This document shows positions 1 to 64,000 of a stretch of 64,000 nt of DNA, one piece after another. The DNA is taken from assembly GCF_029504395.1 (NCBI RefSeq), contig NZ_JAQFIF010000003.1, positions 1 to 64,000 on the forward strand. Reading direction: 5' to 3'. Position 1 is the first letter of the stretch, and each line of letters starts with the position of its first letter. Below the pieces are notes generated by a model. The model was not told the origin of the DNA. It made no database searches and saw only the letters and a list, made by a program, of their open reading frames with translations. This stretch comes from Arthrobacter sp. ES3-54 (GTDB taxonomy: Bacteria; Actinomycetota; Actinomycetes; Actinomycetales; Micrococcaceae). Position numbers and translations under genes: made by a program.

Positions 1-60
1 CCCACCCTCAACCTCGAAACCCCAGCCAGCCGGCTGAACCAGCTGCTGCACGCAGCCTAA
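1..60 (+). CDS. C-terminal end of a probable IS30-type transposase (partial)
   Basis: Frame 1 reads PTLNLETPASRLNQLLHAA and stops with TAA at 58-60. IS30-type transposases commonly end with an RPR-x-L-x-W/L-x-TP-x-x-(R/K)L-x-x-LL motif, and the TP...RLNQLL pattern here matches it. Only 19 residues are visible, so the catalytic DDE core cannot be checked. It could instead be the tail of another integrase-core transposase. Confidence 0.45.
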   Translation, partial: PTLNLETPASRLNQLLHAA

Positions 61-93
61 TCCCCGGCGTTGCTCCCACCAGTTGACTTTGGG
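1..93 (+). mobile_element. Right end of a probable IS30-family insertion sequence
   Basis: The first 60 bases are the last codons of an open frame, followed by a short tail (GGCGTTGC at 66-73, TTGACTTTGGG at 83-93). That tail resembles the terminal inverted repeats I know from actinobacterial IS30 elements (GG-GTTGC-N-ACC-N-TTGA pattern). The left part of the element is outside the window, so neither the other inverted repeat nor a target-site duplication can be seen. The exact right boundary is a guess within about 10 bases. The family assignment is inference. Confidence 0.5.
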
Positions 94-151
94 CGGCGAG
101 TAGCAGCCGTAGGTGATAGCGCAACGGGCGGGTGACGGCTTAAAACGCCGA

Positions 152-177
152 CGCCGGAACTCGCGTGAGTTCCGGCG
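152..177 (-). terminator. Hairpin terminator of the mtl operon
   Basis: An 11-bp perfect stem CGCCGGAACTC/GAGTTCCGGCG with a 4-nt loop lies 22 bases beyond the mtlD stop. Reading leftward it is followed by GCGTTTTAAG, which contains a short U tract. Position, stem strength and U tract agree with an intrinsic terminator for the leftward mtl genes. Confidence 0.75.
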
Positions 178-198
178 CCGGCCCAGCTAGGGCGTTAA

Positions 199-1347
199 TC
201 AGACGACGGCCTTGGCTTCCTCGATGAGGGAGGAGACCGCGGCGAACAGCGGGTGGTCCGCTGCCAGGCCGGTGATCGTCTCCGTGGCCTCGTCCGGAGT
301 GGACGCGGAGAGGATTTTCGCCAGCTCCACGGCCTCGGCGTCGGCCGGATCGTTGAAGCGCAGGGCCGCGGCGATCGCCCCGAGCAGCGCCTCGGGGACA
401 ATTCCGCGCTCGGCCAGCTCGGCAGCGGGGCCGATGAAGCGTTCGTGCCGGCTGAGCTTGCGCAGCGGGGCACGGCCCACCCGGTTGACGGTGTCCGGCA
501 GGTGCGGGTTGGAGAAGCGGCCCAGGATCTTCTCCACGTACGCCTCCTGATCCCCGCGGTTGAAGCCGTGCTTGGCCACCAGCAGCTCCTTGGTTTCGTC
601 CAGGACGGCGCGCACGTCGGCCGCGACGTCCTGATCGGCCATGGCCTCGGAAATCTTGCCCAGGCCGGCCTCGAAACCGAAGTAGGCCGCCGCCGCGTGG
701 CCCGTGTTGACGGTGAACAGCTTCCGTTCGATGTACGGCTCCAGTTCGTCCACGAAGGTCGCGCCCGGGATCACCGGCGCCTGCCCGGTGAACGGGGTGC
801 GGTCGATCACCCACTCATAGAACGTCTCCACCGTGACGTCCAGGCCCTGCCCGGCTTCCTGGTTGGGCACGATCCGGTCCACTGCCGTGTTGGCAAACAC
901 GGCGGCAGCGTCCAGGGACCCGGCGGCCGGATCCCACTGGGCCGCAACTTCGGACTTGAGGATATCGGTCGCGTTGATGGCGTTCTCACACGCCATCACC
1001 TGCAGCGGCGCCAGCCCGGGGGCGCGGGCCGCGATCCCCTTGGCGATCACAGGCGCCACAAACTTCAGGATGTGCGGCCCGACGGCGGTGGTGACGATGT
1101 CAGCCGTCGCGATTTCCGCGACAACGTCGGCTTCCTGGGTGCCGGAGTTCAGCGCACGGAAGTTGTCGATGGTGCGGACGGCGGGGTTCTCTCCCACTTC
1201 GTGGACCTGGTAGCTGTCCGCCGCGGCCAGCTGGGTGATGAGGGCGTCCGCGACGTCGGCGAACACCACCTCATACCCGGCCTCGTGCAGCAGCAGGCCC
1301 ACGAATCCGCGCCCGATGTTTCCGGCTCCGAAATGAACAGCCTTCAC
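199..1347 (-). CDS. mtlD: Mannitol-1-phosphate 5-dehydrogenase
   Basis: This enzyme oxidises mannitol 1-phosphate, the product of MtlA, to fructose 6-phosphate with NAD+ in the cytoplasm. The 382-residue protein has the usual family length. It opens with the Rossmann dinucleotide motif GAGNIGRGFVG (about residues 7-17), and the signature LFTVNTGHAAAAYFG lies in the catalytic region near residue 180. The start is GTG, overlapping the mtlA stop by one base (TAGTG), so translation is probably coupled to mtlA. It is the last gene of the leftward TetR-mtlA-mtlD run and is followed by a strong hairpin. Family identity is clear. Confidence 0.95.
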   Translation of the reverse strand: MKAVHFGAGNIGRGFVGLLLHEAGYEVVFADVADALITQLAAADSYQVHEVGENPAVRTIDNFRALNSGTQEADVVAEIATADIVTTAVGPHILKFVAPVIAKGIAARAPGLAPLQVMACENAINATDILKSEVAAQWDPAAGSLDAAAVFANTAVDRIVPNQEAGQGLDVTVETFYEWVIDRTPFTGQAPVIPGATFVDELEPYIERKLFTVNTGHAAAAYFGFEAGLGKISEAMADQDVAADVRAVLDETKELLVAKHGFNRGDQEAYVEKILGRFSNPHLPDTVNRVGRAPLRKLSRHERFIGPAAELAERGIVPEALLGAIAAALRFNDPADAEAVELAKILSASTPDEATETITGLAADHPLFAAVSSLIEEAKAVV

Positions 1348-3326
1348 TAGGAGTTGACCTTTCCGAACAGGGCCAGCACTTCGTCAACCGTGGTGGCTGC
1401 CTCGAGCTGGGCCACCTGGGCCTTGTTGGTGAAGACCTTGGCAATCGAGGACAGGATGTGCAGGTGTTCGTTGTTGACGCCGGCCACGCCGACCACGAAC
1501 TTCACTTCCTTGCCGTTCCAGTCGATGCCGTTCGGGTAGCGGATCACCGATACCGCGGACTTCATGATGTGGTCCTTCGCGGCGTTGGTGCCGTGCGGGA
1601 TGGCGAGGAAGCTGCCCATGTAGGTGGAGACGGATTCCTCGCGTTCGTGCATGGCGTCAATGTAGCCGGAGTCGACGGCGCCGCGGTCCAGCAGCAGCTG
1701 TCCGGCCTCATCGATCGCGGCGTCCCGCGTGGTGGCGGTGCCGTTGAGGATGACGCTTTCGGCCACCAGGATGCCTGCGGGACCCGTCTCGGCGTCCGGC
1801 TCGGCCTCCGCGGGGGCCACCGGGGTGCCGACGGCGGCCGCGGCAGCAGTGCCGGCGTCCGTCGTGTCTGCTTCCGTGTTGCTTGCCTCGACCAACTCCA
1901 CGATCTCGTCGTATCGCGGGCTGTTCATGAAGTTGTCCACGGAGACATGCACGGCGCTGGCGGTCGCGGGCTTGGCCCGCTCGGCCAGGTCCTGGTGGGT
2001 GATGACGACGTCGTACGTGTCGGTGAGGTTGGCGATGGCGGAGTTCGTGACCTTGACGTCCGGGAAACCGGCGGCCTTGATCTTGTTGCGGAGCACCGAG
2101 GCGCCCATCGCGCTGGAGCCCATGCCGGCGTCGCACGCAAAGACGATGTTCTTGATCGGGGTCGCGAGGACAGCGACGCCGCTGGCACCCACGCCCTCAC
2201 CGATCAGGGCCGCGGAAACCGAGCTCTTCTTGCCCTTCAGAGCCTCCATCCGGTGCGTGGCCTGGTCGAGGTCGTCTTCTGCGGGCGCCTTGCTGGCCTT
2301 CAAGATCACCGAAGCGATGAGGAAGGAAACCGTGGTGGCGAACAGAACGGAGAGCGTCACGCCGACGTAGCTGTCGCGTGCCGTTGAGGCGTAGACCGCG
2401 ATGATGCTGCCCGGGGCGGCCGGGGACCGGAGTCCGGCGCCGGTGACCACGAGCGTGAAGATACCGGTCATGCCGCCGCCGATTGCGGCGAAGATCGTCA
2501 TCGGCTTCATCAGGACGTACGGGAAGTAGATCTCATGGATGCCGCCGACGAACTGGATCACTGCCGCGCCCGGCGCGGACGCCTTGGCCAGACCCTTGCC
2601 GAAGATTGAAAAGGCGAGCAGGATGCCGAAGCCCGGACCGGGGTTGGCTTCGAGCAGGAACAGGATGGACTTGCCCTGCTCGAGCGCCTGCTGCGTGCCC
2701 AGCGGGGTGAGGATGCCGTGGTTGACGGCGTTGTTGAGGAACAGGACCTTCGCGGGCTCGATGAAGATGCTCGTGAACGGCAACAGGCCGTTGAGGACGA
2801 GGAATTCGACCACGGCGCTGGCGCCATTGCTGAATGCCTTCACGATGGGGCCGACCACCAGCATGCCGACGACCGCCATGGCGGCGGCCAGGATGCCTGC
2901 CGAGAAGTTGTCGATCAGCATTTCGAAGCCGGGCTTGACGCGGCCTTCCCAGATCTTGTCCGCCTTCATCATGAGCCAGGCCGTGAGCGGGCCAAGGATC
3001 ATGGCGCCGATGAACATCGGGATGTCCGTACCGACGATGACGCCCATGGTGGCCACGGCACCCACCACGCCGCCGCGCACGCCGTAGACCATCCGGCCGC
3101 CGGTGTAGCCGATCAGGAGTGGGAGCATGTAGGTGATCATCGGCCCGACAAGCTTGCCGAGCTCCGCATTGGGGAAGAAGCCCGCCGGGATGAAGAGCGC
3201 CGTGATGAAGCCCCAGGCGATGAAGGCGCCGATGTTGGGCATGATCATTCCGGACAGGAACGTCCCGAATTTCTGAACGTGTACCCGCACGCTGGTCTTT
3301 GGTTTCGCAACTGTCTCTGTTGCCAT
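1347..3326 (-). CDS. mtlA: PTS mannitol transporter, fused EIICBA
   Basis: Imports mannitol and phosphorylates it to mannitol 1-phosphate. The 659-residue protein carries three domains. A hydrophobic IIC channel occupies about residues 15-345. The IIB domain has its phospho-cysteine at about Cys398 in FACDAGMGSSAMG. The C-terminal IIA domain has its phospho-histidine at about His578 in AIPHGT. An Ala/Glu/Pro-rich linker (about 475-510) separates IIB from IIA. The order matches E. coli MtlA (637 aa) with a longer linker. It needs Enzyme I, encoded divergently at 4298, and HPr, which is not in this window. Only 58 bases separate it from the upstream TetR gene, so the two may be cotranscribed. 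Confidence 0.95.
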   Translation of the reverse strand: MATETVAKPKTSVRVHVQKFGTFLSGMIMPNIGAFIAWGFITALFIPAGFFPNAELGKLVGPMITYMLPLLIGYTGGRMVYGVRGGVVGAVATMGVIVGTDIPMFIGAMILGPLTAWLMMKADKIWEGRVKPGFEMLIDNFSAGILAAAMAVVGMLVVGPIVKAFSNGASAVVEFLVLNGLLPFTSIFIEPAKVLFLNNAVNHGILTPLGTQQALEQGKSILFLLEANPGPGFGILLAFSIFGKGLAKASAPGAAVIQFVGGIHEIYFPYVLMKPMTIFAAIGGGMTGIFTLVVTGAGLRSPAAPGSIIAVYASTARDSYVGVTLSVLFATTVSFLIASVILKASKAPAEDDLDQATHRMEALKGKKSSVSAALIGEGVGASGVAVLATPIKNIVFACDAGMGSSAMGASVLRNKIKAAGFPDVKVTNSAIANLTDTYDVVITHQDLAERAKPATASAVHVSVDNFMNSPRYDEIVELVEASNTEADTTDAGTAAAAAVGTPVAPAEAEPDAETGPAGILVAESVILNGTATTRDAAIDEAGQLLLDRGAVDSGYIDAMHEREESVSTYMGSFLAIPHGTNAAKDHIMKSAVSVIRYPNGIDWNGKEVKFVVGVAGVNNEHLHILSSIAKVFTNKAQVAQLEAATTVDEVLALFGKVNS

Positions 3327-3384
3327 GTCTGTTCCTAACCGTCGTTCCCGCTGCTTTGCAGGATGGTCCGATAATTTCGCCGAG

Positions 3385-4113
3385 CTAGCTGGTGGAGCTG
3401 TTGGAGATCCGGTGGAGCCATTCGAGGAAGAGCTTGAGTTCCGAGCTGGAGAGCTGGTCCGAGTGGGACGCCTGGAGTGCTGCGTTCAATGCAATGGCCG
3501 CCACAACCACTGAGGATTTCCCGCTGTCAACAGAACCGTTGTCCCGGGCCTGCTCGGTGGAAACCGCAAAGATCATGGCGTCGCGGGTCATGGCGGAGAG
3601 CTCGAGGTTCCGCTCCGGTACCTTTTCCGCGATCAGCATGAGGGTCACGCCCACGTTGGCCGCCAGGATGGACCGGGCCGCCTCCTTGGGCGGGACGTTG
3701 AGCTGGCCGGAGACCGCCGCCTTGTTGAGCATCTCCTCCATGAGGGCCTCGGCATCAGCGACGATCGCCGGACGGCTCTCAGGGCGGATATTGCCAAACA
3801 TGACGAGGTACAGTTCCGGCTGTTTCAGCCCGAACTGGACATGGTTGTCCCACATCCTGCGGATATCCTCCAGCGGTTGGCCAGAGGGCGCGAAGTCACG
3901 TTCGCCCGCGACATATTCGTCAAAACCTGCTGCGACGACGGCGTCGAACAGCCCCTCCTTGTCACCAAAGTGGTGGTAGAGGGTCGGTGCCGTAACACCG
4001 GCCAGCTGTGTGATCTGGCGGGTCGAGACTGCGGATCCGCCCGAGTTGGCCAGCAGCTCGGCGGCCGCTCGCAGCAGCCGGGCCTTGGGTGGTAGCTGGC
4101 CATCGATACTCAT
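3385..4113 (-). CDS. TetR/AcrR-family transcriptional regulator, probable mtl/ptsI regulator
   Basis: A 242-residue one-component regulator. The N-terminal helix-turn-helix runs about residues 28-52 (VSTRQITQLAGVTAPTLYHHFGDKEGLF), and the C-terminal ligand domain resembles the TetR_C_33-like class. It is the first gene of the leftward run into mtlA and mtlD and is divergent from ptsI. Its ATG lies 7 nt after a TAGGGT box (4121-4126), which suggests a leaderless transcript. A perfect dyad TATAGC-AAC-GCTATA sits just upstream at 4132-4146. I infer autoregulation and control of the mannitol PTS; the inducer is unknown. Mannitol operons are more often run by MtlR-type regulators, so this arrangement is less usual. 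Confidence 0.85.
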   Translation of the reverse strand: MSIDGQLPPKARLLRAAAELLANSGGSAVSTRQITQLAGVTAPTLYHHFGDKEGLFDAVVAAGFDEYVAGERDFAPSGQPLEDIRRMWDNHVQFGLKQPELYLVMFGNIRPESRPAIVADAEALMEEMLNKAAVSGQLNVPPKEAARSILAANVGVTLMLIAEKVPERNLELSAMTRDAMIFAVSTEQARDNGSVDSGKSSVVVAAIALNAALQASHSDQLSSSELKLFLEWLHRISNSSTS

Positions 4114-4120
4114 AACCGCT

Positions 4121-4146
4121 ACCCTAGCACCTATAGCAACGCTATA
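4121..4146 (-). promoter_or_regulatory. TetR-gene promoter and 15-bp operator-like dyad
   Basis: TAGGGT (leftward, 4121-4126) ends 7 nt before the TetR ATG at 4113. The dyad TATAGC-N3-GCTATA at 4132-4146 occupies the spacer/-35 region of that promoter and lies 152 bases upstream of ptsI. The dyad is perfect. Its role as the operator of the adjacent TetR protein is inference from position. Confidence 0.55.
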
Positions 4147-4297
4147 TGAACTGCATCACATACAATTTTTGCAGGTGCCGTGACCCGCCCGTTGACGTAG
4201 CCGTCAGCCGCAGGCACAAATGATCAGCAGGGTCAGCGCGGCACCTGGTTTACCGCCTTAGTGGCCACTGGCCTACGACAGAGAATGAGGACCTTCA

Positions 4298-5983
4298 GTG
4301 CAGAACTTCCCAGGAGTAGGCGTTAGCCCCGGACGCATCATCGGCACCATCCGCCAGATGCCCAAACCGATCAGCGAACCGCCCGCCGGAGAACAGCTTC
4401 CCGCCGGCGTCACAGCAGAAGACGCGACGGCGGCACTGAAGGCCGCGGCTAAATCCGTCCACGACGAACTCAAGGCCCGCTCCGAGACCGTCACCGGCGA
4501 CGGCAAGGCCGTCCTCGAGGCCACGGCCCTCATGGCCACCGACACGATGCTGCTCAAATCCGCCGCCAAGCTGATCGGCCGCGGCGCGTCCGGGCAGCGG
4601 GCGATCTGGGAGGCTGGCGCCTCCGTCTCGGAAATGCTGCACAACCTCGGCGGCTACATGGCCGAGCGCGCCACGGACGTCCTGGATGTCCGGTCCCGGA
4701 TCGTGGCGGAACTGCGCGGGGTTCCCGCGCCGGGCATTCCCGTGTCCTCCACTCCGTTCATCCTCGTCGCCGAGGATCTGGCCCCCGCCGATACTGCCAC
4801 CCTGGATCCGGAAAAGGTCCTGGCCCTGGTCACAGCCGGCGGCGGGCCGCAGTCGCACACGGCGATCATCGCCCGCTCGCTCGGCCTGCCGGCGGTGGTC
4901 GCCGCCGTCGGGGTCGACGAGCTCGCCGATGGCACCGAGGTGTATGTGGACGGCGCGGCCGGCTTCATCACCGCGAACCCGGATGAGTCCCAGCGCGCGG
5001 CAGCAGCCCACTGGGCCGCCACGGCGTCGCTGTTGGCCGCCTTTGACGGGACGGGCACGACGTCGGACGGCCACCTCGTGCCGCTCCTCGCCAACGTCGG
5101 CGGCGCCAAGGACGCCGTGGCCGCAGCCGGCCTGAACGCCCAGGGCGTGGGGCTGTTCCGGACCGAGTTCTGTTTCCTCGAGCGGGACACCGAACCGACC
5201 GTGGAAGAACAGGCTGCCGCCTACCAGGGCGTCTTCGACGCCTTCCCGGGCAAGAAGGTAGTGCTCCGCACGCTCGACGCCGGCGCGGACAAGCCGCTGC
5301 CGTTCCTGACCGACGCCACCGAGCCCAACCCCGCCCTGGGCGTCCGCGGCTACCGGACAGATTTCACCACGCCGGGGGTCCTGGAGCGCCAGCTGCAGGC
5401 AATCGCCCTGGCCGAGAAGGCATCCGAGGCCGACGTCTGGGTGATGGCCCCGATGATTTCCACCGCGGAGGAGGCGGCCCGTTTTGCCTCGCTCTGCGCC
5501 ACGGCAGGGATCAAGACCCCCGGCGTCATGGTGGAGGTCCCGTCCGCCGCCCTGACGGCAGAGGCCATCCTCCGCGAAGTCGGCTTCGCAAGCCTGGGCA
5601 CCAACGACCTCACCCAGTACGCCATGGCCGCCGACCGCCAGCTCGGCCCGCTGGCCGCCCTGAACACCCCCTGGCAGCCGGCCGTACTGCGGCTCGTGGG
5701 CCTGACGGTAGAGGGTTCGGCCGCCGAGGGGCACAACAAGCCGGTCGGCGTGTGTGGCGAGGCCGCCGCGGACCCGGCCCTCGCCGTCGTCCTCACGGGG
5801 CTGGGCGTCACCACCCTGTCCATGACGGCGCGTTCCATCGCGGCCGTCGCCGCCGTGCTGAAGACTGTCACCCTGGCCGAAGCGCAGGAGCTGGCCAAGC
5901 TGGCCTTGTCCGCGCCGAGCGCAACTGAGGCCCGGGCCTGGGTCCGGGCAAAACTGCCGGTTCTGGAGGACCTTGGGCTGTAA
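4298..5983 (+). CDS. ptsI: Phosphoenolpyruvate-protein phosphotransferase, PTS Enzyme I
   Basis: The first PTS phosphotransferase, transferring phosphate from PEP to HPr in the cytoplasm. The 561 residues match the usual length (about 570). The phospho-histidine is about His187 in GGGPQSHTAIIARS, followed by the PEP-utilising TIM-barrel domain. The conserved active-site cysteine is about Cys486 in GVCGEAAADP. The start is GTG with GAGG about 9 nt upstream. It faces away from the TetR-mtlAD genes, so one intergenic region may set both the general and the mannitol-specific parts of the PTS. No ptsH follows it, which is notable because ptsH and ptsI are often adjacent. Confidence 0.95.
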   Translation: MQNFPGVGVSPGRIIGTIRQMPKPISEPPAGEQLPAGVTAEDATAALKAAAKSVHDELKARSETVTGDGKAVLEATALMATDTMLLKSAAKLIGRGASGQRAIWEAGASVSEMLHNLGGYMAERATDVLDVRSRIVAELRGVPAPGIPVSSTPFILVAEDLAPADTATLDPEKVLALVTAGGGPQSHTAIIARSLGLPAVVAAVGVDELADGTEVYVDGAAGFITANPDESQRAAAAHWAATASLLAAFDGTGTTSDGHLVPLLANVGGAKDAVAAAGLNAQGVGLFRTEFCFLERDTEPTVEEQAAAYQGVFDAFPGKKVVLRTLDAGADKPLPFLTDATEPNPALGVRGYRTDFTTPGVLERQLQAIALAEKASEADVWVMAPMISTAEEAARFASLCATAGIKTPGVMVEVPSAALTAEAILREVGFASLGTNDLTQYAMAADRQLGPLAALNTPWQPAVLRLVGLTVEGSAAEGHNKPVGVCGEAAADPALAVVLTGLGVTTLSMTARSIAAVAAVLKTVTLAEAQELAKLALSAPSATEARAWVRAKLPVLEDLGL

Positions 5984-5995
5984 CCGCGCGGCAGC

Positions 5996-6025
5996 CGGTG
6001 GGCCCGCAGTCGGTGGGCCCGTCGG
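5996..6025 (+). repeat. 15-bp tandem duplication downstream of ptsI
   Basis: CGGTGGGCCCGCAGT (5996-6010) is followed directly by CGGTGGGCCCGTCGG (6011-6025), with 12 of 15 positions identical. It fills most of the gap between ptsI and the next gene. No function is evident. Confidence 0.6.
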
Positions 6026-6076
6026 CCGGACCACCGACAGGCCCTTCCGCTGCGCCGGTGCCGCTAGGATGCACTC

Positions 6077-6496
6077 ATGGCACTGATAGCTCCCCGTGTG
6101 ACGGCCGGCCTCCCGGCCGAGGACGCGCAAAAACTCCGGTACGCCCTCGACGGCAGTGACGACATCACGGTGTTCGTCGACGGCACCGTCCACCGGCTGC
6201 CGCCCGCGGCGCGGGACGCCGTCGTCGACTTGCTGGGCCGCTTCAGCCGCGGCGAGGCCGTTACCGTCAGCAGCGTCGAGGAGATGCTGACGACGTCCCG
6301 GGCCGCGGAACTTGCGGGGATTTCGCACACGTACCTGCGGAACATGACCGACCGCGGCGAGATCCCGGTCGAATACCGCGGAACGCACCGACGGATCCGG
6401 CTGGCCGACATCATGGCCTGGCTCGAGACGCAGAAGAAGAACGGCATGGGCACCGCGTCGCCGGCTGGCGAGGACGACGAGGGTACCGGTGTTTAG
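6077..6496 (+). CDS. Excisionase-family (MerR-like) DNA-binding protein, antitoxin-like
   Basis: A 139-residue protein. Its C-terminal half (about 75-120) contains a winged-helix excisionase-type domain, with TSRAAELAGISHTYLRNM as the recognition region and GTHRRIRLADIMAWLE as the wing. The N-terminal half (VFVDGTVHRLPPAARDAVVDLL) matches what I know of actinobacterial antitoxins that sit next to PIN-domain RNase toxins. No PIN gene follows here, so it looks like an orphan. The ATG lies 6 nt after TAGGAT (6065-6070), indicating a leaderless transcript. The fold is secure; the biological role is not. Confidence 0.75.
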   Translation: MALIAPRVTAGLPAEDAQKLRYALDGSDDITVFVDGTVHRLPPAARDAVVDLLGRFSRGEAVTVSSVEEMLTTSRAAELAGISHTYLRNMTDRGEIPVEYRGTHRRIRLADIMAWLETQKKNGMGTASPAGEDDEGTGV

Positions 6497-6502
6497 TGAA
6501 GA

Positions 6503-6532
6503 GACGCTTCATGAAGGGATGCTTCATGAAGC
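6503..6532 (+). repeat. Two tandem 15-bp units, each a GCTTCATGAAG dyad
   Basis: GACGCTTCATGAAGG (6503-6517) and GATGCTTCATGAAGC (6518-6532) differ at two positions. The second contains a perfect 12-bp palindrome GCTTCATGAAGC. They lie just after the stop of the excisionase-like gene and about 70 bases upstream of the small membrane-protein gene. They could be tandem operator sites or a micro-duplication. Confidence 0.6.
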
Positions 6533-6603
6533 AGTGATAAGGATCAAGCAACGATCCCGCTCCTGCGCGGAAACGCTGATATCGCGCGGGTTACGCTTGA
6601 ATT

Positions 6604-6855
6604 GTGGGTAAATTCAGAGGGTGGCACATCGTGGCAGGCATCGCCGCCATGCTGCTCGCTGGCATCTTCGGAACCGCGATGGGCCTGAACATCACCGCCA
6701 CTTATTTGGCCAGCGGCGTCGCTTTCGTTGCGGTCTCACTCTGGGTGGACAGCCGGATTTCCCGCCGCCGGAGCGCCGTCCGCCATCCCGGTCCCGATGC
6801 CGGTCAGGACGCGAAACTGGCCCTCGACGCGGATTCCTCCAAGCACGAGGGCTAA
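6604..6855 (+). CDS. Small membrane protein, function unknown
   Basis: An 83-residue protein with two predicted membrane segments at about residues 8-27 and 30-48. A charged cytoplasmic-like tail follows, containing RISRRR. The start is GTG, 6 nt after TACGCT (6592-6597) with no Shine-Dalgarno sequence, so a leaderless mRNA is likely. It is 107 bases after the excisionase-like gene and converges on the PucR gene with only a 9-base gap. I do not recognise the family. Confidence 0.65.
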   Translation: MGKFRGWHIVAGIAAMLLAGIFGTAMGLNITATYLASGVAFVAVSLWVDSRISRRRSAVRHPGPDAGQDAKLALDADSSKHEG

Positions 6856-6864
6856 AGCGCGCCG

Positions 6865-8085
6865 CTAGATTCTGGGCCGGCCCGCCCAGCGCCGCGCCTT
6901 GAGCGCAGCATGCAGTTCCAGCCGCACCATTCCCTTCAGCGGATCCACGCCCAGCAGCTGGCGGATCCGGCCGAGCCGGTTGTAGATGCTGCTCCGGTGC
7001 AGGTGCAGCTTGGCCGCGACTTCCTGGACCGAGCCGTCGTTGTCGTAGAACAGCTCCAGCACGGGCAGCAGTTCGCGGTTGCGGTCATGATCCTCGAGCA
7101 TGCGGAAATACACGGATCCCGCGTCCGCCCAGGCCCCCGCCCCGCCGCCGGCCGAGGCCAGGAGCTGGTAGACGCCGGTGGCCCGGCAGTCGACGAGCTC
7201 GCCCAGCTGCGGGTCCACTGCCGCAGCCTGGGCCGCCTGCCGTGACTGCCGGTAGGCCTCGGCGAGTTCCCGCGGCTTGGCAAATCCCTCGCTAGTGCCC
7301 AGGATGATCCGCCGGACGGTGCGCCCGGAGCGTTTGGCGAGTTCCAGTTGGTAGTGCACCAGAACCTGGGCGTGGTCCGCGCGTCCCGTGGATTCCTTGA
7401 AGAGGACCACCGCGTGGGTCTCCGTGCCGGCGCTGAACAGGGCCGCGTCCACCCCGATGGTCGCCTGGAGTGCCGCGGAGCGGTGAATAAGGGTGTCGGC
7501 GATGGGGTCCGAGCCGCCGGCCCAGCCATCGGCGTCCAGGACGGTCACCAACTGCCAGGGCCCCTTGCCCTGGACCTCTTTCCAGCCCGCCACGGCCGCC
7601 GCCGCGTTGGCCTCGCCGACGCAGGCGGCCAGGAACTCCTGCTCACGGCGGCGGCGGAACTCGGACTCGGCCGTGTTGGAATCGAGTAGCAGGGAGGACA
7701 GCTGCTCCAGCTCCGGCGCCACGTCCTGCAGTTGGGCCAGGACGGCCGCGGCGCTCGGTTCCTCGGCGTCGAGCTGGACCCAGAGGTACCCCACCCGGAA
7801 GCCGCGCACCAACAGCGGCACGCACACACGGCCCAGCATGCCGAGATCCTCGTTGGCCGGCACCACCACCGGCCGGACCGCCGTCGCAATCCCGTGGGAG
7901 AGCTGCCACGCGATGACGTCCACGGGGACCCGCTTGCTAAGCAGGAAGTTCACCCGGACACGGTCCGCATGCGATTGGTTGGAGCTGTAGGCCAGGAGCA
8001 AACCGTCGAGGTCCTCGAGGGAGAGGCCGCGGCCCAGCCGCTGCGCCACCTGCTCCACGAGCTGCTCCACGTCCTGCTGCTGCAT
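6865..8085 (-). CDS. PucR/CdaR-family transcriptional regulator, probable regulator of ald
   Basis: A 406-residue protein with an N-terminal sensory region, a GGDEF-like CdaR middle region and the C-terminal PucR helix-turn-helix (HTH_30) at about residues 345-390, including VAAKLHLHRSSIYNRLGRI. It is divergent from alanine dehydrogenase across 244 bases, the arrangement in which mycobacterial AldR-type and actinobacterial PucR-type regulators activate ald. Control of ald is inferred from neighbourhood. The ATG is 6 nt after TAGTCT (8092-8097, leftward), a leaderless configuration. Confidence 0.85.
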   Translation of the reverse strand: MQQQDVEQLVEQVAQRLGRGLSLEDLDGLLLAYSSNQSHADRVRVNFLLSKRVPVDVIAWQLSHGIATAVRPVVVPANEDLGMLGRVCVPLLVRGFRVGYLWVQLDAEEPSAAAVLAQLQDVAPELEQLSSLLLDSNTAESEFRRRREQEFLAACVGEANAAAAVAGWKEVQGKGPWQLVTVLDADGWAGGSDPIADTLIHRSAALQATIGVDAALFSAGTETHAVVLFKESTGRADHAQVLVHYQLELAKRSGRTVRRIILGTSEGFAKPRELAEAYRQSRQAAQAAAVDPQLGELVDCRATGVYQLLASAGGGAGAWADAGSVYFRMLEDHDRNRELLPVLELFYDNDGSVQEVAAKLHLHRSSIYNRLGRIRQLLGVDPLKGMVRLELHAALKARRWAGRPRI

Positions 8086-8329
8086 CCTGCCAGACTACTG
8101 CCCCGGCCCGCCGCGCTGCGAATGCATCCGCGACGGACACGAGCCGACACCTGACGCCCGCTCCCTCGACAAATGTCTATCGCCGGATTTGAAAAACCCC
8201 GGAATGACGCGGCCGGCGCCCAGCGGCCGGCAGCGGGACCTGTCGCGTGCCTCACAGCGGGATTTATTCTGGAAGTACGAATCCCCCGCTCACCCAGGCC
8301 CAAAGGCCAACACCCACTGGAGCAAATAA

Positions 8330-9448
8330 ATGATCATCGGCGTACCCAAAGAGATCAAGAACAACGAGTTCCGCGTCGCCATCACCGCGGCCGGCGTCCA
8401 CGAATTCCGCACCAACGGCCACGTGGTCCTCGTCGAGCGCGGCGCGGGCCTGGGCTCCGGCATCACGGACGAGGAATACGCGATCGCCGGCGCCGAGATC
8501 GTCGCCGAAGTAGACGACGTCTGGGGCCGCGCCGACATGGTGATGAAGGTCAAGGAACCGGTCAAGTCCGAATACCACCGCTTCCGCAAGGGCCTGATCC
8601 TCTTCACCTACCTGCACCTGGCCGCCGAGCCGGAACTGACCCAGGCGCTCATCAACGCCGGTGTCACCGCAATCGCCTACGAGACCGTCCAGGAAGGCCG
8701 CGCCCTGCCGCTGCTGGCCCCGATGTCCGAGGTTGCCGGCCGGCTGTCCGTGCAGGTGGGCGCCACCTCCCTGATGGCCCCGGCAGGTGGCAAGGGCGTG
8801 CTGCTCGGCGGTGTCCCGGGCGTTCGTCCGGCCAAGGTTGTTGTCCTGGGCGCCGGTGTTGCCGGCACCAACGCCGCCGCCATGGCCCTGGGCCTGGGTG
8901 CCGACGTCACCATCCTGGACATCAACATCAACCGCCTCCGCGAACTGGATGCCCAGTACCAGGGCCGCCTGAAGACGGTTGCGTCCAACAAGTACGAGAT
9001 CGAGAAGTCCGTGGTCGACGCCGACCTCGTCATCGGTTCGGTCCTGATCCCCGGCGCCAAGGCCCCGAAGCTCGTCACCAACGAGCTCGTGTCCCGGATG
9101 AAGCCCGGCTCCGTGCTGGTGGACATCGCCGTGGATCAGGGTGGCTGCTTCGAGGACACCCACCCCACCACGCACCAGGAACCGACGTACAAGGTCCACA
9201 ACACGATCTTCTACTGCGTCGCCAACATGCCCGGCGCCGTCCCGAACACCTCCACCTATGCGCTGACCAACGTCACCTTGCGCTACGCCGTCTCCCTGGC
9301 GAACCTGGGCGTCAAGGCTGCGTTCGAGCGCGACGCCGCCCTGGCCTCCGGCCTGAACATCGCCGGCGGCAAGGTTGCGCACCGCTCGGTCTCCGAGGCG
9401 CATAACCTGCCCCTCGTCGCCGACTGGCACGAGCTGGTCTCCGCGTAA
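8330..9448 (+). CDS. ald: Alanine dehydrogenase
   Basis: Catalyses reversible NAD-dependent deamination of L-alanine to pyruvate and ammonium. At 372 residues it has the family length. It starts MIIGVPKEIKNNEFRVA, includes the substrate-binding lysine region MKVKEP and the NAD-binding motif LGAGVAGTNAAAMALGLGA (about 173-191), and has GSVLVDIAVDQGGC near residue 262. GGAG lies about 8 nt before the ATG. A TATTCT box at 8265-8270 may be the -10. The divergent PucR gene is the likely regulator. The last codons and stop are duplicated immediately downstream. Confidence 0.96.
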   Translation: MIIGVPKEIKNNEFRVAITAAGVHEFRTNGHVVLVERGAGLGSGITDEEYAIAGAEIVAEVDDVWGRADMVMKVKEPVKSEYHRFRKGLILFTYLHLAAEPELTQALINAGVTAIAYETVQEGRALPLLAPMSEVAGRLSVQVGATSLMAPAGGKGVLLGGVPGVRPAKVVVLGAGVAGTNAAAMALGLGADVTILDININRLRELDAQYQGRLKTVASNKYEIEKSVVDADLVIGSVLIPGAKAPKLVTNELVSRMKPGSVLVDIAVDQGGCFEDTHPTTHQEPTYKVHNTIFYCVANMPGAVPNTSTYALTNVTLRYAVSLANLGVKAAFERDAALASGLNIAGGKVAHRSVSEAHNLPLVADWHELVSA

Positions 9449-9469
9449 CCAGCTGGTCTCCGCGTAGCC
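9432..9469 (+). repeat. 19-bp tandem duplication spanning the ald stop codon
   Basis: AGCTGGTCTCCGCGTAACC (9432-9450) contains the last codons and TAA stop of ald. It is repeated at once as AGCTGGTCTCCGCGTAGCC (9451-9469), with 18 of 19 bases identical. The second copy carries TAG, so readthrough would end at a second stop. This is a clear local duplication. Confidence 0.85.
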
Positions 9470-9477
9470 AACACTGC

Positions 9478-9537
9478 ATCGGCTGCTCCGTAACCGCCCT
9501 TTTGGACCCCCAGAACGGCAGTTACGGAGCAGCCGAT
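9478..9537. terminator. Bidirectional hairpin between convergent ald and oxidoreductase
   Basis: A perfect 17-bp inverted repeat has arms 9478-9494 (ATCGGCTGCTCCGTAAC) and 9521-9537, separated by 26 bases that can pair further. It fills the gap between ald and the leftward oxidoreductase stop at 9544, where a shared terminator is expected. It could also be a copy of a dispersed REP-like element, which needs a genome-wide search. Confidence 0.7.
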
Positions 9538-9543
9538 TGTGGT

Positions 9544-10599
9544 TTAAGCGAGGGACCGGGCCTGCTCGATCAGCCGCAGCACCTGGAGCGGGCCCGCGGG
9601 GTCGACGGGGACGGGCAGCGCCGAGGCGGCCCCGCCGTCGGCGATCTTTGCGGCCAGGATCCGGTAGAACTCCGGGTAGGCGCCGCGGTCGGTGGGCAGC
9701 CGGTCCAGATGCCCGTCGCGCCCCAGCAGCCCGGCCCAGTCCGGATCCTCCACGCCGTAGTCGGCGTCCAGCGGGCCTCCGCCAGCCACGATGTAGGGCT
9801 CCTGCGGGTCCACCCCGTGCTTGGTGAAGCCGCCCTCGCTGCCCAGGATCCGGTAGCGCGGCCCCTGCTGCGCGCAGAGCATGTTCATCCAAAGGTGGCT
9901 GGTCACCCCGGAGCTGTGCCGCAGGGCCACGAAGACGTCGTCGTCAGCCACACCTCCCGGCCGCCGGGCCGCCAGTTCCGCGTGCGTGACCGTGGCCGGC
10001 CCGAAAAGCTGCACGGCCTGGTCCAGCAGGTGCGTGCCGAGGTCAAAGAGCACCCCGCCGCCGTCGTCGGCCGTGGCTGCCGCCTTCCACGCCTTGGGGA
10101 CATCCGGCGACCACCGCTCAAAGCGGGACTCAAAGCGGGTCACGGTGCCGAAGGCTCCCGCATCCATGAGGGCTTTCACCGTGAGGAAATCGCCGTCCCA
10201 GCGCCGGTTTTGGAACACGGTGAGCACCCGGCCCAGCCGCGCGGCCAGCTCGATGAGTTCTTGTCCCTCCGCGCTGCGCACGGCGAACGGCTTGTCGACC
10301 ACGACGTCGAACCCGGCTTCCAGCGCAGCTTTCGCCAGCGGGTAGTGGGTGCCGGGCGGCGTGCCGAGCACCAGCAGGTCCAGTTCGCCGGCGAGCTCCA
10401 GGATCTCCGCCGGCGTGTCGACGATCCTTGCCCCCGGGTAGCTCTGCGCGGCGGCAGACTGCCTGCCGGCGTCGGAGGTGGAGATGGCGTCCAGCGAATA
10501 GGCGGCGTTTGCGGCGATGAACGGGGCGTGGAAAACGCTGCCCGAAAGGCCGAAACCGGCGACGGCGGTGCGGATGGGCCGGGTTGAATCGTTGCTCAT
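9544..10599 (-). CDS. Gfo/Idh/MocA-family NAD(P)-dependent oxidoreductase
   Basis: A 351-residue protein. It has an N-terminal Rossmann fold (AVAGFGLSGSVFHAPFI, about 12-28) and the family EKP-like motif as VVVDKPFA near residue 95. The C-terminal alpha/beta substrate domain contains DLGTHLLDQ. Family members oxidise or reduce sugars, inositols or related polyols; the substrate here cannot be told. The ATG lies 7 nt after TAGCCT (10607-10612, leftward), suggesting a leaderless transcript. It appears monocistronic, with hairpins on both sides. Confidence 0.88.
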   Translation of the reverse strand: MSNDSTRPIRTAVAGFGLSGSVFHAPFIAANAAYSLDAISTSDAGRQSAAAQSYPGARIVDTPAEILELAGELDLLVLGTPPGTHYPLAKAALEAGFDVVVDKPFAVRSAEGQELIELAARLGRVLTVFQNRRWDGDFLTVKALMDAGAFGTVTRFESRFERWSPDVPKAWKAAATADDGGGVLFDLGTHLLDQAVQLFGPATVTHAELAARRPGGVADDDVFVALRHSSGVTSHLWMNMLCAQQGPRYRILGSEGGFTKHGVDPQEPYIVAGGGPLDADYGVEDPDWAGLLGRDGHLDRLPTDRGAYPEFYRILAAKIADGGAASALPVPVDPAGPLQVLRLIEQARSLA

Positions 10600-10641
10600 G
10601 GTGCCTAGGCTACCGCCCTGCCCGCTTGTTGGACCCGTCCA

Positions 10642-10697
10642 GTTAAGCGGGCGACCGGTTGAGCGGGAGACCGGTTGAGCGGGCGGCCGGTTAAGCG
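10642..10697 (+). repeat. 16-bp tandem repeat, about 3.5 copies
   Basis: Units GTTAAGCGGGCGACCG (10642-10657), GTTGAGCGGGAGACCG (10658-10673) and GTTGAGCGGGCGGCCG (10674-10689) are followed by a partial fourth copy, GTTAAGCG. The copies differ by one to three bases. They lie upstream of the oxidoreductase start, in the gap before the peptide importer. Confidence 0.85.
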
Positions 10698-10700
10698 AAC

Positions 10701-10741
10701 GAGGCCGGCGCCGCCCGGATGCTTCCGGTGGCGCCGGCCTC
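10701..10741 (-). terminator. Hairpin downstream of the peptide-importer operon
   Basis: A 12-bp perfect stem GAGGCCGGCGCC/GGCGCCGGCCTC encloses a 17-base loop that contains a smaller CCGG-CCGG stem. It lies 56 bases beyond the stop of the solute-binding protein gene and is the best terminator candidate for the leftward operon. There is no U tract, as is common in actinobacteria. Confidence 0.6.
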
Positions 10742-10747
10742 GGCCGT

Positions 10748-10787
10748 GCTGCTCAGTATTGCTTAGGGCTGCTCATTACTGCTTAGT
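10748..10787 (+). repeat. 20-bp tandem duplication
   Basis: GCTGCTCAGTATTGCTTAGG (10748-10767) is followed by GCTGCTCATTACTGCTTAGT (10768-10787), with 17 of 20 bases identical. It abuts the stop codon of the solute-binding protein gene at 10797. Confidence 0.75.
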
Positions 10788-10796
10788 CGGCAGGGC

Positions 10797-12494
10797 TTAC
10801 TTCTTGTCCCAGCCGACGACGCTCCAGTCCGGGGTCTGGAACAGGCTGGCGCCGTAGTTGGCCAGGCCCGTGCGGGCGAAGTAGATCTGCGGGCCGTTCA
10901 TGATCACGCCCATGGAGAAGTACTTTTCCATGTGCTTCTTCTCGACGTCCATGGCGGCCTTGTTGCGCTGGGCGTCATCCTGGATGGACGCGAGGTCCTT
11001 GATGGCCTTGTCCAGTTCGGCGTCGCCGAGGCTGTTCTCGTTGGTGGCGGAGTCGTAGAACTGCTTCACGGCGGAGGTGGCGTCGGCGCCCACCGTGTAG
11101 CCGCTGATGGTGAGCTGGAAGTCGCGGCTGCCAACCACCTTGCCGAAGTCGGCGTCGCCGCGCTGGTCAATGCCAACGTCCATGCCGGCCGCCTGCAGCT
11201 GCTTCTGCAGCGTCTGCACGGTGGCCAGGGCGGTGGGATCGTCACCGAAGTTGGTGATCTTGAACGACGCCGGAATGCCGGCCTTTTCCATGATGCCCTT
11301 GGCGTTGGCCGTGTAGCCGGCGTCGGCCAGGACCTTCTTGGCGGCATCGGCGCCGGTTTCCTTGACCGGGTAGTTGTCCTGGTAGTACTTCGAGAACGGC
11401 ATCAGCATCATCGAGCCCGAGCTGCTCTCGTCCCAGTTCAGGCCGCCGAAACGGACGGCGCGGATGGCGGGGCGATCGACGGCGGTGAAGATCGCCTTGC
11501 GGACGGCGACGTCGGTGAGCGGCGCCTTCAGGGCGTTAAGGTTCAGGCCACCCGCGAAGAGGCGCTGGCCGCGGCGGACCTCGGAATTCTTGGTGCCTTC
11601 GAGCTGCTTGTACTTGGTCAGCGTGCGGCCGTCCGCCATGTCGACTTCGCCGTTCTTGAAGGCGGCGATCTCGGCGCTTGCCTCTAGCTGGCGGAAGATC
11701 ACCTTGTCCAGGACCGGCTTCTCGCCCCACCACTTGTCGTTAGGAACTAGGGAGACGGTCTTCGCGGCAGAGTCGTATTTGTCGACCTTGAACGGGCCAG
11801 CCATCCACTCCGGGTGCATTTCGCCAGTGAAGCCGGTGTTGAACAGTTCCGGGGTGTTGACGGCCTGCGGGATGAACCCGCCGTAGATGTCGCTGAGCGG
11901 GTACACCGGCTGGGTGGTGGTCACAACGACTTCCTTGTCGCTGCTTCCGGCCTTGACGGAGTCGATGAACTCGTAGGCGCCGGACGTGACAATGTCGATG
12001 TCCTTGTTCTTGCCGTTGAGCATCTTCCACGTGTTCTCGAACGTGGCGGCGTTGATCGGGGTGCCGTCGTTGTAGGCGGCCTTCGGGTTGATCTTGATGG
12101 TGATGGTCTGCTTGCCGTCTTTGACTTCGCTCTTGAAGTCTTCGCAGAAATTCTTGTTGAGGTTGGCGGTGCCGTCGAAATCGTACTTCCAGCAGCCCAC
12201 ATAGCCGGCCTCGTCGATCGGGTAGTGCAGTTCCGTGTTGTCCGCCGAGTTGCCCGCGTTGGAGAAGCCGTTGAAGTCCGGTCCGATGTTGCCCAGGGGC
12301 AGCGTCACGGTGCCGCCCTGCTGCAAGTCGGCGGCCTTCTTGGCGTTGACGCTGACGAGCTTGCTGAGGTCGCCGGAGGCATCCTGTGCCTTGGCGCTCT
12401 CGGCCGTGGTGGAGGCGCCGCCGCTGCCGCAGGCAGTCAGCGCAAGCGCCGCCACGACGGCGGTGATGGCGCCGATCTTGGTGCGATTTTTCAT
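10797..12494 (-). CDS. ABC transporter solute-binding lipoprotein, peptide/nickel (SBP_bac_5) family
   Basis: A 565-residue extracytoplasmic receptor. It begins with a lipoprotein signal peptide whose lipobox LTAC places the lipidated cysteine at about residue 22 (ALALTACGSGG). A DppA/OppA-type fold follows, with the conserved region GTPINAATFENTWKML near residue 145. A good Shine-Dalgarno (AAGGGGATCTC-ATG) supports the start. It is the last gene of the leftward importer operon, 85 bases after the ATPase gene. Oligopeptides are the likely ligand; other ligands of this family (nickel, sugars) cannot be excluded. Confidence 0.9.
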   Translation of the reverse strand: MKNRTKIGAITAVVAALALTACGSGGASTTAESAKAQDASGDLSKLVSVNAKKAADLQQGGTVTLPLGNIGPDFNGFSNAGNSADNTELHYPIDEAGYVGCWKYDFDGTANLNKNFCEDFKSEVKDGKQTITIKINPKAAYNDGTPINAATFENTWKMLNGKNKDIDIVTSGAYEFIDSVKAGSSDKEVVVTTTQPVYPLSDIYGGFIPQAVNTPELFNTGFTGEMHPEWMAGPFKVDKYDSAAKTVSLVPNDKWWGEKPVLDKVIFRQLEASAEIAAFKNGEVDMADGRTLTKYKQLEGTKNSEVRRGQRLFAGGLNLNALKAPLTDVAVRKAIFTAVDRPAIRAVRFGGLNWDESSSGSMMLMPFSKYYQDNYPVKETGADAAKKVLADAGYTANAKGIMEKAGIPASFKITNFGDDPTALATVQTLQKQLQAAGMDVGIDQRGDADFGKVVGSRDFQLTISGYTVGADATSAVKQFYDSATNENSLGDAELDKAIKDLASIQDDAQRNKAAMDVEKKHMEKYFSMGVIMNGPQIYFARTGLANYGASLFQTPDWSVVGWDKK

Positions 12495-12579
12495 GAGATC
12501 CCCTTCATTTTTTCATGCGAGTGTGATGCATGGTGGTCTGGCGGATTGGTTGCTGGTCCGGGTTCTGGCGGTCGGGCAG

Positions 12580-14744
<2,165 letters not shown>

Positions 14745-14748
<4 letters not shown>

Positions 14749-15749
14749 TTGCTCGTCTTCTGTGTCTTGCCCGTCACGGCTCGGCCGATTCGGGCGCCGC
14801 CCCGCTTGGTGCGGCCAACGGAGCTGGAACTGGGGTCGAACGCGTCGCGGAGGCCATCGTTCATCATGGCCAGAGAGCCGGTCAGCAGGAACATCACGAT
14901 CAGGGGAGCCCAGAACATCCACGGAAAGGTGGAGACCTGGGAGGTGGACTGGCCGATCAGCACGCCCAGGCTCACGTCCGGGACCTTGATGCCGATGCCA
15001 ATAAAGGAAAACGCGACTTCGGCGAGGATGGCGCCGGTGACCCCGCGGGTGACTTCCAGGACCAGCAGGGAGCCGATGTTCGGCACGAGGTGGCGCCAGA
15101 CGATCCGGCGCGGCGGGATGCCCATGTACTGGGCGGCTTTGACGAAGTCACGCTGCATGAGCGACAGCGACAGGGACCTGATCAGGCGCGCGGTGCCCAT
15201 CCAGCTGAAGACCAGCAGCACGATGATGAGCAGCAGCCAGCTGGGTACGGTGTTCTTCAGGCCGTTGGCGCCGCCGCTCGTTGCCACCGCGACCACCAGC
15301 AGGGCCGGCATCATGATCAGGGCTTCGAGGATGAACAGCATGACCTTGTCCACCTTGCGGCCGAAGTACGCCATGGTGCAGCCGTAGACGGCGGCGATCA
15401 GCACCGAGACGAGGCCGACGACGACGCCGATCAGGATGGACACCCGGGTGCCTTCGACGGTCAGGGCGTAGAGGTCGATCCCGGCCTGGGAGGTGCCCAG
15501 CAGATGCTCCGCGGAGGGCGGCATGCCGATGTTGAACGGATCGATGGTCTCCTTGTCCCAGCTGCTGAAGAAGCCGCCGATGAAGGAGAAGAGGGTCAGG
15601 GTCAGGAAGATGACCAGGCCGGCGACGGCTGTCCGGTTGCGCAGGAAGCGCCGCAGGATGATCCGCGACTTGCCGATCACGACGTCGTCGTTTTCGATCT
15701 TTCCCTCGTCGAGAATGGCGGCCGGGTCAATTGTGTTGAGGTTGGTCAT
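14745..15749 (-). CDS. ABC peptide importer permease, DppC/OppC family
   Basis: A 334-residue integral membrane protein with an N-terminal OppC_N segment (RRFLRNRTAVAGLVIF) and about six membrane spans. The EAA-loop signature is VKAAQYMGIPPRRIVWRHLVPN near residue 205. The C-terminal 30 residues are basic. It partners with the DppB-like permease two bases upstream and overlaps the ATPase gene by 4 bp. It forms one half of the inner-membrane channel for peptides. Confidence 0.92.
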
Positions 15750-15751
15750 GA

Positions 15752-16738
15752 TTACTGCACCCGCACTCTCGGGTCGACGAGCGTGGTGGCGAAGTCCGCG
15801 AGGATCGCCCCGACCGCGAAGATGACGGAGCCGTAGGCGAGGGTGGCGGTGGCCGCGTTGACGTCTTGCAGCGCGATCGAGTCAATGGACCAGGATCCGA
15901 CGCCGTGCCAGGCGAAGATCTTCTCGGCGAAGAAGCCGCCGGCGAAGATGGCCGGGATGGTGAACGCGATGCTCTGCGCCACGGGGATGAAGGACACCCG
16001 CAGGGCGTGGCGGCTGATGGCCTGGTTGCGGGTCAGGCCCTTGGCCCGTGCCGTCCTTACGAAGTCGGCGTTGACGTTGTCCAGCAGGTACTGACGCTGG
16101 GCGATCTGGTACGCGCCCCAGCCAACAACCGTGATGGCGAAAGTGGGCACGGCGTAGTGGGCGAGCATGTCGACGAACTGGGCCCAGCCGCCGCCGTCGA
16201 GGCCCGGGGTGGAGATGCCGGTGACAAAGAAGACGCGCTCCCCGACTGACTCGTTGATGTTGATGGCGCCCAGCTGCACCAGGAAGTAGGCGATCGGGGC
16301 GGGGACGATGTACATGAGATAGCTGTACGAGGTGATGACCCTGTCCGAGGCCTTGTACTGGCGGGCGGCGGTGTAGACGCCGAGGGCGACGCCGATGACC
16401 AGGGTCAGGATGATCGAGGCCAGGAAGAGCCGGGTCGAGATCCAGACCCGGTCGCCGAACTCGGCGTTGATGAAGGCGCCGTTAGGGCTCCGCCCCCAGT
16501 CCCAGCGGGTGAGGATGCCCGTGAGCCAGTCGACGTAGCGCTCCCACGGGTTGAGCGTCGGATCGAGCCCCTTGAGCCGGAAGGAGTTGACCACCTGTTC
16601 GGGGGTGGGCCGCGGAATCCGCTCCTGCTCGAGCAGCGCCGGCTGCAGTGTGCTCACCGCCAGGAGGTAGCCGGCACTGGTGGTCAGGAAGATCATGAAG
16701 ACATACGTGACGGCACGTTTGGCGAGGTATCGAAGCAT
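15752..16738 (-). CDS. ABC peptide importer permease, DppB/OppB family
   Basis: A 328-residue permease starting MLRYLAKRAVTYVFMIF, the typical DppB beginning, so I prefer this ATG over one 90 bases upstream that would add a non-conserved basic leader. Several membrane segments follow, with the EAA-type loop VRTARAKGLTRNQAISRHALR near residue 260. It carries an extra periplasmic-side insertion (about 40-95), as actinobacterial DppB proteins often do. It is the first gene of the four-gene leftward importer operon. Confidence 0.9.
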   Translation of the reverse strand: MLRYLAKRAVTYVFMIFLTTSAGYLLAVSTLQPALLEQERIPRPTPEQVVNSFRLKGLDPTLNPWERYVDWLTGILTRWDWGRSPNGAFINAEFGDRVWISTRLFLASIILTLVIGVALGVYTAARQYKASDRVITSYSYLMYIVPAPIAYFLVQLGAININESVGERVFFVTGISTPGLDGGGWAQFVDMLAHYAVPTFAITVVGWGAYQIAQRQYLLDNVNADFVRTARAKGLTRNQAISRHALRVSFIPVAQSIAFTIPAIFAGGFFAEKIFAWHGVGSWSIDSIALQDVNAATATLAYGSVIFAVGAILADFATTLVDPRVRVQ

Positions 16739-17099
16739 GGAGCGGCTAGTTCTGGATCGCCGTTGTCTGAGCGGATCCGGGCGCCAAGGCGGCGGCTGGA
16801 CGGGCCGGCCTGCCTGCCGGGGTGACAAGTCTATTCACAACTTCGGTCCTTCCGTCGTCCCCCATCCGGCAGCGGGTTCCGCCACCGGTTCGGGATCATG
16901 TGCCAGCTGGTTTCCGGCCGCCCGCAGGCCTCGCGGCTGAGTCCTTGTGGACTATGTTGCGGGTCACATTCCAGAGGAAGCTATCACATGTGCCGCGCCG
17001 CGCAGCGCTCCCGGCGGCCGCGACACGGCGGCTCGACTACAGATCGTTATGAATAAGTCCGTGGAGTGGATTTTGACTCGCGGAATCGTCAACACCGCG
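16739..17099. other. 361-base gap upstream of the peptide importer
   Basis: This should hold the importer promoter. I see no open frame with coding character, no strong hairpin and no convincing -35/-10 pair on either strand. The DppB start has no clear Shine-Dalgarno sequence. The left part is GC-rich and the right part (about 17030-17090) is relatively AT-rich, which is where a leftward promoter would most likely be. Confidence 0.5.
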
Positions 17100-17732
17100 C
17101 TACTGTCCGGCCACTACGCGCGTGACAAGTTCCCGCCAGGTTTCCGCCAGCCGCTCGGGCGCAATCCCGTGCACGCTGACGGAATGGAGCAGCCGTTCCG
17201 GCTCCAGCGCCGCACCCAGGGCCGACGCCATGAGCCACGGGTCCGCCGTCACACCGGCTTCGCGCAGCAGCATCTCAAGGTGGCGGTGCCACAGGACGGC
17301 CGGCGGCACATCGAACCTGTTGTAGGCCGACGCGTCGGCGGCCCGGGCCAACTCCCCGAACTCCAAGGTCCAGGCAATCCGGGCGGCACCCACGGCGATC
17401 AACCGCTCCAGGGGCGGCGCGCCGGGACCCACCGGGGGCGGACCAAAGATGAACCGGCCCTGGAACTCAGCCTCGGCATCACTGAGCAGGGCCATCATCA
17501 GCCCGGCACGGCTGCCGAACCGACGGAAGACTGTCCCTTTTCCAACACCGGCGCGCTGCGCCAGCCGGTCCATGGTGAGGGCGTCGACGCTGGATTCCTC
17601 CACGATTTCACGGGCGGCGCAGAGAAGCAGCTCCCTGTTGCGCGCCGCGTCACGGCGCCCGGCTTCTGCGGCGGGCGCTGCGGGGCGCCCTCCCCCGGAC
17701 TGGGCACCGGGACGGATCGGGATGAGGCTCAC
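17100..17732 (-). CDS. TetR-family transcriptional regulator
   Basis: A 210-residue regulator with the TetR_N helix-turn-helix at about residues 45-70 (LTMDRLAQRAGVGKGTVFRRFGSRAGLM). It is divergent from the flavin reductase at 17859. The start is GTG, 7 nt after TAGACT (17740-17745, leftward), so the mRNA is probably leaderless. An imperfect 22-bp palindrome (17759-17780) covers the expected -35. The arrangement is typical of a repressor of an adjacent oxidoreductase that responds to an electrophile or quinone-like signal; the ligand is inference. Confidence 0.88.
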   Translation of the reverse strand: MSLIPIRPGAQSGGGRPAAPAAEAGRRDAARNRELLLCAAREIVEESSVDALTMDRLAQRAGVGKGTVFRRFGSRAGLMMALLSDAEAEFQGRFIFGPPPVGPGAPPLERLIAVGAARIAWTLEFGELARAADASAYNRFDVPPAVLWHRHLEMLLREAGVTADPWLMASALGAALEPERLLHSVSVHGIAPERLAETWRELVTRVVAGQ

Positions 17733-17739
17733 ACCGCTG

Positions 17740-17780
17740 AGTCTAGCGCCCCGGAATATAACCGGACCGCAGTCCGTTTA
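17740..17780. promoter_or_regulatory. TetR promoter and operator between divergent genes
   Basis: The core dyad CGGAC-CGCA-GTCCG lies at 17763-17776, inside an extended 22-bp imperfect palindrome (17759-17780, 18 of 22 positions symmetric). The leftward -10 TAGACT is at 17740-17745, 17 bases from where the -35 falls inside the palindrome. The size and CGGAC/GTCCG arms match known TetR-family operators. Binding by the adjacent TetR is inferred. Confidence 0.7.
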
Positions 17781-17858
17781 GCATGGGTGAAGGCTTCCAA
17801 AGCCCTACGATCCACCAGCCGCCGGAACAATCCTGCGGCGTGATGCACAGGAGTACAC

Positions 17859-18422
17859 ATGTCCAAGCAGACCATCCTCGCCCTCGTCGGCAGCCTTCGC
17901 GCCGGCTCCACCAACCTGCAGCTGGCCGAGGCCATCGCGCTCAACGCCCCGGAACAGGTGGACGTGGTCATTCACGAGAACCTGGGCAACATCCCGTTCT
18001 ACAACGAGGACATCGACATCGAAGGCCAGGTGCCCGTGGCCGCCGCAGCCCTGCGCGCCGCCGCCAACGACGCCGACACCATCTTGCTGGTTACACCGGA
18101 ACACAACGGCACAGTCCCGGCCTCGCTGAAGAACGCCATCGACTGGCTGTCCCGCCCGTTCGGCGCCGGCGCCCTGTCCGGCAAGCCCACCGCCGTTGTC
18201 GGAACCGCCTTTGGCCAGTTCGGCGGCGTTTGGGCCCAGGACGAGGCCCGCAAGGCCGTCGGCATCGCCGGCGCCCAGGTCCTCGAGAACGTCAAGCTGG
18301 CAGTCCCCGGCTCGATGGTCCGCTTCGCCGAGGTCCACCCCAAGGATGACGCCGAAGTTGTCGAGCAGATCAAGGGCGTGTTCGACGCTCTGGCCGAAGC
18401 CCCCGCCGCGGCAGCCGCCTAG
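17859..18422 (+). CDS. NAD(P)H-dependent FMN reductase / flavodoxin-like oxidoreductase
   Basis: A 187-residue flavoprotein of the NADPH-dependent FMN reductase (FMN_red, ArsH/YieF-like) family. It begins with the phosphate-binding LVGSLRAGSTNLQLAEAIA (about 9-27), and TPEHNGTVPASLKNAIDWLSRP (about 80-101) is the family hallmark. Such enzymes reduce quinones, azo dyes or flavins. A good ribosome site (AGGAG) precedes the ATG. The divergent TetR and palindrome suggest inducible expression. A strong hairpin ends the transcript. Confidence 0.9.
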   Translation: MSKQTILALVGSLRAGSTNLQLAEAIALNAPEQVDVVIHENLGNIPFYNEDIDIEGQVPVAAAALRAAANDADTILLVTPEHNGTVPASLKNAIDWLSRPFGAGALSGKPTAVVGTAFGQFGGVWAQDEARKAVGIAGAQVLENVKLAVPGSMVRFAEVHPKDDAEVVEQIKGVFDALAEAPAAAAA

Positions 18423-18456
18423 GCCCTCCGCAACTCGCAGACTCCGCTCTACACAT

Positions 18457-18499
18457 CCCCGAGGCCCCCGGCAGCATGCAGCTGCCGGGGGCCTCGGGG
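18457..18499 (+). terminator. 18-bp stem terminator after the flavin reductase
   Basis: A perfect 18-bp stem (18457-18474 with 18482-18499) with a 7-base loop begins 35 bases after the stop codon. There is no U tract (ATTCC follows), as with other actinobacterial hairpin terminators. Confidence 0.8.
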
Positions 18500-18580
18500 A
18501 TTCCGGACCACCCGCGGCCGGCGCCGCGGATGGCGGCTTGACGACGAACCTTTGAAAACAATCGTTTCCTCCCGTGCAAC

Positions 18581-19894
18581 ATGGGTAGTATCCTTGGGTC
18601 TGTGACCCACGAAACACTTGATGCCGCCGCAGCAGTACTTCCGGCCGAGGCCATTGACGCAATCGAACGTGCGGCTACGTCCGCCCACCGCCACGAGATC
18701 CTGTTCTCGGAGCGCGCAGCAAATATCAAACAGTCGGCAGTCCGGGACGTCTTCGACATCTCGATGCGCCCCGGCCTCGTTTCACTCGCCGGCGGAAGCC
18801 CCTACCTGCAGTCCCTGCCGCTGGAACGCCTCGGCCAGACCGCCGCGAAGATCATCGCCGAGCAGGGCATGACCGCCCTGCAGTACGGCACCGGCCAGGG
18901 CACCGAGGAACTCCGCGCCCAGATTTGCGAGGTTATGGCAGCAGAGGGGATCCTCGACGCCGATCCCGCGAACATCGTGATTACGGCCGGTTCGCAGTCC
19001 GCCCAGGATGTGGCCGCCAAGGTCTTCTGCAATCCAGGAGATGTGGTGCTCGTCGAGGATCCCACCTATGTGGGCGCCCTCAACACGTTCGAGGCCTACC
19101 AGGTGGGAGTCGAGGCCGTGCCGATGGACGGCGACGGCATCGTCCCGGACCTGCTGGAAGCGAAAATCGCCGCCCTCCAGACCGCAGGCAGAAACGTCAA
19201 GTTCCTCTACACCATCCCCAGCTTCAACAACCCGTCCGGCATCACCCTGTCGGCAGAACGCCGGCAGGCAGTGGTGGATATATGCCGAAACGCGAATATC
19301 TTGGTGCTGGAGGACAACCCCTACGGCCTGCTCCGCTTCGACGGCAAGCCGCTGACCCCTTTGCGGGCAGCCAACCCGGACGACGTCATCTACATGGGGT
19401 CCTTTTCCAAGATCTTCGCCCCGGGCCTGCGGATCGGCTGGGCCCTCGTCCCGGCCCACCTGCAACGCCGGTATTACCTGGCATCAGAGGCCGTTACCCT
19501 GTGCCCGCCGACCCTGAACCAGATGCTGGTATCGGCCTATCTGCGCGAGTACGACTGGCGCGGCCAGATCGAGACATACCGCGGGCTGTACAAGGAACGC
19601 TGCGACGCAATGCTTGCTGCCCTGGCCGAATACATGCCGGACGGACTGAGCTGGACCCAACCCGACGGCGGTTTCTTCGTGTGGGTCACGCTGCCCGAAG
19701 GCGTGGACACCTACCCGCTGCTGAAGAAGGCCATCGACGCCGGCGTCGTCTTCATCCCGGGAGCGGCCTTCACGCCGTCGGATGACAACTCGAACAAGAT
19801 CAGGCTGGCGTTCAGCGCGGTGCCGCCCGAGGCGATCCGTGAGGGCGTGCGGCGGCTCGCGCCGGTCCTGCGGGAAGCGTTGGCCGCACTGTAG
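18581..19894 (+). CDS. PLP-dependent aminotransferase, 2-aminoadipate/LysN-MocR class I fold
   Basis: A cytoplasmic aminotransferase of 437 residues. YGTGQGTEELR (about 107-117) and PSFNNPSG (about 215-222) match the fold-type I PLP class. The Schiff-base lysine is in MGSFSKIFAPGLRIGW near residue 277. Close relatives are annotated as 2-aminoadipate or valine-pyruvate transaminases; the substrate is not evident. The start is uncertain. The ATG at 18581 has no Shine-Dalgarno, and a TAGTAT box (18586-18591) lies 10 nt before an in-frame GTG at 18602, which may be the true near-leaderless start. It is monocistronic. Confidence 0.88.
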   Translation: MGSILGSVTHETLDAAAAVLPAEAIDAIERAATSAHRHEILFSERAANIKQSAVRDVFDISMRPGLVSLAGGSPYLQSLPLERLGQTAAKIIAEQGMTALQYGTGQGTEELRAQICEVMAAEGILDADPANIVITAGSQSAQDVAAKVFCNPGDVVLVEDPTYVGALNTFEAYQVGVEAVPMDGDGIVPDLLEAKIAALQTAGRNVKFLYTIPSFNNPSGITLSAERRQAVVDICRNANILVLEDNPYGLLRFDGKPLTPLRAANPDDVIYMGSFSKIFAPGLRIGWALVPAHLQRRYYLASEAVTLCPPTLNQMLVSAYLREYDWRGQIETYRGLYKERCDAMLAALAEYMPDGLSWTQPDGGFFVWVTLPEGVDTYPLLKKAIDAGVVFIPGAAFTPSDDNSNKIRLAFSAVPPEAIREGVRRLAPVLREALAAL

Positions 19895-19940
19895 TTTGAA
19901 GAACTGTAGCGTGAACACCGGCAGGTTTCGCTGGGCTTGT

Positions 19941-19991
19941 TGAGCAGCACTAGTTCCTGAACAGCACTAGTCGTTGAACAGCAGGGCCCAT
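19941..19991 (+). repeat. 17-bp tandem repeat, three copies
   Basis: TGAGCAGCACTAGTTCC (19941-19957), TGAACAGCACTAGTCGT (19958-19974) and TGAACAGCAGGGCCCAT (19975-19991) run head to tail, with a decayed CGAACAGG start of a fourth. The first two share 13 of 17 bases. They sit 48-98 bases upstream of the universal stress protein ATG, in its leader or promoter. Confidence 0.8.
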
Positions 19992-20038
19992 CGAACAGGC
20001 ACACTAAGCAGCATTACTCGTTCAAAGGGGAGCAGTCC

Positions 20039-20467
20039 ATGACCGGAATTATCGTTGTCGGCGTCGATGGCAGTGAAACTGCCCTGCGGGCTGCGCAGAC
20101 CGCGCGCGACCTCGCAGTTTCCATGGGGGCGACACTTCATGTGGTCAGCGCCTTTGACAGCGACAGGACCCAGGTCTTCGGCAGCGGCAGTGACGAGTGG
20201 ATCGTTTCCGACGCCGGCAACGCGGAGAAGGTGGCGCGGACGGTGGCCGACGGCCTGCGCCGCCCGGACACGACCGTCACCCATGCCGCCGCCCGGGGCA
20301 AGCCCGCCGAGGCCTTGATCCGGGAAGCCGAACGGACCGGTGCCCGGATGATCGTGGTCGGCAACCGCCGCATGAGCGGGATCGGCCGGGTCCTGGGGAG
20401 CGTTGCGAACAGCGTGGCCCACAACGCCCCCTGCGACGTCTACATCGCCAAGACCGACGCCGACTAA
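20039..20467 (+). CDS. Universal stress protein (UspA family)
   Basis: A 142-residue single-domain Usp. It opens with the beta-strand IIVVGVDGSETALRA and ends with the ATP-binding signature MIVVGNRRMSGIGRVLGSVANSVAHNAPCDVYI (G-2x-G-9x-G(S/T) type), so it probably binds ATP. Usp proteins act as stress or dormancy modulators without a defined reaction. A strong Shine-Dalgarno (AAAGGGGAG) precedes the ATG. Tandem 17-bp repeats upstream may affect its expression. Confidence 0.9.
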   Translation: MTGIIVVGVDGSETALRAAQTARDLAVSMGATLHVVSAFDSDRTQVFGSGSDEWIVSDAGNAEKVARTVADGLRRPDTTVTHAAARGKPAEALIREAERTGARMIVVGNRRMSGIGRVLGSVANSVAHNAPCDVYIAKTDAD

Positions 20468-20471
20468 GGCA

Positions 20472-22094
20472 TTACTGTTTCTCTGACGCCGCGGCCGGCA
20501 CTGGAGCTTGCTCTGCCGGCTTGAGCATACGGCGCAGGATTTTTCCTGAGGCCGACTTTGGCACGGCCTCGATGAACTCCACGCGGCGGATCTTCTTGAA
20601 CGGCGCCACCTTGGCCGCCACGAAGTCCATGACGCCCGCCACGTCGAGGGCATCGCCGTCCGCGCCGGGCTGGCGGACCACGAACGCCTTGGGCACTTCC
20701 TGGCCGTCGGCGTCGAGGGTTCCGATCACCGCGGAGTCGGCGATGCCGGGGTGCGTGAGGAGCAGGGCCTCCAGCTCCGCCGGGGCGATCTGGTAGCCGT
20801 TGTATTTGATGAGTTCCTTGAGCCGGTCCACGATCGTCACCACCCCGTCCGCCCGCACCGTGGCGATGTCTCCGGTACGCAGGAAACCGTCCGCGTCCAG
20901 GGTGTCCGCGGTTTCCTGCGGCCGGTTGAGATAGCCGAGCATCACGTTCGGCCCGCGGCACAACAGGTGTCCGGGCGCGCTGGTTCCTTCCGCGGGAACC
21001 GGGATGTCCTCCCCCGTGGCCGGGTCCACGAGCCGGCACTGCATGTTCGGCACCGTGTGGCCCACAGAGCTGACGGGGACGTCGCGGCTGTCATGCGGGA
21101 TGAGGTGCGATACCGGGCTCATCTCGGTCATGCCGTAGCCCTGCAGGACCCGGCAGCCGAGCCGTTCGGCCAGCCGGGCGCCGAGCTCACCGTCCAGCGG
21201 CGCCGCGCCGGAGAGGGTGGTGTGCACCGAGCCGAGGTCGTACTCGGCAACCAGCGGGTGCTTGGACAGCGCCACGGCCACGGGAGGTGCGATGAACAGG
21301 TAGCTGCACCGGTGCTCCTGGATGATCCGCAGGAACTCGGGCAGATCGAACCTGGGCATCGTGACGAGCCTGGCCCGCTGGCGCAGGGCGAGGTTCAGCA
21401 GCACGGTCAGCCCGTAGATGTGGAAAAACGGGAGCAGCGCCAGGAGCCGGTCCTCGGGGCCGACGCCGAGCAGCCCCCTGGCCTGTTCCACGTTCGCGAT
21501 CAGATTTCGGTGGCTGAGCATGACCCCCTTCGGCCGGCCCGTGGTTCCGGACGAATAGGGCAGCACGGCCACATGCGTGGCCGGATCGAAGGAGACGCGT
21601 GGCGCCGGCGCGCTCAGGGCCAGCAAGTCACCCAGCGACGGGTGGCCGTCGGCGCCGTCGAGCACCACGAGCCGCGCGGCCGGAATCCCGGTCCGTTGGG
21701 CGGCCTCCCGTGCGGCCGGCAGCAGCGCCGAGACGGTAAAAAGCCAGCCGGCACCGGCGTCGGTGAGCTGAATGGCGATCTCGTCCGCCGTGTACAGCGA
21801 GTTGACGGTGGTGACCGTGGCGCCGGCCCGGAGCAGGCCGTGGAAGACGGCCGCAAAGGCCGGGACGTTGGGACACAGAATGGCTGCCACGCCGTTGACG
21901 CCGAGGCCCTGGGCGGCAACAGCGCCGGCGAGGGCATCTATCTGCCCACGCAGCGCCCGGTAAGTCGTTTCCGCACCGGTGGTGCCGTCGACGACGGCGA
22001 CCCGGTCCAGGTCCTCCTCTGCCAGAGCGCCGAAGAGGTAGTCGTAAATGCCGAGATTGGGAACTTCGACGTCGGGGTACGGGCTTGAAAACAC
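20472..22094 (-). CDS. AMP-binding acyl/aryl-CoA ligase, 4-coumarate-CoA ligase-like
   Basis: A 540-residue adenylate-forming enzyme that activates a carboxylic acid with ATP and CoA. Motifs are the P-loop-like YSSGTTGRPKGVMLS (about 177-191), GYGMTEMSPVSHL (box II region) and the C-terminal hinge/lysine region RLKELIKYNGYQIAPAELE with PKSASGKILRR (catalytic Lys near residue 523). The pattern is closest to 4-coumarate/phenylpropanoid-CoA ligases, and medium-chain fatty acids are an alternative. The GTG start has GGAG 8 nt upstream. A phenylpropanoid role would suit the aromatic catabolism encoded elsewhere in the window. Confidence 0.85.
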   Translation of the reverse strand: MFSSPYPDVEVPNLGIYDYLFGALAEEDLDRVAVVDGTTGAETTYRALRGQIDALAGAVAAQGLGVNGVAAILCPNVPAFAAVFHGLLRAGATVTTVNSLYTADEIAIQLTDAGAGWLFTVSALLPAAREAAQRTGIPAARLVVLDGADGHPSLGDLLALSAPAPRVSFDPATHVAVLPYSSGTTGRPKGVMLSHRNLIANVEQARGLLGVGPEDRLLALLPFFHIYGLTVLLNLALRQRARLVTMPRFDLPEFLRIIQEHRCSYLFIAPPVAVALSKHPLVAEYDLGSVHTTLSGAAPLDGELGARLAERLGCRVLQGYGMTEMSPVSHLIPHDSRDVPVSSVGHTVPNMQCRLVDPATGEDIPVPAEGTSAPGHLLCRGPNVMLGYLNRPQETADTLDADGFLRTGDIATVRADGVVTIVDRLKELIKYNGYQIAPAELEALLLTHPGIADSAVIGTLDADGQEVPKAFVVRQPGADGDALDVAGVMDFVAAKVAPFKKIRRVEFIEAVPKSASGKILRRMLKPAEQAPVPAAASEKQ

Positions 22095-22183
22095 GCAACA
22101 TCTCCTTTGATCCGCGTCCGCCCGGGCTGTCGGCGGCTGGTGTCACTCTAATGCCGGCGTGTATCTCCGGGACAGGACGGCAC

Positions 22184-22215
22184 GGACTTGACTGTGATGG
22201 GACTTGACGAGGATC
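22184..22215 (+). repeat. 16-bp tandem duplication with two TTGAC boxes
   Basis: GGACTTGACTGTGATG (22184-22199) and GGACTTGACGAGGATC (22200-22215) share 12 of 16 bases. Each carries a TTGAC(T/G) that could act as a -35, upstream of the small gene at 22337. A TAAAAT box follows at 22274-22279, but at a spacing too long for a simple promoter. Confidence 0.5.
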
Positions 22216-22336
22216 ACCCCCTCCCGTGGGCAGCCTCACCGCCCATTGGGCCGTCCGGAACGGACCCGCTCGATAAAATGGGAAGTGCCCTGCGATGGTG
22301 CGGACATCCGAGAACCCACCTACCCAAGGGAACCCC

Positions 22337-22675
22337 ATGATCACTCTTCAGCGCCGCCAACTGGTTGGCCACGACATCCTCCTGGCCCGGCACGGCAACC
22401 ACATCAGCGCCATGCGCGTGGACCGCAGCGCCGGCCGCGTTGTGGCGTTCCTGGACGACGGATCAACCGACAGCGCCCCCAACGTGATTGCCCCGGGCCT
22501 GCGCATGCCCGACACCCTGCGCAGCGTGCTCCGTGAGGACTGGAAGTTCCTCACCGCGATCAGTGCGTGCGGTGCGGGGCTCGCGGGCCTGATGTTTGCC
22601 GCCTCTGCCGCCGTCGCAGGCATGAGCGGCGATCCCGCGATGGTTCAGATGCTGACCGCGTACTCGGGATACTGA
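22337..22675 (+). CDS. Small hypothetical protein with one membrane segment
   Basis: A 112-residue protein. Residues about 1-70 are soluble and beta-rich (RRQLVGHDILLARHGNHISAMRVDR). The segment at about 74-100 (FLTAISACGAGLAGLMFAASAAV) is hydrophobic enough to span the membrane. AAGGGAA just upstream of the ATG supports this start. It is divergent from the CoA-ligase gene and ended by a strong hairpin. I do not recognise the family, and no motif suggests a function. Confidence 0.65.
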   Translation: MITLQRRQLVGHDILLARHGNHISAMRVDRSAGRVVAFLDDGSTDSAPNVIAPGLRMPDTLRSVLREDWKFLTAISACGAGLAGLMFAASAAVAGMSGDPAMVQMLTAYSGY

Positions 22676-22703
22676 GCCGCCCGGGCCAAGCGGTCCGATA
22701 CTG

Positions 22704-22744
22704 ACGGAACCCCGCCACTGAATGGTTCAGCGGCGGGGTTCCGT
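22704..22744 (+). terminator. Intrinsic terminator after the small membrane-segment gene
   Basis: Arms ACGGAACCCCGCC (22704-22716) and its complement (22732-22744) pair perfectly, with an inner CTGAA-TGG-TTCAG stem. The 3' side continues CGTCGTTTCGCTCTT. This is the strongest intrinsic terminator in the window. Confidence 0.85.
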
Positions 22745-22772
22745 CGTTTCGCTCTTGGCCGCGGCCCGGGTG

Positions 22773-22880
22773 CAACGCTCCGTCCCAGTTGCCGGCCGCG
22801 GGACGTCGCGGCGGCCGGGGAACCCGCGGTATCCCGCCGGTGCAGGCTGCGGGAGCCGAAGTAACTGGGAAGGAACGCTG
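22773..22880. other. Long imperfect inverted repeat downstream of the BCKDH operon
   Basis: Left arm CAACGCTCCGTCCCAGTTGC (22773-22792) pairs with right arm GTAACTGGGAAGGAACGCTG (22861-22880), with 16 of 20 complementary. The intervening 68 bases are GC-rich and self-complementary. It lies 24 bases beyond the E2 stop (leftward) and could fold when that operon is transcribed. It may be a degenerate terminator or a structured 3' end. Confidence 0.45.
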
Positions 22881-22903
22881 CGGGCTGGGGTCCGCGGCCC
22901 GTG

Positions 22904-24460
22904 TCAGTCCAGCAGCAGTGCGGGCTCCTCCAGGATGGCGGCGACGTCGGCCATGAAACGGGCAGACAGGTCACCGTCCACCACCCGGTGGTCGAAGGAG
23001 CCGCCGAGGGTGGTGATCCACCGCGGAATGACTTCGCCGTCCAGGACCCAAGGCTTTTGCTTGATAGTGCCGAACGCCACGATCGCGACCTCGCCCGGGT
23101 TGATGATCGGCGTGCCGGTGTCGATCCCGAGGGCGCCGATGTTGGTCACGGTGAGCGTGCCGCCCCGCATCTGGGCGGGCTGGGTCTTGCCGGCCCGAGC
23201 CGTGGTTGCGAGCTCGTTAAGAGCCAAGGCCAACTGCTTGAGCGAAAGGTCCTGGGCGTTCTTGATGTTCGGCACCATCAGTCCGCGGGGCGTGGCGGCC
23301 GCGATGCCCAGGTTCATGAAGTGCTTGACGTGGATCTCCGCGGAATCGCTGCCGTCCGGATTGTCCACCCAGGTGGCGTTGACACTCGGGTTTCGCGCCG
23401 CGGCCCAAATGACCGCCTTGGCAAGGATCAGCAGCGGGGAGACCTTGATGCCTTCGAAGTCGCGGGAGGCCTTCAGGCGCTTGACGAATTCCATGGTGCG
23501 GCTGGCGTCGACGTCGACAAAGATGCTGACGTGCGGCGCCGCAAAAGCCGATTCGACCATGGCTTTCGCGGTGGCCTTGCGGACGCCCTTGACCGGGATC
23601 CGCTCGATCCGCTGGTCCTGCGGGCGGCCGGACTTGCCCCAAAACGAGTCCGCCTTGTCCACCTCGGCGTCACGCTGGGCCTGATAGCTCACCAGGTCCT
23701 CACGGGTCACTTCACCGCGGGCGCCGGTGGGCACGACGTCGGCCAGGTTGATCCCGAGGTCCCGGGCGATCTTGCGGACCGGCGGCTTGGCCAGCACCTT
23801 GCCGACCAGGCCGCTGATGGCACCGCCCAGCGTGGGGCGCAGGTCAACGGAATCGGCCGGACTGGCGGCCTCCGCAGCCGGGTTGCCGACGGCGGCCGGG
23901 CTGATCCAGATGTCGTGGGCCTCTCTCCCCACCCGCTCCCTAACCTCGCTAGCTCGGCCAGGGAACCCGGCGGGCGTGGCCCCAGGCTCTACCACGTGGG
24001 TTTCGTTGCGGGCGGCCGAAGTGGCCGCCGGGGCCGATATCCGCCTCCGGCGCTTGACGGCGTCGGCCTTGGGACCGGAGCCCACAAGCGGGCCGCCGGC
24101 CGGGCGTCCGGCTGCTTCGCCGGCGTCGGGCGTGTCAGCCGGCAGCGTGCCGTACATGGGCGCCGCGGCGGCAGGTGCCGGGGCAGCAGGTGCCGGCGTG
24201 GTCGGCTCGGGGGCGGCGACGGCGTCGCTCACGCTGATGATCGGCGTGCCGACATCCACCGTGACTCCCTCGGGAACCAGCAGTTCCGTGACCGTCCCCG
24301 CGAAGGGCGAGGGCAGTTCCACCAGGGACTTGGCCGTCTCGATCTCGCACAGGACGTCGTTGATGGCCACGGTATCGCCGGGCTTGACCTTCCAGGCGAC
24401 GATTTCGGCCTCGGTCAGCCCTTCGCCGACGTCGGGAAGATTGAACTTGTTGAGCGTCAT
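22904..24460 (-). CDS. bkdC: Dihydrolipoamide acyltransferase (E2) of a branched-chain 2-oxoacid dehydrogenase
   Basis: The 518-residue core subunit transfers acyl groups from E1 to CoA. Domains in order are one lipoyl domain with the lipoylated lysine at about Lys44 ([15 protein letters not shown]), a long Ala/Pro linker, a peripheral-subunit-binding domain near residues 255-290 ([19 protein letters not shown]) and the catalytic domain ending with [14 protein letters not shown]. The linker region (about 85-230) is longer than usual. It follows E1-beta by 9 bases. Branched-chain rather than pyruvate specificity is inferred from the alpha2beta2-type E1 partners. No E3 gene is nearby. Confidence 0.9.
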
Positions 24461-24469
24461 GGGTCCTCG

Positions 24470-25450
24470 TCAGTACGCCAGGGCGCGGTCCAGCGCCTCA
24501 AGGATGCGGTCGATGTCCGGCAGGTAGTCTTCTTCGACCTTGGCCACGGGATAGGGCATGTGGAATCCTCCGACGCGGATGACGGGAGCCTCCAGCGAAT
24601 GGAACGCCCGTTCGCTGATCCGGGCGGCAATTTCGCCGCCAATGCCGCCGAACGTGGGGGCCTCGTGGGCCACGATCAGCCGGCCGGTCTTCTGGACCGA
24701 TGCCGTGACGGTGTCGAAGTCGATCGGCGAGATGGAGCGGAGGTCGATTACCTCGACGCTGTGGCCGTCCTCGGCGGCGGCCTCCGCCGCCGCCAGGGCC
24801 ACGGGCACCAGCGGCCCGTAGACGACGACGGTGGCGTCGGTTCCTTCACGGAGCACATGGGCCTTGAAGGGGTCCGCGGACGCGCCGGGGGTCTCGGTGT
24901 CGACCTCGCCCTTGAGCCAGTAGCGGCGTTTGGGTTCGAAAACGATGACGGGATCCTGGCAGTCGACGGCCTGCTGGATCATCCAGTAGGCATCGTGCGG
25001 ATTGGACGGCGTGATGATGCGCAGGCCGGCCGTGTGGGCGAACAGCGCCTCCGGCGATTCGGAGTGGTGCTCGATCGAGCCGATGCCGCCGCCGTACGGG
25101 ATCCGGATGACAACAGGAACGGTAAGGTTGCCGTTGCTGCGCGAGTGCATCTTGGCCAGCTGGGTGGTGATCTGGTTGAACCCGGGGAACACGAAGCCGT
25201 CGAACTGGATCTCGCAGACAGGCTGGTAACCGCGCAGGGAGAGTCCGATCGCGGTGCCGATAATGCCGGATTCGGCCAGCGGCGTATCCACGACACGGTC
25301 GGCGCCGAACTCGGCGATCAGACCGTCGGTGACCCGGTAGACGCCGCCGAGGGCCCCGATGTCCTCGCCCATCAGCAGCGAGCGGGGGTTGTTGTTCAGC
25401 GTGGCCCGCAGGCCCTCGTTGATGGCTTTCGCGATGGTCATAGTGGTCAT
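24470..25450 (-). CDS. bkdB: 2-oxoacid dehydrogenase E1 component, beta subunit
   Basis: A 326-residue transketolase-like subunit that completes the thiamine-diphosphate site with the alpha chain. It begins TMTIAKAINEGLRATLNNNP and includes GEDIGALGGVYRVTDGL and DTPLAESGIIGTAIGLSLRGYQPVCEIQF, all typical of BkdB/PdhB. It ends with the interface segment FHMPYPVAKVEEDYLPDIDRI. Its ATG overlaps the alpha-subunit stop by one base, which implies coupled 1:1 synthesis. Confidence 0.93.
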   Translation of the reverse strand: MTTMTIAKAINEGLRATLNNNPRSLLMGEDIGALGGVYRVTDGLIAEFGADRVVDTPLAESGIIGTAIGLSLRGYQPVCEIQFDGFVFPGFNQITTQLAKMHSRSNGNLTVPVVIRIPYGGGIGSIEHHSESPEALFAHTAGLRIITPSNPHDAYWMIQQAVDCQDPVIVFEPKRRYWLKGEVDTETPGASADPFKAHVLREGTDATVVVYGPLVPVALAAAEAAAEDGHSVEVIDLRSISPIDFDTVTASVQKTGRLIVAHEAPTFGGIGGEIAARISERAFHSLEAPVIRVGGFHMPYPVAKVEEDYLPDIDRILEALDRALAY

Positions 25451-26727
25451 TACTGGGCCGCCCTGTCTCTCTGCTCAGCCTGTGCCGGATCTGATTTTGC
25501 CTGTCCGGTTTCGGTGTCGGCGAACCCTGCGCTGTATTCCTCGAACCAGGCCAGTTCCTCGGCCACCAGCGGATGGGCCTCCACATAGGTATTGGCGAAG
25601 GCAGTCCGGATGTCCGGGGTTTCGAGGTCGTAGGTGGTCTTGCGGACGTAGGCCGCGAGCTCGTCGCCGTCGGCCTTGACCTGGTTGAAGAAGGCGTCGT
25701 CCGCGAGGCCCTCGGCGCGGAGATACTTCTCCAGCCGTTCTAGCGGATCTTTGGCCCGCCACAAGCTTTCCTCGGCGGATTCGCGGTACTTGGTGGGGTC
25801 ATCGGCCGTGGTGTGCGCCCCGACCCGGTAGGTGAACGCCTCGATCAGGACCGGACCGTTGCCTTCGCGGGCCTGCTCCAGCGCCCACTCGGTGACGGCG
25901 TGGACGGCGATCACGTCATTGCCGTCCACCCGGATGCCGGGGAAACCGTAGCCCTTGGCGCGGTTGGCGAGAGGGATGCGGGTCTGCACGGAGCTGGGCA
26001 CCGAGATCGCCCAGTGGTTGTTCTGGCAGAAGAAGACCACGGGCGCCTGGTAGGAGGAAGCGAACACCATGGATTCATGGACGTCCCCTTCGGAGCTGGC
26101 GCCGTCGCCGAAGTAGACCATGACGGCGGCGTTCGGCTCCACGGCCTGTCCTGCTTCCCCGCCGGCCACGGCGTTGGCGGCCGCCAGCTTCTGGTCCCGC
26201 TGGATGCCCATGGCGTAACCGACTGCGTGCGGGGTCTGGGCGGCCAGGACCAGCGTGTAGAGGTGGAAGTTCGTGTCCTTCGGGTTCCAGCCGCCGTTGG
26301 AGACGCCGCGGAACTGACGCAGGAGCTCGGCCAGGTCCACGTTTCGCGTCAGGGCCACGCCGTGCTCGCGGTAGGTCGGGAAGATGTAGTCCTGCGGCTG
26401 GCTGGCCCGGCCTGAGCCGATCTGGGCGGCTTCCTGTCCCGTGAGCGGAACCCACAGGGCCAGCTGGCCCTGCCGCTGCAGGGCGGTGGCTTCCACGTCG
26501 AAACGGCGGATCTTAGCCATGTCCGCGTAGAACCCGCGCAGCGTGGCTGGATCCAGCTTCTCGGCATACTTCGAGAAAACCGGGTCCGAGCCCAGGGTGC
26601 CGTCAGGGGCCAGCAACTGCACCATCGGTTCGGCCGGGGCGCCCAATTGGGCCTCCGCCTCCGCCTCGAGCTGGTCATCCATCCCGGTTCCGTCGAACTC
26701 GGTAGAGGGCAGATGTGTGGCGCCCAT
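25450..26727 (-). CDS. bkdA: 2-oxoacid dehydrogenase E1 component, alpha subunit
   Basis: The 425-residue thiamine-diphosphate-dependent decarboxylase subunit. The TPP motif is GDGASSEGDVHESMVFAS...NNHWAIS (about 215-255), and TYRVGAHTTADDPTKYR is the phosphorylation-loop counterpart. I place the start at the ATG at 26727, which has a strong AAGGAGA site. A longer open frame reaching 26796 would run into a 42-nt palindrome and is not conserved-looking. It is the first gene of the E1a-E1b-E2 operon. An N-terminal extension of about 45 residues precedes the conserved core. Confidence 0.92.
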   Translation of the reverse strand: MGATHLPSTEFDGTGMDDQLEAEAEAQLGAPAEPMVQLLAPDGTLGSDPVFSKYAEKLDPATLRGFYADMAKIRRFDVEATALQRQGQLALWVPLTGQEAAQIGSGRASQPQDYIFPTYREHGVALTRNVDLAELLRQFRGVSNGGWNPKDTNFHLYTLVLAAQTPHAVGYAMGIQRDQKLAAANAVAGGEAGQAVEPNAAVMVYFGDGASSEGDVHESMVFASSYQAPVVFFCQNNHWAISVPSSVQTRIPLANRAKGYGFPGIRVDGNDVIAVHAVTEWALEQAREGNGPVLIEAFTYRVGAHTTADDPTKYRESAEESLWRAKDPLERLEKYLRAEGLADDAFFNQVKADGDELAAYVRKTTYDLETPDIRTAFANTYVEAHPLVAEELAWFEEYSAGFADTETGQAKSDPAQAEQRDRAAQ

Positions 26728-26772
26728 ACCGTCTCCTTGCTTGCCGCATCCGAATGCGCCGCGATCGCTGGG

Positions 26773-26814
26773 ATATATGCCGGACTGGGAATACATTCCC
26801 AGTCCGGCATATAT
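26773..26814. promoter_or_regulatory. 42-nt near-perfect palindrome in the bkd leader
   Basis: Arms of 20 bases pair without mismatch (26773-26792 with 26795-26814) around a 2-base centre; the middle reads GGGAAT-AC-ATTCCC. It lies 46 bases upstream of the bkdA ATG. A leftward TAAAGT box at 26833-26838 would put the transcript start just before it, making it an operator roadblock or an RNA hairpin. It has no U tract on the coding side. Length and symmetry suggest two or more dimeric regulators or a cruciform; the binding protein is unknown. Confidence 0.75.
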
Positions 26815-26874
26815 TTTGGCTTACTGGTCCTTACTTTATCCGCACGGGGCGGACTGAACGTGCCGTGTTAAGCG

Positions 26875-27993
26875 CTAGGAACGCTGTGGCGGTTTTGTAT
26901 AGATTGCACAGAGCTCCAGGAACCGGGTGTTGGCTTCCGCTTCGCCGATGCTGACCCGGACGCCCTCGTTGCCGAAGGCGCGCACGGACAAGGCTCGCTC
27001 GGCCGCCAGGGCGGCGAATTCCGCACTGTTTGCGCCCAGATTGAGCCAGACAAAGTTGCCCTGGGCCTCCGGAACGAACCATCCGAGCTCCCGCAGTCCG
27101 GCCGTGACCCGGTCCCGTTCGTCCACCAGGCTTTGTACCCTTTCTACAACGTCAGCGAAGTGCTCGATCGACGTGACGGCAGCAGTTTCCGCGATTTGGG
27201 AGACCGCGAAGGGTGTTGCGGCGACCCGCAGGTGCTGCGTTAGGTCGGGCCGGGAGACGCTGTAGCCCACGCGGAGTCCGGCGAGGCCGTGCGCCTTCGA
27301 GAACGTCCGCAGGACGACGACGTTGGGGTACTTGCGGTACATCGCGATGCCGTCCACAGCGTCGCCGGCCCGGACGAATTCCTGGTAGGCCTCGTCGATG
27401 ACCACCACGACGTCGGCCGGAACGGCGTTGATGAAGCGCTCCGTTTCTTCCGTGGTCAGGATGGGTCCGGTCGGGTTGTTGGGCGTGCACAGCAGGATCA
27501 TCCGGGTCCGGGCGGTCACTGCGGCGGCCATGGCGTCCAGGTCATGCCGCCCCTCGGCCGTCAGCGGGATCCGGACGCTCTCGGCGCCCGCCAGCCCAAC
27601 GCAGATCGGGTAGGCCTCGAAGGAGCGCCAGGCGTAGATGACTTCGTCGGTCTTGCCGTCGTCGTTCTGGCCGGCGAAGGTGGCCAGCAGCTGGTTGAGG
27701 GCGCCCAGGCTGCCGGCGCCCGTGACGATGTCCTCGGCGGGAACATCCAGGAAGCGGGCGAGCGATTCGCGCAGCTTGCTGCTGAGCGGATCGGGGTAGC
27801 GGTTGAAGTCGGTCTGCGCCGCGATGGCCTGCTGCACTGCAGGGATCGGGGGCAACGGGTTTTCGTTGGAGGACAGTTTGTAGCTGACCAGGCCTTCCAC
27901 GGGGGCGGGCGGTTTTCCGGCCGCGTAGCGGGGGAGGAGGTCTACCACCGGACGGGGCCTGATGCCCCCGGCCGGGTTCTCTGATGAAGTCAT
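26875..27993 (-). CDS. Aminotransferase, histidinol-phosphate/aromatic (HisC/Pat) family
   Basis: A 372-residue fold-type I PLP enzyme. It has KLSSNENPLPP (about 38-48), the TPNNPTG motif near residue 170, DEAYQEF (about 200) and the Schiff-base lysine in RTFSKAHGLAGLRVGY near residue 235. Family members act on histidinol phosphate or on aromatic amino acids (Pat). The lack of other his genes and the place upstream of a branched-chain/aromatic oxoacid dehydrogenase favour a catabolic or aromatic role. The ATG is 7 nt after TAGGCT (28001-28006, leftward), a leaderless configuration. 147 bases with a separate palindrome and promoter separate it from bkdA. Confidence 0.85.
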   Translation of the reverse strand: MTSSENPAGGIRPRPVVDLLPRYAAGKPPAPVEGLVSYKLSSNENPLPPIPAVQQAIAAQTDFNRYPDPLSSKLRESLARFLDVPAEDIVTGAGSLGALNQLLATFAGQNDDGKTDEVIYAWRSFEAYPICVGLAGAESVRIPLTAEGRHDLDAMAAAVTARTRMILLCTPNNPTGPILTTEETERFINAVPADVVVVIDEAYQEFVRAGDAVDGIAMYRKYPNVVVLRTFSKAHGLAGLRVGYSVSRPDLTQHLRVAATPFAVSQIAETAAVTSIEHFADVVERVQSLVDERDRVTAGLRELGWFVPEAQGNFVWLNLGANSAEFAALAAERALSVRAFGNEGVRVSIGEAEANTRFLELCAIYTKPPQRS

Positions 27994-28099
27994 GCCAACT
28001 AGCCTACTTCGGGTCGCTAGTGCTGTTGGGGGATGGCCGCTGCCGCAAGGGGGAAGATGGTCCCTGCCGCCGTCGCTGGGCGTATGACAGCATGGGGCC

Positions 28100-28486
28100 A
28101 TGCGCTCATTCATCGTACGAGTCATCATCAACGGGCTGGCCCTGTCAATCGCCTGCTGGATCCTCACCGGGCTGGATATTTCCACCCAGAGCGACGGCAC
28201 CATCAGCCTCATCCTGGGCTACCTGTTCATCGGCCTGATCTTTGGCCTGGTCAATGCCTTCGTCAAGCCAATCGTCAGCATCCTGTCGCTGCCGATCACC
28301 ATCCTGACCCTGGGCCTGTTCACGGTGGTCATCAACGCGGCGATGCTCTACCTGACGTCCTGGATCAGCGGTTACACCACCGTGCACTTCACCATCGACT
28401 CGTTCTTCTGGACGGCCGTGTTCGCCGCCATCATCATCAGCGCGGTGTCCCTCGTGGCCAGCTTCCTTCCCGCCCTCGACCGCTAG
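28100..28486 (+). CDS. Phage holin family (holin superfamily IV-like) membrane protein
   Basis: A 128-residue protein with four hydrophobic segments (about 3-20, 32-50, 58-80, 95-120). It carries the family pattern LGYLFIGLIFGLVNAFVKPIVSILSLPITILTLGLF, where PI-LPITILTLGLF is the hallmark of the widespread YvlD/mycobacterial 4-TMS group. Despite the name these are chromosomal membrane proteins, not part of a prophage. The last 50 bases overlap antisense with the hydrolase gene at 28437. Confidence 0.85.
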   Translation: MRSFIVRVIINGLALSIACWILTGLDISTQSDGTISLILGYLFIGLIFGLVNAFVKPIVSILSLPITILTLGLFTVVINAAMLYLTSWISGYTTVHFTIDSFFWTAVFAAIIISAVSLVASFLPALDR

Positions 28487-29954
28487 AGGCTCCCGGGCCG
28501 TGCCGCGGTCCCGGAGCCGCGGGCGGTCCGGGGGCTGCGGATGTTCCCGACTCTCCGGATGTTCCCAGCGGTGCCGGCATTCCTTGTGATGCCGGCCGGG
28601 CCTCGCGCCGGAGCGAGAACCGGGTCACCGTGGCCGCCCCGCCGGTTCCCACCACTGCGGCCAGCGCAGCTGTGGAATCCTGCAGCGTGTTGTCCCGACT
28701 TGCCGAGACGAGCGCGGCACCGTCCGCGTAATTCTCCAGCCGGTGCCCGGGACCCAGGCCGAAGTCCTGCAGCGGCGGCATTGCCAGCGGGTTGGTGAGG
28801 GTCACGGTCACCCGGTCCCTGGTGTCCGGGTTGGCCAGTCCGTCCGCTCCCGGCACCCAGTCCTGCTCGTGTTCCAGGTGCAGGCTGCGGATCCCCGGCC
28901 CCGGGCTGATACCGCCCACCGGCGAGCCCGCCGTCAGCACGAACTTGAGATCGTACTCGGCCAGGACCGCCCGGTCCTGGCCGAGGTTCATCGCGTGGAT
29001 CCCGCCCTGGCTGTAGCCGACAGCCACTAGCTGATCGCCGGCCTCGGCTCCGGCCTGCTCCAAAGCCTGCCGGATTGCGGCTGCCGTCCATGCCGAGTCG
29101 TAGCCCAGGGCCTCGGCGATTCCGGCGGGATCAAAGGGGTTGGTGCCTTCCGGCAGGCCGCCCTGCTGGGTTCCGGGGATGATGACCACCCACGCGGGCC
29201 GCGTGGCGCCGTCGACCTCGATGACTTCGATCCGGCCACCCTGCTCCCCCACCGCTCCGGCGCGCCGCAACAGCCCGGCGGGTGAGAGGTCGACGTCGGC
29301 CGAAAACGTCTCGCGGCCCGCGATGCTGACCGGCCGGGGCTTGAGGAACATGAGCCCCGGCGCGTCCGAGGCGTCCCGGACCAGGCGGCGGACGTCAGTG
29401 GGCCCGCTCAGGGCTCCGGCGACTGCGGCCAGGGGTCCGGGCAGGCCAAGCAGCACGGCGAGATTCCGGGGCGCCCTGGCGATCCAGTCTTCAACTATGC
29501 CGCGTACCCCCGGCAGGGCGAAGGGCTCCGGCGCTGCGCCGAATTCGGAGCCGTACTCGGAGCCGTGAAGCCCCATCCGCAGCAGCAGGGCATTCCGGGC
29601 TTCGGCGTATTCGTACTCGCGGTGGCTGGCGCGGACGTCGTCGCCGATGCGCTGGAGTTGTGACCGGACGCGGCCGACGTTCCGGCCGGCTTCCCCCACG
29701 GCAATGATGGCGTTGCTGCCGCTGGTGTAGGAATCGGACTGATAGGGGAAAAGTGCGCGCCGGGCGGCGTCGGCCTCCACTTCCACCGACTGCAGCTGCC
29801 GGACCAGCCCGTCCAGTGCCGCAGCACCTGCCAGCAGCTCCTCAAACTGGTAGCTCACCCCGCCGACTCCGCCCCGGATCCGCAGGCTGCCGTCAGCTGG
29901 CGGCGCCGAAACCCCCGGCGTGCCGCCGGAACCTGCCGGAGTCACGTCGGCCAT
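28437..29954 (-). CDS. Serine alpha/beta-hydrolase with N-terminal helical (WXG/LXG-like) region
   Basis: A 505-residue protein. Residues about 25-125 are helical (YQFEELLAGAAALDGLVRQL and onward), resembling ESX/LXG-type secretion domains. The C-terminal domain is an alpha/beta-hydrolase with nucleophile Ser315 in VGYSQGGIHAMN. Likely acid and base residues lie in EHEQDWVPGAD and GPGHRLENY. A Pro/Gly-rich, low-complexity tail follows. GYSQGG recalls PE-PPE/cutinase-like hydrolases rather than the GHSxG type. I chose the ATG at 29954, which overlaps the stop of the upstream small gene as TGATG; a longer frame has no support. It may be an exported lipase/esterase-like enzyme; the substrate is unknown. 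Confidence 0.75.
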   Translation of the reverse strand: MADVTPAGSGGTPGVSAPPADGSLRIRGGVGGVSYQFEELLAGAAALDGLVRQLQSVEVEADAARRALFPYQSDSYTSGSNAIIAVGEAGRNVGRVRSQLQRIGDDVRASHREYEYAEARNALLLRMGLHGSEYGSEFGAAPEPFALPGVRGIVEDWIARAPRNLAVLLGLPGPLAAVAGALSGPTDVRRLVRDASDAPGLMFLKPRPVSIAGRETFSADVDLSPAGLLRRAGAVGEQGGRIEVIEVDGATRPAWVVIIPGTQQGGLPEGTNPFDPAGIAEALGYDSAWTAAAIRQALEQAGAEAGDQLVAVGYSQGGIHAMNLGQDRAVLAEYDLKFVLTAGSPVGGISPGPGIRSLHLEHEQDWVPGADGLANPDTRDRVTVTLTNPLAMPPLQDFGLGPGHRLENYADGAALVSASRDNTLQDSTAALAAVVGTGGAATVTRFSLRREARPASQGMPAPLGTSGESGTSAAPGPPAAPGPRHGPGASSGRGREGSWPRGTPR

Positions 29955-30289
29955 CAGGGGCCCATCCGGTCCGCAGGCTGCGCCACGTTCCGGGCGTGCC
30001 GGAGCACCACGGCAACAGCATCGAGGAGCGAGTCCCGGCTTCGACGCAGCGCCGCCGCGTGCAGGGACAGGGCCAGCCGGTAGGCGCGGCCGGCCGGCGA
30101 CTGCCACGTGTGCAGCTCAAGGCGGGCGAGGGCGGCGAGCACCGCGTCCGCCTCATCGGCGCACCTCGCAATGCGCGCAGCGAGCTGCTGGACTTCATAA
30201 CTGCGTGACGCGCACTGGAGCGCATCGGCGGCCGTCACGCCAAGAACGGCCACGCTGCCTGCCGGTCCGTGCGTCATCCCGCTACTCAT
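29954..30289 (-). CDS. Small helical WXG100-like protein coupled to the hydrolase
   Basis: A 111-residue, almost wholly helical protein: a helix at about 20-55 (ALQCASRSYEVQQLAARIARC), a turn at HTWQSPAGRAYR (about 60-71), then a second long helix (LALSLHAAALRRSRDSLLDAVAVVL). The W-x-SPAG-x-x-Y turn between two helices is what WXG100 proteins of type VII secretion show. The stop overlaps the hydrolase ATG by one base, so the two are translationally coupled and probably partners. The ATG is 6 nt after TAGCGT (30296-30301, leftward), a leaderless start. Family membership is inference. Confidence 0.6.
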   Translation of the reverse strand: MSSGMTHGPAGSVAVLGVTAADALQCASRSYEVQQLAARIARCADEADAVLAALARLELHTWQSPAGRAYRLALSLHAAALRRSRDSLLDAVAVVLRHARNVAQPADRMGP

Positions 30290-30450
30290 GGACCGACGCT
30301 AACGGGCCGCCAGGGCTGGCTGAAGAGCGCCGACCGGCTATGTGGACAACGCCCCGGACAGCCATCCCGTACCGGTCGGCAAAGTCACACTGCAATGTCA
30401 TGGGACAGGCGCGCTTAAGGCCCGGCGGCACTTCGTGAAAGAATCGGCAC

Positions 30451-31893
30451 ATGCCTGAAACTGCCTCCACAGCTGATACCCGCACGCCGTCCGGACGCCT
30501 GGCCCTCGCCGCGTCCGACCACCAGATCGCGCTCGGCCCGCTGGATGGCCGCTACCAGTCCGCCGTCGCGCCGCTGGTGGACTACCTTTCCGAAGCGGCC
30601 CTGAACCGCGACCGCGTGGCCGTGGAGGTCGAGTGGCTGATCCACCTGACCGGCAACAGCGTCCTGCCCGGGGCCGGCCCGCTCACGGCGGAACAGCAGC
30701 AGCAGCTGCGCGCGATCGTCACGGAGTTCGACGCTGGCTCGGTCACCGAACTGGCCGAGATCGAGGCGGTGACGGTGCACGACGTCAAGGCCGTCGAGTA
30801 CTACATCGGCCGCCGCCTGCCCGGCATCGGGATCGATCACCTGACCGCCATGGTGCACTTCGGCTGCACCTCGGAAGACATCAACAACCTCTCCTACGCC
30901 CTGGGCGTCAAAGGGGCAGTGGAGGACGTCTGGCTGCCCGCGGCCCGCGCCCTGGTTGCCCAGATCAGCGCCATGGCCGAGGACAACCGCGCGGTGCCGA
31001 TGCTCTCCCGTACCCACGGCCAGCCCGCCACGCCCACCACGCTGGGCAAGGAAATGGCCGTCATTGCGCACCGGCTTGGCCGGCAGCTGGACCGGATTGC
31101 CCGGACCGAATACCTCGGCAAGATCAATGGCGCCACCGGCACCTACGCCGCCCACGTTGCCTCCGTCCCGGGCGCCGACTGGGAGCACGTCGCCAAGGGC
31201 TTCGTCGAAGGCCTTGGCCTGACCTGGAACCCGCTGACCACCCAGATCGAAAGCCACGACTGGCAGGCCGAACTCTATGCCGACGTCGCGCGTTTCAACC
31301 GCATCCTGCACAACGTCTGCACCGACATCTGGAGCTACATCTCGATCGGCTACTTCGTGCAGATTCCGGTGGCAGGCGCGACCGGTTCCTCGACCATGCC
31401 GCACAAGGTGAACCCAATCCGGTTCGAAAACGCCGAGGCCAACCTCGAGATCTCCTCGGGCTTGCTGGACGTGCTGGGCTCCACCTTGGTCACCTCCCGC
31501 TGGCAGCGCGACCTCACGGATTCCTCCTCGCAGCGCAACATCGGCGTGGCGTTCGGCCACTCGCTGCTCGCCATCTCCAACGTCGCCAAGGGTCTGGACC
31601 GGCTCAAGGTGGCCGAGGACGCGCTGGCCGCTGACCTGGACACCAACTGGGAAGTTCTCGGCGAGGCGATCCAGATGGTCATGCGCGCCGAGGCAATCGC
31701 CGGCGTCGAAGGCATGGAGAACCCGTACGAGCGGCTCAAGGACCTGACCCGAGGACAGCGAGTGGACGCTGCCCGGATGCAGGAATTCGTCCAGGGGCTC
31801 GGCCTGTCCCCCGACGCCGAAGCCCGGCTGCTGGCCCTGACCCCGGGCAAGTACACGGGCATCGCGGACCAGCTGGTGGACCACCTCAAGTGA
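30451..31893 (+). CDS. purB: Adenylosuccinate lyase
   Basis: Acts twice in purine synthesis, releasing fumarate from SAICAR and from adenylosuccinate. The 480-residue protein has the fumarase/lyase-superfamily signature GSSTMPHKVNPIRFENAEAN (about 311-330, with the catalytic serine loop). FGCTSEDINN (about 135) and RTHGQPATPTTLGKE are also present. At 480 residues it is the E. coli-type long form. The ATG follows AAGAAT by 6 nt, possibly leaderless. The stop overlaps the next start (GTGA). Confidence 0.95.
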   Translation: MPETASTADTRTPSGRLALAASDHQIALGPLDGRYQSAVAPLVDYLSEAALNRDRVAVEVEWLIHLTGNSVLPGAGPLTAEQQQQLRAIVTEFDAGSVTELAEIEAVTVHDVKAVEYYIGRRLPGIGIDHLTAMVHFGCTSEDINNLSYALGVKGAVEDVWLPAARALVAQISAMAEDNRAVPMLSRTHGQPATPTTLGKEMAVIAHRLGRQLDRIARTEYLGKINGATGTYAAHVASVPGADWEHVAKGFVEGLGLTWNPLTTQIESHDWQAELYADVARFNRILHNVCTDIWSYISIGYFVQIPVAGATGSSTMPHKVNPIRFENAEANLEISSGLLDVLGSTLVTSRWQRDLTDSSSQRNIGVAFGHSLLAISNVAKGLDRLKVAEDALAADLDTNWEVLGEAIQMVMRAEAIAGVEGMENPYERLKDLTRGQRVDAARMQEFVQGLGLSPDAEARLLALTPGKYTGIADQLVDHLK

Positions 31894-32561
31894 GGCTCCT
31901 GCTCATTCGGCACGGGCAGACGCCCGGGAACGTCCTCGGCCAGCTGGACACCGCCCACCCGGGGCCCGGGCTCACAGAGCTCGGCGAACGGCAGGCTGAG
32001 GCCTTGTCCCGCGCCCTGGCGAACGAGCGGATCCATGCCCTCTACGCTTCCACCCTGATCCGGACGCAGATCACGGCCGCGCCCCTCGCCCGGGTGCATG
32101 GGCTGGAAACCGCGGTGCTGCAGGGCATTCACGAGATCGAAGCCGGGGCGCTGGAGAAGCTGACGGACCACGAATCGCACAAGCGGTACCTGGGCACCAT
32201 TTTTTCCTGGGCGGACGGCGACCTGGGCCGCCGGATGCCTGCCGGTCCCAGCGGGCGGGACTTCTTCGACCGGTACGACGCCGCGATCGCCACAATAGCG
32301 GCCCGGGGCAACGGAGCGGGAGACTCAGAATCCGTGGCCGTGGTCAGCCACGGTGCCGCCATCCGGGTGTGGGCCGGCCTGCGGGCGGGCAACATCGAAC
32401 CGGACTTTGCCATGAGGCATGTGCTGGACAACACCGGAATCGTGGCGCTGGACGGCGATCCCGACAACGGCTGGGAGCTCATCCACTGGGACGACAGCCC
32501 CGTGGGCGGCCTGGCCCTGGCGGACCCGACGGCGGAGGATCCCACCGGCCGTCCGGCGTAG
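31890..32561 (+). CDS. Histidine phosphatase (phosphoglycerate-mutase-like) family protein
   Basis: A 223-residue phosphatase. The catalytic RHG motif LLIRHGQTPGN carries the phospho-accepting His at residue 8, and the second conserved histidine lies in VVSHGAAIRVW near residue 152. The superfamily covers mutases and many small-molecule phosphatases, so the substrate is open. The GTG start overlaps the purB stop by three bases, indicating coupled expression. Confidence 0.88.
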   Translation: MRLLLIRHGQTPGNVLGQLDTAHPGPGLTELGERQAEALSRALANERIHALYASTLIRTQITAAPLARVHGLETAVLQGIHEIEAGALEKLTDHESHKRYLGTIFSWADGDLGRRMPAGPSGRDFFDRYDAAIATIAARGNGAGDSESVAVVSHGAAIRVWAGLRAGNIEPDFAMRHVLDNTGIVALDGDPDNGWELIHWDDSPVGGLALADPTAEDPTGRPA

Positions 32562-32701
32562 CGGGCCGGTCCCCGGCGGGGCGGAACTTGCCTGCCGGGA
32601 CTGGACTGCCCACCGGAACGCGGCGATGATGAAAACAGGCGTGGGGACAGGATGGTCGGCCGCGGCAAGCGGTTGAGCCCGCGCTGTGGAGGCGCAGGTG
32701 C

Positions 32702-35700
32702 ATGTCACGCAAATCGGTACACCCGGGGCATGCTCGCGCCAGCGTCTTCCACGGCTTCGATGAACAGTTCCTGGCGGCCTACTACGAGCACGCTGCGCCG
32801 GAGGACCTCCAAGGCTACAGTCCCGAAAACCTCGAGCAGCGGTCCAGGCACCATGCCAAACTGGCCGACCGCCGCCCGGCAGGCACTGCGGCCGTCGACA
32901 TCCTGAACGAAAGCGACGCCAGCGTCCTGCTGGTGGTTGCAGACGCCACACCGCAACTGATCCATTCGCTCACCGCGGAACTGGGCCGCCAAAACGAGTC
33001 CATTCGGTTACTGGTGCATCCCAATTTTCTGGTGCGGCGGGATACGCGGACTGATCAGTTACTGGAAGTACGGCATGGGTCTTCGCAGTCCGGACCGACG
33101 GGCCGAATTGCCGGCATCCCGGGCGCCGCGGCGACTGGCACCGTCCAGGACCCGCCGGGGTGGAGATCCGAAACGTGGGTGGCGGCAGAGATCGGCCGCC
33201 TGCCGGGCTCACGGGCCATCGCTGAGCTCACCGCGAACGTGCGGCGTGTCCTGGCGGACGTCCAGTTGGTCGCTGATGACACCCCCGCCATCCACGCCCG
33301 GCTCGCCCGCACCATCAACTCCCTGGACCTGCTGCCCGCCGGCACGGTTCCGACTCCGGAGCAGCTCGGTGAGCTCTTGGACTGGCTGGATCGCGGCAAC
33401 TTCACGTTTTTGGGATACAGCGAATATGAATATTCGACGGCGGAGGGCACGGACCTGGCGTTGCGGCCCGGCACGGGGCTGGGCTTGCTCAGGGACGGGC
33501 GGCCGGAGGCCCGCCAGCCCGTCACCGGGCTACCCCATTCACAGGTTCTCACGCTCTCCATTTCGGATCTGAGGTCGTCCGTTCCCCGCCCGGCCTACCT
33601 GGATGAAATCCTCGTCCGGACCTTCGGCAGCGCAGGGACGGCCACAGGAGAAGTACGGTTCGTGGGCCTCTTCACCCCGGGCGCCACGGGCCGGTCCGTG
33701 CGGCGCATCCCGGTCATCCGGGACAAGGTACGCGCCGTCCAGGAACGCTTCGGCTTCACCGAGGCCTCCCACCAGGGCAAACAGCTTCTCACCGTCCTCG
33801 AGTCCTTCCCCTTGGACGAGCTGTTCCACCGGGACCTGGATGAACTTTCCGGGCTGGCCCGTGAGATCCTGCTCCTGCAGGCCCAACACCAAACACGGGT
33901 GTTCCTGCGCTCTGACAGCTACGGCCGCTTCATGACCGCCCTGATGTTCCTCCCCCGGCACAGGTACAGCACAACCGTCCGCCTCCGGATCGAACACGAA
34001 CTCAAACAGGCTTTCAAGTCCTCCTCGCTCGAATTTGAAGTCCGGCTCAGTGAATCCCCTATGGCCCGCGTGTTCTTCCGGATACTGCTGCCTGCCGGGA
34101 GGATGCCGGACGTCGATCCCGCTGCGGTGGAGCGGAGACTTATCAGTGCGACGCGGAGCTGGGCCGAGGGCCTGGACGAGGCGCTCCGTGACAGGTTGCC
34201 GTCCGCGGAAGCCAGCCGGTTGTCGGCGCTGTGGTCCGCCGCCTTCCCAGCCAGCTACCGGGCTGATTTCGAAGTCGAGGACGCAGTTGAGGACATCAGG
34301 CGGTTCGAGCAGTTCGATCTCGACGGCATGGGCGGACGGCCGCTGAATGATCCGCACCTGTCTGTATATGTCCGCGCCGATGCCTCCCCGACGCTGGCCG
34401 AAGACGCACGGATCCGGCTTTACCTGACTGCGGCCCATAGCCTGACGCGGATCCTGCCGTTCTTCCACAACCTCGGGCTGGAGGTGCTGAACCAACGGCC
34501 CTTCGATGTGGTGCGCGGGAGCGACAGGCCTCTGTTCCTCTATGACCTTGGCGTCCGGTACCCAGCCGGCGTGGATCCGGCCCGGACCAGCGGGCTGCTG
34601 GGGGATGCCTTCGGAGCTGCCATGCGTGGGGACTCCGAATCGGATCGCTTTGACGGCCTCGTCCTCCGGGAGGGCATCGAATGGCGCCAGGCGGCAATCC
34701 TGCGCGGCTATGCCAAGTACCTGCAGCAATTGGGCACGACGACCTCATACGGCTTTATGGCCGATACCCTGCTGGGCAATGTCCGGGCAACCCACGCGCT
34801 CCTAGCGCTATTCAGGGCCAAGTTCGATCCCGATCTGGAGGCGTCACGCCGGTTCGGAGACACCGACACGGCTCGGAGGGATCTGCTTGGTGCGATCGAC
34901 GACATTCCCGTCCTCGACGCCGACCGGCTGCTGCGCACCTTCATGAACCTGGTGGAATCCACGCTCCGCACTAACTACTTCCAGGCCAGGCCCCACCTGA
35001 GTTTCAAGCTGAACCCTTCCGCCATCGCGGGTGCGCCGTTTCCCCGTCCCAAATACGAAATCTGGGTGTACTCGCCCCGCGTCGAAGGCGTCCACCTGCG
35101 CTTCGGGGCACTGGCCAGGGGTGGGCTGCGTTGGTCCGACCGAAGCGAGGATTTCCGCACCGAGGTTCTTGGCCTGGTCAAGGCGCAGAACGTAAAGAAC
35201 TCGGTGATCGTGCCCACCGGCGCCAAGGGCGGTTTTTATCCCAAACAGTTGCCGGACCCGTCCTTGGACCGCGACGCTTGGCTGACGGAGGGCTTGGAAT
35301 GCTACCGGATCTTCGTCCGCGGGCTGCTGGACGTCACCGACAACCTGGTCACCACCGTGCACGGCGAAACAGTGGTGACTCCGGCCGGCGTGGTGCGGCA
35401 GGACGTCGACGACTATTACCTCGTGGTGGCGGCGGACAAGGGAACAGCGTCATTTTCCGACGCTGCGAACGCGGTGGCCGAGGAGTACGGCTTCTGGCTG
35501 GGCGATGCCTTCGCATCCGGCGGGACCGTGGGCTATGACCATAAGCAGATGGGCATCACGGCACGCGGGGCCTGGGAATCGGTGAAACACCATTTCCGCG
35601 AACTCGGGATGGACAGCCAGGAAGAGGACTTCACAGTTGCCGGCATCGGCGATATGGGCGGCGACGTCTTTGGGAACGGGATGCTTCTCTCCCGCCACAT

Positions 35701-37555
35701 CCGACTGGTGGCGGCTTTCGATCACCGGCACATCTTCCTTGACCCGGCGCCGGAGGCGGGGGCCTCCTTTGAGGAACGGCAGCGGCTCTTTACGCTCCCC
35801 CGCTCATCCTGGGCGGACTACGATCCAGCGCTGATCAGCAAGGGCGGTGGTGTCCACTCCCGCCGGGCCAAGTCCATCAGCATCACGGAACAGGTCAGGA
35901 GCTCTCTCGGCCTGGAACCGGGCACGGTGTCGCTGCCACCCCACGCATTGCTTCAGGCCATCCTCCGGGCGCCCGTGGACCTTCTGTACAACGGCGGCAT
36001 CGGAACGTACGTCAAGGCCTCGTCGGAGGCCAACGCGGAGGTTAGCGACAAGGCCAACGACCCTGTCAGGGTCAACGGCAATGAGGTGCGGGCGAAGATC
36101 ATCGCCGAGGGCGGGAACCTGGGAATCACTCAGCTCGGGCGGATTGAGGCTGCCCTGTCCGGCGTCCTGCTCAATACCGATGCGATCGACAACTCAGCGG
36201 GCGTGGACTGCTCGGACCATGAGGTAAACATCAAGATCTTCGTGGACCGGATGATCGCGGCGGGAAAGATGCCGTCGCCGGAACGCACGGGCTTCCTGCA
36301 TTCACTCACGGACGAGGTGGCCCGTCTTGTCCTGGCCAATAACGCGGACCAGAATGTCCTGCTCTTAAACGACCGGCACCTCGTGCGGGAGTGGAGCCCG
36401 GGCTTCGAACGAACCATGGACTGGCTCGAGAACGCCACCGACCTTGACCGCAGGCTGGAGGGCCTGCCAAGCAACGAACAACTCCGGGAACGGCTGCGGT
36501 CCGGTGAGGGCCTGACCGCGCCGGAACTGTCGGTGCTTGCCGCCTACGCCAAGATCGAACTTGCAGAGGAGCTCAACTCCAGCGACCTTGCCGACGACCC
36601 GTGGTTCCGGCGCGTCCTCCGCGGCTATTTCCCGCGCCAGCTGTCCGAGCGCTTTGAAGCAGAGCTGGAGGCCCATCCGCTGCGCCGCCAGATTGTGTGC
36701 ACAGTGGTGGCCAACGACATGATCAACCTCGGGGGAATCACGTTCGCTTTCCGCGCCATAGAGGAAACCGCTGCAACGGCCGCCGGCTTAGCCAGGGCCT
36801 TTGTCGTGGCGCGGGAAGCCTACGACCTGCCGTGGATCGTCAACCGGCTGGCCGCACTCCCCGCCGGATATCCCAACGAACACGTTGCCGAAGCGACCCT
36901 GCACATGCGCAGGGTCCTCGACCGAGCCACGCGATGGTACGTGACGCACGACCATCGCGACCAGCCGGTGGACGCGGCCTTGGGCAGGATCCAGCCCACA
37001 ATGGAATTGCTGAGGACCCACACAGTGGACTACCTCCGCGGCTCCGACCTGGACCGCGTGCAAGAGAGGCTAGCGCACTGGGACGCCGTGGGGATGCCCC
37101 GTGAAGTGGGCCTGCGCGCCTCGGATCTGTTGGAGAGTTTCGGGCTGCTGGACATCTCCGTGATCTCCGAACAGGTGCGCGAACCGATCGCCACCATCGC
37201 CGACGTGTACTACGCGGTGTTTCAGCGAATCGGCGCCGCGAACCTGTTGCTCAGCATCACCGACCTGCCGCGGCGCAGCCGCTGGGACGCCCTCGCGCGG
37301 GCCGCCCTGCGCGATGATGTGTATTCCGCCGTAGCGGACATGACTGTCTCCGTGATGGAGACCACCGCGGGCCCTACTGCCGCAGACGCCGGCACGTCCG
37401 ATGCCGTGGAGCGCATAGTGGCGTGGGAACGCGGGCACCAGGAGCAGCTGGGTCGGATCAAGGACACCTTCGCGGAAGCGACCAAACCGGGGCAAGTGGA
37501 TATCGCCTCGATCTCCGTGTCGTTGAAACTCCTGCGGACACTGGTGCGCCGCTAG
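32702..37555 (+). CDS. NAD-specific glutamate dehydrogenase, large (180-kDa, L_180) class
   Basis: Oxidises glutamate to 2-oxoglutarate and ammonium with NAD+, the catabolic direction. At 1617 residues it is full length for the class. The N-terminal half (to about 720) is the regulatory ACT-like region. The catalytic core follows, with [23 protein letters not shown], the lysine motif [12 protein letters not shown] (about 838-849), and the nucleotide-binding part [17 protein letters not shown] near residue 980. GGAGG about 11 nt before the ATG supports the start. It stands alone, with no linked regulator. With Ald and BCKDH it points to active amino-acid catabolism. Confidence 0.95.
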   Translation: [1617 protein letters not shown]

Positions 37556-37718
37556 GCTGTGGCCTTCGCCAGGTCCATCCGGAAGCCGAGCCGAAAGCCG
37601 GAACTGCACTGCCACCGATCAATCCACAGTTCTCCCGACGCTTACCGGCAGGAAACACGGCCGAAATGGCTGGCGCCTAGCCTTAGATTGCATAACACTT
37701 CGGCGAATCGAGGCAGTC

Positions 37719-38222
37719 ATGCAGACCAACCCGCGGCTCAACATCCGTCAGGTCACCTGGGCGAACCCCGTCGGCGCGGACCTGAGGGCCGCCCAGCAGG
37801 CAGAACTCGAGGCCCGCTTCGGACGGCCCGACCACGAACCCGGGCCGCCGCCGTCGGAAGCGGACACGGCAGTGTTCCTGGTGGCGCACGACAAAGCCTC
37901 AGGCCAGCCGGTCGGCTGCGGAGGCCTTCGCATGTTGGACGCCCAGACCGCCGAAATCAAGCGCCTCTATGTGCTGCCCTACACCCGCGGCTCAGGGGTG
38001 GCGAGCTCCATCCTTGCGGCCCTCGAAGCCCACGCCCACGCACTGGGGATCACCACCCTGACGGCGGAGGCCGGCTCGGTGCAGACCGACGGCCGGCAGT
38101 TCTACGAGAACTCCGGCTTTGTGTCCGTGCCGAACTTTGGGCCGTATGTCGGCGTGGTCCACTCGTACTGCTACGCGAAGCCGATCGATTCGCACAGCGC
38201 CGCGCACACCGCCATGGCCTGA
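37719..38222 (+). CDS. GNAT-family N-acetyltransferase
   Basis: A 167-residue acetyl-CoA-dependent transferase. The core runs from CGGLRMLDAQTAEIKRLYVLPYTRGSGVASSILAALEAHA (about 66-105), where R-G-S-G-V-A is the acetyl-CoA-binding Q/RxxGxG/A motif. It ends with FYENSGFVSVPNFGPYVG, typical of the family. The acceptor is unknown. GAGG 6 nt before the ATG is a good ribosome site. It is apparently monocistronic. Confidence 0.9.
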   Translation: MQTNPRLNIRQVTWANPVGADLRAAQQAELEARFGRPDHEPGPPPSEADTAVFLVAHDKASGQPVGCGGLRMLDAQTAEIKRLYVLPYTRGSGVASSILAALEAHAHALGITTLTAEAGSVQTDGRQFYENSGFVSVPNFGPYVGVVHSYCYAKPIDSHSAAHTAMA

Positions 38223-38317
38223 GGCGGTGCGGCGCTGCGCCTGCCGCCGGCGGGTGCCGGTGCCAGGACGCTGCGTCACACAACGCCGCCCGTCACGCAG
38301 TCGGCTAACCTCGCACT

Positions 38318-38752
38318 ATGGAATCGGCCGACATCACTTTCCGTACCCGCAAATGGGTGCGGCCCGAGGACCTCAACGCCAACGGCACCCTTTTCGGCGG
38401 GAGCCTGCTGAAGTGGATCGACGAAGAGGCGGCCATTTACGCCATCCTGCAGCTGGGTAACGGCCGGGCCGTCACCAAGTACATCTCCGAAATCAACTTC
38501 GTCAGCTCCGCGGTCCAGGGCGACCTGATCGAAATGGGCCTGACCGCGACCCGCTTCGGCCGGACATCGCTGACCATGCGAGCCGAAGTCCGGAACATGA
38601 TCACGCGCCGGAGCATCCTCACCATTGATGAGATCGTCTTCGTTAACCTGAGCCCGTCCGGGAAGCCCGAGCCGCACGGCTACACCGAAATCACCTATGA
38701 CCGGGACCGGATTCCCACGCACCACCTGACCGAGACCCTGGACCAGGACTAG
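38318..38752 (+). CDS. Acyl-CoA thioesterase, hotdog fold (YciA/BFIT-like)
   Basis: A 144-residue hotdog-fold protein. NANGTLFGGSLLKWIDEEAAIYA (about 21-43) is the catalytic helix region of the YciA/acyl-CoA hydrolase type, and YISEINFVSSAVQGDLIEMG forms the central strand. It hydrolyses acyl-CoA thioesters, probably releasing CoA. The ATG lies 6 nt after TAACCT (38306-38311), a leaderless configuration. Its last 62 bases are antisense to the end of the flavin monooxygenase gene. Confidence 0.88.
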   Translation: MESADITFRTRKWVRPEDLNANGTLFGGSLLKWIDEEAAIYAILQLGNGRAVTKYISEINFVSSAVQGDLIEMGLTATRFGRTSLTMRAEVRNMITRRSILTIDEIVFVNLSPSGKPEPHGYTEITYDRDRIPTHHLTETLDQD

Positions 38753-39791
38753 CCAAGCCCAGCAGCGCGTCCCTTGCAGGCTGGCCGCGTTCGGCCAGGG
38801 CCAGCCGCATCACGGCCGACGACGCCGCCCGCAGCGCCTGCGTGCGCAGGTGGCGCGCCCGGTTATAGGCCGTCAGCGCCTCGTCCACGGGCCGGGTATT
38901 GAGAAGCTCCGCAAGGGTGACGGCATCGACCAGCGCTTCACAGGCCCCTCGGCCAAGATTCGGGGTCATCGCATGGGCGGCATCGCCGACAAGGGCTACC
39001 CGGCGGCGGACGTAGCTGCCAAGCGGCGGCGTCGTCCAGACCCGCTGCACCAGGGATGTCTGCGGCACTGCCGCGGCCAGGACGTCGAGGATCCCCGGTG
39101 AGTAGCCTGCGTAGCGGGCGCGTGTTTCTGCCAGGGCGGCGGCGACATCCAGGCTCCCGGGTCCTACCCCGGAGCGGAACGCCGCGTACCAGTTGGTCCC
39201 GGCGGCCGCGGGACCAATCCCGAAGAGCTGCCCCCGGCCCCAGTATTCGCCCGTGTGCCCGCGCCACAGCCGTCCGGGAACCACGCCACGGACCGCGAGA
39301 TACGGTGTGGGCCGCGCCCCGGACCGGGCGCCCCAGCAGGTGCGGCGGACCGAGCTGTGGACGCCGTCGGCGCCCACCACAAGGCCGGCGGGGCCCGGCC
39401 GGACGACGTCGATGCGGCCGGATGCCCGGCCCACGCTGACCGGGACGGCGGCGTCGAGCAGCCGGATGAGGTCAATCCGGGAAACGCCGATCAGTCCAGT
39501 CGCCTGTGCCGCTGTCCATGGCTTGCCGGAAGCCGCGCGGACACTCATGCCCTCGATCACCGGGCTTGCCTCCCGGACCGCGTCCAGGATTCCCAGGCGG
39601 CCGAGGGCCCGCTGGGCCGCGGGCCACACTGCAAGTGATGTTCCGACGGCCGGGAGTCCGTCGCGTTGCTCGTGGACGGTGACGTCGAACCGTGCGGGGT
39701 CAAGGCGGGCCGCCAGGGCCAGTCCAGCGATACCGCCGCCGATGATGGAAACCGTCTGCCGGCCGGGAACAGGCGGCGCCTGTTCGGTCAC
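38691..39791 (-). CDS. FAD-dependent monooxygenase (PHBH fold)
   Basis: A 366-residue class A flavoprotein. The FAD dinucleotide motif is SIIGGGIAGLALAARL (about 15-30), the DG motif GADGVHSSVRR near residue 140 and the GD motif ALVGDAAHAMTPNLGRGACEA near residue 270. The substrate is unknown; relatives hydroxylate aromatics such as salicylate. It ends with a Gly/Ser-rich tail that overlaps the convergent thioesterase by 62 bp. Its start overlaps the SnoaL-like gene as ATGA, so the two form a two-gene operon and may act on the same molecule. Confidence 0.85.
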   Translation of the reverse strand: MTEQAPPVPGRQTVSIIGGGIAGLALAARLDPARFDVTVHEQRDGLPAVGTSLAVWPAAQRALGRLGILDAVREASPVIEGMSVRAASGKPWTAAQATGLIGVSRIDLIRLLDAAVPVSVGRASGRIDVVRPGPAGLVVGADGVHSSVRRTCWGARSGARPTPYLAVRGVVPGRLWRGHTGEYWGRGQLFGIGPAAAGTNWYAAFRSGVGPGSLDVAAALAETRARYAGYSPGILDVLAAAVPQTSLVQRVWTTPPLGSYVRRRVALVGDAAHAMTPNLGRGACEALVDAVTLAELLNTRPVDEALTAYNRARHLRTQALRAASSAVMRLALAERGQPARDALLGLASPGPGSRSGGAWESGPGHR

Positions 39792-40180
39792 TCCCAGAAA
39801 TCGTCCGCCTTGGCCGTGTCCTCGAAGAATTCCCGCCCTTCGGCGATCTTGCCGCCGCGGACCACAAACGTGATGACGGTGGCCAGGTCAATGGTCTTGC
39901 CGTTTCCCTGGGCCTGGGTTTGTTGGATCCCCACGGTGTATTTTTCCCCGCCGACGACGTCCTGGAGGTTCGCTTGGAAGGAACCCTGGGAACGGGCACC
40001 GAGCTCGCCGAAATAGCTCATGATTGCGTCCCGGCCCTGCTTGGTCCCGGACAGCACGCCGCTTCCGGCCGCGTACCAGACTGCGTCCTCCGCGAACAGG
40101 TCGCTGAGTGTCGCCATATCCCCTGAGTTGAAGGCCTCGTACCCCTTCCGGACCAGTTCAACATTTTCTGCGGTTCCCAT
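39788..40180 (-). CDS. SnoaL-like / NTF2-fold ketosteroid-isomerase-related protein
   Basis: A 130-residue protein of the NTF2 superfamily: NVELVRKGYEAFNSGDMATLSDLFAEDAVWYAAG is the classical SnoaL-like opening and VRGGKIAEGREFFEDTAKADDFW the closing strand. Members catalyse isomerisation, cyclisation or hydroxylation, or bind small ligands. I prefer the ATG at 40180, with GGAGAGG about 9 nt upstream, over one seven codons earlier. It is directly coupled to the monooxygenase. Confidence 0.82.
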   Translation of the reverse strand: MGTAENVELVRKGYEAFNSGDMATLSDLFAEDAVWYAAGSGVLSGTKQGRDAIMSYFGELGARSQGSFQANLQDVVGGEKYTVGIQQTQAQGNGKTIDLATVITFVVRGGKIAEGREFFEDTAKADDFWE

Positions 40181-40295
40181 GATCGTGCACCTCTCCGTCA
40201 TCTGTGTCGGGCCATGCTGGGACGGTTAAAGGCTAGTCCTGGTCCCGCTGCGCGTCGACGGAAATATGTACACAGGCCGGGGCCCCGCCGGAGCC

Positions 40296-41486
40296 TTAGC
40301 TGGCGCCGGGCCAGCCGGTGTAGGCCTCCGCGAGGTAGGCGCGGCCGTGGCGGGAGGACACCACGGAATGAAGCTCGCCGAGCTGGCGGGCTCGGGAGAA
40401 GTCGTCGGCGTCGGCGGGGGTGTGCAGCATGGAGGTCATCCAGTAGGAGAACTGCTGGGCCTTCCACACCCTGTCCAGGGCACGACCGCTGTAGGCGTCC
40501 AGGAGCGCGGTGGAGCCGGTGGCGTAGAAGCTGTCGAAGCCCTCAAACAGGACCTTGACGTCGTTCAGCGCCAGGTTCAGGCCCTTGGCCCCGGTGGGCG
40601 GCACGGTGTGCGCGGCGTCTCCTGCGAGGAACAGGTTGCCGTGCCGCATGGGGGCGTGGACAAAGCTGCGGAATTTCAAGACCGTCTTGTCGATCACCGG
40701 CCCCTCCTTGACCTCGAAGCCGTTGCCGTTGACCCGGCTGCGGAAGGCGTCCCAGATGCGGTCCTCGTCCCAGTTGTTGACGTCCTCGTTGGGGTCGCAC
40801 TGGAAGTACATCCGCTGGACCGTCTCGGTGCGCTGGCTGATCAGGGCGAAACCGTTCTCCGAGTTGGCGTAGATCAGCTCGTCGGAGCTGCGCGGCGCCT
40901 CGGCCAGGATGCCGAACCACGCGAAGGGGTATTCGTGGAAGTACCATTTGCGCTGCGCCTCGGGAATCTGGAGGCGGCAGTGGCTGCGCGAACCGTCCGC
41001 GCCGGCGATGAAGTCGGCCTGGAGTTCGAACTCGACGCCGTCCGCATCCGTGAACCAGACCTTGGGCTTGGCTTCGAGGTCATGGATGGTGGTATCCGTG
41101 ACGGTGTACCGGACGTCCCCGCCGTCGGCCATCCGGCGTGCGGAGAGGTCCAGGAACACGTCCGTCTGCGGGTAGAGCCACACCGATTCCCCGACGAGGT
41201 CCTGGAAGTCGATCCGGTGGCTTTCGCCGTTGAAGCGCAGTTCGATCCCGTCATGGCGGTCGCCGTCGCGCAGCACGCGGTCGGAGACACCGCTGTCGAC
41301 GAGCATGTTGACCGAGCCGTGCTCCAGGATGCCGGCGCGGACCGTCTCGGAAATCTCCTGGTGGCTGCGGAGCTCGAGGACGGTGGATTCGATGCCGGCC
41401 TTGGCCAGCAGGTGGGACAGCATGAGCCCGGCCGGGCCGGCACCCATGATGGCTACCTGCGTGTTGATGATTTTTCGCTGTGCCAT
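40296..41486 (-). CDS. pobA: 4-hydroxybenzoate 3-monooxygenase
   Basis: Hydroxylates 4-hydroxybenzoate to protocatechuate using NAD(P)H and O2, feeding the pca genes at 49415-57187. The 396 residues match the Pseudomonas enzyme (394). FAD motifs are MGAGPAGLMLSHLLAKAG (about 14-31) and LAGDAAHTVPPTGAKGLNLALNDV near residue 290. The tail WMTSMLHTPADADDF is typical. It follows its likely IclR regulator (41579) by 92 bases containing candidate operators, and lies about 9 kb from the pca block. Confidence 0.94.
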   Translation of the reverse strand: MAQRKIINTQVAIMGAGPAGLMLSHLLAKAGIESTVLELRSHQEISETVRAGILEHGSVNMLVDSGVSDRVLRDGDRHDGIELRFNGESHRIDFQDLVGESVWLYPQTDVFLDLSARRMADGGDVRYTVTDTTIHDLEAKPKVWFTDADGVEFELQADFIAGADGSRSHCRLQIPEAQRKWYFHEYPFAWFGILAEAPRSSDELIYANSENGFALISQRTETVQRMYFQCDPNEDVNNWDEDRIWDAFRSRVNGNGFEVKEGPVIDKTVLKFRSFVHAPMRHGNLFLAGDAAHTVPPTGAKGLNLALNDVKVLFEGFDSFYATGSTALLDAYSGRALDRVWKAQQFSYWMTSMLHTPADADDFSRARQLGELHSVVSSRHGRAYLAEAYTGWPGAS

Positions 41487-41570
41487 GTGCGTCTCGCTTC
41501 GTTGCGGGGTCCGGGTCAGGGACCCGGGGCCGTTTTCGTCTTCCGACTAACAGCGTGCTCCCAGGGGCGT

Positions 41571-41603
41571 GATGTGCGTTACATCAATTCCGCTGAATGG
41601 AAT
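41571..41603. promoter_or_regulatory. Two dyads upstream of pobA, candidate IclR site
   Basis: GATGT-N5-ACATC (41571-41585) is followed at once by ATTCC-N7-GGAAT (41587-41603), the second within the last codons of the IclR gene. TTCCGCTGAATGGAA (41588-41602) matches the element upstream of the IclR gene (42368-42382) at 11 of 15 positions. Binding by the adjacent IclR protein is inferred from this sharing. Confidence 0.5.
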
Positions 41604-42358
41604 GAGGGGTTCGGGCGGGACTCACCAAGCCGCCGCCCGATCCCGCGGGCCGCCGTCTGGAGGGCCGGAACGAGCGCCTGGAGGCGCACTTCGCGAAGGG
41701 GAACGACGACGCCGAGGGCCGCCACCGCGCGCTTCTTGCGGTCGAGCACGGGCACGGCGATCCCCCAAGTATCCGGGTCTACGACGCCGGCGAGCTGCGC
41801 GTAGCCCTGGTGGGCGGCCTCGCCGAGGAGGGCACGGAGCTCCTCGGGGACCAGCCGTCCGGTCGGATCGGTGAATCCTTCGAGGTACTCGGCCTGGACG
41901 GCGCACGGCTGGTGGGCCATGAGCACCAGCCCGGCGGACGACACGTGCACGGGCATCCGGCCGGCCACCTGCGCGCGGTTGGCAACCGAACCGCGGCGGG
42001 ACAGCCGCTCCACAAAGAGGGCTTCCCGGCCGTCCAGCACGGCGAGGTTCACGTTTTGGTGGAGCACCTGCTGGATGTCCTCCATAAACGGCAGGGCGGC
42101 CTGGCGGAGCTCAAGCGTGGGGGAACTGCGGTTGGCGAGCTCCCAGAGTCGCAGGCCCAGGCTGACGGAGCCGCCGGGACCGACCTCAAGCAGGCCGTGC
42201 CCGGCCAGCTGCCGGACCAGCCTGTGCGCGGTGGTCAGCGGCAGCTCCGCCCGCGCCGCCAGCTCCGAGAGCTGCAGTACCGTGACACCCTCCGGGAAGG
42301 CGGCAATCAGACGCAGGATCCGGTCCACCACCGAATCGCCGGAGTTCGAATTGGCCAC
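41579..42358 (-). CDS. IclR-family transcriptional regulator, PobR-like
   Basis: A 259-residue regulator with an N-terminal winged HTH (LQLSELAARAELPLTTAHRLVRQL, about 28-51) and the IclR ligand domain (about 85-250). Its place between pobA and the divergent aromatic-acid transporter suggests it controls both in response to 4-hydroxybenzoate or protocatechuate. The start is GTG with AAGGTGG upstream. A perfect dyad CCATT-G-AATGG lies 12 bases before the start, and a related site lies inside its own 3' end, upstream of pobA. The effector is inferred. Confidence 0.85.
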   Translation of the reverse strand: MANSNSGDSVVDRILRLIAAFPEGVTVLQLSELAARAELPLTTAHRLVRQLAGHGLLEVGPGGSVSLGLRLWELANRSSPTLELRQAALPFMEDIQQVLHQNVNLAVLDGREALFVERLSRRGSVANRAQVAGRMPVHVSSAGLVLMAHQPCAVQAEYLEGFTDPTGRLVPEELRALLGEAAHQGYAQLAGVVDPDTWGIAVPVLDRKKRAVAALGVVVPLREVRLQALVPALQTAARGIGRRLGESRPNPSFHSAELM

Positions 42359-42367
42359 ATTCCACCT

Positions 42368-42382
42368 TCCATTGAATGGTTT
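42368..42382. promoter_or_regulatory. Candidate IclR operator between regulator and transporter
   Basis: TTCCATTGAATGGTT contains the perfect dyad CCATT-G-AATGG (42370-42380), just upstream of the IclR ribosome site and in the divergent promoter region of the transporter at 42491. It resembles the TTCCAT/ATGGAA half-sites typical of IclR-family operators and the element upstream of pobA. Confidence 0.55.
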
Positions 42383-42490
42383 TTAGTGTCTCACGCAACA
42401 CCCTCGAGTGATAGAACTCTCACAATAGGAAGAGTCCGGCCACCACGGCCGGGCGCACGGAATCACGTAGATACTAGCGCTGAGGTAACA

Positions 42491-43819
42491 ATGTCAATGT
42501 CGTCATTGGGTAACAAATCACGGTGGCCCGTGTGGCTCTGCTGGCTGGCCATGGTGCTGGACGGCTTTGACCTGGTGGTGCTCGGCACGGTCATTCCCAC
42601 CCTCATCAAGTCGCAGGAACTTGGCTTCGACGCAGTCGGGGCGACGTTCGCGGCGACCATCTCCCTGGTGGGCGTGGGACTCGGCGCTCTCTTCATCGCC
42701 CCGCTCTCGGACCGCCTCGGCCGGCGGAACCTGCTGGTGGCCTGCGTGACGTGGTTCTCCATCTTTACGATCGCCGTCGTCTTCGCACCCAACGTGGCCT
42801 GGTTCAGCACGTTCCGCCTGCTCGCCGGCCTCGGCCTGGGCGCCTGCCTGCCCGCCGCGCTGGCCTACATGAACGACTACGCGCCGGCCGGGACGGCCGG
42901 AAAGTCCACCACCCGGACCATGACCGGTTACCACGTCGGCGCCGTGGCCACGGCGTTCCTGGCCCTCATGGTGATTCCCAGCTGGCGGACCATGTTCGTG
43001 GTGGGCGGCCTGGCCGGGCTTGTCCTGGTCCCTTTCCTGTGGTTCAAGCTCCCGGAAACCCTCCCGCCGGTCATCCACATCCACGCAACCGCAAAGTCCC
43101 CGGCGGGCATCTCTCCGGCCGCCGCCTCCCCGGCCGGCAGTCCAGTCCGCGCGGAGACGGCGCCGGCCGCAGCCCCGGCTCCGGCAGCGGAGGAACGCGC
43201 CAGCTTCCGGGATCTGGGCCGGAAGCCCTACCCGCTGATCGCAGCCGGCATTGCCGTGGCGTCCTTCATGGGGCTGCTGCTGGTTTACGGCCTGAACACC
43301 TGGCTGCCGCAGCTCATGGCCTCCGCCGGCTACAGCCTGAACGCCGGCCTCGCCCTTCTCCTGGTCCTGAACGTGGGCGCTGTTGTGGGTCTCCTGATCG
43401 CCGGGGTCCTGGCGGACCGGCACGGCACCAAGAGGATCGTCCTTCTCTGGTTCGGCCTCTCCGCCGTGTTCCTCGCCGCACTCAGCATCCAGATCCAGAA
43501 CGAAGTCGTGCTCTACGCCGCCGTCTTTGTCACCGGCGTGTTCGTCTTCAGCTCCCAGGTCCTGGTCTACGCCTGGGTCAGCCAGCTCTTTCCGGTCCGG
43601 CTCCGCGGCACCGCCCTGGGCTTCGCCGCCGGTGTGGGCCGGCTAGGAGCCATTTTGGGCCCGGCCGTCACCGGCGCCCTGGTCGCGGCCGGCATTGCCT
43701 ATCCGTGGGGCTTCTACGTTTTCGCCGCCGCCGCAGTCCTGGCGGTCCTCGCCCTCGCCTTCGTCCCGCAGACCGTCGCGGCGACGTCCCGCACCGGCGC
43801 CAGCGTCGGGCACTCCTAG
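42491..43819 (+). CDS. pcaK: Aromatic-acid:H+ symporter (AAHS family MFS), PcaK/BenK-like
   Basis: A 442-residue MFS permease with 12 membrane segments. The DGFDLVVLGTVIPTL motif in TM1 is the aspartate signature of the AAHS family, and the loop 2-3 motif is PLSDRLGRRNLLVA (about 75-88). The central loop (about 200-235) is Ala/Pro-rich and long. It imports 4-hydroxybenzoate or protocatechuate, matching neighbours pobA and IclR. I take the ATG at 42491, with GAGG 5 nt upstream; a longer frame crosses the divergent IclR gene. It converges on the FUSC gene with a 4-bp overlap. Confidence 0.88.
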   Translation: MSMSSLGNKSRWPVWLCWLAMVLDGFDLVVLGTVIPTLIKSQELGFDAVGATFAATISLVGVGLGALFIAPLSDRLGRRNLLVACVTWFSIFTIAVVFAPNVAWFSTFRLLAGLGLGACLPAALAYMNDYAPAGTAGKSTTRTMTGYHVGAVATAFLALMVIPSWRTMFVVGGLAGLVLVPFLWFKLPETLPPVIHIHATAKSPAGISPAAASPAGSPVRAETAPAAAPAPAAEERASFRDLGRKPYPLIAAGIAVASFMGLLLVYGLNTWLPQLMASAGYSLNAGLALLLVLNVGAVVGLLIAGVLADRHGTKRIVLLWFGLSAVFLAALSIQIQNEVVLYAAVFVTGVFVFSSQVLVYAWVSQLFPVRLRGTALGFAAGVGRLGAILGPAVTGALVAAGIAYPWGFYVFAAAAVLAVLALAFVPQTVAATSRTGASVGHS

Positions 43820-44898
43820 GAGAGGCGCCCGGGGGTCCTCGCGCCGCGGCGGCCCCTGAGGCGGCGCCACGCGCCGGGCGCCAGCACAACGGCTATGCCG
43901 ACGGCGGCACCGATGATCGTCTCCACGATTCTGTCGCGGAGCAAGAGGGCGGGCGGCACGGGTGCCACGAGGAGTGTGGACGTCAGGGCCAGCGGCGTGA
44001 CGAAAACCTGCGCCAGCATGTACTGCCGCGCAATGAACATCTCGGCGCCGAACTGGCACGCGGCAATCACCAGTACTGTCTGCCAGGGCGTCGGCTGCAG
44101 GAGCAGGATTCCGGCGAGCAGCACCAGCCCCAGGGCGGTGCCCGCGATTCGTTGCAGGCCGCGGCTGACGCGGTGCCGGGTGGTGTGACCCACGAGCGGT
44201 ACGACGGCGGCCACCATCGCCCAGTAATTGTGGCCAATGCCCAGCCATTCCCCGGCCAGGGTCCCCAGCGTTCCCGCCACGCCTGCCGCCACGAGGTAGC
44301 CCCAGCTTTCGTGCCACGCGGTGCGCTTCTCCTCCGGACTGAGGGCCGCCGGCTTCGGATTCACCCACGGGGTCCGGCGGTTCCGGGCCACCCGCGAGGA
44401 CTGGCCGAGCAGCAGGGAGAACGCGACCGTGAACACCGCGACCAGCATGCACTGCCACAGCGGCGGCTGGTTGGGGATCGACGCGATAGCCGCGAACGCA
44501 AAGATATGGAACAGCGAACCCGCGGGGCGCAGGCGCCACCACGCGACAATCAGGGAGCAGGCCCACGCGATCACCGTGGTGGCCACCACCAGGACCCAGG
44601 TGGTGGCTGCCGCAGAAAGCCCGGCAAGAGCGTCCACGCGCGCAGTGAGGGCGGCCAGGAACATCACCAGGAGCATCAGCCCACCGCCCCGCACCTGGAG
44701 GGTCAGCCGCCTGGCGTGCGGCTCATTGCGGCCGTAAATCCCGGTGAAGGCGCCGAAGGAAGCGAAGATTGCCAGATCCAGCCGGTCCAGCAGCACCAGT
44801 GTGATCAGCGGAACAAAGACCCCCACTGCGCAGCGGAAGGCGACCTGGTGGTCCTTGTTGCCCGGGGCGATGGTGAACATCTCGGAGAACAGCTTCAC
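43816..44898 (-). CDS. FUSC-family (aromatic acid exporter-like) membrane protein
   Basis: A 360-residue protein. Two blocks of five to six membrane segments are separated by a polar loop with RNRRTPWVNPKPAALSPEEKRTAWHES (about 170-196). The second block carries VAAVVPLVGHTTRHRVSRGLQRIAGTALG, the FUSC_2 signature. Relatives such as AaeB export aromatic carboxylic acids, so a relief-valve role beside pobA/pcaK is plausible but inferred. The GTG start lacks a clear ribosome site. The upstream DNA carries repeated CTTCACGG units. Confidence 0.78.
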   Translation of the reverse strand: MKLFSEMFTIAPGNKDHQVAFRCAVGVFVPLITLVLLDRLDLAIFASFGAFTGIYGRNEPHARRLTLQVRGGGLMLLVMFLAALTARVDALAGLSAAATTWVLVVATTVIAWACSLIVAWWRLRPAGSLFHIFAFAAIASIPNQPPLWQCMLVAVFTVAFSLLLGQSSRVARNRRTPWVNPKPAALSPEEKRTAWHESWGYLVAAGVAGTLGTLAGEWLGIGHNYWAMVAAVVPLVGHTTRHRVSRGLQRIAGTALGLVLLAGILLLQPTPWQTVLVIAACQFGAEMFIARQYMLAQVFVTPLALTSTLLVAPVPPALLLRDRIVETIIGAAVGIAVVLAPGAWRRLRGRRGARTPGRLS

Positions 44899-44990
44899 AG
44901 CGCCGACTCCGCGGGGCCAACTTCACGGCGCCCGCTCCGCGGCGGTACGACTTCACGGCGTGGCTTCACGGGCGTGTCTTCACGGATAGG
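44893..44990 (-). repeat. Five CTTCAC(G/A)G-headed repeats at the FUSC gene start
   Basis: CTTCACRG heads units at 44893, 44921, 44951, 44964 and 44978. The first two are longer, about 28-30 bases sharing CTTCAC-GCGCC-CTCCGCGG, and the last three are about 13 bases. Read leftward, each unit contains GTGAAG, the same sequence as the FUSC start codon and second codon, so the start region itself seems to have been duplicated. Confidence 0.65.
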
Positions 44991-45169
44991 GGCCCCTTTT
45001 CGCAACGGTCGGAGTGGTACGACGGCGGCGCTGGCATCCACGACCGAGTTTACGCCGGAACGCCGCGGCGGCGGCATCGGAATCCGTTGATCGGGATCGG
45101 CCGGACACCGGTCGAAGTGGTAGCGTCTATCGGTTGAAGCAAGCCAGCAACGCATACCGGAGGTTCCCC

Positions 45170-45670
45170 ATGCTCAAAGGATTCAAGGATTTCATCCTGC
45201 GCGGCAACGTGATCGAACTGTCCATCGCCGTCGTGGTGGGCACCGCGTTCACGGCCCTGGTCAGTGCCTTCACCTCGAACGTCGTCAACCCGATCCTCGC
45301 TGCTGCCGGCGGAGTCGAGACCCACGGCCTGGGCTTCTACGTCTGGCCGGGCAACGACAAGACCTTCGTCAACATCGGCGCCGTGGTGACGGCCTTCCTG
45401 ACCTTCCTCATCACCGCGGCGGTGGTGTATTTCATCTTCGTGGCCCCCATGAACCGGATCAACCGGATGGTCAAGAACCGGCTCAACGCCGCCGAGCCCG
45501 AGGAGAAACCGATCCCGGCCGACACCGCGCTGCTGGCCGAGATCCGCGACCTGCTGGCCACCCTGGCCGGTCCGGCGTCCGATGGCGGCCGCGCCGGCGC
45601 CGGGGAGCGCCCGGACGGGAACGCGCCGTCGGCCGTCCCTGCCGGAGTCGCTAGCCGCCGCCAGGCTTAA
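45170..45670 (+). CDS. mscL: Large-conductance mechanosensitive channel
   Basis: A 166-residue channel that opens under membrane tension to release solutes on osmotic downshock. It starts MLKGFKDFILRGNVIELSIAVVVGTAFTALVSAF, the classic MscL N-terminal helix and TM1, and TM2 is at about 68-92. The Gly/Ala-rich C-terminal tail is some 30 residues longer than the E. coli form. GGAGG sits 6 nt before the ATG. Its end overlaps the HTH gene stop by 4 bp (convergent). Confidence 0.95.
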   Translation: MLKGFKDFILRGNVIELSIAVVVGTAFTALVSAFTSNVVNPILAAAGGVETHGLGFYVWPGNDKTFVNIGAVVTAFLTFLITAAVVYFIFVAPMNRINRMVKNRLNAAEPEEKPIPADTALLAEIRDLLATLAGPASDGGRAGAGERPDGNAPSAVPAGVASRRQA

Positions 45671-45882
45671 GACTCTGCGACGTCCTGTTCCTCGGGCGGG
45701 GTAAAGATGGACTCAATGGGTTGGCCGAAGAGCCGGGCAATACGGAAGGCCAGGGGCAAAGCTGGGTCGTAGCGGCCTGTTTCCAGGGCGTTTACGGTCT
45801 GCCGTGAGACACCGAGCCGGTCAGCGAGTGCGCCCTGGGTCCAGCCGCGGTCCTCCCGCAGGGTCTTGAGCTGGTTTTTCAT
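45667..45882 (-). CDS. Small XRE-family helix-turn-helix regulator
   Basis: A 71-residue single-domain Cro/C1-type protein: LKTLREDRGWTQGALADRLGVSRQTVNALETGRYDPALPLAFRIARLF is the complete HTH_3 domain, followed by the family ending QPIESIFTPPEE. This type (YozG-like) is usually paired with a membrane protein, as here: its ATG overlaps the stop of the gene at 45879 by 4 bp. I place the start at MKNQLK; a longer frame adds no domain. Confidence 0.88.
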   Translation of the reverse strand: MKNQLKTLREDRGWTQGALADRLGVSRQTVNALETGRYDPALPLAFRIARLFGQPIESIFTPPEEQDVAES

Positions 45883-46295
45883 CGTCGTCCAACGACCGCT
45901 CCGGAGACAATCCACCCGAGCATGCCCGCGCCGTAGATGATCCACCCGACGCCGGGAACGCTGAGCCCGGCAATCTCCAGGAAGGCCAGCGTCACAGAAG
46001 CAATCATGGCGACGGCGAAACCTCCCCCGAGCGCCTGCAGCAGGAGCAGCCGCTGGTAGTCGTCAATCCGGCGCACATGGCGCAGCACGGCGCGCACGAT
46101 CCACAACGCCGGAATCACCGGCAGGACCGCCCAGAGGAATCGCCACGGGCTATTGCCGTCCAGGTCCCCCCACACCAGCACGCCGATGAGCACCACCGTG
46201 TAGGCGAGTATGCCCGGCCAAAATTCACGTTGATATGCGCGGGACTTCTCGCGGTCGCCCTCGCTACGATCCTTGCTGTCAAGTTTGTTTGTCAT
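45879..46295 (-). CDS. Four-segment membrane protein coupled to the XRE regulator
   Basis: A 138-residue protein. A charged N-terminus (KLDSKDRSEGDREKSRAYQREF) is followed by membrane segments at about 28-45, 53-72, 90-112 and 116-135. A well-formed leftward promoter precedes it: TTGACA (46326-46331), an 18-base spacer, CAAGAT (46302-46307) and then 6 nt to the ATG, so the mRNA is probably leaderless. It forms an operon with the HTH gene. The function is unknown; such pairs may sense envelope state. Confidence 0.78.
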   Translation of the reverse strand: MTNKLDSKDRSEGDREKSRAYQREFWPGILAYTVVLIGVLVWGDLDGNSPWRFLWAVLPVIPALWIVRAVLRHVRRIDDYQRLLLLQALGGGFAVAMIASVTLAFLEIAGLSVPGVGWIIYGAGMLGWIVSGAVVGRR

Positions 46296-46301
46296 GGCTC
46301 C

Positions 46302-46331
46302 ATCTTGGAACCCGGCCCTTGCGCCTGTCAA
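46302..46331 (-). promoter_or_regulatory. Promoter of the membrane-protein/XRE operon
   Basis: A consensus -35 TTGACA (46326-46331), 18-base spacing and -10 CAAGAT (46302-46307) end 6 nt before the ATG at 46295. This is the best -35/-10 pair in the window. TTGACA recurs at about 46277-46282 inside the gene (minus strand), so a repeated binding element is possible. Confidence 0.6.
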
Positions 46332-46437
46332 GGGTGCTTGTCACTGATTCTTGCGTGCCCTATGGCGGGCGGAAGGTGCGGAGTACTTTGATGGAGACAC
46401 CCCCGCCGCTCGAGCCTGGATGCCAAGGAGGAACGCC

Positions 46438-47031
46438 ATGCCGGATGTTAATTGGAACCACGAGCTGGTGGATCAATTGGAATGGCATTTTGTCCATCAG
46501 GCCCGCCCGAGGCTGGACGGGTTAACTGATGACGAATATTTTTGGGAGCCCGTTCCGGGCTGGAGTCTCCGGCGCAAGGACGCCTCAACGCCCCCGACCG
46601 CGCCAGGTGCCGGTGATTTCACCATCGATTTCAGCTATCCGGAGCCCGTTCCGGCTCCGGTGACGACCATTGCTTGGCGCCTGTGCCACATATTGGTCGG
46701 CGTGCTGGGCGCGCGCACGGCGTCGCACTTTGGCGGTCCAGCCGTGGATTACCAGAACTTCGCCTACCCGGGCACGGCGGCCCTGGCCCTGGGGCAGCTG
46801 GACGAGTATTACGCCCGGTGGATCCAGGGCGTGAAAAGCCTCGACGAGGCGGGTTTGGGGGCGCCCTGCGGCCCGGCCGAAGGTCCGTATGCCGATGCCC
46901 CCCTGGCGGCCCTGGTCCTGCACATCAACCGCGAGATGATCCATCACTTGGCCGAGGTCGCCCTGCTCCGAGACCTCTACGCGCACCGCCACTTGCTGCA
47001 ACGCGGCTCGGAGGGTGGACCAGGCCTGTAG
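46438..47031 (+). CDS. DinB-family (DinB_2) protein
   Basis: A 197-residue four-helix-bundle protein. DinB proteins bind a metal with three histidines; candidates here are His48-region residues in LCHILVG, and HINREMIHHLAEVALLRDLY near residue 165. Relatives include damage-inducible proteins and bacillithiol or mycothiol S-transferases; in actinobacteria a mycothiol-dependent role is possible but inferred. AAGGAGG 7 nt before the ATG fixes the start. Confidence 0.82.
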   Translation: MPDVNWNHELVDQLEWHFVHQARPRLDGLTDDEYFWEPVPGWSLRRKDASTPPTAPGAGDFTIDFSYPEPVPAPVTTIAWRLCHILVGVLGARTASHFGGPAVDYQNFAYPGTAALALGQLDEYYARWIQGVKSLDEAGLGAPCGPAEGPYADAPLAALVLHINREMIHHLAEVALLRDLYAHRHLLQRGSEGGPGL

Positions 47032-47114
47032 CGAGCCTGCCTCCCGCCCCATCCGGTCCGAAACTGTCACCCGGCGGCAACCCGGCCGAAACAGCTGACC
47101 GGAATCATGGGAAT

Positions 47115-47972
47115 ATGACGCGCAAAGCCCAAGGCAAAGCCCAGTCCCCTGCCGCCTCCGAGTTGAGCTGCGAAGTGTGTGGCCAGATGCCCGAACCGAC
47201 CAAGGCGCGGCTGACCTTGGCCAATGTCGCCGTGATGCTTCCGATCGAACTGCTGGTGCACGCAGCGGTGGTGGAAACCCACCTGCCATACGTTGCCAAG
47301 GTCCTGGTTCTGACCATGACCGCGACCATTCTGGTGATCTGGGTGGCCGAACCCTCGGCGGCCCGGATGCTCAAGGGCTGGCTGCATGCTCCGGCCCTCC
47401 GCCACCGCAAACGGCTGGTCGCCGCGCCTGCCCTGTGGCGGGCGCGGACCGTACTCAAAGACAAGCCCGGGTCGCTGCAGAAACTGACGCAGGCCCTGGC
47501 CGGGCTGAACACGAACATCCTCAGCATTCATGTTCACCCCGTGGCCGGCGGCGTGCTGGACGAGTTCGTGCTCTCGGCACCGGGTGAAGTGCGCGAAGCC
47601 GAGCTGCTCCGGGCGTTGCGGGCAGGCGGCGGAGCGGATCCGCACGTCTGGCCGACCACCGCCCTGGCCATGGCCGACGGACAAACCGGCGCACTGAGCT
47701 TGGCCGCGCGGATCGCCGCCAGTCCGGAAGAGCTGCCGCTGGCCGTCGCGGAACTGCTGCGGGCACGGATCATCCCCGGACCGGCCGCCGGCAACGCCGA
47801 CGTGCCACCCCGGACGGGCGGGGACGGGACGGTCCTGAAAATCCCTACGGCGTGGCACGGGCCCATTGCGTTTTCCCGGCCCGGCGAGCCGTTCACGCCG
47901 GCCGAATCGGCCCGCGCGCACCGGCTTGCCGAACTCGCGGAGATCCTGGCTCACCGGACCGCGGCACGCTAG
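47115..47972 (+). CDS. Membrane-anchored ACT-domain protein
   Basis: A 285-residue protein. A CEVC pair lies at residues 19-22 and two membrane segments at about 33-53 and 59-78; the end of the second (EPSAARMLKGWLH) recalls the membrane tail of COG3224-type proteins. A soluble part begins with an ACT domain at about 109-175 (TVLKDKPGSLQKLTQALAGLNTNILSIHVHP). The C-terminal part (about 200-280) is degenerate and may be a second ligand-binding fold. ACT domains bind amino acids. Membrane tethering of an ACT domain is uncommon, and the role is unknown. AATCAT lies 6 nt before the ATG. Confidence 0.72.
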   Translation: MTRKAQGKAQSPAASELSCEVCGQMPEPTKARLTLANVAVMLPIELLVHAAVVETHLPYVAKVLVLTMTATILVIWVAEPSAARMLKGWLHAPALRHRKRLVAAPALWRARTVLKDKPGSLQKLTQALAGLNTNILSIHVHPVAGGVLDEFVLSAPGEVREAELLRALRAGGGADPHVWPTTALAMADGQTGALSLAARIAASPEELPLAVAELLRARIIPGPAAGNADVPPRTGGDGTVLKIPTAWHGPIAFSRPGEPFTPAESARAHRLAELAEILAHRTAAR

Positions 47973-48001
47973 CCCCGGCCGGTCCGCCAAGCGGAGTCCG
48001 C

Positions 48002-48967
48002 CTAGACGGCGGCCATTCTGATCTTGAGCGCGTCCGGTTCCAGGGTCACGGCCAGGTGCTTCCCGGTGCCGAGATGGTCGCCGTCCAGTTGAAACTCCTG
48101 CTCGCGCTCCAGGGTAATTTCGGCCGTTTTCCCTTGGAAGTAATCCACGGACTCGGTCTCGTTCTTGTTCTTGTTCCGGCCAAAGATGCCGGCAATCACG
48201 CCGAGCCAGCCGAGCCGGCCACGGGGGGACAGGATCAACAGGTCAAGGACGCCGTCGTCAGGTTTCGCCTCTGGGAAGATCTCGATGCCGCCCATAATCC
48301 GGCCGCAGTTGCCCACCATGACGCTGCGGATCCGGCGGCGGACGGGTTCCCCGCCGTCGACGCTGATCCTGGCCTTCACCGGCTTGCCGGGGAGTTTGCG
48401 GATGCCCGCCTCAACGTAGGCAAGCCAGCCCATCCGGTCCTTGAGCACGTCCACAGTGTCTGCCATGATGGCGGCGTCATACCCCAGTCCGGCCATCACC
48501 AGGAACACCTGCTCGACATCCGACCGATCAAGGGTCGCCTTGACGACGTCGACAGATCTGTCGCTGCCGTTCAGGACGTCGAAGCAGGCGGATAACGGAT
48601 CGGTGATGTCCGCTCCGAGGTTGCGGGCCAGGAGGTTTCCGGTTCCCAGCGGCACCAGCCCCATGGGCGTTCCGGTGCCCGCGAGCACCTCTGCCACGCA
48701 ACGGACGGTGCCGTCGCCGCCGGCGGCAATGACCACGTCGACCCCGGCTTCGAGGGCCTCGCGTGCCTGGCCGACTCCCGGGTCTTCGACCGTGGTTTCG
48801 AGCCAGAGCGGCTCTGCCCACCCCTGCGTCTCACACAGCCGGAAGATTGCGCCCTTGAGCGCGGGACCAACTGATTTGGCGGGGTTGATAACTACGGCGG
48901 CGCGCCGGGACGCTGCGTTGTCCTGGGTCTTCGGGGTTCCCGGAGTCGCGGTGTTGTTCTCTGTCAT
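48002..48967 (-). CDS. Diacylglycerol kinase / sphingosine kinase family lipid kinase
   Basis: A 321-residue protein of the DAGK_cat (NAD kinase-like) fold. Its nucleotide-binding motif is VIAAGGDGTVRCVAEVLAGT (about 80-99), followed by MGLVPLGTGNLLARNLG. The C-terminal YegS-like domain ends EFQLDGDHLGTGKHLAVTLEP. Family members phosphorylate diacylglycerol or related lipids, and substrate specificity cannot be read. I start at the ATG with AAGGA upstream; a longer frame to 49117 is unlikely. A leftward TACTAT box lies about 40 bases upstream. Confidence 0.88.
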   Translation of the reverse strand: MTENNTATPGTPKTQDNAASRRAAVVINPAKSVGPALKGAIFRLCETQGWAEPLWLETTVEDPGVGQAREALEAGVDVVIAAGGDGTVRCVAEVLAGTGTPMGLVPLGTGNLLARNLGADITDPLSACFDVLNGSDRSVDVVKATLDRSDVEQVFLVMAGLGYDAAIMADTVDVLKDRMGWLAYVEAGIRKLPGKPVKARISVDGGEPVRRRIRSVMVGNCGRIMGGIEIFPEAKPDDGVLDLLILSPRGRLGWLGVIAGIFGRNKNKNETESVDYFQGKTAEITLEREQEFQLDGDHLGTGKHLAVTLEPDALKIRMAAV

Positions 48968-49096
48968 GGCGTCCTTAGGGGGCAATTGGGCGAAATAGTA
49001 CCCGAACTGAAAGCCTAGCCGCAGTGCCCGCGTAACCTCCGCAGGGCCAGCGCAAATCGTGGACGTGCGCTCCGCCTCCTCACTAGACTGGGCTTC

Positions 49097-49378
49097 GTGA
49101 TGTTCCGGGGGCTGCACTCCGGACGCCGAAAGCGGGGGCAGATGACTGAACCAGAGAAGTATTCAGCAACGGCTGAATCATCCAGCATGGATCCCCACGA
49201 CTGGGGCCGGGCGATGGCACTCGCCCTCACGCGGCTGGCCGAGCAGATCGCACCCGATGGCAGCGAGGACATTCATGCCCTGGTGGTGGGCAGGAACTTG
49301 CACCTGAAAATCAGTGACGAGCCCGGGGGCGTCACGATCACAGTTTCCACAGATCCCATCCCAGACCCGGCTCCCTGA
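49097..49378 (+). CDS. Small hypothetical protein
   Basis: A 93-residue protein (77-78 residues if it starts at the ATG at 49142, which has GGGGG upstream). TAGACT (49084-49089) ends 7 nt before the GTG at 49097, matching the leaderless pattern elsewhere in the window, so I report the longer form. The C-terminal half (EDIHALVVGRNLHLKISDEPGGVTITVSTDP) looks like three beta strands. No family recognised. It is divergent from the lipid kinase and converges on pcaR. Confidence 0.55.
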   Translation: MMFRGLHSGRRKRGQMTEPEKYSATAESSSMDPHDWGRAMALALTRLAEQIAPDGSEDIHALVVGRNLHLKISDEPGGVTITVSTDPIPDPAP

Positions 49379-49414
49379 CGGCTCTCTTCCCAGACGGCCC
49401 GTCAGGGCGGTGTT

Positions 49415-50221
49415 TCACCGTCCCGAGGTCAGGTCCTCGGAGATGACTTCCGCCGTGGCCACCGTGGCCTCACTCACGGCCTTGAGGTAGGCCTCGGGGT
49501 CGGCCTGCGCGGACACTGTCTGGGCCTGCAGCGAGACGTTGATCGCCGCCACCACCTTGGGCCCGTCGTGGACGGGCGCCGCAATGGACATCAGTCCCAG
49601 CTCCAGTTCCTGATCCAGCAGGCACCAGCCCTGGGCGCGGACCGTGTCCAGCTCCGCCAGAAGGGCCGCCCTCGTGCCGATGGCTCCCGGAGTCAGGGGC
49701 CGGATCTCTGCGGCCGCGAGGTAGTCCTCCAGCTTCGCCGGCGGGAGGGCCGCGAGCAGCACCCTGCCCATGGACGTCGCGTAGGCGGGGAAACGGGTGC
49801 CCACCGTGATGCCGACTGTCATGATCCGCCGGGTGGACACCCGGGCGATGTAGGCGATGTCTGTGCCCTCGAGCACCGCGGCCGACGTCGACTCCCCCAG
49901 TTCGAGCGAGAGCTCTTCCAGGTGCGGCTGGGCCAGCTGCGGGAGGGACAGCCCGGACAGGTAGGCGTAGCCGAGCTGCAGCACTTTGGCGGTGAGGGCG
50001 AAGATCTTGCCGTCGGTACGGACATAGCCCAACTCCGCGAGTGTGTGCAGGAACCGCCGGGCCGTGGCCCGGGTCAGCTCGGTCCGCGCCGCCACCTCGG
50101 TCAGCGTCATCTTTGGGTGATCCGTGTCGAACGCACGGATTACGGCGAGCCCGCGCGCCAGCGACTGCACGTACTGGTCGCTGGCCGCGGGCGCGCCGCC
50201 GCTCTTGGCTGGCTCAATCAT
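49415..50221 (-). CDS. pcaR: IclR-family regulator of the beta-ketoadipate pathway
   Basis: A 268-residue IclR protein of the PcaR/PcaU/PobR clade: YVQSLARGLAVIRAFD opens it. The HTH is at about 41-62 (LTEVAARTELTRATARRFLHTL), and the ligand domain contains GTRFPAYATSMGRVLLAALPP. In this clade the effector is often protocatechuate or beta-ketoadipate. It is the last gene of the leftward pca run, 60 bases after pcaJ, with its own apparent promoter (TAAAGT, 50245-50250) and a GAGAGG ribosome site. Whether it activates or represses cannot be told. Confidence 0.9.
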   Translation of the reverse strand: MIEPAKSGGAPAASDQYVQSLARGLAVIRAFDTDHPKMTLTEVAARTELTRATARRFLHTLAELGYVRTDGKIFALTAKVLQLGYAYLSGLSLPQLAQPHLEELSLELGESTSAAVLEGTDIAYIARVSTRRIMTVGITVGTRFPAYATSMGRVLLAALPPAKLEDYLAAAEIRPLTPGAIGTRAALLAELDTVRAQGWCLLDQELELGLMSIAAPVHDGPKVVAAINVSLQAQTVSAQADPEAYLKAVSEATVATAEVISEDLTSGR

Positions 50222-50236
50222 TTCTCGCCTCTCGGT

Positions 50237-50255
50237 CCCGCATCACTTTAGCGGG
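50237..50255 (-). promoter_or_regulatory. Dyad over the pcaR -10 box
   Basis: CCCGC-N9-GCGGG spans 50237-50255 and contains the leftward TAAAGT box (50245-50250) in its centre. A regulator bound here would block the promoter, so autoregulation by PcaR is plausible. Confidence 0.45.
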
Positions 50256-50281
50256 GCGCACGTCATCCGGCCGCAGGACTG

Positions 50282-50992
50282 TCAGCTTGGGTCCGCGGCC
50301 CGGAGCGGCACCGGGACCATGGCCTGGAGTTCCTCAAGCGTGCAGCCGAACGTCTCCCGCACCTGGACGCCGTCGGGTCCGGTCAGGAAGACGGCCTTGT
50401 CGGTGTAGACGCGGGTCACGCAGCCGATTCCGGTGAGCGGGTAGGTGCACGCCTCCACGAGCTTGGACACGCCGTCGCGGGTCAGGAGCGTCATCATGAC
50501 GAAGACGTCCTTGGCGCCGGTGGCGAGGTCCATGGCGCCGCCGACGGCGGGGATCGCGTCCGGCGCGCCGGTGTGCCAGTTGGCGAGATCCCCCGTGGCC
50601 GAGACCTGGAAGGCGCCGAGCACGCAGATGTCCAGGTGGCCGCCGCGCATGATCGCGAAGGAGTCCGCGTGGTGGAAGTAGGACGCCCCGGGAAGCTCGG
50701 TCACGGGGATCTTGCCGGCGTTGATGAGGTCGCCGTCGATCTGTTCTCCGGCGGCTTCCGGGCCCATGCCCAGCATGCCGTTCTCGGTGTGGAGCGTGAT
50801 GTTCTGCTCCGGCTCGAGGTAATTGGAGACCAGGGTGGGCTGGCCGATGCCGAGATTCACGAAGGATCCGGGGGCGATGTCGCGGGCCACGAGGCGGGCG
50901 AGATCGTCACGGCCCAGCGGCTTGTCGGAAGCCTGGATATCGGCCTGGCTGCCGGTCTGGACACTGGCCTGGTCGTTGGTTGGGATGCTCAT
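50282..50992 (-). CDS. pcaJ: 3-oxoadipate CoA-transferase, subunit B
   Basis: The 236-residue B subunit carries the catalytic glutamate in TENGMLGMGP (near residue 75), which forms the glutamyl-CoA intermediate. VNLGIGQPTLVSNY and GGAMDLATGAKDV are typical. With PcaI it moves CoA from succinyl-CoA to 3-oxoadipate. It starts one base after the pcaI stop. An N-terminal Gln/Asp-rich stretch of about 25 residues precedes the conserved core. Confidence 0.94.
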   Translation of the reverse strand: MSIPTNDQASVQTGSQADIQASDKPLGRDDLARLVARDIAPGSFVNLGIGQPTLVSNYLEPEQNITLHTENGMLGMGPEAAGEQIDGDLINAGKIPVTELPGASYFHHADSFAIMRGGHLDICVLGAFQVSATGDLANWHTGAPDAIPAVGGAMDLATGAKDVFVMMTLLTRDGVSKLVEACTYPLTGIGCVTRVYTDKAVFLTGPDGVQVRETFGCTLEELQAMVPVPLRAADPS

Positions 50993-50993
50993 C

Positions 50994-51683
50994 TCAGGCC
51001 ACGCTTTCTGTCTTGCCTGCGGCTGCGGCCACGCGGACGATGCTGTTGACGTAGATTCCGGGGGTCACGATGACTTCCGGGTCCAGGCCGCCGGTGGGGA
51101 CGATCCCGGACACCTGGACGATGGTGTGTTTCGCGGCGGCGGCCATGATGGGACCGAAGTTCCGTGCGGTCTTGCGGTAGACGAGATTGCCCCTGCCATC
51201 AGCCGTCAGCGCCTTGATCAGGGCGACGTCGGCGTGGATAGGGGTCTCGAAGACCTGGCCGCGGCCGTCGAGGATGCGGGTTTCCTTGCCCTCGGCGAGC
51301 ATGGTGCCGTAGCCGGTGGGCGTGAAGAAGCCGCCGATTCCGGCGCCGGCGGCGCGGATCCGCTCGGCGAGGTTGCCCTGCGGGACGAGTTCGAGTTCGA
51401 TCTGGCCGGTGCGGTACTTTTCGTCGAAGTGCCAGGAGTCGGACTGCCGCGGGAAGGAGCAGATCATTTTCTTGACCCGGCCTTCCTTGATGAGCAGGGC
51501 CAGGCCCTGGTCGCCCTGGCCGGCGTTGTTGTTCACCACGGTCAGGTCGGTGGCGCCGCCGTCGAGCAGCGCGTCGATCAGTTCGAAGGGTTGCCCGGCG
51601 TTGCCGAAGCCGCCGATCATCACGGTGGAGCCGTCTTTGATGCCGGCCACGGCCTCGCCGACGGTGTCAATGAAATTCAGCAT
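50994..51683 (-). CDS. pcaI: 3-oxoadipate CoA-transferase, subunit A
   Basis: The 229-residue A subunit with the CoA-binding signature GSTVMIGGFGNAGQPFELIDAL (about 17-38) and GLDPEVIVTPGIYVN. It works with PcaJ on 3-oxoadipate in the cytoplasm. It lies 3 bases after pcaF and 1 base before pcaJ, fully inside the leftward operon. The length is normal. Confidence 0.94.
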   Translation of the reverse strand: MLNFIDTVGEAVAGIKDGSTVMIGGFGNAGQPFELIDALLDGGATDLTVVNNNAGQGDQGLALLIKEGRVKKMICSFPRQSDSWHFDEKYRTGQIELELVPQGNLAERIRAAGAGIGGFFTPTGYGTMLAEGKETRILDGRGQVFETPIHADVALIKALTADGRGNLVYRKTARNFGPIMAAAAKHTIVQVSGIVPTGGLDPEVIVTPGIYVNSIVRVAAAAGKTESVA

Positions 51684-51686
51684 GGC

Positions 51687-52913
51687 CTAGCCCTTCACTG
51701 GTTGTGCCGACGGGTTATGCCCCCGGGCGGAGGTGACGTTCTCGAGCACGACGGCCAGGCCCTGGCCGACGCCGATGCAGATCGCGGCGACGCCCCAGCG
51801 CTGCCCGGAGGCCTGCAGGCTGCGGGCCAGGGTGCCGAGGATCCGCCCGCCGGAGGCGCCGAGAGGGTGGCCCATGGCGATCGCGCCGCCGTGCCGGTTC
51901 ACGATGGACGGGTCGATGTCCCAGGCGTTGATGCAGGCCACGGACTGCGCGGCGAACGCCTCGTTCAGTTCGACGGCGCCCACCTGGTCCCAGCCGATGC
52001 CGGCCTTCGCGAGGGCCTTGTTCGCGGCCTCGACCGGGGCGTAGCCGAAGTACTGGGGGTCGTTGGCGTGCGCGCCGCGGCCGGCGATGCGGGCCAGCGG
52101 TTCCAGGCCGAGGATCCCGGCGGCGGCATCGGAACCGAGCCAGGCCGCGGAGGCGCCGTCGGAGAGCGGGGAGGCGTTCCCGGCGGTGACGGTGCCGTTC
52201 TCTGTCCGGAACACGGTTTTCAGCCCGGCGAGTTTCTGGGCCGAGGAGCCGGCCCGGATGCCCTCGTCGCGGACCAGGTCCGTGCCGGGGACCGGGGCGA
52301 CGAGGTTGTCGTAGAACCCCTCGTCCCAAGCCGCGGCAGCGAGGTTGTGCGAGTTCGCGGAGAACTCGTCCTGCGCCTCCCGGCTCACGCCGTACTTCTC
52401 GGCCAGCCGTTCGGTGGCCTCGCCCAGGGAGATGGTCCAGTCCGTGAGCATGGCCTGGTTCACCAGCCGCCAGCCCAGCGTGGTGGAGGCCAGGGTCAGG
52501 TCCCCGGCCGGGTAGGGCTTCTCGGTCTTCGGCAGCACCCAGGGGGCGCGGGACATAGACTCGGCGCCGCCGATCAGCATGAGTTCGGCGTCGCCGGTGT
52601 TGATCTGGCGGGAGGCGATGATCGCCGCGTCCAGGGAGGAGCCGCAGAGCCGGTTGACCGTGGTGCCGGGAACCGAGACCGGCAGCCCGGCCAGCAGGGT
52701 GCCCATCCGGGCGATGTTGCGGTTTTCCTCGCCGGCGCCGTTGGCGTTGCCGAAGACCACCTCGTCGATCCGTTCGACGTCGAGGGCCGGGGCGCGCTTG
52801 ACGATCTCACCGATTACGTGGGCGGCGAGGTCGTCCGGGCGGACGGCCGCGAGGCCGGATCCGAACTTGCCGAACGGGGTCCGGACAGCATCGTAGATGA
52901 AAGCCTGGTTCAT
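51687..52913 (-). CDS. pcaF: 3-oxoadipyl-CoA thiolase
   Basis: The 408-residue thiolase cleaves 3-oxoadipyl-CoA to succinyl-CoA and acetyl-CoA. The nucleophilic cysteine is in VNRLCGSSLDAAI near residue 89, with His-containing NRHGGAIAMGHPLGASGGR near residue 350 and a terminal Cys motif in AAICIGVGQGLAVVLE. The pca operon context favours PcaF over a general acetyl-CoA acetyltransferase. Its ATG overlaps the pcaC stop as ATGA. Confidence 0.94.
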   Translation of the reverse strand: MNQAFIYDAVRTPFGKFGSGLAAVRPDDLAAHVIGEIVKRAPALDVERIDEVVFGNANGAGEENRNIARMGTLLAGLPVSVPGTTVNRLCGSSLDAAIIASRQINTGDAELMLIGGAESMSRAPWVLPKTEKPYPAGDLTLASTTLGWRLVNQAMLTDWTISLGEATERLAEKYGVSREAQDEFSANSHNLAAAAWDEGFYDNLVAPVPGTDLVRDEGIRAGSSAQKLAGLKTVFRTENGTVTAGNASPLSDGASAAWLGSDAAAGILGLEPLARIAGRGAHANDPQYFGYAPVEAANKALAKAGIGWDQVGAVELNEAFAAQSVACINAWDIDPSIVNRHGGAIAMGHPLGASGGRILGTLARSLQASGQRWGVAAICIGVGQGLAVVLENVTSARGHNPSAQPVKG

Positions 52914-53365
52914 GAGTTTTTATCCATTTCAGTGCTGTCCATTTCTGCCTGGTCCATGGAATGGAACACTTGCTGGGCGGTCTTGAAGGCGGTGTTGGCG
53001 GAGGGGACCCCGCAGTAGATGGCGGTCTGGAGCAGGATTTCCTTGATCTCGTCCCGGCTCAGGCCGTTGGTGATGGCGGCGCTGACGTGCATGGCCAGTT
53101 CTTCCCAGTGCCCGTGGGCCACCATGGCCGTAAGCGTGACGGCGGAGCGCATCTGCCGGCTGATCCCGGGCCGGGTCCAGATGCCGCCCCAGGCGATCCG
53201 GGTGATCATGTCCTGGAAGTCCTCGGTGAAGGAATCCTTGTTGGCGTTGGCGCGGTCCACGTGCGCGGCGCCGAGGACTTCGCGGCGGACCTTCATGCCG
53301 CCGTCGTAGATTTCCTGGCTGGTCGCGCCTGGCTGGACCACACCATTGCGTTCGGGGCCCGTCAT
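52910..53365 (-). CDS. pcaC: 4-carboxymuconolactone decarboxylase
   Basis: A 151-residue CMD-family protein. EDFQDMITRIAWGGIWTRPGISRQMRSAVTLTAMVAHGHWEELAMHV is the core with the conserved His/Glu residues, and IKEILLQTAIYCGVPSANTAF the second half. It decarboxylates 4-carboxymuconolactone to 3-oxoadipate enol-lactone. I start at MTGPERNG, whose ATG overlaps the pcaD stop as ATGA; a longer frame is a by-product of GC content. In many actinobacteria this domain is fused to PcaD as PcaL. Here it is separate. Confidence 0.94.
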   Translation of the reverse strand: MTGPERNGVVQPGATSQEIYDGGMKVRREVLGAAHVDRANANKDSFTEDFQDMITRIAWGGIWTRPGISRQMRSAVTLTAMVAHGHWEELAMHVSAAITNGLSRDEIKEILLQTAIYCGVPSANTAFKTAQQVFHSMDQAEMDSTEMDKNS

Positions 53366-54222
53366 GCGCCCGCTCCCTGGGTCTCGGTCCAAGTGATGAG
53401 GCCCTTCAGGAGCTCGGCCATGTGGCCCGGCGCCTCGAACGGAGCCAGGTGTGCCACGCCCTCCAGGCTGACGGCCGTGGCCGTGCCGCCGCCGGAGGCG
53501 ATGCCCCCGGCGACTTCCTCTGCCATCGACGGCGGAGCAACGGCGTCCAGGGCTCCGGCAACAACCTGGGTGGGGACGCGGATGGTGCCCAGCTGGTCCC
53601 GCACGTCGAAGCCGGCCAGGGCCTCGCAGCAGAAGGCGTAGCTGAGGCGGTCGGCGTCCCGGAGGGTGTGCAGGAGCCGGCTGCTGAGTTCCGGCTGGCT
53701 CTCCATGAACCCGGGCGCGAACCAGCGCTGCGCCGAGCCCTGGATCATCACCGGGGTTCCCTGGGTGCGCACGGTTTCGGCGCGCTCCAGCCAGCCCTCG
53801 GGAGTGCCTATCTTCGCGCCGGAGCACTGCACGGAGAGGCTCTTGAGCCGGTCGCCGTGCTTGATAGCGAGCTGCAGGCCGGTGGCCCCGCCGAGGGACA
53901 CCCCGGCGTAGTGGAAGCGCGCACCCGGGGCGATCGAATCGACCAGGCCGATCACGGCGTCTGCGAGGTCAGCGACCGTGAAGGTCTCCTGGGCCGCCGG
54001 CGAGACGCCGTGCCCGGGCAGGTCCCAGGCGACGACGTCGACGTCGACGCCTAGCAGGGCGCCGGCCTGGCTCCACACCAAGGAGGATGTTCCGAGCGAG
54101 GGCCCGACGATGAGGAGGGGTTTCTCGCCCAGCGCACGCTGGGGCGAGAGCAGGACTGCTTTGACGGTGGGTCTAGCCACGGGAGGCTCCATTCTGGAGG
54201 TGGGGGGCGGTGGCACGGTCAT
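53362..54222 (-). CDS. pcaD: 3-oxoadipate enol-lactonase
   Basis: A 286-residue alpha/beta-hydrolase that opens the enol-lactone to 3-oxoadipate. The nucleophile is in YAGVSLGGATG near residue 107, with DLPGHG near residue 67 and the catalytic His in LEGVAHLAPFE near residue 258. The start is uncertain: the ATG at 54222 overlaps pcaB by 50 bp and the one at 54192 by 20 bp, and neither has a good ribosome site. Translation is probably coupled to pcaB. Confidence 0.92.
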   Translation of the reverse strand: MTVPPPPTSRMEPPVARPTVKAVLLSPQRALGEKPLLIVGPSLGTSSLVWSQAGALLGVDVDVVAWDLPGHGVSPAAQETFTVADLADAVIGLVDSIAPGARFHYAGVSLGGATGLQLAIKHGDRLKSLSVQCSGAKIGTPEGWLERAETVRTQGTPVMIQGSAQRWFAPGFMESQPELSSRLLHTLRDADRLSYAFCCEALAGFDVRDQLGTIRVPTQVVAGALDAVAPPSMAEEVAGGIASGGGTATAVSLEGVAHLAPFEAPGHMAELLKGLITWTETQGAGA

Positions 54223-55708
54223 ATTCAGGTGAGGCCGGGCTGGCGGCGTATTCCGGGTAGGCCGCGAGAATGCGTCGGGAGATGTCGACGGCCTGGCCGA
54301 GGAAGTTGGCCGGGTTCAAAAGCTCCTCAAGCCGGGCGTCGGTGAGCAGCTCGTCCGGGACAGCCGCGCGGAGCAATGCCCGGTAGGTGGCCGCCTGCTC
54401 CGCGGCCGGGGCCCGGAGTGTTGTGTCGACGACGGCCTGCAACCGCTGTTTCCCGGTCCGGCCCGATCCCGTCCCGGCGCTGCGCCCGTCCAAAAGCGGC
54501 GCGACGGCGGCGTTGACGGCTTCGGAGAGCAGCAGCGGTCCGGCGAGGTCCAGGTTGCGGCGCATCGCCACCGGGAAGACCTCCAGCCCTTCGGCCAGTT
54601 GGCGCAGCTGCGCCGCGGCGCCGAGCGCCAGGCGCAGCAGCTGGCGCAGGGCCGCCCATTCGCTGTGCCAGGCGCCGTCGGGGCGCTCGTCGTTGAAATT
54701 GGCGGCGGCGAGATGCAGCTGTGCGGCCAGGGCCGGGGACTGCAGGGCGGCGCTGCGGATCAGCACGGACAGCACGGGGTTCTGCTTCTGCGGCATGGCC
54801 GAGGACACGCCCCGCCCCGCGGCGCGTGGTTCGGCGAGCTCGGCCACTTCCGGCCGGCTCAGGAACAGGACGTCGGCGGCCACCTTGCCGGCCGCATCCG
54901 TTACGGCCGCCAGCGCGTCGCCGAGCGAGGTCACGGCCAGCCGGTTGGTGTGCCAGGGGGCGGGCACGGTGGCGAGACCCAGGCGGGCGGCGAGCCGGTC
55001 GGCGAGGTCCAAGGGAGACAACTCAGCGCCGGCAGTGAGCACCGTGCCTGCGGCGAGGGTCCCGGCGGCACCGCCGGTCTGTACCGGCAGTTCGAGGGCC
55101 TCGAGCCGGCTTGCCGCGGCGGCGAGCCCGTTGAACCACTGCGCGGCCCGCAGCCCGAAGCTGTAGGGCAGCGAGTGCTGGGTCAGGCTGCGGGCAACAC
55201 AAAGCGTGGCCCCATGGGCCTCGGCGAGGCCGGCGAGGGCGGACGTTGCCCCCTTGAGCTCGGTCAGCAGTTCGCGCACGGCCCCGGCAGCAAGCACCAT
55301 CAGGGCCGAGTCGAGCACGTCCTGGCTGGTCAGCGACGTGTGAACGGCCTGTACAGCGCCAAGTCCGGCAGCGTCCAGGTTCCTGACCTGTTCCCGGAGG
55401 TCGGCCAGCAGCGGGATGACGGGGTTGCCGCCGCCCTGGGCGCGGACGGCGATGGCCGCGACGTCGTACCGCTGCACGTCCGCGGCGGCGGCCACCACCG
55501 CGGCGGACCCGGCCGGGGCGAGACCAGCTTCGTCCAGGACCGCCGCCCAGGCAGCCTCCACCTTGAGGATGGCGGCGAGCACCGCACGGTCCCCGGTCAG
55601 CGCCGCCACCAGCGGCGACGCCGACACTGGACTCAGCAGGCCAAAGTCACCGTCCAGGCCAGAGTCGCCGGCCAGGCCGGCGCCGCCGTCGGTTTCTAAG
55701 GACGTCAC
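54173..55708 (-). CDS. pcaB: 3-carboxy-cis,cis-muconate cycloisomerase
   Basis: A 511-residue fumarase/lyase-superfamily enzyme that lactonises 3-carboxymuconate to 4-carboxymuconolactone. The superfamily loop is GVSSAMPQKQNPVLSVLI near residue 305. At 511 residues it is longer than the usual 350-450, with about 25 extra N-terminal residues of GDxGL-type repeats and a C-terminal lyase extension. Its ATG overlaps the pcaG stop as ATGA. Confidence 0.92.
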   Translation of the reverse strand: MTSLETDGGAGLAGDSGLDGDFGLLSPVSASPLVAALTGDRAVLAAILKVEAAWAAVLDEAGLAPAGSAAVVAAAADVQRYDVAAIAVRAQGGGNPVIPLLADLREQVRNLDAAGLGAVQAVHTSLTSQDVLDSALMVLAAGAVRELLTELKGATSALAGLAEAHGATLCVARSLTQHSLPYSFGLRAAQWFNGLAAAASRLEALELPVQTGGAAGTLAAGTVLTAGAELSPLDLADRLAARLGLATVPAPWHTNRLAVTSLGDALAAVTDAAGKVAADVLFLSRPEVAELAEPRAAGRGVSSAMPQKQNPVLSVLIRSAALQSPALAAQLHLAAANFNDERPDGAWHSEWAALRQLLRLALGAAAQLRQLAEGLEVFPVAMRRNLDLAGPLLLSEAVNAAVAPLLDGRSAGTGSGRTGKQRLQAVVDTTLRAPAAEQAATYRALLRAAVPDELLTDARLEELLNPANFLGQAVDISRRILAAYPEYAASPASPEYDRATAPHLQNGASRG

Positions 55709-56289
55709 GTCGAGGGACCCTCGGCGTCCCTGAAATCCAGGAACACGGTCTCGCCGTCGCCCTGCAGGCGGATGTCCCAGCTCAGGCCGCCGTCGGGGTC
55801 CCGGCGGGCGATCAGGGTCCGGCGCCGTTCCGGGTCCAGCGAGCTGAGCAGCCGGTCCCGGGACAGGGCCGCCTCGTCCTCCGGCAGGTAGACCCGGGTG
55901 AACAGGCGGTTCATGAGGCCGCGGGCGAACACGGCCACCGCGATGAACGGCGCAGCCCCGGCTTCGGTGGGTCCCGGATTCACGGTGGTGAACGTGAACG
56001 TGCCGGTGTTCCCCACGGCTGTGCGGCCGAATCCCGTGAAGGTGTAACCGTCACGGACCAGGGAGCCCGTGTGATGCGGAACCTTGCCGTCCGCGTCTGC
56101 CTGCCAGATTTCCAGGATCGCGTCCGGGATCGGGTGGCCCGCGCCGTCATACACGGTGCCCTGGAGCCGGATGGATCCCGGAGAACCGGGGGGCAGGAGC
56201 TCGCGGTCCTTGGCGTAGGGCAGGGCGTAGCCGAAGAATGGTCCGACTGTCTGCGCCGGTGTCGGCGCCAGTTGGGTGGGCTTATTCAT
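55705..56289 (-). CDS. pcaG: Protocatechuate 3,4-dioxygenase, alpha subunit
   Basis: A 194-residue intradiol-dioxygenase subunit: TPAQTVGPFFGYALPY is the standard opening, followed by QGTVYDGAGHPIPDAILEIWQADADG and FIAVAVFARGLMNRLFTRVYLPED. The alpha chain lacks the iron ligands and structurally completes the active site. Its ATG overlaps the pcaH stop by 8 bp. Lengths and order (H then G) are typical. Confidence 0.94.
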   Translation of the reverse strand: MNKPTQLAPTPAQTVGPFFGYALPYAKDRELLPPGSPGSIRLQGTVYDGAGHPIPDAILEIWQADADGKVPHHTGSLVRDGYTFTGFGRTAVGNTGTFTFTTVNPGPTEAGAAPFIAVAVFARGLMNRLFTRVYLPEDEAALSRDRLLSSLDPERRRTLIARRDPDGGLSWDIRLQGDGETVFLDFRDAEGPST

Positions 56290-57187
56290 GGTCGCCTTCC
56301 GCTCCGAGGGCCTCGTTTTCGGTCCAGGTCCGCTTGGACCCGGTGAGGACGATGTCCCAGTTGTAGGCCATGGCCCATTCGGGTTTGGTCTGCTCGTGGT
56401 TGTAGGTGGCCACGAGCCGGTCGCGGGCGTCCTGGTCCACGATCGACTGGTAGATCGGGTCCAGCGGGAACAGCTGGTCGCCCGGGAAGTACATCTGGGT
56501 GATGATCCGCTGGGTGAATTCGGAGCCAAACAGGGAGAAATGGATGTGGGCCGGCCGCCAGGCGTTGAGGTGGTTCTTCCACGGGTACGCGCCGGGTTTG
56601 ATGGTGGTGAAGCTGTAGGTGCCGTCCGGGCCCGTGATGCAGCGGCCGACGCCGGTGAAGTTGGGGTCGATCGGCGCCGGGTGCTGGTCCCGCTTGTGGA
56701 TGTAGCGGCCGGCGGAGTTGGCCTGCCAGATTTCGACGAGCTGTCCGGCGACGGGGCGTCCGTCGCCGTCGAGCACGCGGCCCGAGACGATGATGCGTTC
56801 GCCCAGCGGCTCGCCGTTGTGCGCGATGGTGAGGTCCGACTCGAGCGCGTGGACGTCCATGTGCCCGAACGCCGGCGAGTACAGTTCAATGGTTTCCGGG
56901 TCCGCGTGGTGCAGGCTCTTCGTGGGGTGGCGCAGGACGCTGCTGCGGTACGGCGCGTAGTCCAGCCGCGGCTGGATCTCGGCCGGGGCTCCGTCCTTGA
57001 GGGCCCGGCCGTAGGCCTCCCCGATCGCCTTCATCTCGGCGCTGAGGTCTGCCTGGGACTCAAGGGCGGCATCCCCGGCAGGGACAGCACTGGCGTACGT
57101 CTTTGGTGCGGCCTCCGTGGTCTGGTTGGCCAAGTCCTCGGTGATCGGGTCGGCGTTGAATATCTCGAGATTGATTTCTTCAGGCAC
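56282..57187 (-). CDS. pcaH: Protocatechuate 3,4-dioxygenase, beta subunit
   Basis: The Fe(III)-binding subunit that cleaves protocatechuate to 3-carboxy-cis,cis-muconate. It is 301 residues, longer than the usual ~240. The conserved core begins at PRLDYAPYRSSVLRHPTKSL near residue 74, so about 70 N-terminal residues are extra. Likely iron ligands are the Tyr in RYIHKRDQHP and the Tyr, His and His in PGAYPWKNHLNAWRPAHIHFS. I choose the GTG start with AAAGGAGG 6 nt upstream. It is 43 bases after quiC. Confidence 0.94.
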   Translation of the reverse strand: MPEEINLEIFNADPITEDLANQTTEAAPKTYASAVPAGDAALESQADLSAEMKAIGEAYGRALKDGAPAEIQPRLDYAPYRSSVLRHPTKSLHHADPETIELYSPAFGHMDVHALESDLTIAHNGEPLGERIIVSGRVLDGDGRPVAGQLVEIWQANSAGRYIHKRDQHPAPIDPNFTGVGRCITGPDGTYSFTTIKPGAYPWKNHLNAWRPAHIHFSLFGSEFTQRIITQMYFPGDQLFPLDPIYQSIVDQDARDRLVATYNHEQTKPEWAMAYNWDIVLTGSKRTWTENEALGAEGDHE

Positions 57188-57230
57188 AGCAGCCTCCTTT
57201 CGATGGTGTGATTGTTGTTCGGGCAAGTGA

Positions 57231-59219
57231 TCAGGGACGGCGGGCCAGCTGGTGCAGGTGGTCGTACTGGACGGCGTGCCGCACGGGCGCGTTTGGAGCG
57301 CCGTAGCCGTCGTAGGCGCCGCGGCGTTCCACCATTTCGAAAAACACGCTGCCCACCGTGGCCGTGTAGAAATGCAGGAATTCGCCGTCGGCATCACGGT
57401 CGTAGAGCAGGTTGAGGTCGCGGAGCGTGGCCAGGAAATCCGGCTCCAGCGCGAACCGGGCATCGAGGTCCTCGTAGTAGTTCGCCGGGATCTGCAGGAA
57501 GTCCAGGCCGCGGTCCCGTGCGGCCCGGGCCGTTGCGACCAGGTCATCCACCGCGAACGCGATGTGTTCCTGGTAGCCGGGGCGGGGGCCGGGTGTCCCT
57601 ACGATGCCAGCGGCGGTGCCTGGTGTGGTTCCTTCCTGCTGGATCAGCGGGGCCAGGTTCAGCACCAGGCGGACGCCGCGGTCCTGCGTGAGCATCACTT
57701 GGGACCGGACCAGTCCGGTGGGGCTGGCTACCTCGGCGAACGGCTGCGGTTCCAGCGCGAGGGCGCTGGTGTAGAAGAGCACGGCCTCATCGAAGTGCTG
57801 CCACGGCTGGGCGAGGTTGACGTGGTCGATCACGGCGCCCGGGTTCGCGGCCCGGTCCGCCGCGGGTTGGTCCAGACCGTCGCCGAATTCCCGGGTCCAC
57901 GCGGCGGTGCCGTCCGGGTTTCCCTGGCACAGGAAGATTTCGGTGGAGTCCGGGGCGGCGAAGCCCTGGAAGATCTCCTCGTTGGCCTGGCTCTTGCGCG
58001 GCACGGCCGGGGCCTTGAGCTGCTGGGCGCGGGCGGCGGCGATCACCGGGGAGTCGACGTCGAAGCCAACGGCAGAAATGGCAGCGGGAATAGCAGGCGC
58101 CGACGTCGGCTGGCCGCCGGCGGGTGGCTCTTCGTTGATGATCACGCGGGCATGGCCCATGGTCCACAATTGCACGTCCTTGGTCCGATGCCGCCCGTTG
58201 AATGCAAACCCCAGCTGGCCGAGCAGGGTTTCCAGGCCTGCGGTGTCCCCTGTGCGGACCTCGGCGAAGTTGAAGCCGGCGGGCTCGGCCACCCGGGGAA
58301 GGGTGGCGAGCTCCATGGGGTAGCGGCGCCGGGCGGGAGCGCCGGGCGCCTGACCTGTCACACCGCTGGCCACCTCGCCTTCGGCGAGGGCCTGGCTTGC
58401 CTCAAGCCAGGCGGCGCTTTGCTCTTCGAGCCAGATCAGCGACCGCATGGCGTCGACGGCGGTGCGTTCGACGTCGGACTGGCGGAAGACGTCGTTGAAC
58501 ACCTCCAGCGACACCGGTCCGGTGTAGCCGGCCCGGACCACGTGGCCCATGAACTTGGCGAGCTCGAACTGGCCCTCGCCCGGGAACACCCGGTAGTGCC
58601 GGCTCCAGGACAGCACGTCCATGGAGAGCTTGGGGGCATCGGCGACCTGCACGAAGAAGATCTTCTCCGGGTTGAAAACCTCGATCGGCGCGGTGTCCCA
58701 GTCCCGGGAAAGGATGTGGAACGAGTCCAGGCAGGTGCCCAGGTTGGGGTGGTCCACGATGCCGACCAGCCGGTGGGCGTGCTCGTAGTCGTTGACGTAC
58801 TTGCCCCAGGCCAGGGCCTCATAGGCGATCCTGACGCCGTGTTCACCCGCGAGGTCCGCGAGCCGGGCGAGCTGGGTGGCGCGGAGCTCGTCATCGTCGA
58901 TCGTGGCCGTGCCGACGTTGGAGCAGAGCAGCATGGTGTCCATGCCCAGGCGGGACATGAGCCGGAACTTGGCGTCCGCGCGGCGCAGGTTGGCTGCGAG
59001 CAAGTCCTCCGGGACGCTGTCGAAGTCGCGGAACGGCTGGTAGAGGTCCAGGGTGAGGCCGAGGTCGGCGGCCAGTTTCCGGACATCCTCCGGGCTAAGC
59101 GGGGAGGTCACGAGGTCCTGTTCGAAGATCTCGATCCCGTCGAAGCCGGCCACGGCGCAGGCCTGCATTTTTTCGCGCAGAGTGCCGGCGAGGCAGACGG
59201 TGGCGATTCCGGTGCGCAT
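57231..59219 (-). CDS. quiC: 3-Dehydroshikimate dehydratase, QsuB/QuiC type, fused to an HPPD-like VOC domain
   Basis: A 662-residue two-domain protein. Residues about 1-290 form an AP-endonuclease-2/sugar-isomerase TIM barrel (RTGIATVCLAGTLREKMQACAVAGFDGIEIFEQD) that dehydrates 3-dehydroshikimate to protocatechuate. Residues about 320-660 are a 4-hydroxyphenylpyruvate-dioxygenase-like double VOC fold with a plausible metal triad: His in VIDHVNLAQ, His in YQEHIAFAVDD and Glu in FFEMVERRG. The layout equals C. glutamicum QsuB (about 618 aa). The C-terminal domain's role is unclear in the family. The ATG overlaps the aroE stop by one base. Confidence 0.92.
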   Translation of the reverse strand: MRTGIATVCLAGTLREKMQACAVAGFDGIEIFEQDLVTSPLSPEDVRKLAADLGLTLDLYQPFRDFDSVPEDLLAANLRRADAKFRLMSRLGMDTMLLCSNVGTATIDDDELRATQLARLADLAGEHGVRIAYEALAWGKYVNDYEHAHRLVGIVDHPNLGTCLDSFHILSRDWDTAPIEVFNPEKIFFVQVADAPKLSMDVLSWSRHYRVFPGEGQFELAKFMGHVVRAGYTGPVSLEVFNDVFRQSDVERTAVDAMRSLIWLEEQSAAWLEASQALAEGEVASGVTGQAPGAPARRRYPMELATLPRVAEPAGFNFAEVRTGDTAGLETLLGQLGFAFNGRHRTKDVQLWTMGHARVIINEEPPAGGQPTSAPAIPAAISAVGFDVDSPVIAAARAQQLKAPAVPRKSQANEEIFQGFAAPDSTEIFLCQGNPDGTAAWTREFGDGLDQPAADRAANPGAVIDHVNLAQPWQHFDEAVLFYTSALALEPQPFAEVASPTGLVRSQVMLTQDRGVRLVLNLAPLIQQEGTTPGTAAGIVGTPGPRPGYQEHIAFAVDDLVATARAARDRGLDFLQIPANYYEDLDARFALEPDFLATLRDLNLLYDRDADGEFLHFYTATVGSVFFEMVERRGAYDGYGAPNAPVRHAVQYDHLHQLARRP

Positions 59220-60100
59220 CAGGCGGCCACTTCTTCGGCGGCGACAAGTTCCAGGAAGTGGGAGCGCATGCGGTCGGCGTCGGCCGGGCGCCCGGTGAAG
59301 ATCCGGAAGGCGTCCGCCGCCTGGCCCACGGCCATCCGGCCGCCGTCGAGCACCTTGCAGCCCTTGGCGCGCGCCTCGCGGACAAGCTCGGTTTCGATCG
59401 GCCGGTACACGATGTCGGCCACCCAGTGCCGGGACTCCACGAGGGATATGTCCAGCGGAACGCCCGGGTGGGCGGCCATGCCCACGGGGGTGCAGTGCAC
59501 CAGACCGTCGGCCTGTGGCATGAGCTGCGGGAGCTCCGCCGTCGTCCGGGCAGTGACGGTCCGGTCCGGGAAGAATCCGGCGAGTTCTGCCGCCCGGGCG
59601 GCGCACCGGGCCAGGTCGGTGTCCACGAGGTCCAGCTCGCGGACCCCCGCGGTGAGCAAGGCGTAGGCGACGGCGGAACCGGCGCCACCGGCACCAAGCT
59701 GCACCACGCGGTCCAGGGTGGCGCCGGGGAGCCCGGAGGCCAGCGCCGCCGCGAAGCCGGAAAAGTCGGTGTTGTAGCCGATGAAGCGGCCCTCGCGGAT
59801 GACCACGGTGTTGACGGCGCCCAGGCGCCGGGCATCGGCCGAGACCTCGTCGAGGTAGGCGAGCACGAGCTGCTTGCAGGGGTGCGTGATGTTCAATCCG
59901 TTGAACCCCAGGCTCCGGGCGCCGGCGAGCAGCTCCCCCACGGCTTCGCCGGGCAGGCCCAGTTCGGTGAGGTCGATGGGGCGGTAGAGGTATCGGAGGC
60001 CCTGCACGTCGCCCTCGCGTTCATGCATGTAGGGCGTGAGGGAGGGCATGACGCCGTCTCCCACGAGGCCCACGAGGAAGGACTCTGCTCGATTGCTCAT
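59219..60100 (-). CDS. aroE: Quinate/shikimate 5-dehydrogenase, catabolic AroE/QsuD type
   Basis: A 293-residue dehydrogenase acting on shikimate to 3-dehydroshikimate (and/or quinate to 3-dehydroquinate). It has GLVGDGVMPSLTPYMHE for the substrate site, GFNGLNITHPCKQ with the catalytic Lys (about residue 79), and the Rossmann motif QLGAGGAGSAVAYALL near residue 140. Its place ahead of quiC and pca marks it as the catabolic copy, not the biosynthetic one. AAAGGAG is 8 nt before the ATG. It heads the leftward 11-gene run. A dehydroquinate dehydratase, needed for quinate, is absent from the window. Confidence 0.92.
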   Translation of the reverse strand: MSNRAESFLVGLVGDGVMPSLTPYMHEREGDVQGLRYLYRPIDLTELGLPGEAVGELLAGARSLGFNGLNITHPCKQLVLAYLDEVSADARRLGAVNTVVIREGRFIGYNTDFSGFAAALASGLPGATLDRVVQLGAGGAGSAVAYALLTAGVRELDLVDTDLARCAARAAELAGFFPDRTVTARTTAELPQLMPQADGLVHCTPVGMAAHPGVPLDISLVESRHWVADIVYRPIETELVREARAKGCKVLDGGRMAVGQAADAFRIFTGRPADADRMRSHFLELVAAEEVAA

Positions 60101-60178
60101 CCGGTTAGCTCCTTTGACAACTGCACTCGGCGGGCGCTGACGCTTGCGGCGTCCGCGGCGGGCCGGGTGATGGGGATT

Positions 60179-60226
60179 ACATTACAGAGTTTGTTCACAT
60201 GTTGCACTATTGTTCGAATGACGAAC
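60179..60226 (-). promoter_or_regulatory. aroE-quiC-pca promoter region with GTTCG/CGAAC dyad
   Basis: A leftward TAATGT box (60179-60184, preceded by TG) is a candidate -10. About 20 bases further upstream of its expected -35 lies GTTCG-N5-CGAAC (60212-60226). The arms resemble the GTTCGAT-type half-sites of PcaU/PobR IclR activators. A dyad upstream of a weak -35 suits activation by an IclR protein (49415 or 60299). Confidence 0.5.
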
Positions 60227-60298
60227 TTTTTATTACGGAAATTCTTGTTACGCCAGCGGCGCCTGCGGGCTCGCCGCCACCGCTGAAGCGGACCGTCG

Positions 60299-61141
60299 TT
60301 ACCGCTGGGGCAGCCTGGCCGATAGCTCCGCGGCCGCCGCCTGCAGCAACGGCACAAGGGCCACCAGGGATTCCATGCTCAGGCGGAACACCGGGACTGC
60401 CGTGGCCAGCGAGGCGAAGACGTGGCCCTGGGCGTTGAAGACCGGGACCGCGACGGCCCGCATGCCGAGCTCGTTTTCCTCGTCCATGGTGGCGTAGCCC
60501 TGGCGCCGGACCTGTTCGATTTCCGCCCGGAACGCCTCGCGGTCCGTGATGGAGAGCGCCGTCAGCGGCTCCAGGGGCAGCTCGTCGACGAGCTGGGCGC
60601 GGGTAGCGTCATCGGCGAACGCCACCAGCGCCTTGCCCACGGAGGTGGTGTGCAGTGCCCCGAGATGACCGGGATCGCTGGTAACCCGGAAGGTCTGCGG
60701 ACCGTCCACCTTGTTCACCGTCAGGTGGTGGATGCCGTCCCGCACGGAGAGGATGGTCGCCTCGCCCGTTTCCTCGGTGACTCGCCGCAGGATGGGCAGG
60801 GCCGTACCTGCAAACCCGTGGTGGTTTGAGACGCGCTGGCCGAGCTGGAAGACCCGCAGCCCCAGGTGGTAGCGGCGGCCGTCCGGCTCGTAGTCGACGA
60901 ATCCGTCGCGCGTCAGGGAGCCGAGCAGGCGGTAGGTGGTGCTGAACGGCAGCTCGGCCCGCCGGGAGATTTCCGCGGCGCTGGCTCCGCGCGGCTCATC
61001 CCCCAGGAGGACCAGCAGGCCCAGGGCCTTGCCCACCATGTCCGTCCGCGAGTCCTCCTTGGCAGCCTTAACGGGCTTCGAGGGAGCTTCTAACGGAGGG
61101 CCGGAAACGGCGGGTACATCTGTGTCTTGATTCACACTCAT
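60299..61141 (-). CDS. IclR-family regulator of the shikimate/quinate genes
   Basis: A 280-residue IclR protein. The HTH is at about 50-75 (ASAAEISRRAELPFSTTYRLLGSLTRDGFV), and the ligand domain contains HTTSVGKALVAFADDATR and DEENELGMRAVAVPVF. It lies between the leftward aroE operon and the divergent transporter, so it probably controls one or both in response to shikimate, quinate or protocatechuate. An ATG six codons upstream (61159) falls within a repeated DNA element, so I prefer MSVNQ. There is no clear ribosome site for either. Confidence 0.85.
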   Translation of the reverse strand: MSVNQDTDVPAVSGPPLEAPSKPVKAAKEDSRTDMVGKALGLLVLLGDEPRGASAAEISRRAELPFSTTYRLLGSLTRDGFVDYEPDGRRYHLGLRVFQLGQRVSNHHGFAGTALPILRRVTEETGEATILSVRDGIHHLTVNKVDGPQTFRVTSDPGHLGALHTTSVGKALVAFADDATRAQLVDELPLEPLTALSITDREAFRAEIEQVRRQGYATMDEENELGMRAVAVPVFNAQGHVFASLATAVPVFRLSMESLVALVPLLQAAAAELSARLPQR

Positions 61142-61150
61142 GCATTCATG

Positions 61151-61261
61151 TTGCCACATGGTGAGAGCTATTTCTAGATGGTGATTATTTTTCTTGACAA
61201 GTGACTGCGCTCACAGTCATGCTTGCTACATCGCACAAGTAGCTTCCACCATGTGGCTACT
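61151..61261. promoter_or_regulatory. Paired inverted elements in the IclR/transporter intergenic region
   Basis: TTGCCACATGGTGAGAGCT (61151-61169) and the inverted AGCTTCCACCATGTGGCTA (61241-61259) match at 16 of 19 positions. The right copy lies in a dyad AGTAGC-N12-GCTACT (61238-61261). A TTGACA at 61194-61199 between them may be the -35 of the rightward transporter. Two inverted sites about 90 bases apart flanking divergent promoters suggest cooperative binding or looping by the adjacent IclR. Confidence 0.6.
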
Positions 61262-61366
61262 AGTCCGGGTCTTTCCACGGACTTCCGGTTGCACCACACT
61301 TGAACAAACGGCAGCCGAGACCTTCCTGATCCATCCGCGACAACGTCGTCACACCAAAGGAACACC

Positions 61367-62683
61367 ATGAGCCACACTGTCCCGTCCACGACGCCGGGTA
61401 TCACCACAGGAGGGACGCCGAAGAAGGCTGCCCTCGCCAGCTTCCTGGGCAGCGCCGTCGAATACTACGACTTCTTCATCTTCGGTTCCGCAGCGGCACT
61501 GATCTTCCCGCACGTCTTCTTCCCCGATGCGGACACCAACGCGGCCATCATGTCCTTCGCTACCTTCGGCTTCGCCTACGTGGCCCGTCCGGTCGGCGCC
61601 GTCATCCTCGGCCACTTCGGCGACAGGGTGGGCCGCCGGAAGGTCCTCATGTTCACGCTGCTGCTGATGGGTGCCTCCACCTTCGTCATCGGTTGCCTTC
61701 CGGACTTCAATACGGTCGGCTGGTGGGCTCCGGCCCTGCTGGTGCTGGCACGGCTCTGCCAGGGCCTGTCCGCAGCCGGCGAGCAGGCGGGCGCGTCCTC
61801 GATGACGCTTGAGCACGCCCCCGATGGCCGCCGCTCCTTCTTCACCTCCTGGACCCTGACCGGCACGCAGGGCGGCCAGATCCTCGCGGCCCTCGTCTTC
61901 ATCCCCGTCCTGGCCCTGCCCGACGAGATCAAGTACACCATCGGCTGGCGCATCCCGTTCTGGCTCAGCGCCGTGGTTGTGCTGGTGGCGTTCTTCATCC
62001 GGCGCACCCTGCACGAGCCGCCGGCCTTCGAGGAAGCCCAGAAGACCAAGCAGATCTCCAAGCTCCCGGTTGCCGACCTCCTCAAGAGCCACTGGCGCGA
62101 TGTCCTCCGCGTCATCGCCTGCGCCTTCATCGCCGCCGTGTCCACCGTCTTCGGCACCCTGGCCATCAGCTACGCCAAGAACGTCGCCGGCGTGGACGGC
62201 ACCACCACCCTCTGGCTCGTAGTCGGCGCCAACTTCCTGGCCCTGGGCACCCAGCCGCTGTTCGGCATGCTCGCGGACCGGATCGGCCGCAAGCCGGTCT
62301 TCATCTACGGCGCACTGTCCAGCGCGGTCCTGACCCCGGTCTTCCTGCTGAGCCTCGAATCCGGCAGCGTCCCGCTGATGTTCCTGGCAGCCATCGCCTT
62401 CTTCTCCTTCGGCTACGCGGCAGCAAACGCGGTCTGGCCCTCCTTCTACGCCGAGATGTTCAGCACCAACGTCCGCTTCTCCGGCCTCGCAATCGGCACC
62501 CAGCTGGGCTTCCTGATGGCCGGCTTCGCCCCGGCGATCGTCGCGGCCATGGGCGGCATCCAGTCCGGCGGCTGGGTCCAGATCTCCATCTTCACGGCCA
62601 TCATCTGCCTGATCGCCACCATCGCGGCATTGACGGCCAAGGAAACCTTCCGCGTCCCCACCCGGGAGCTCGGCCAGCGCTAG
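61367..62683 (+). CDS. MHS-family MFS transporter, probable shikimate/quinate importer
   Basis: A 438-residue metabolite:H+ symporter (ShiA/PcaT-like) with 12 membrane segments. ASFLGSAVEYYDFFIFGSAAAL (about 26-47) is the TM1 hallmark of the MHS family, HFGDRVGRRKVLMFTLLLMG the loop 2-3 motif, and QGLSAAGEQAGASSMTLEHAP the TM4-5 region. Divergence from the IclR gene and the aroE operon points to shikimate, quinate or a related acid. AAAGGAACACC-ATG gives an acceptable ribosome site. The specificity is inferred. Confidence 0.88.
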   Translation: MSHTVPSTTPGITTGGTPKKAALASFLGSAVEYYDFFIFGSAAALIFPHVFFPDADTNAAIMSFATFGFAYVARPVGAVILGHFGDRVGRRKVLMFTLLLMGASTFVIGCLPDFNTVGWWAPALLVLARLCQGLSAAGEQAGASSMTLEHAPDGRRSFFTSWTLTGTQGGQILAALVFIPVLALPDEIKYTIGWRIPFWLSAVVVLVAFFIRRTLHEPPAFEEAQKTKQISKLPVADLLKSHWRDVLRVIACAFIAAVSTVFGTLAISYAKNVAGVDGTTTLWLVVGANFLALGTQPLFGMLADRIGRKPVFIYGALSSAVLTPVFLLSLESGSVPLMFLAAIAFFSFGYAAANAVWPSFYAEMFSTNVRFSGLAIGTQLGFLMAGFAPAIVAAMGGIQSGGWVQISIFTAIICLIATIAALTAKETFRVPTRELGQR

Positions 62684-62711
62684 GTTCCCGCCCGGCTGTG
62701 GCTCACCGCAG

Positions 62712-62747
62712 GACGGCGGCACGTCCCTTCTGGGGCGGGCCGCCGTC
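62712..62747. terminator. Hairpin between the convergent transporter and DNA ligase genes
   Basis: GACGGCGG (62712-62719) pairs with CCGCCGTC (62740-62747) around a 20-base loop, in a gap where both genes end. It is a plausible shared terminator. No U tract follows on the plus side. Confidence 0.5.
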
Positions 62748-62749
62748 GT

Positions 62750-62773
62750 CGTTAAGGCGTTAAGACGTTTACG
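62750..62773 (+). repeat. 8-bp tandem repeat, three copies
   Basis: CGTTAAGG, CGTTAAGA and CGTTTACG run head to tail directly after the hairpin. Another, looser copy (CGCTAAGG) appears about 20 bases later, next to the ligase stop. Confidence 0.55.
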
Positions 62774-62792
62774 CGCCGCCTTTGTTGGGGCG

Positions 62793-63878
62793 CTAAGGCG
62801 TGGCGCCGAGCACCGCGGCGAGATCGAACTTCACCGGCTCCTCCAGCTGGTCATAGGTGCAGGAGCGCGGATCCCGGTCCGGACGCCAGCGCACGAACTG
62901 GGTGGTGTGGCGGAACCGTGCGCCCTCCATGTGGTCGTACTTCACTTCCACCACGCGCTCGGGCCGCAGCGGGGTGAAGGACAGGTCCTTGCCGCCGCTC
63001 CACCGGCTTCCCTCGGCCTTCCGCGGCGTCCGCGCCCCCTCCTCCTGCCGGGCCCAGGCCCAGGGGTGGTCCTCGAAACCGGTGACCAGCTCCTGCAGCT
63101 CGGCAAACAGCTCCGTGCGCCGTGCCATCGGGAAGGCGCCCACCACGCCGACATTCGCCAGCACCCCGGCGTCGTCGTAGAGTCCCAGGAGCAGCGAGCC
63201 GATCCGGTCCGGACCGGAGGTGTGCACGCGGTATCCGGCAAGCACACAGTCCGCCGTCCGTTCGTGCTTGACCTTGACCATCGCGCGCTTGTCCGGCTGG
63301 TAGGTGCCCTCCAGCGTCTTGGCCACGATGCCGTCCAGTCCGGCGCCTTCGAACTGCCGGAACCAGCGCTGCGCGGTGTCCCGGTCGGAGGTCGCGGCGG
63401 TCAGGTGGACCGGAGCCGCACTGGCTGCGAGTGCGCGTTCGAGCTCCCGCCGGCGCTCGGCGAAGGGTTGGCCGGTGAGGTCCTCGTCGCCCAGGGCCAG
63501 CAGGTCGAACGCCACGAAGCGCGCCGGGGTCTGTTCGGCGAGCAGCTTCACCCGGCTGGCGGCCGGATGGATGCGCTGCTGGAGCGCATCGAAGTCGAGC
63601 CGGTCCCCGGAGGCCGCCACCAGGATGATCTCGCCGTCCACCACGCAGCGTTCCGGCAGCTCGGTCTTCAGCGCCTCGACGAGCTCGGGGAAGTAGCGCG
63701 TCATCGGCTTGCCGTTCCGGCTGCCGATCTCCACCTCGTCGCCGTCGCGGAAGATGATGGAGCGGAATCCGTCCCACTTCGGTTCAAAGAGCCAGCCCTT
63801 TCCGGTGTCCGGCACTGGCAGGGCGGGGAGGGATTTGGCCAGCATGGGCGCAATGGGAGGCATCAACGGCAGTCGCAT
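62793..63878 (-). CDS. ATP-dependent DNA ligase (LigC/LigD-ligase type)
   Basis: A 361-residue ligase. The adenylated lysine is about Lys34 in FEPKWDGFRSIIF, with motif III FVAFDLLALGDEDL, motif IV GLDGIVAKTLEGTY and motif V AMVKVKHERTADC. The OB-fold domain follows, ending with VEVKYDHMEGARFRHTTQFVRWRPDRDP. It matches the LigC-type repair ligases of actinobacteria, which often work with Ku and LigD-like partners; none is visible here. AAGAAT lies 7 nt before the ATG at 63878, so I prefer it over the one three codons upstream. Confidence 0.92.
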   Translation of the reverse strand: MRLPLMPPIAPMLAKSLPALPVPDTGKGWLFEPKWDGFRSIIFRDGDEVEIGSRNGKPMTRYFPELVEALKTELPERCVVDGEIILVAASGDRLDFDALQQRIHPAASRVKLLAEQTPARFVAFDLLALGDEDLTGQPFAERRRELERALAASAAPVHLTAATSDRDTAQRWFRQFEGAGLDGIVAKTLEGTYQPDKRAMVKVKHERTADCVLAGYRVHTSGPDRIGSLLLGLYDDAGVLANVGVVGAFPMARRTELFAELQELVTGFEDHPWAWARQEEGARTPRKAEGSRWSGGKDLSFTPLRPERVVEVKYDHMEGARFRHTTQFVRWRPDRDPRSCTYDQLEEPVKFDLAAVLGATP

Positions 63879-63930
63879 AGCGCCCATTCTTGCGCCGCTG
63901 ACCGGGCACCGCCAGCCCCCACGCAGTGGT

Positions 63931-63987
63931 TCCTCGACGAGGGTTTCCTCAACAGGGGTCTCCTCAACGAGGGGTCCCTCGACACGG
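63931..63987 (+). repeat. 15-16 bp tandem repeat at the right edge
   Basis: TCCTCGACGAGGGTT (63931-63945), TCCTCAACAGGGGTC (63946-63960) and TCCTCAACGAGGGGTC (63961-63976) are followed by a partial CCTCGACACGG. They lie just upstream of the ligase start. The array may continue past the window. Confidence 0.75.
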
Positions 63988-64000
63988 CCCCGCCCCCACG

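Follow-up and report, generated by a model that had tools for sequence, protein, structure and literature searches.

A predicted operator of four half-sites in the leader of a bkd-type operon, conserved in Micrococcaceae

The interval upstream of an oxo-acid dehydrogenase operon in Arthrobacter sp. ES3-54 raises a simple question: what is a long, perfectly paired palindrome doing just ahead of the first gene? The stretch of DNA analysed here, called the window, comprises 64,000 nt (contig NZ_JAQFIF010000003.1, positions 1 to 64,000). The element lies between a hisC-like aminotransferase gene (26875..28212, minus strand; the open reading frame as listed, its true start uncertain) and the ATG of an E1 alpha gene (bkdA-like, TIGR03181; 25450..26727, minus strand). 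The latter heads an operon that continues with the genes for E1 beta (24470..25450, minus strand) and E2 (22904..24460, minus strand). The original prediction described this as a branched-chain oxoacid dehydrogenase operon, and its Pfam domains are E1_dh, transketolase and 2-oxoacid_dh. The branched-chain function is plausible; NCBIfam names E1 alpha as E1a pyruvate dehydrogenase, with a score (411.8 bits) just over the cut-off of 411.35. In Micrococcus luteus, mutants assigned one E1/E2 cluster to branched-chain oxoacid dehydrogenase (PMC5857589). The operon of the window may provide primers for branched fatty acids of the membrane, or it may serve the breakdown of branched-chain amino acids.

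Two other features of these gene neighbourhoods can be recorded here. A PLP aminotransferase at 18581-19894 of the window is near the operon in several genera; its nearest NCBIfam model, a MocR-type regulator, scores below cut-off, and Pfam finds no DNA-binding domain in it. Paralogous E1-alpha genes (about 50% identity) at four loci (L175, L176, L181 and L183) have a leader with a CRP-like TGTGA-N6-TCACA or a near form of it, and at L181 and L183 an AsnC/Lrp-like frame, recognised by eye, is divergent from the paralogue.

An inverted-repeat search of the window confirmed the near-perfect palindrome of 42 nt that had been noticed at first. Its 20-nt arms (26773-26792 and 26795-26814) are 100% complementary around a 2-nt centre, and on the bkd strand, taken from 26814 to 26773, it reads ATATATGCC GGACTG GGAAT GT ATTCC CAGTCC GGCATATAT. 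The expected chance count of such arm pairs in 64 kb is about 6e-8 (4^-20 x 64,000), a figure from uniform-base arithmetic and not from shuffles. Because the window contains further long inverted repeats, for example with arms of 28 nt at 89% and of 21 nt at 100%, the length of the palindrome is not decisive by itself; its conservation is. Near-perfect long inverted repeats with short loops also occur at 9478-9537, 18455-18501 and 22703-22745, and are perhaps terminators.

The original prediction hung on the fate of the element in relatives, and upstream of bkdA it is neither absent nor randomly diverged. All of the best 80 of 493 bkdA protein matches, which are Arthrobacter/Pseudarthrobacter-type loci, have it a short way upstream, and 25-28 of its 28 word positions are unchanged. 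With the spacers left free and at most three mismatches of 24, it was found in 135 of 295 Micrococcaceae genomes and 14 of 32 genera, one copy each. An order-wide search with looser ATKCC words matched 20 of 396 genomes, all among the 35 of Micrococcaceae, and none of the 361 genomes of other families in the order. The patterns of both searches are strict, and differently spaced forms escape them. At 62 whole-genome loci, which were picked by the motif (one site appears twice and one is the window's own), the site always stands just before bkdA, and in 61 of them hisC is upstream too. Locus L136 has another gene, by eye a D-alanine ligase-like frame, in place of hisC and retains both the element and the -10-like box described below; the element thus goes with bkdA. 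A bkdA-like gene is present in each of the 24 genomes chosen for lacking a strict match, though some of them have just a paralogue, and two (G233 and G274) match the looser pattern of the order-wide search. Among genomes of this kind, degenerate forms of the element were recognised by eye in the leaders of L156, L157, L158, L159, L160 and L164, and no form was seen in the short hisC-bkdA gaps of L167 and L169. No publication on this operator was found among the titles listed by a literature search whose sources lack most subscription journals.

The same searches bear on the idea that the element is a dispersed repeat or mobile element, there by chance. It is palindromic, but each genome holds one copy, at bkdA in every locus inspected. 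In the whole 4.77-Mb genome, the 20 fixed core positions give a single match at up to three mismatches, so the check for further copies left the original prediction standing. We give a dispersed repeat almost no credence. When the element is searched with its own spacers, again at up to three mismatches, it is found in only 8 of 198 genomes of the genus, because the spacers vary.

Conservation does not act on the 42 nt as one paired structure. Arms that pair over all 20 nt are present at 4 of 142 loci, or 3 of the 127 distinct sites, and the spacers are fully paired in 14 of 142; the perfect pairing of the arms is an accident of strain ES3-54. The conserved pattern across the 127 distinct sites is ATATATGCC-N6-GGAAT-N2-ATTCC-N6-GGCATATAT, with 1.71 bits per column in the outer words, 1.78 in the inner words and 0.27 in the spacers. 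These sites derive from 142 loci, among them the window's own, in two collections whose overlap counts some genomes twice. Columns 4-6 of the outer word ATATATGCC (26806..26814, minus strand) and columns 37, 38 and 40 of the outer word GGCATATAT (26773..26781, minus strand) are invariant in the 127 sites. The left spacer (26800..26805, minus strand) carries 0.19-0.45 bits per column and the right spacer (26782..26787, minus strand) 0.12-0.36. Parsimony assigns 3.7 changes per column to the words, 39.9 to the spacers and 30.9 to 47 fourfold columns of bkdA, which may be held back by codon bias.

The words form two abutting 16-bp palindromes of the type ATKCC-N6-GGMAT, with centres 18 bp apart and four half-sites. 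From column conservation in sets of 81 and 127 sites, we predict a promoter-proximal dimer site, ATGCC-N6-GGAAT (26795..26810, minus strand), and a gene-proximal one, ATTCC-N6-GGCAT (26777..26792, minus strand). This layout agrees with the original suggestion of a regulator larger than one dimer. In several genera the outer half-site ATGCC is replaced by ATTCC, the same as the inner half-sites, which fits one protein reading all four. Several loci of genus g32 have a degenerate inner half-site on the left.

In all 142 loci a TANNNT hexamer lies 9-26 nt upstream of the site, compared with 19% of mononucleotide shuffles that have any in that interval. The promoter-like one among such hexamers (mostly TAAAGT, TAGGCT, TAGAGT or TACAGT) is found 13-20 nt upstream of the site, at a distance that varies. 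In the window it is TAAAGT (26833..26838, minus strand), as originally proposed, 18 nt before the palindrome. Transcription would then probably start near 26826 (26825..26827, minus strand), about 7 nt after the box, and the site would span roughly +13 to +54. The -10-like box at every locus supports the earlier placement of the element in the leader; a consensus promoter scan reported no sigma-70-type promoter here and no -35. A ribosome-binding site, AAGGAG (26733..26738, minus strand), can be read from the sequence and is seen in relatives. The distance from the element to the bkdA ATG (26727-26725) is 45 nt, one less than the 46 first given.

A long stem between two co-directional genes could also be a terminator or attenuator of hisC. 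As originally observed, however, no T tract follows the stem on the bkd strand, and a terminator scan named no site there. The element also lies downstream of the conserved -10-like box and persists without hisC in L136. A terminator, moreover, would hardly be expected to have a sequence conserved from genus to genus. This explanation is very improbable.

What the sequences show is fixed words, a layout of four half-sites, a single copy and a placement after a -10-like box. A DNA-binding protein that reads four equal half-sites just downstream of the start explains most simply why the words are fixed and the spacers free. Our main reading, to which we assign a probability of roughly two in three, is that two adjoining dimer sites make the element (26773..26814, minus strand, 42 bp) a DNA operator, at which the bound regulator represses the operon. 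The four half-sites would probably be occupied by two paired dimers, or by a tetramer, of a sequence-specific protein. Because the element begins about 13 nt after the predicted start, the bound protein is most likely a repressor, which would hinder promoter escape or early elongation, and it would leave once its ligand signals a need for the complex. Binding, oligomeric state, repression and ligand are all inferred. ARG boxes, Lrp sites and NrdR boxes are likewise palindromic, often tandem and bound by oligomers; their half-site sequences and spacing are not known to match those of the element. If the reading is right, it provides a precise candidate operator sequence, conserved over a bacterial family, with which the search for the regulator becomes a simple pull-down.

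Several observations count against the main reading: the -10-to-site distance varies, no -35 was found, the left inner half-site is degenerate in several g32 loci, the genome has no second full operator, and the searches for a regulator and a regulon, described below, yielded neither. A further one is that the two spacers co-vary, which a pure protein-DNA model does not predict, and the G-U excess in the outer words, given below, also belongs here. Their pairing is 0.528, compared with 0.318 in shuffles, none of 2000 of which reach the observed value. In simulations along the bkdA tree, started from a random or a fully paired root, mean pairing was 0.317-0.334 and none of 500 runs at any of three rates reached the observed 0.522, so relatedness does not explain the spacer pairing. 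The effect depends on register, as slid registers give only 0.18-0.29. Changes at partner positions also coincide in sister pairs (0.343; of 400 simulations at each rate, 0 reached this value at rate 4, 3 at rate 6 and 60 at rate 8).

Such covariation would be expected of an RNA hairpin in the 5' leader that governs how the bkd mRNA decays or is translated. The leader fold is very stable (-45.1 kcal/mol, z -4.56), and the element is transcribed if the -10 box is right. Mismatches in the outer words also comprise 36 G-U and 6 A-C pairs. Of the former, 19 are at the outermost pair (column 1), without which the counts are 17 and 6. An origin of this excess in a single clade was considered and rejected, since beyond the 19 of 36 at column 1 the rest are spread. 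The excess points either to a function of the RNA or to a preference of the protein for particular bases. On the other hand, the words are fixed and do not co-vary, and G-U is not in excess over A-C in the spacers (94 vs 75, P = 0.33) or in the inner words (4 vs 8). Few loci have fully paired spacers, and the rate of change in the spacers equals or exceeds that at fourfold sites, which counts against a hairpin because a strongly selected one should change more slowly. The ribosome-binding site is outside the stem and unpaired in the centroid structure; in the minimum-energy fold, two of its bases are paired. An Rfam search returned four matches at E <= 1, none above its gathering score. The hairpin had been one of the functions first proposed; the outer-word bias speaks for it, while the fixed words and the lack of G-U bias in the spacers make it the less likely option, and we consider it unlikely overall.

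Spacer covariation could also be caused by weak selection on a hairpin or by template switching between the arms. Work in E. coli has examined template switching of this kind (PMC7202029), and it has been put forward for RNA stems (PMC8794818). It might keep the arms alike without function. At rate 6, the simulation rate that reproduces the observed number of changes, the arms showed no enrichment of adjacent changes (0.271 vs 0.267, reached in 168 of 400 simulations; 4 of 400 at rate 4). Bursts confined to one arm numbered 2 against 0.6 expected, a count reached in 45 of 400 simulations. The clustering expected of multi-base arm conversion was thus not seen at the fitted rate. A more specific form of the operator model, which we offer tentatively and hold to be possible at best, is that a bkd-specific dimer-of-dimers repressor, from a family new to this pathway, reads the four ATKCC words, while neutral spacers are re-matched by template switching. 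The element would then be a protein-binding site with RNA-like covariation and no RNA function, a warning that covariation in a palindrome need not mean RNA structure.

By eye, no regulator gene lies beside the operon in the window, and none is common to the bkd neighbourhoods of 12 loci from six other genera. Two other genera have a LuxR/GerE-type gene near the operon, at three loci in all (L127, L129 and L130). Single sites of the form YATKCC-N6-GGMATR number 10-14 per genome in six genomes, two of them being the bkd operator, against 0-1 per genome for a reversed-pattern control. As that control is probably biased, no regulon is claimed. Of 55 single sites outside bkd, 54 were inspected (all except G173:C1:4531082), and 40 of these lie inside a gene by our own gene calls. 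One site (L192) immediately precedes a LysR-type gene, and does so in a single genome. Neither a regulon nor a common regulator gene emerged from the 54 sites in six genomes. Four loci (L188, L201, L212 and L236) contain, at about 1501-1548, a hairpin-like stretch beside a uvrA-like gene, in which CGAGTTTCAG stays constant while the flanks change; at three of these loci it precedes a HAD phosphatase-like gene (gene names by eye).

The architecture itself suggests one family. Tandem operators of the IclR family, to which GenR and the tetrameric TtgV belong, resemble the element as tandem palindromes with that centre distance, and the TtgV operator is about 42 bp long. The regulator might then be a tetramer of the IclR family, which would make the element a tandem operator of IclR type and this idea one particular version of the operator model. 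Many IclR members, though not all, are reported to have tandem sites with centres 18-22 nt apart, a range that includes the 18 bp seen here, and GenR sites (ATTCC-N7(5)-GGAAT) have the half-site ATTCC in common with the element (PMC8222616). The IclR consensuses given there are GKTYCRYW3-4RYGRAMC or TGRAACAN1-2TGTTYCA (PMC8222616). The element (ATKCC-N6-GGMAT) matches neither; unlike them, it has an N6 spacer without A/T preference, and its outer half-site is mostly ATGCC.

The IclR proteins themselves were also compared. The set comprised matches of at least about 38 bits in six motif-bearing genomes together with the 15 IclR proteins of the strain's own genome, which with the loci returned by the search made 77 proteins; weaker hits were left out. 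For only one of the 15 is the best hit reciprocal in every one of the six other motif-bearing genomes. Three motif-lacking genomes yielded 3, 4 and 2 IclR proteins, from the loci returned by the search only, so that absences there mean little. The gene for the one common protein is divergent from a leuC-like frame, seen in seven of nine loci, the exceptions being L251, where none was found, and L296. We take the protein to be NdgR/LtbR and the divergent frame LeuC. No ATKCC-N5..7-GGMAT lies between the two in the loci inspected, and the only matching words (L336 and L272) stand over 440 bases upstream, on the far side of the point where the leuC-like frame begins. A regulator does not have to act on its own gene, and an IclR protein that is non-orthologous or was missed could be the regulator. 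The IclR lead is not supported by these comparisons, and we judge it distinctly unlikely. A TCTCANATNTTGAGA-like palindrome precedes the leuC-divergent, NdgR-like IclR gene in L306, L316 and L272, and is perhaps its own operator.

Palindromes of another type are found in other Micrococcales families. CTACG-N4-CGTAG-type sites lie upstream of the bkdA-like gene in 10 of 21 loci (L276, L277, L278, L280, L281, L284, L287, L289, L290 and L291), and in none of 1050 shuffles. They differ from the predicted Micrococcaceae operator in half-site, spacer and distance, and occur around none of the 142 Micrococcaceae sites. Like that operator, they are palindromic and placed in the leader of a bkdA-like gene, and seven loci have two of them, 15 nt apart.
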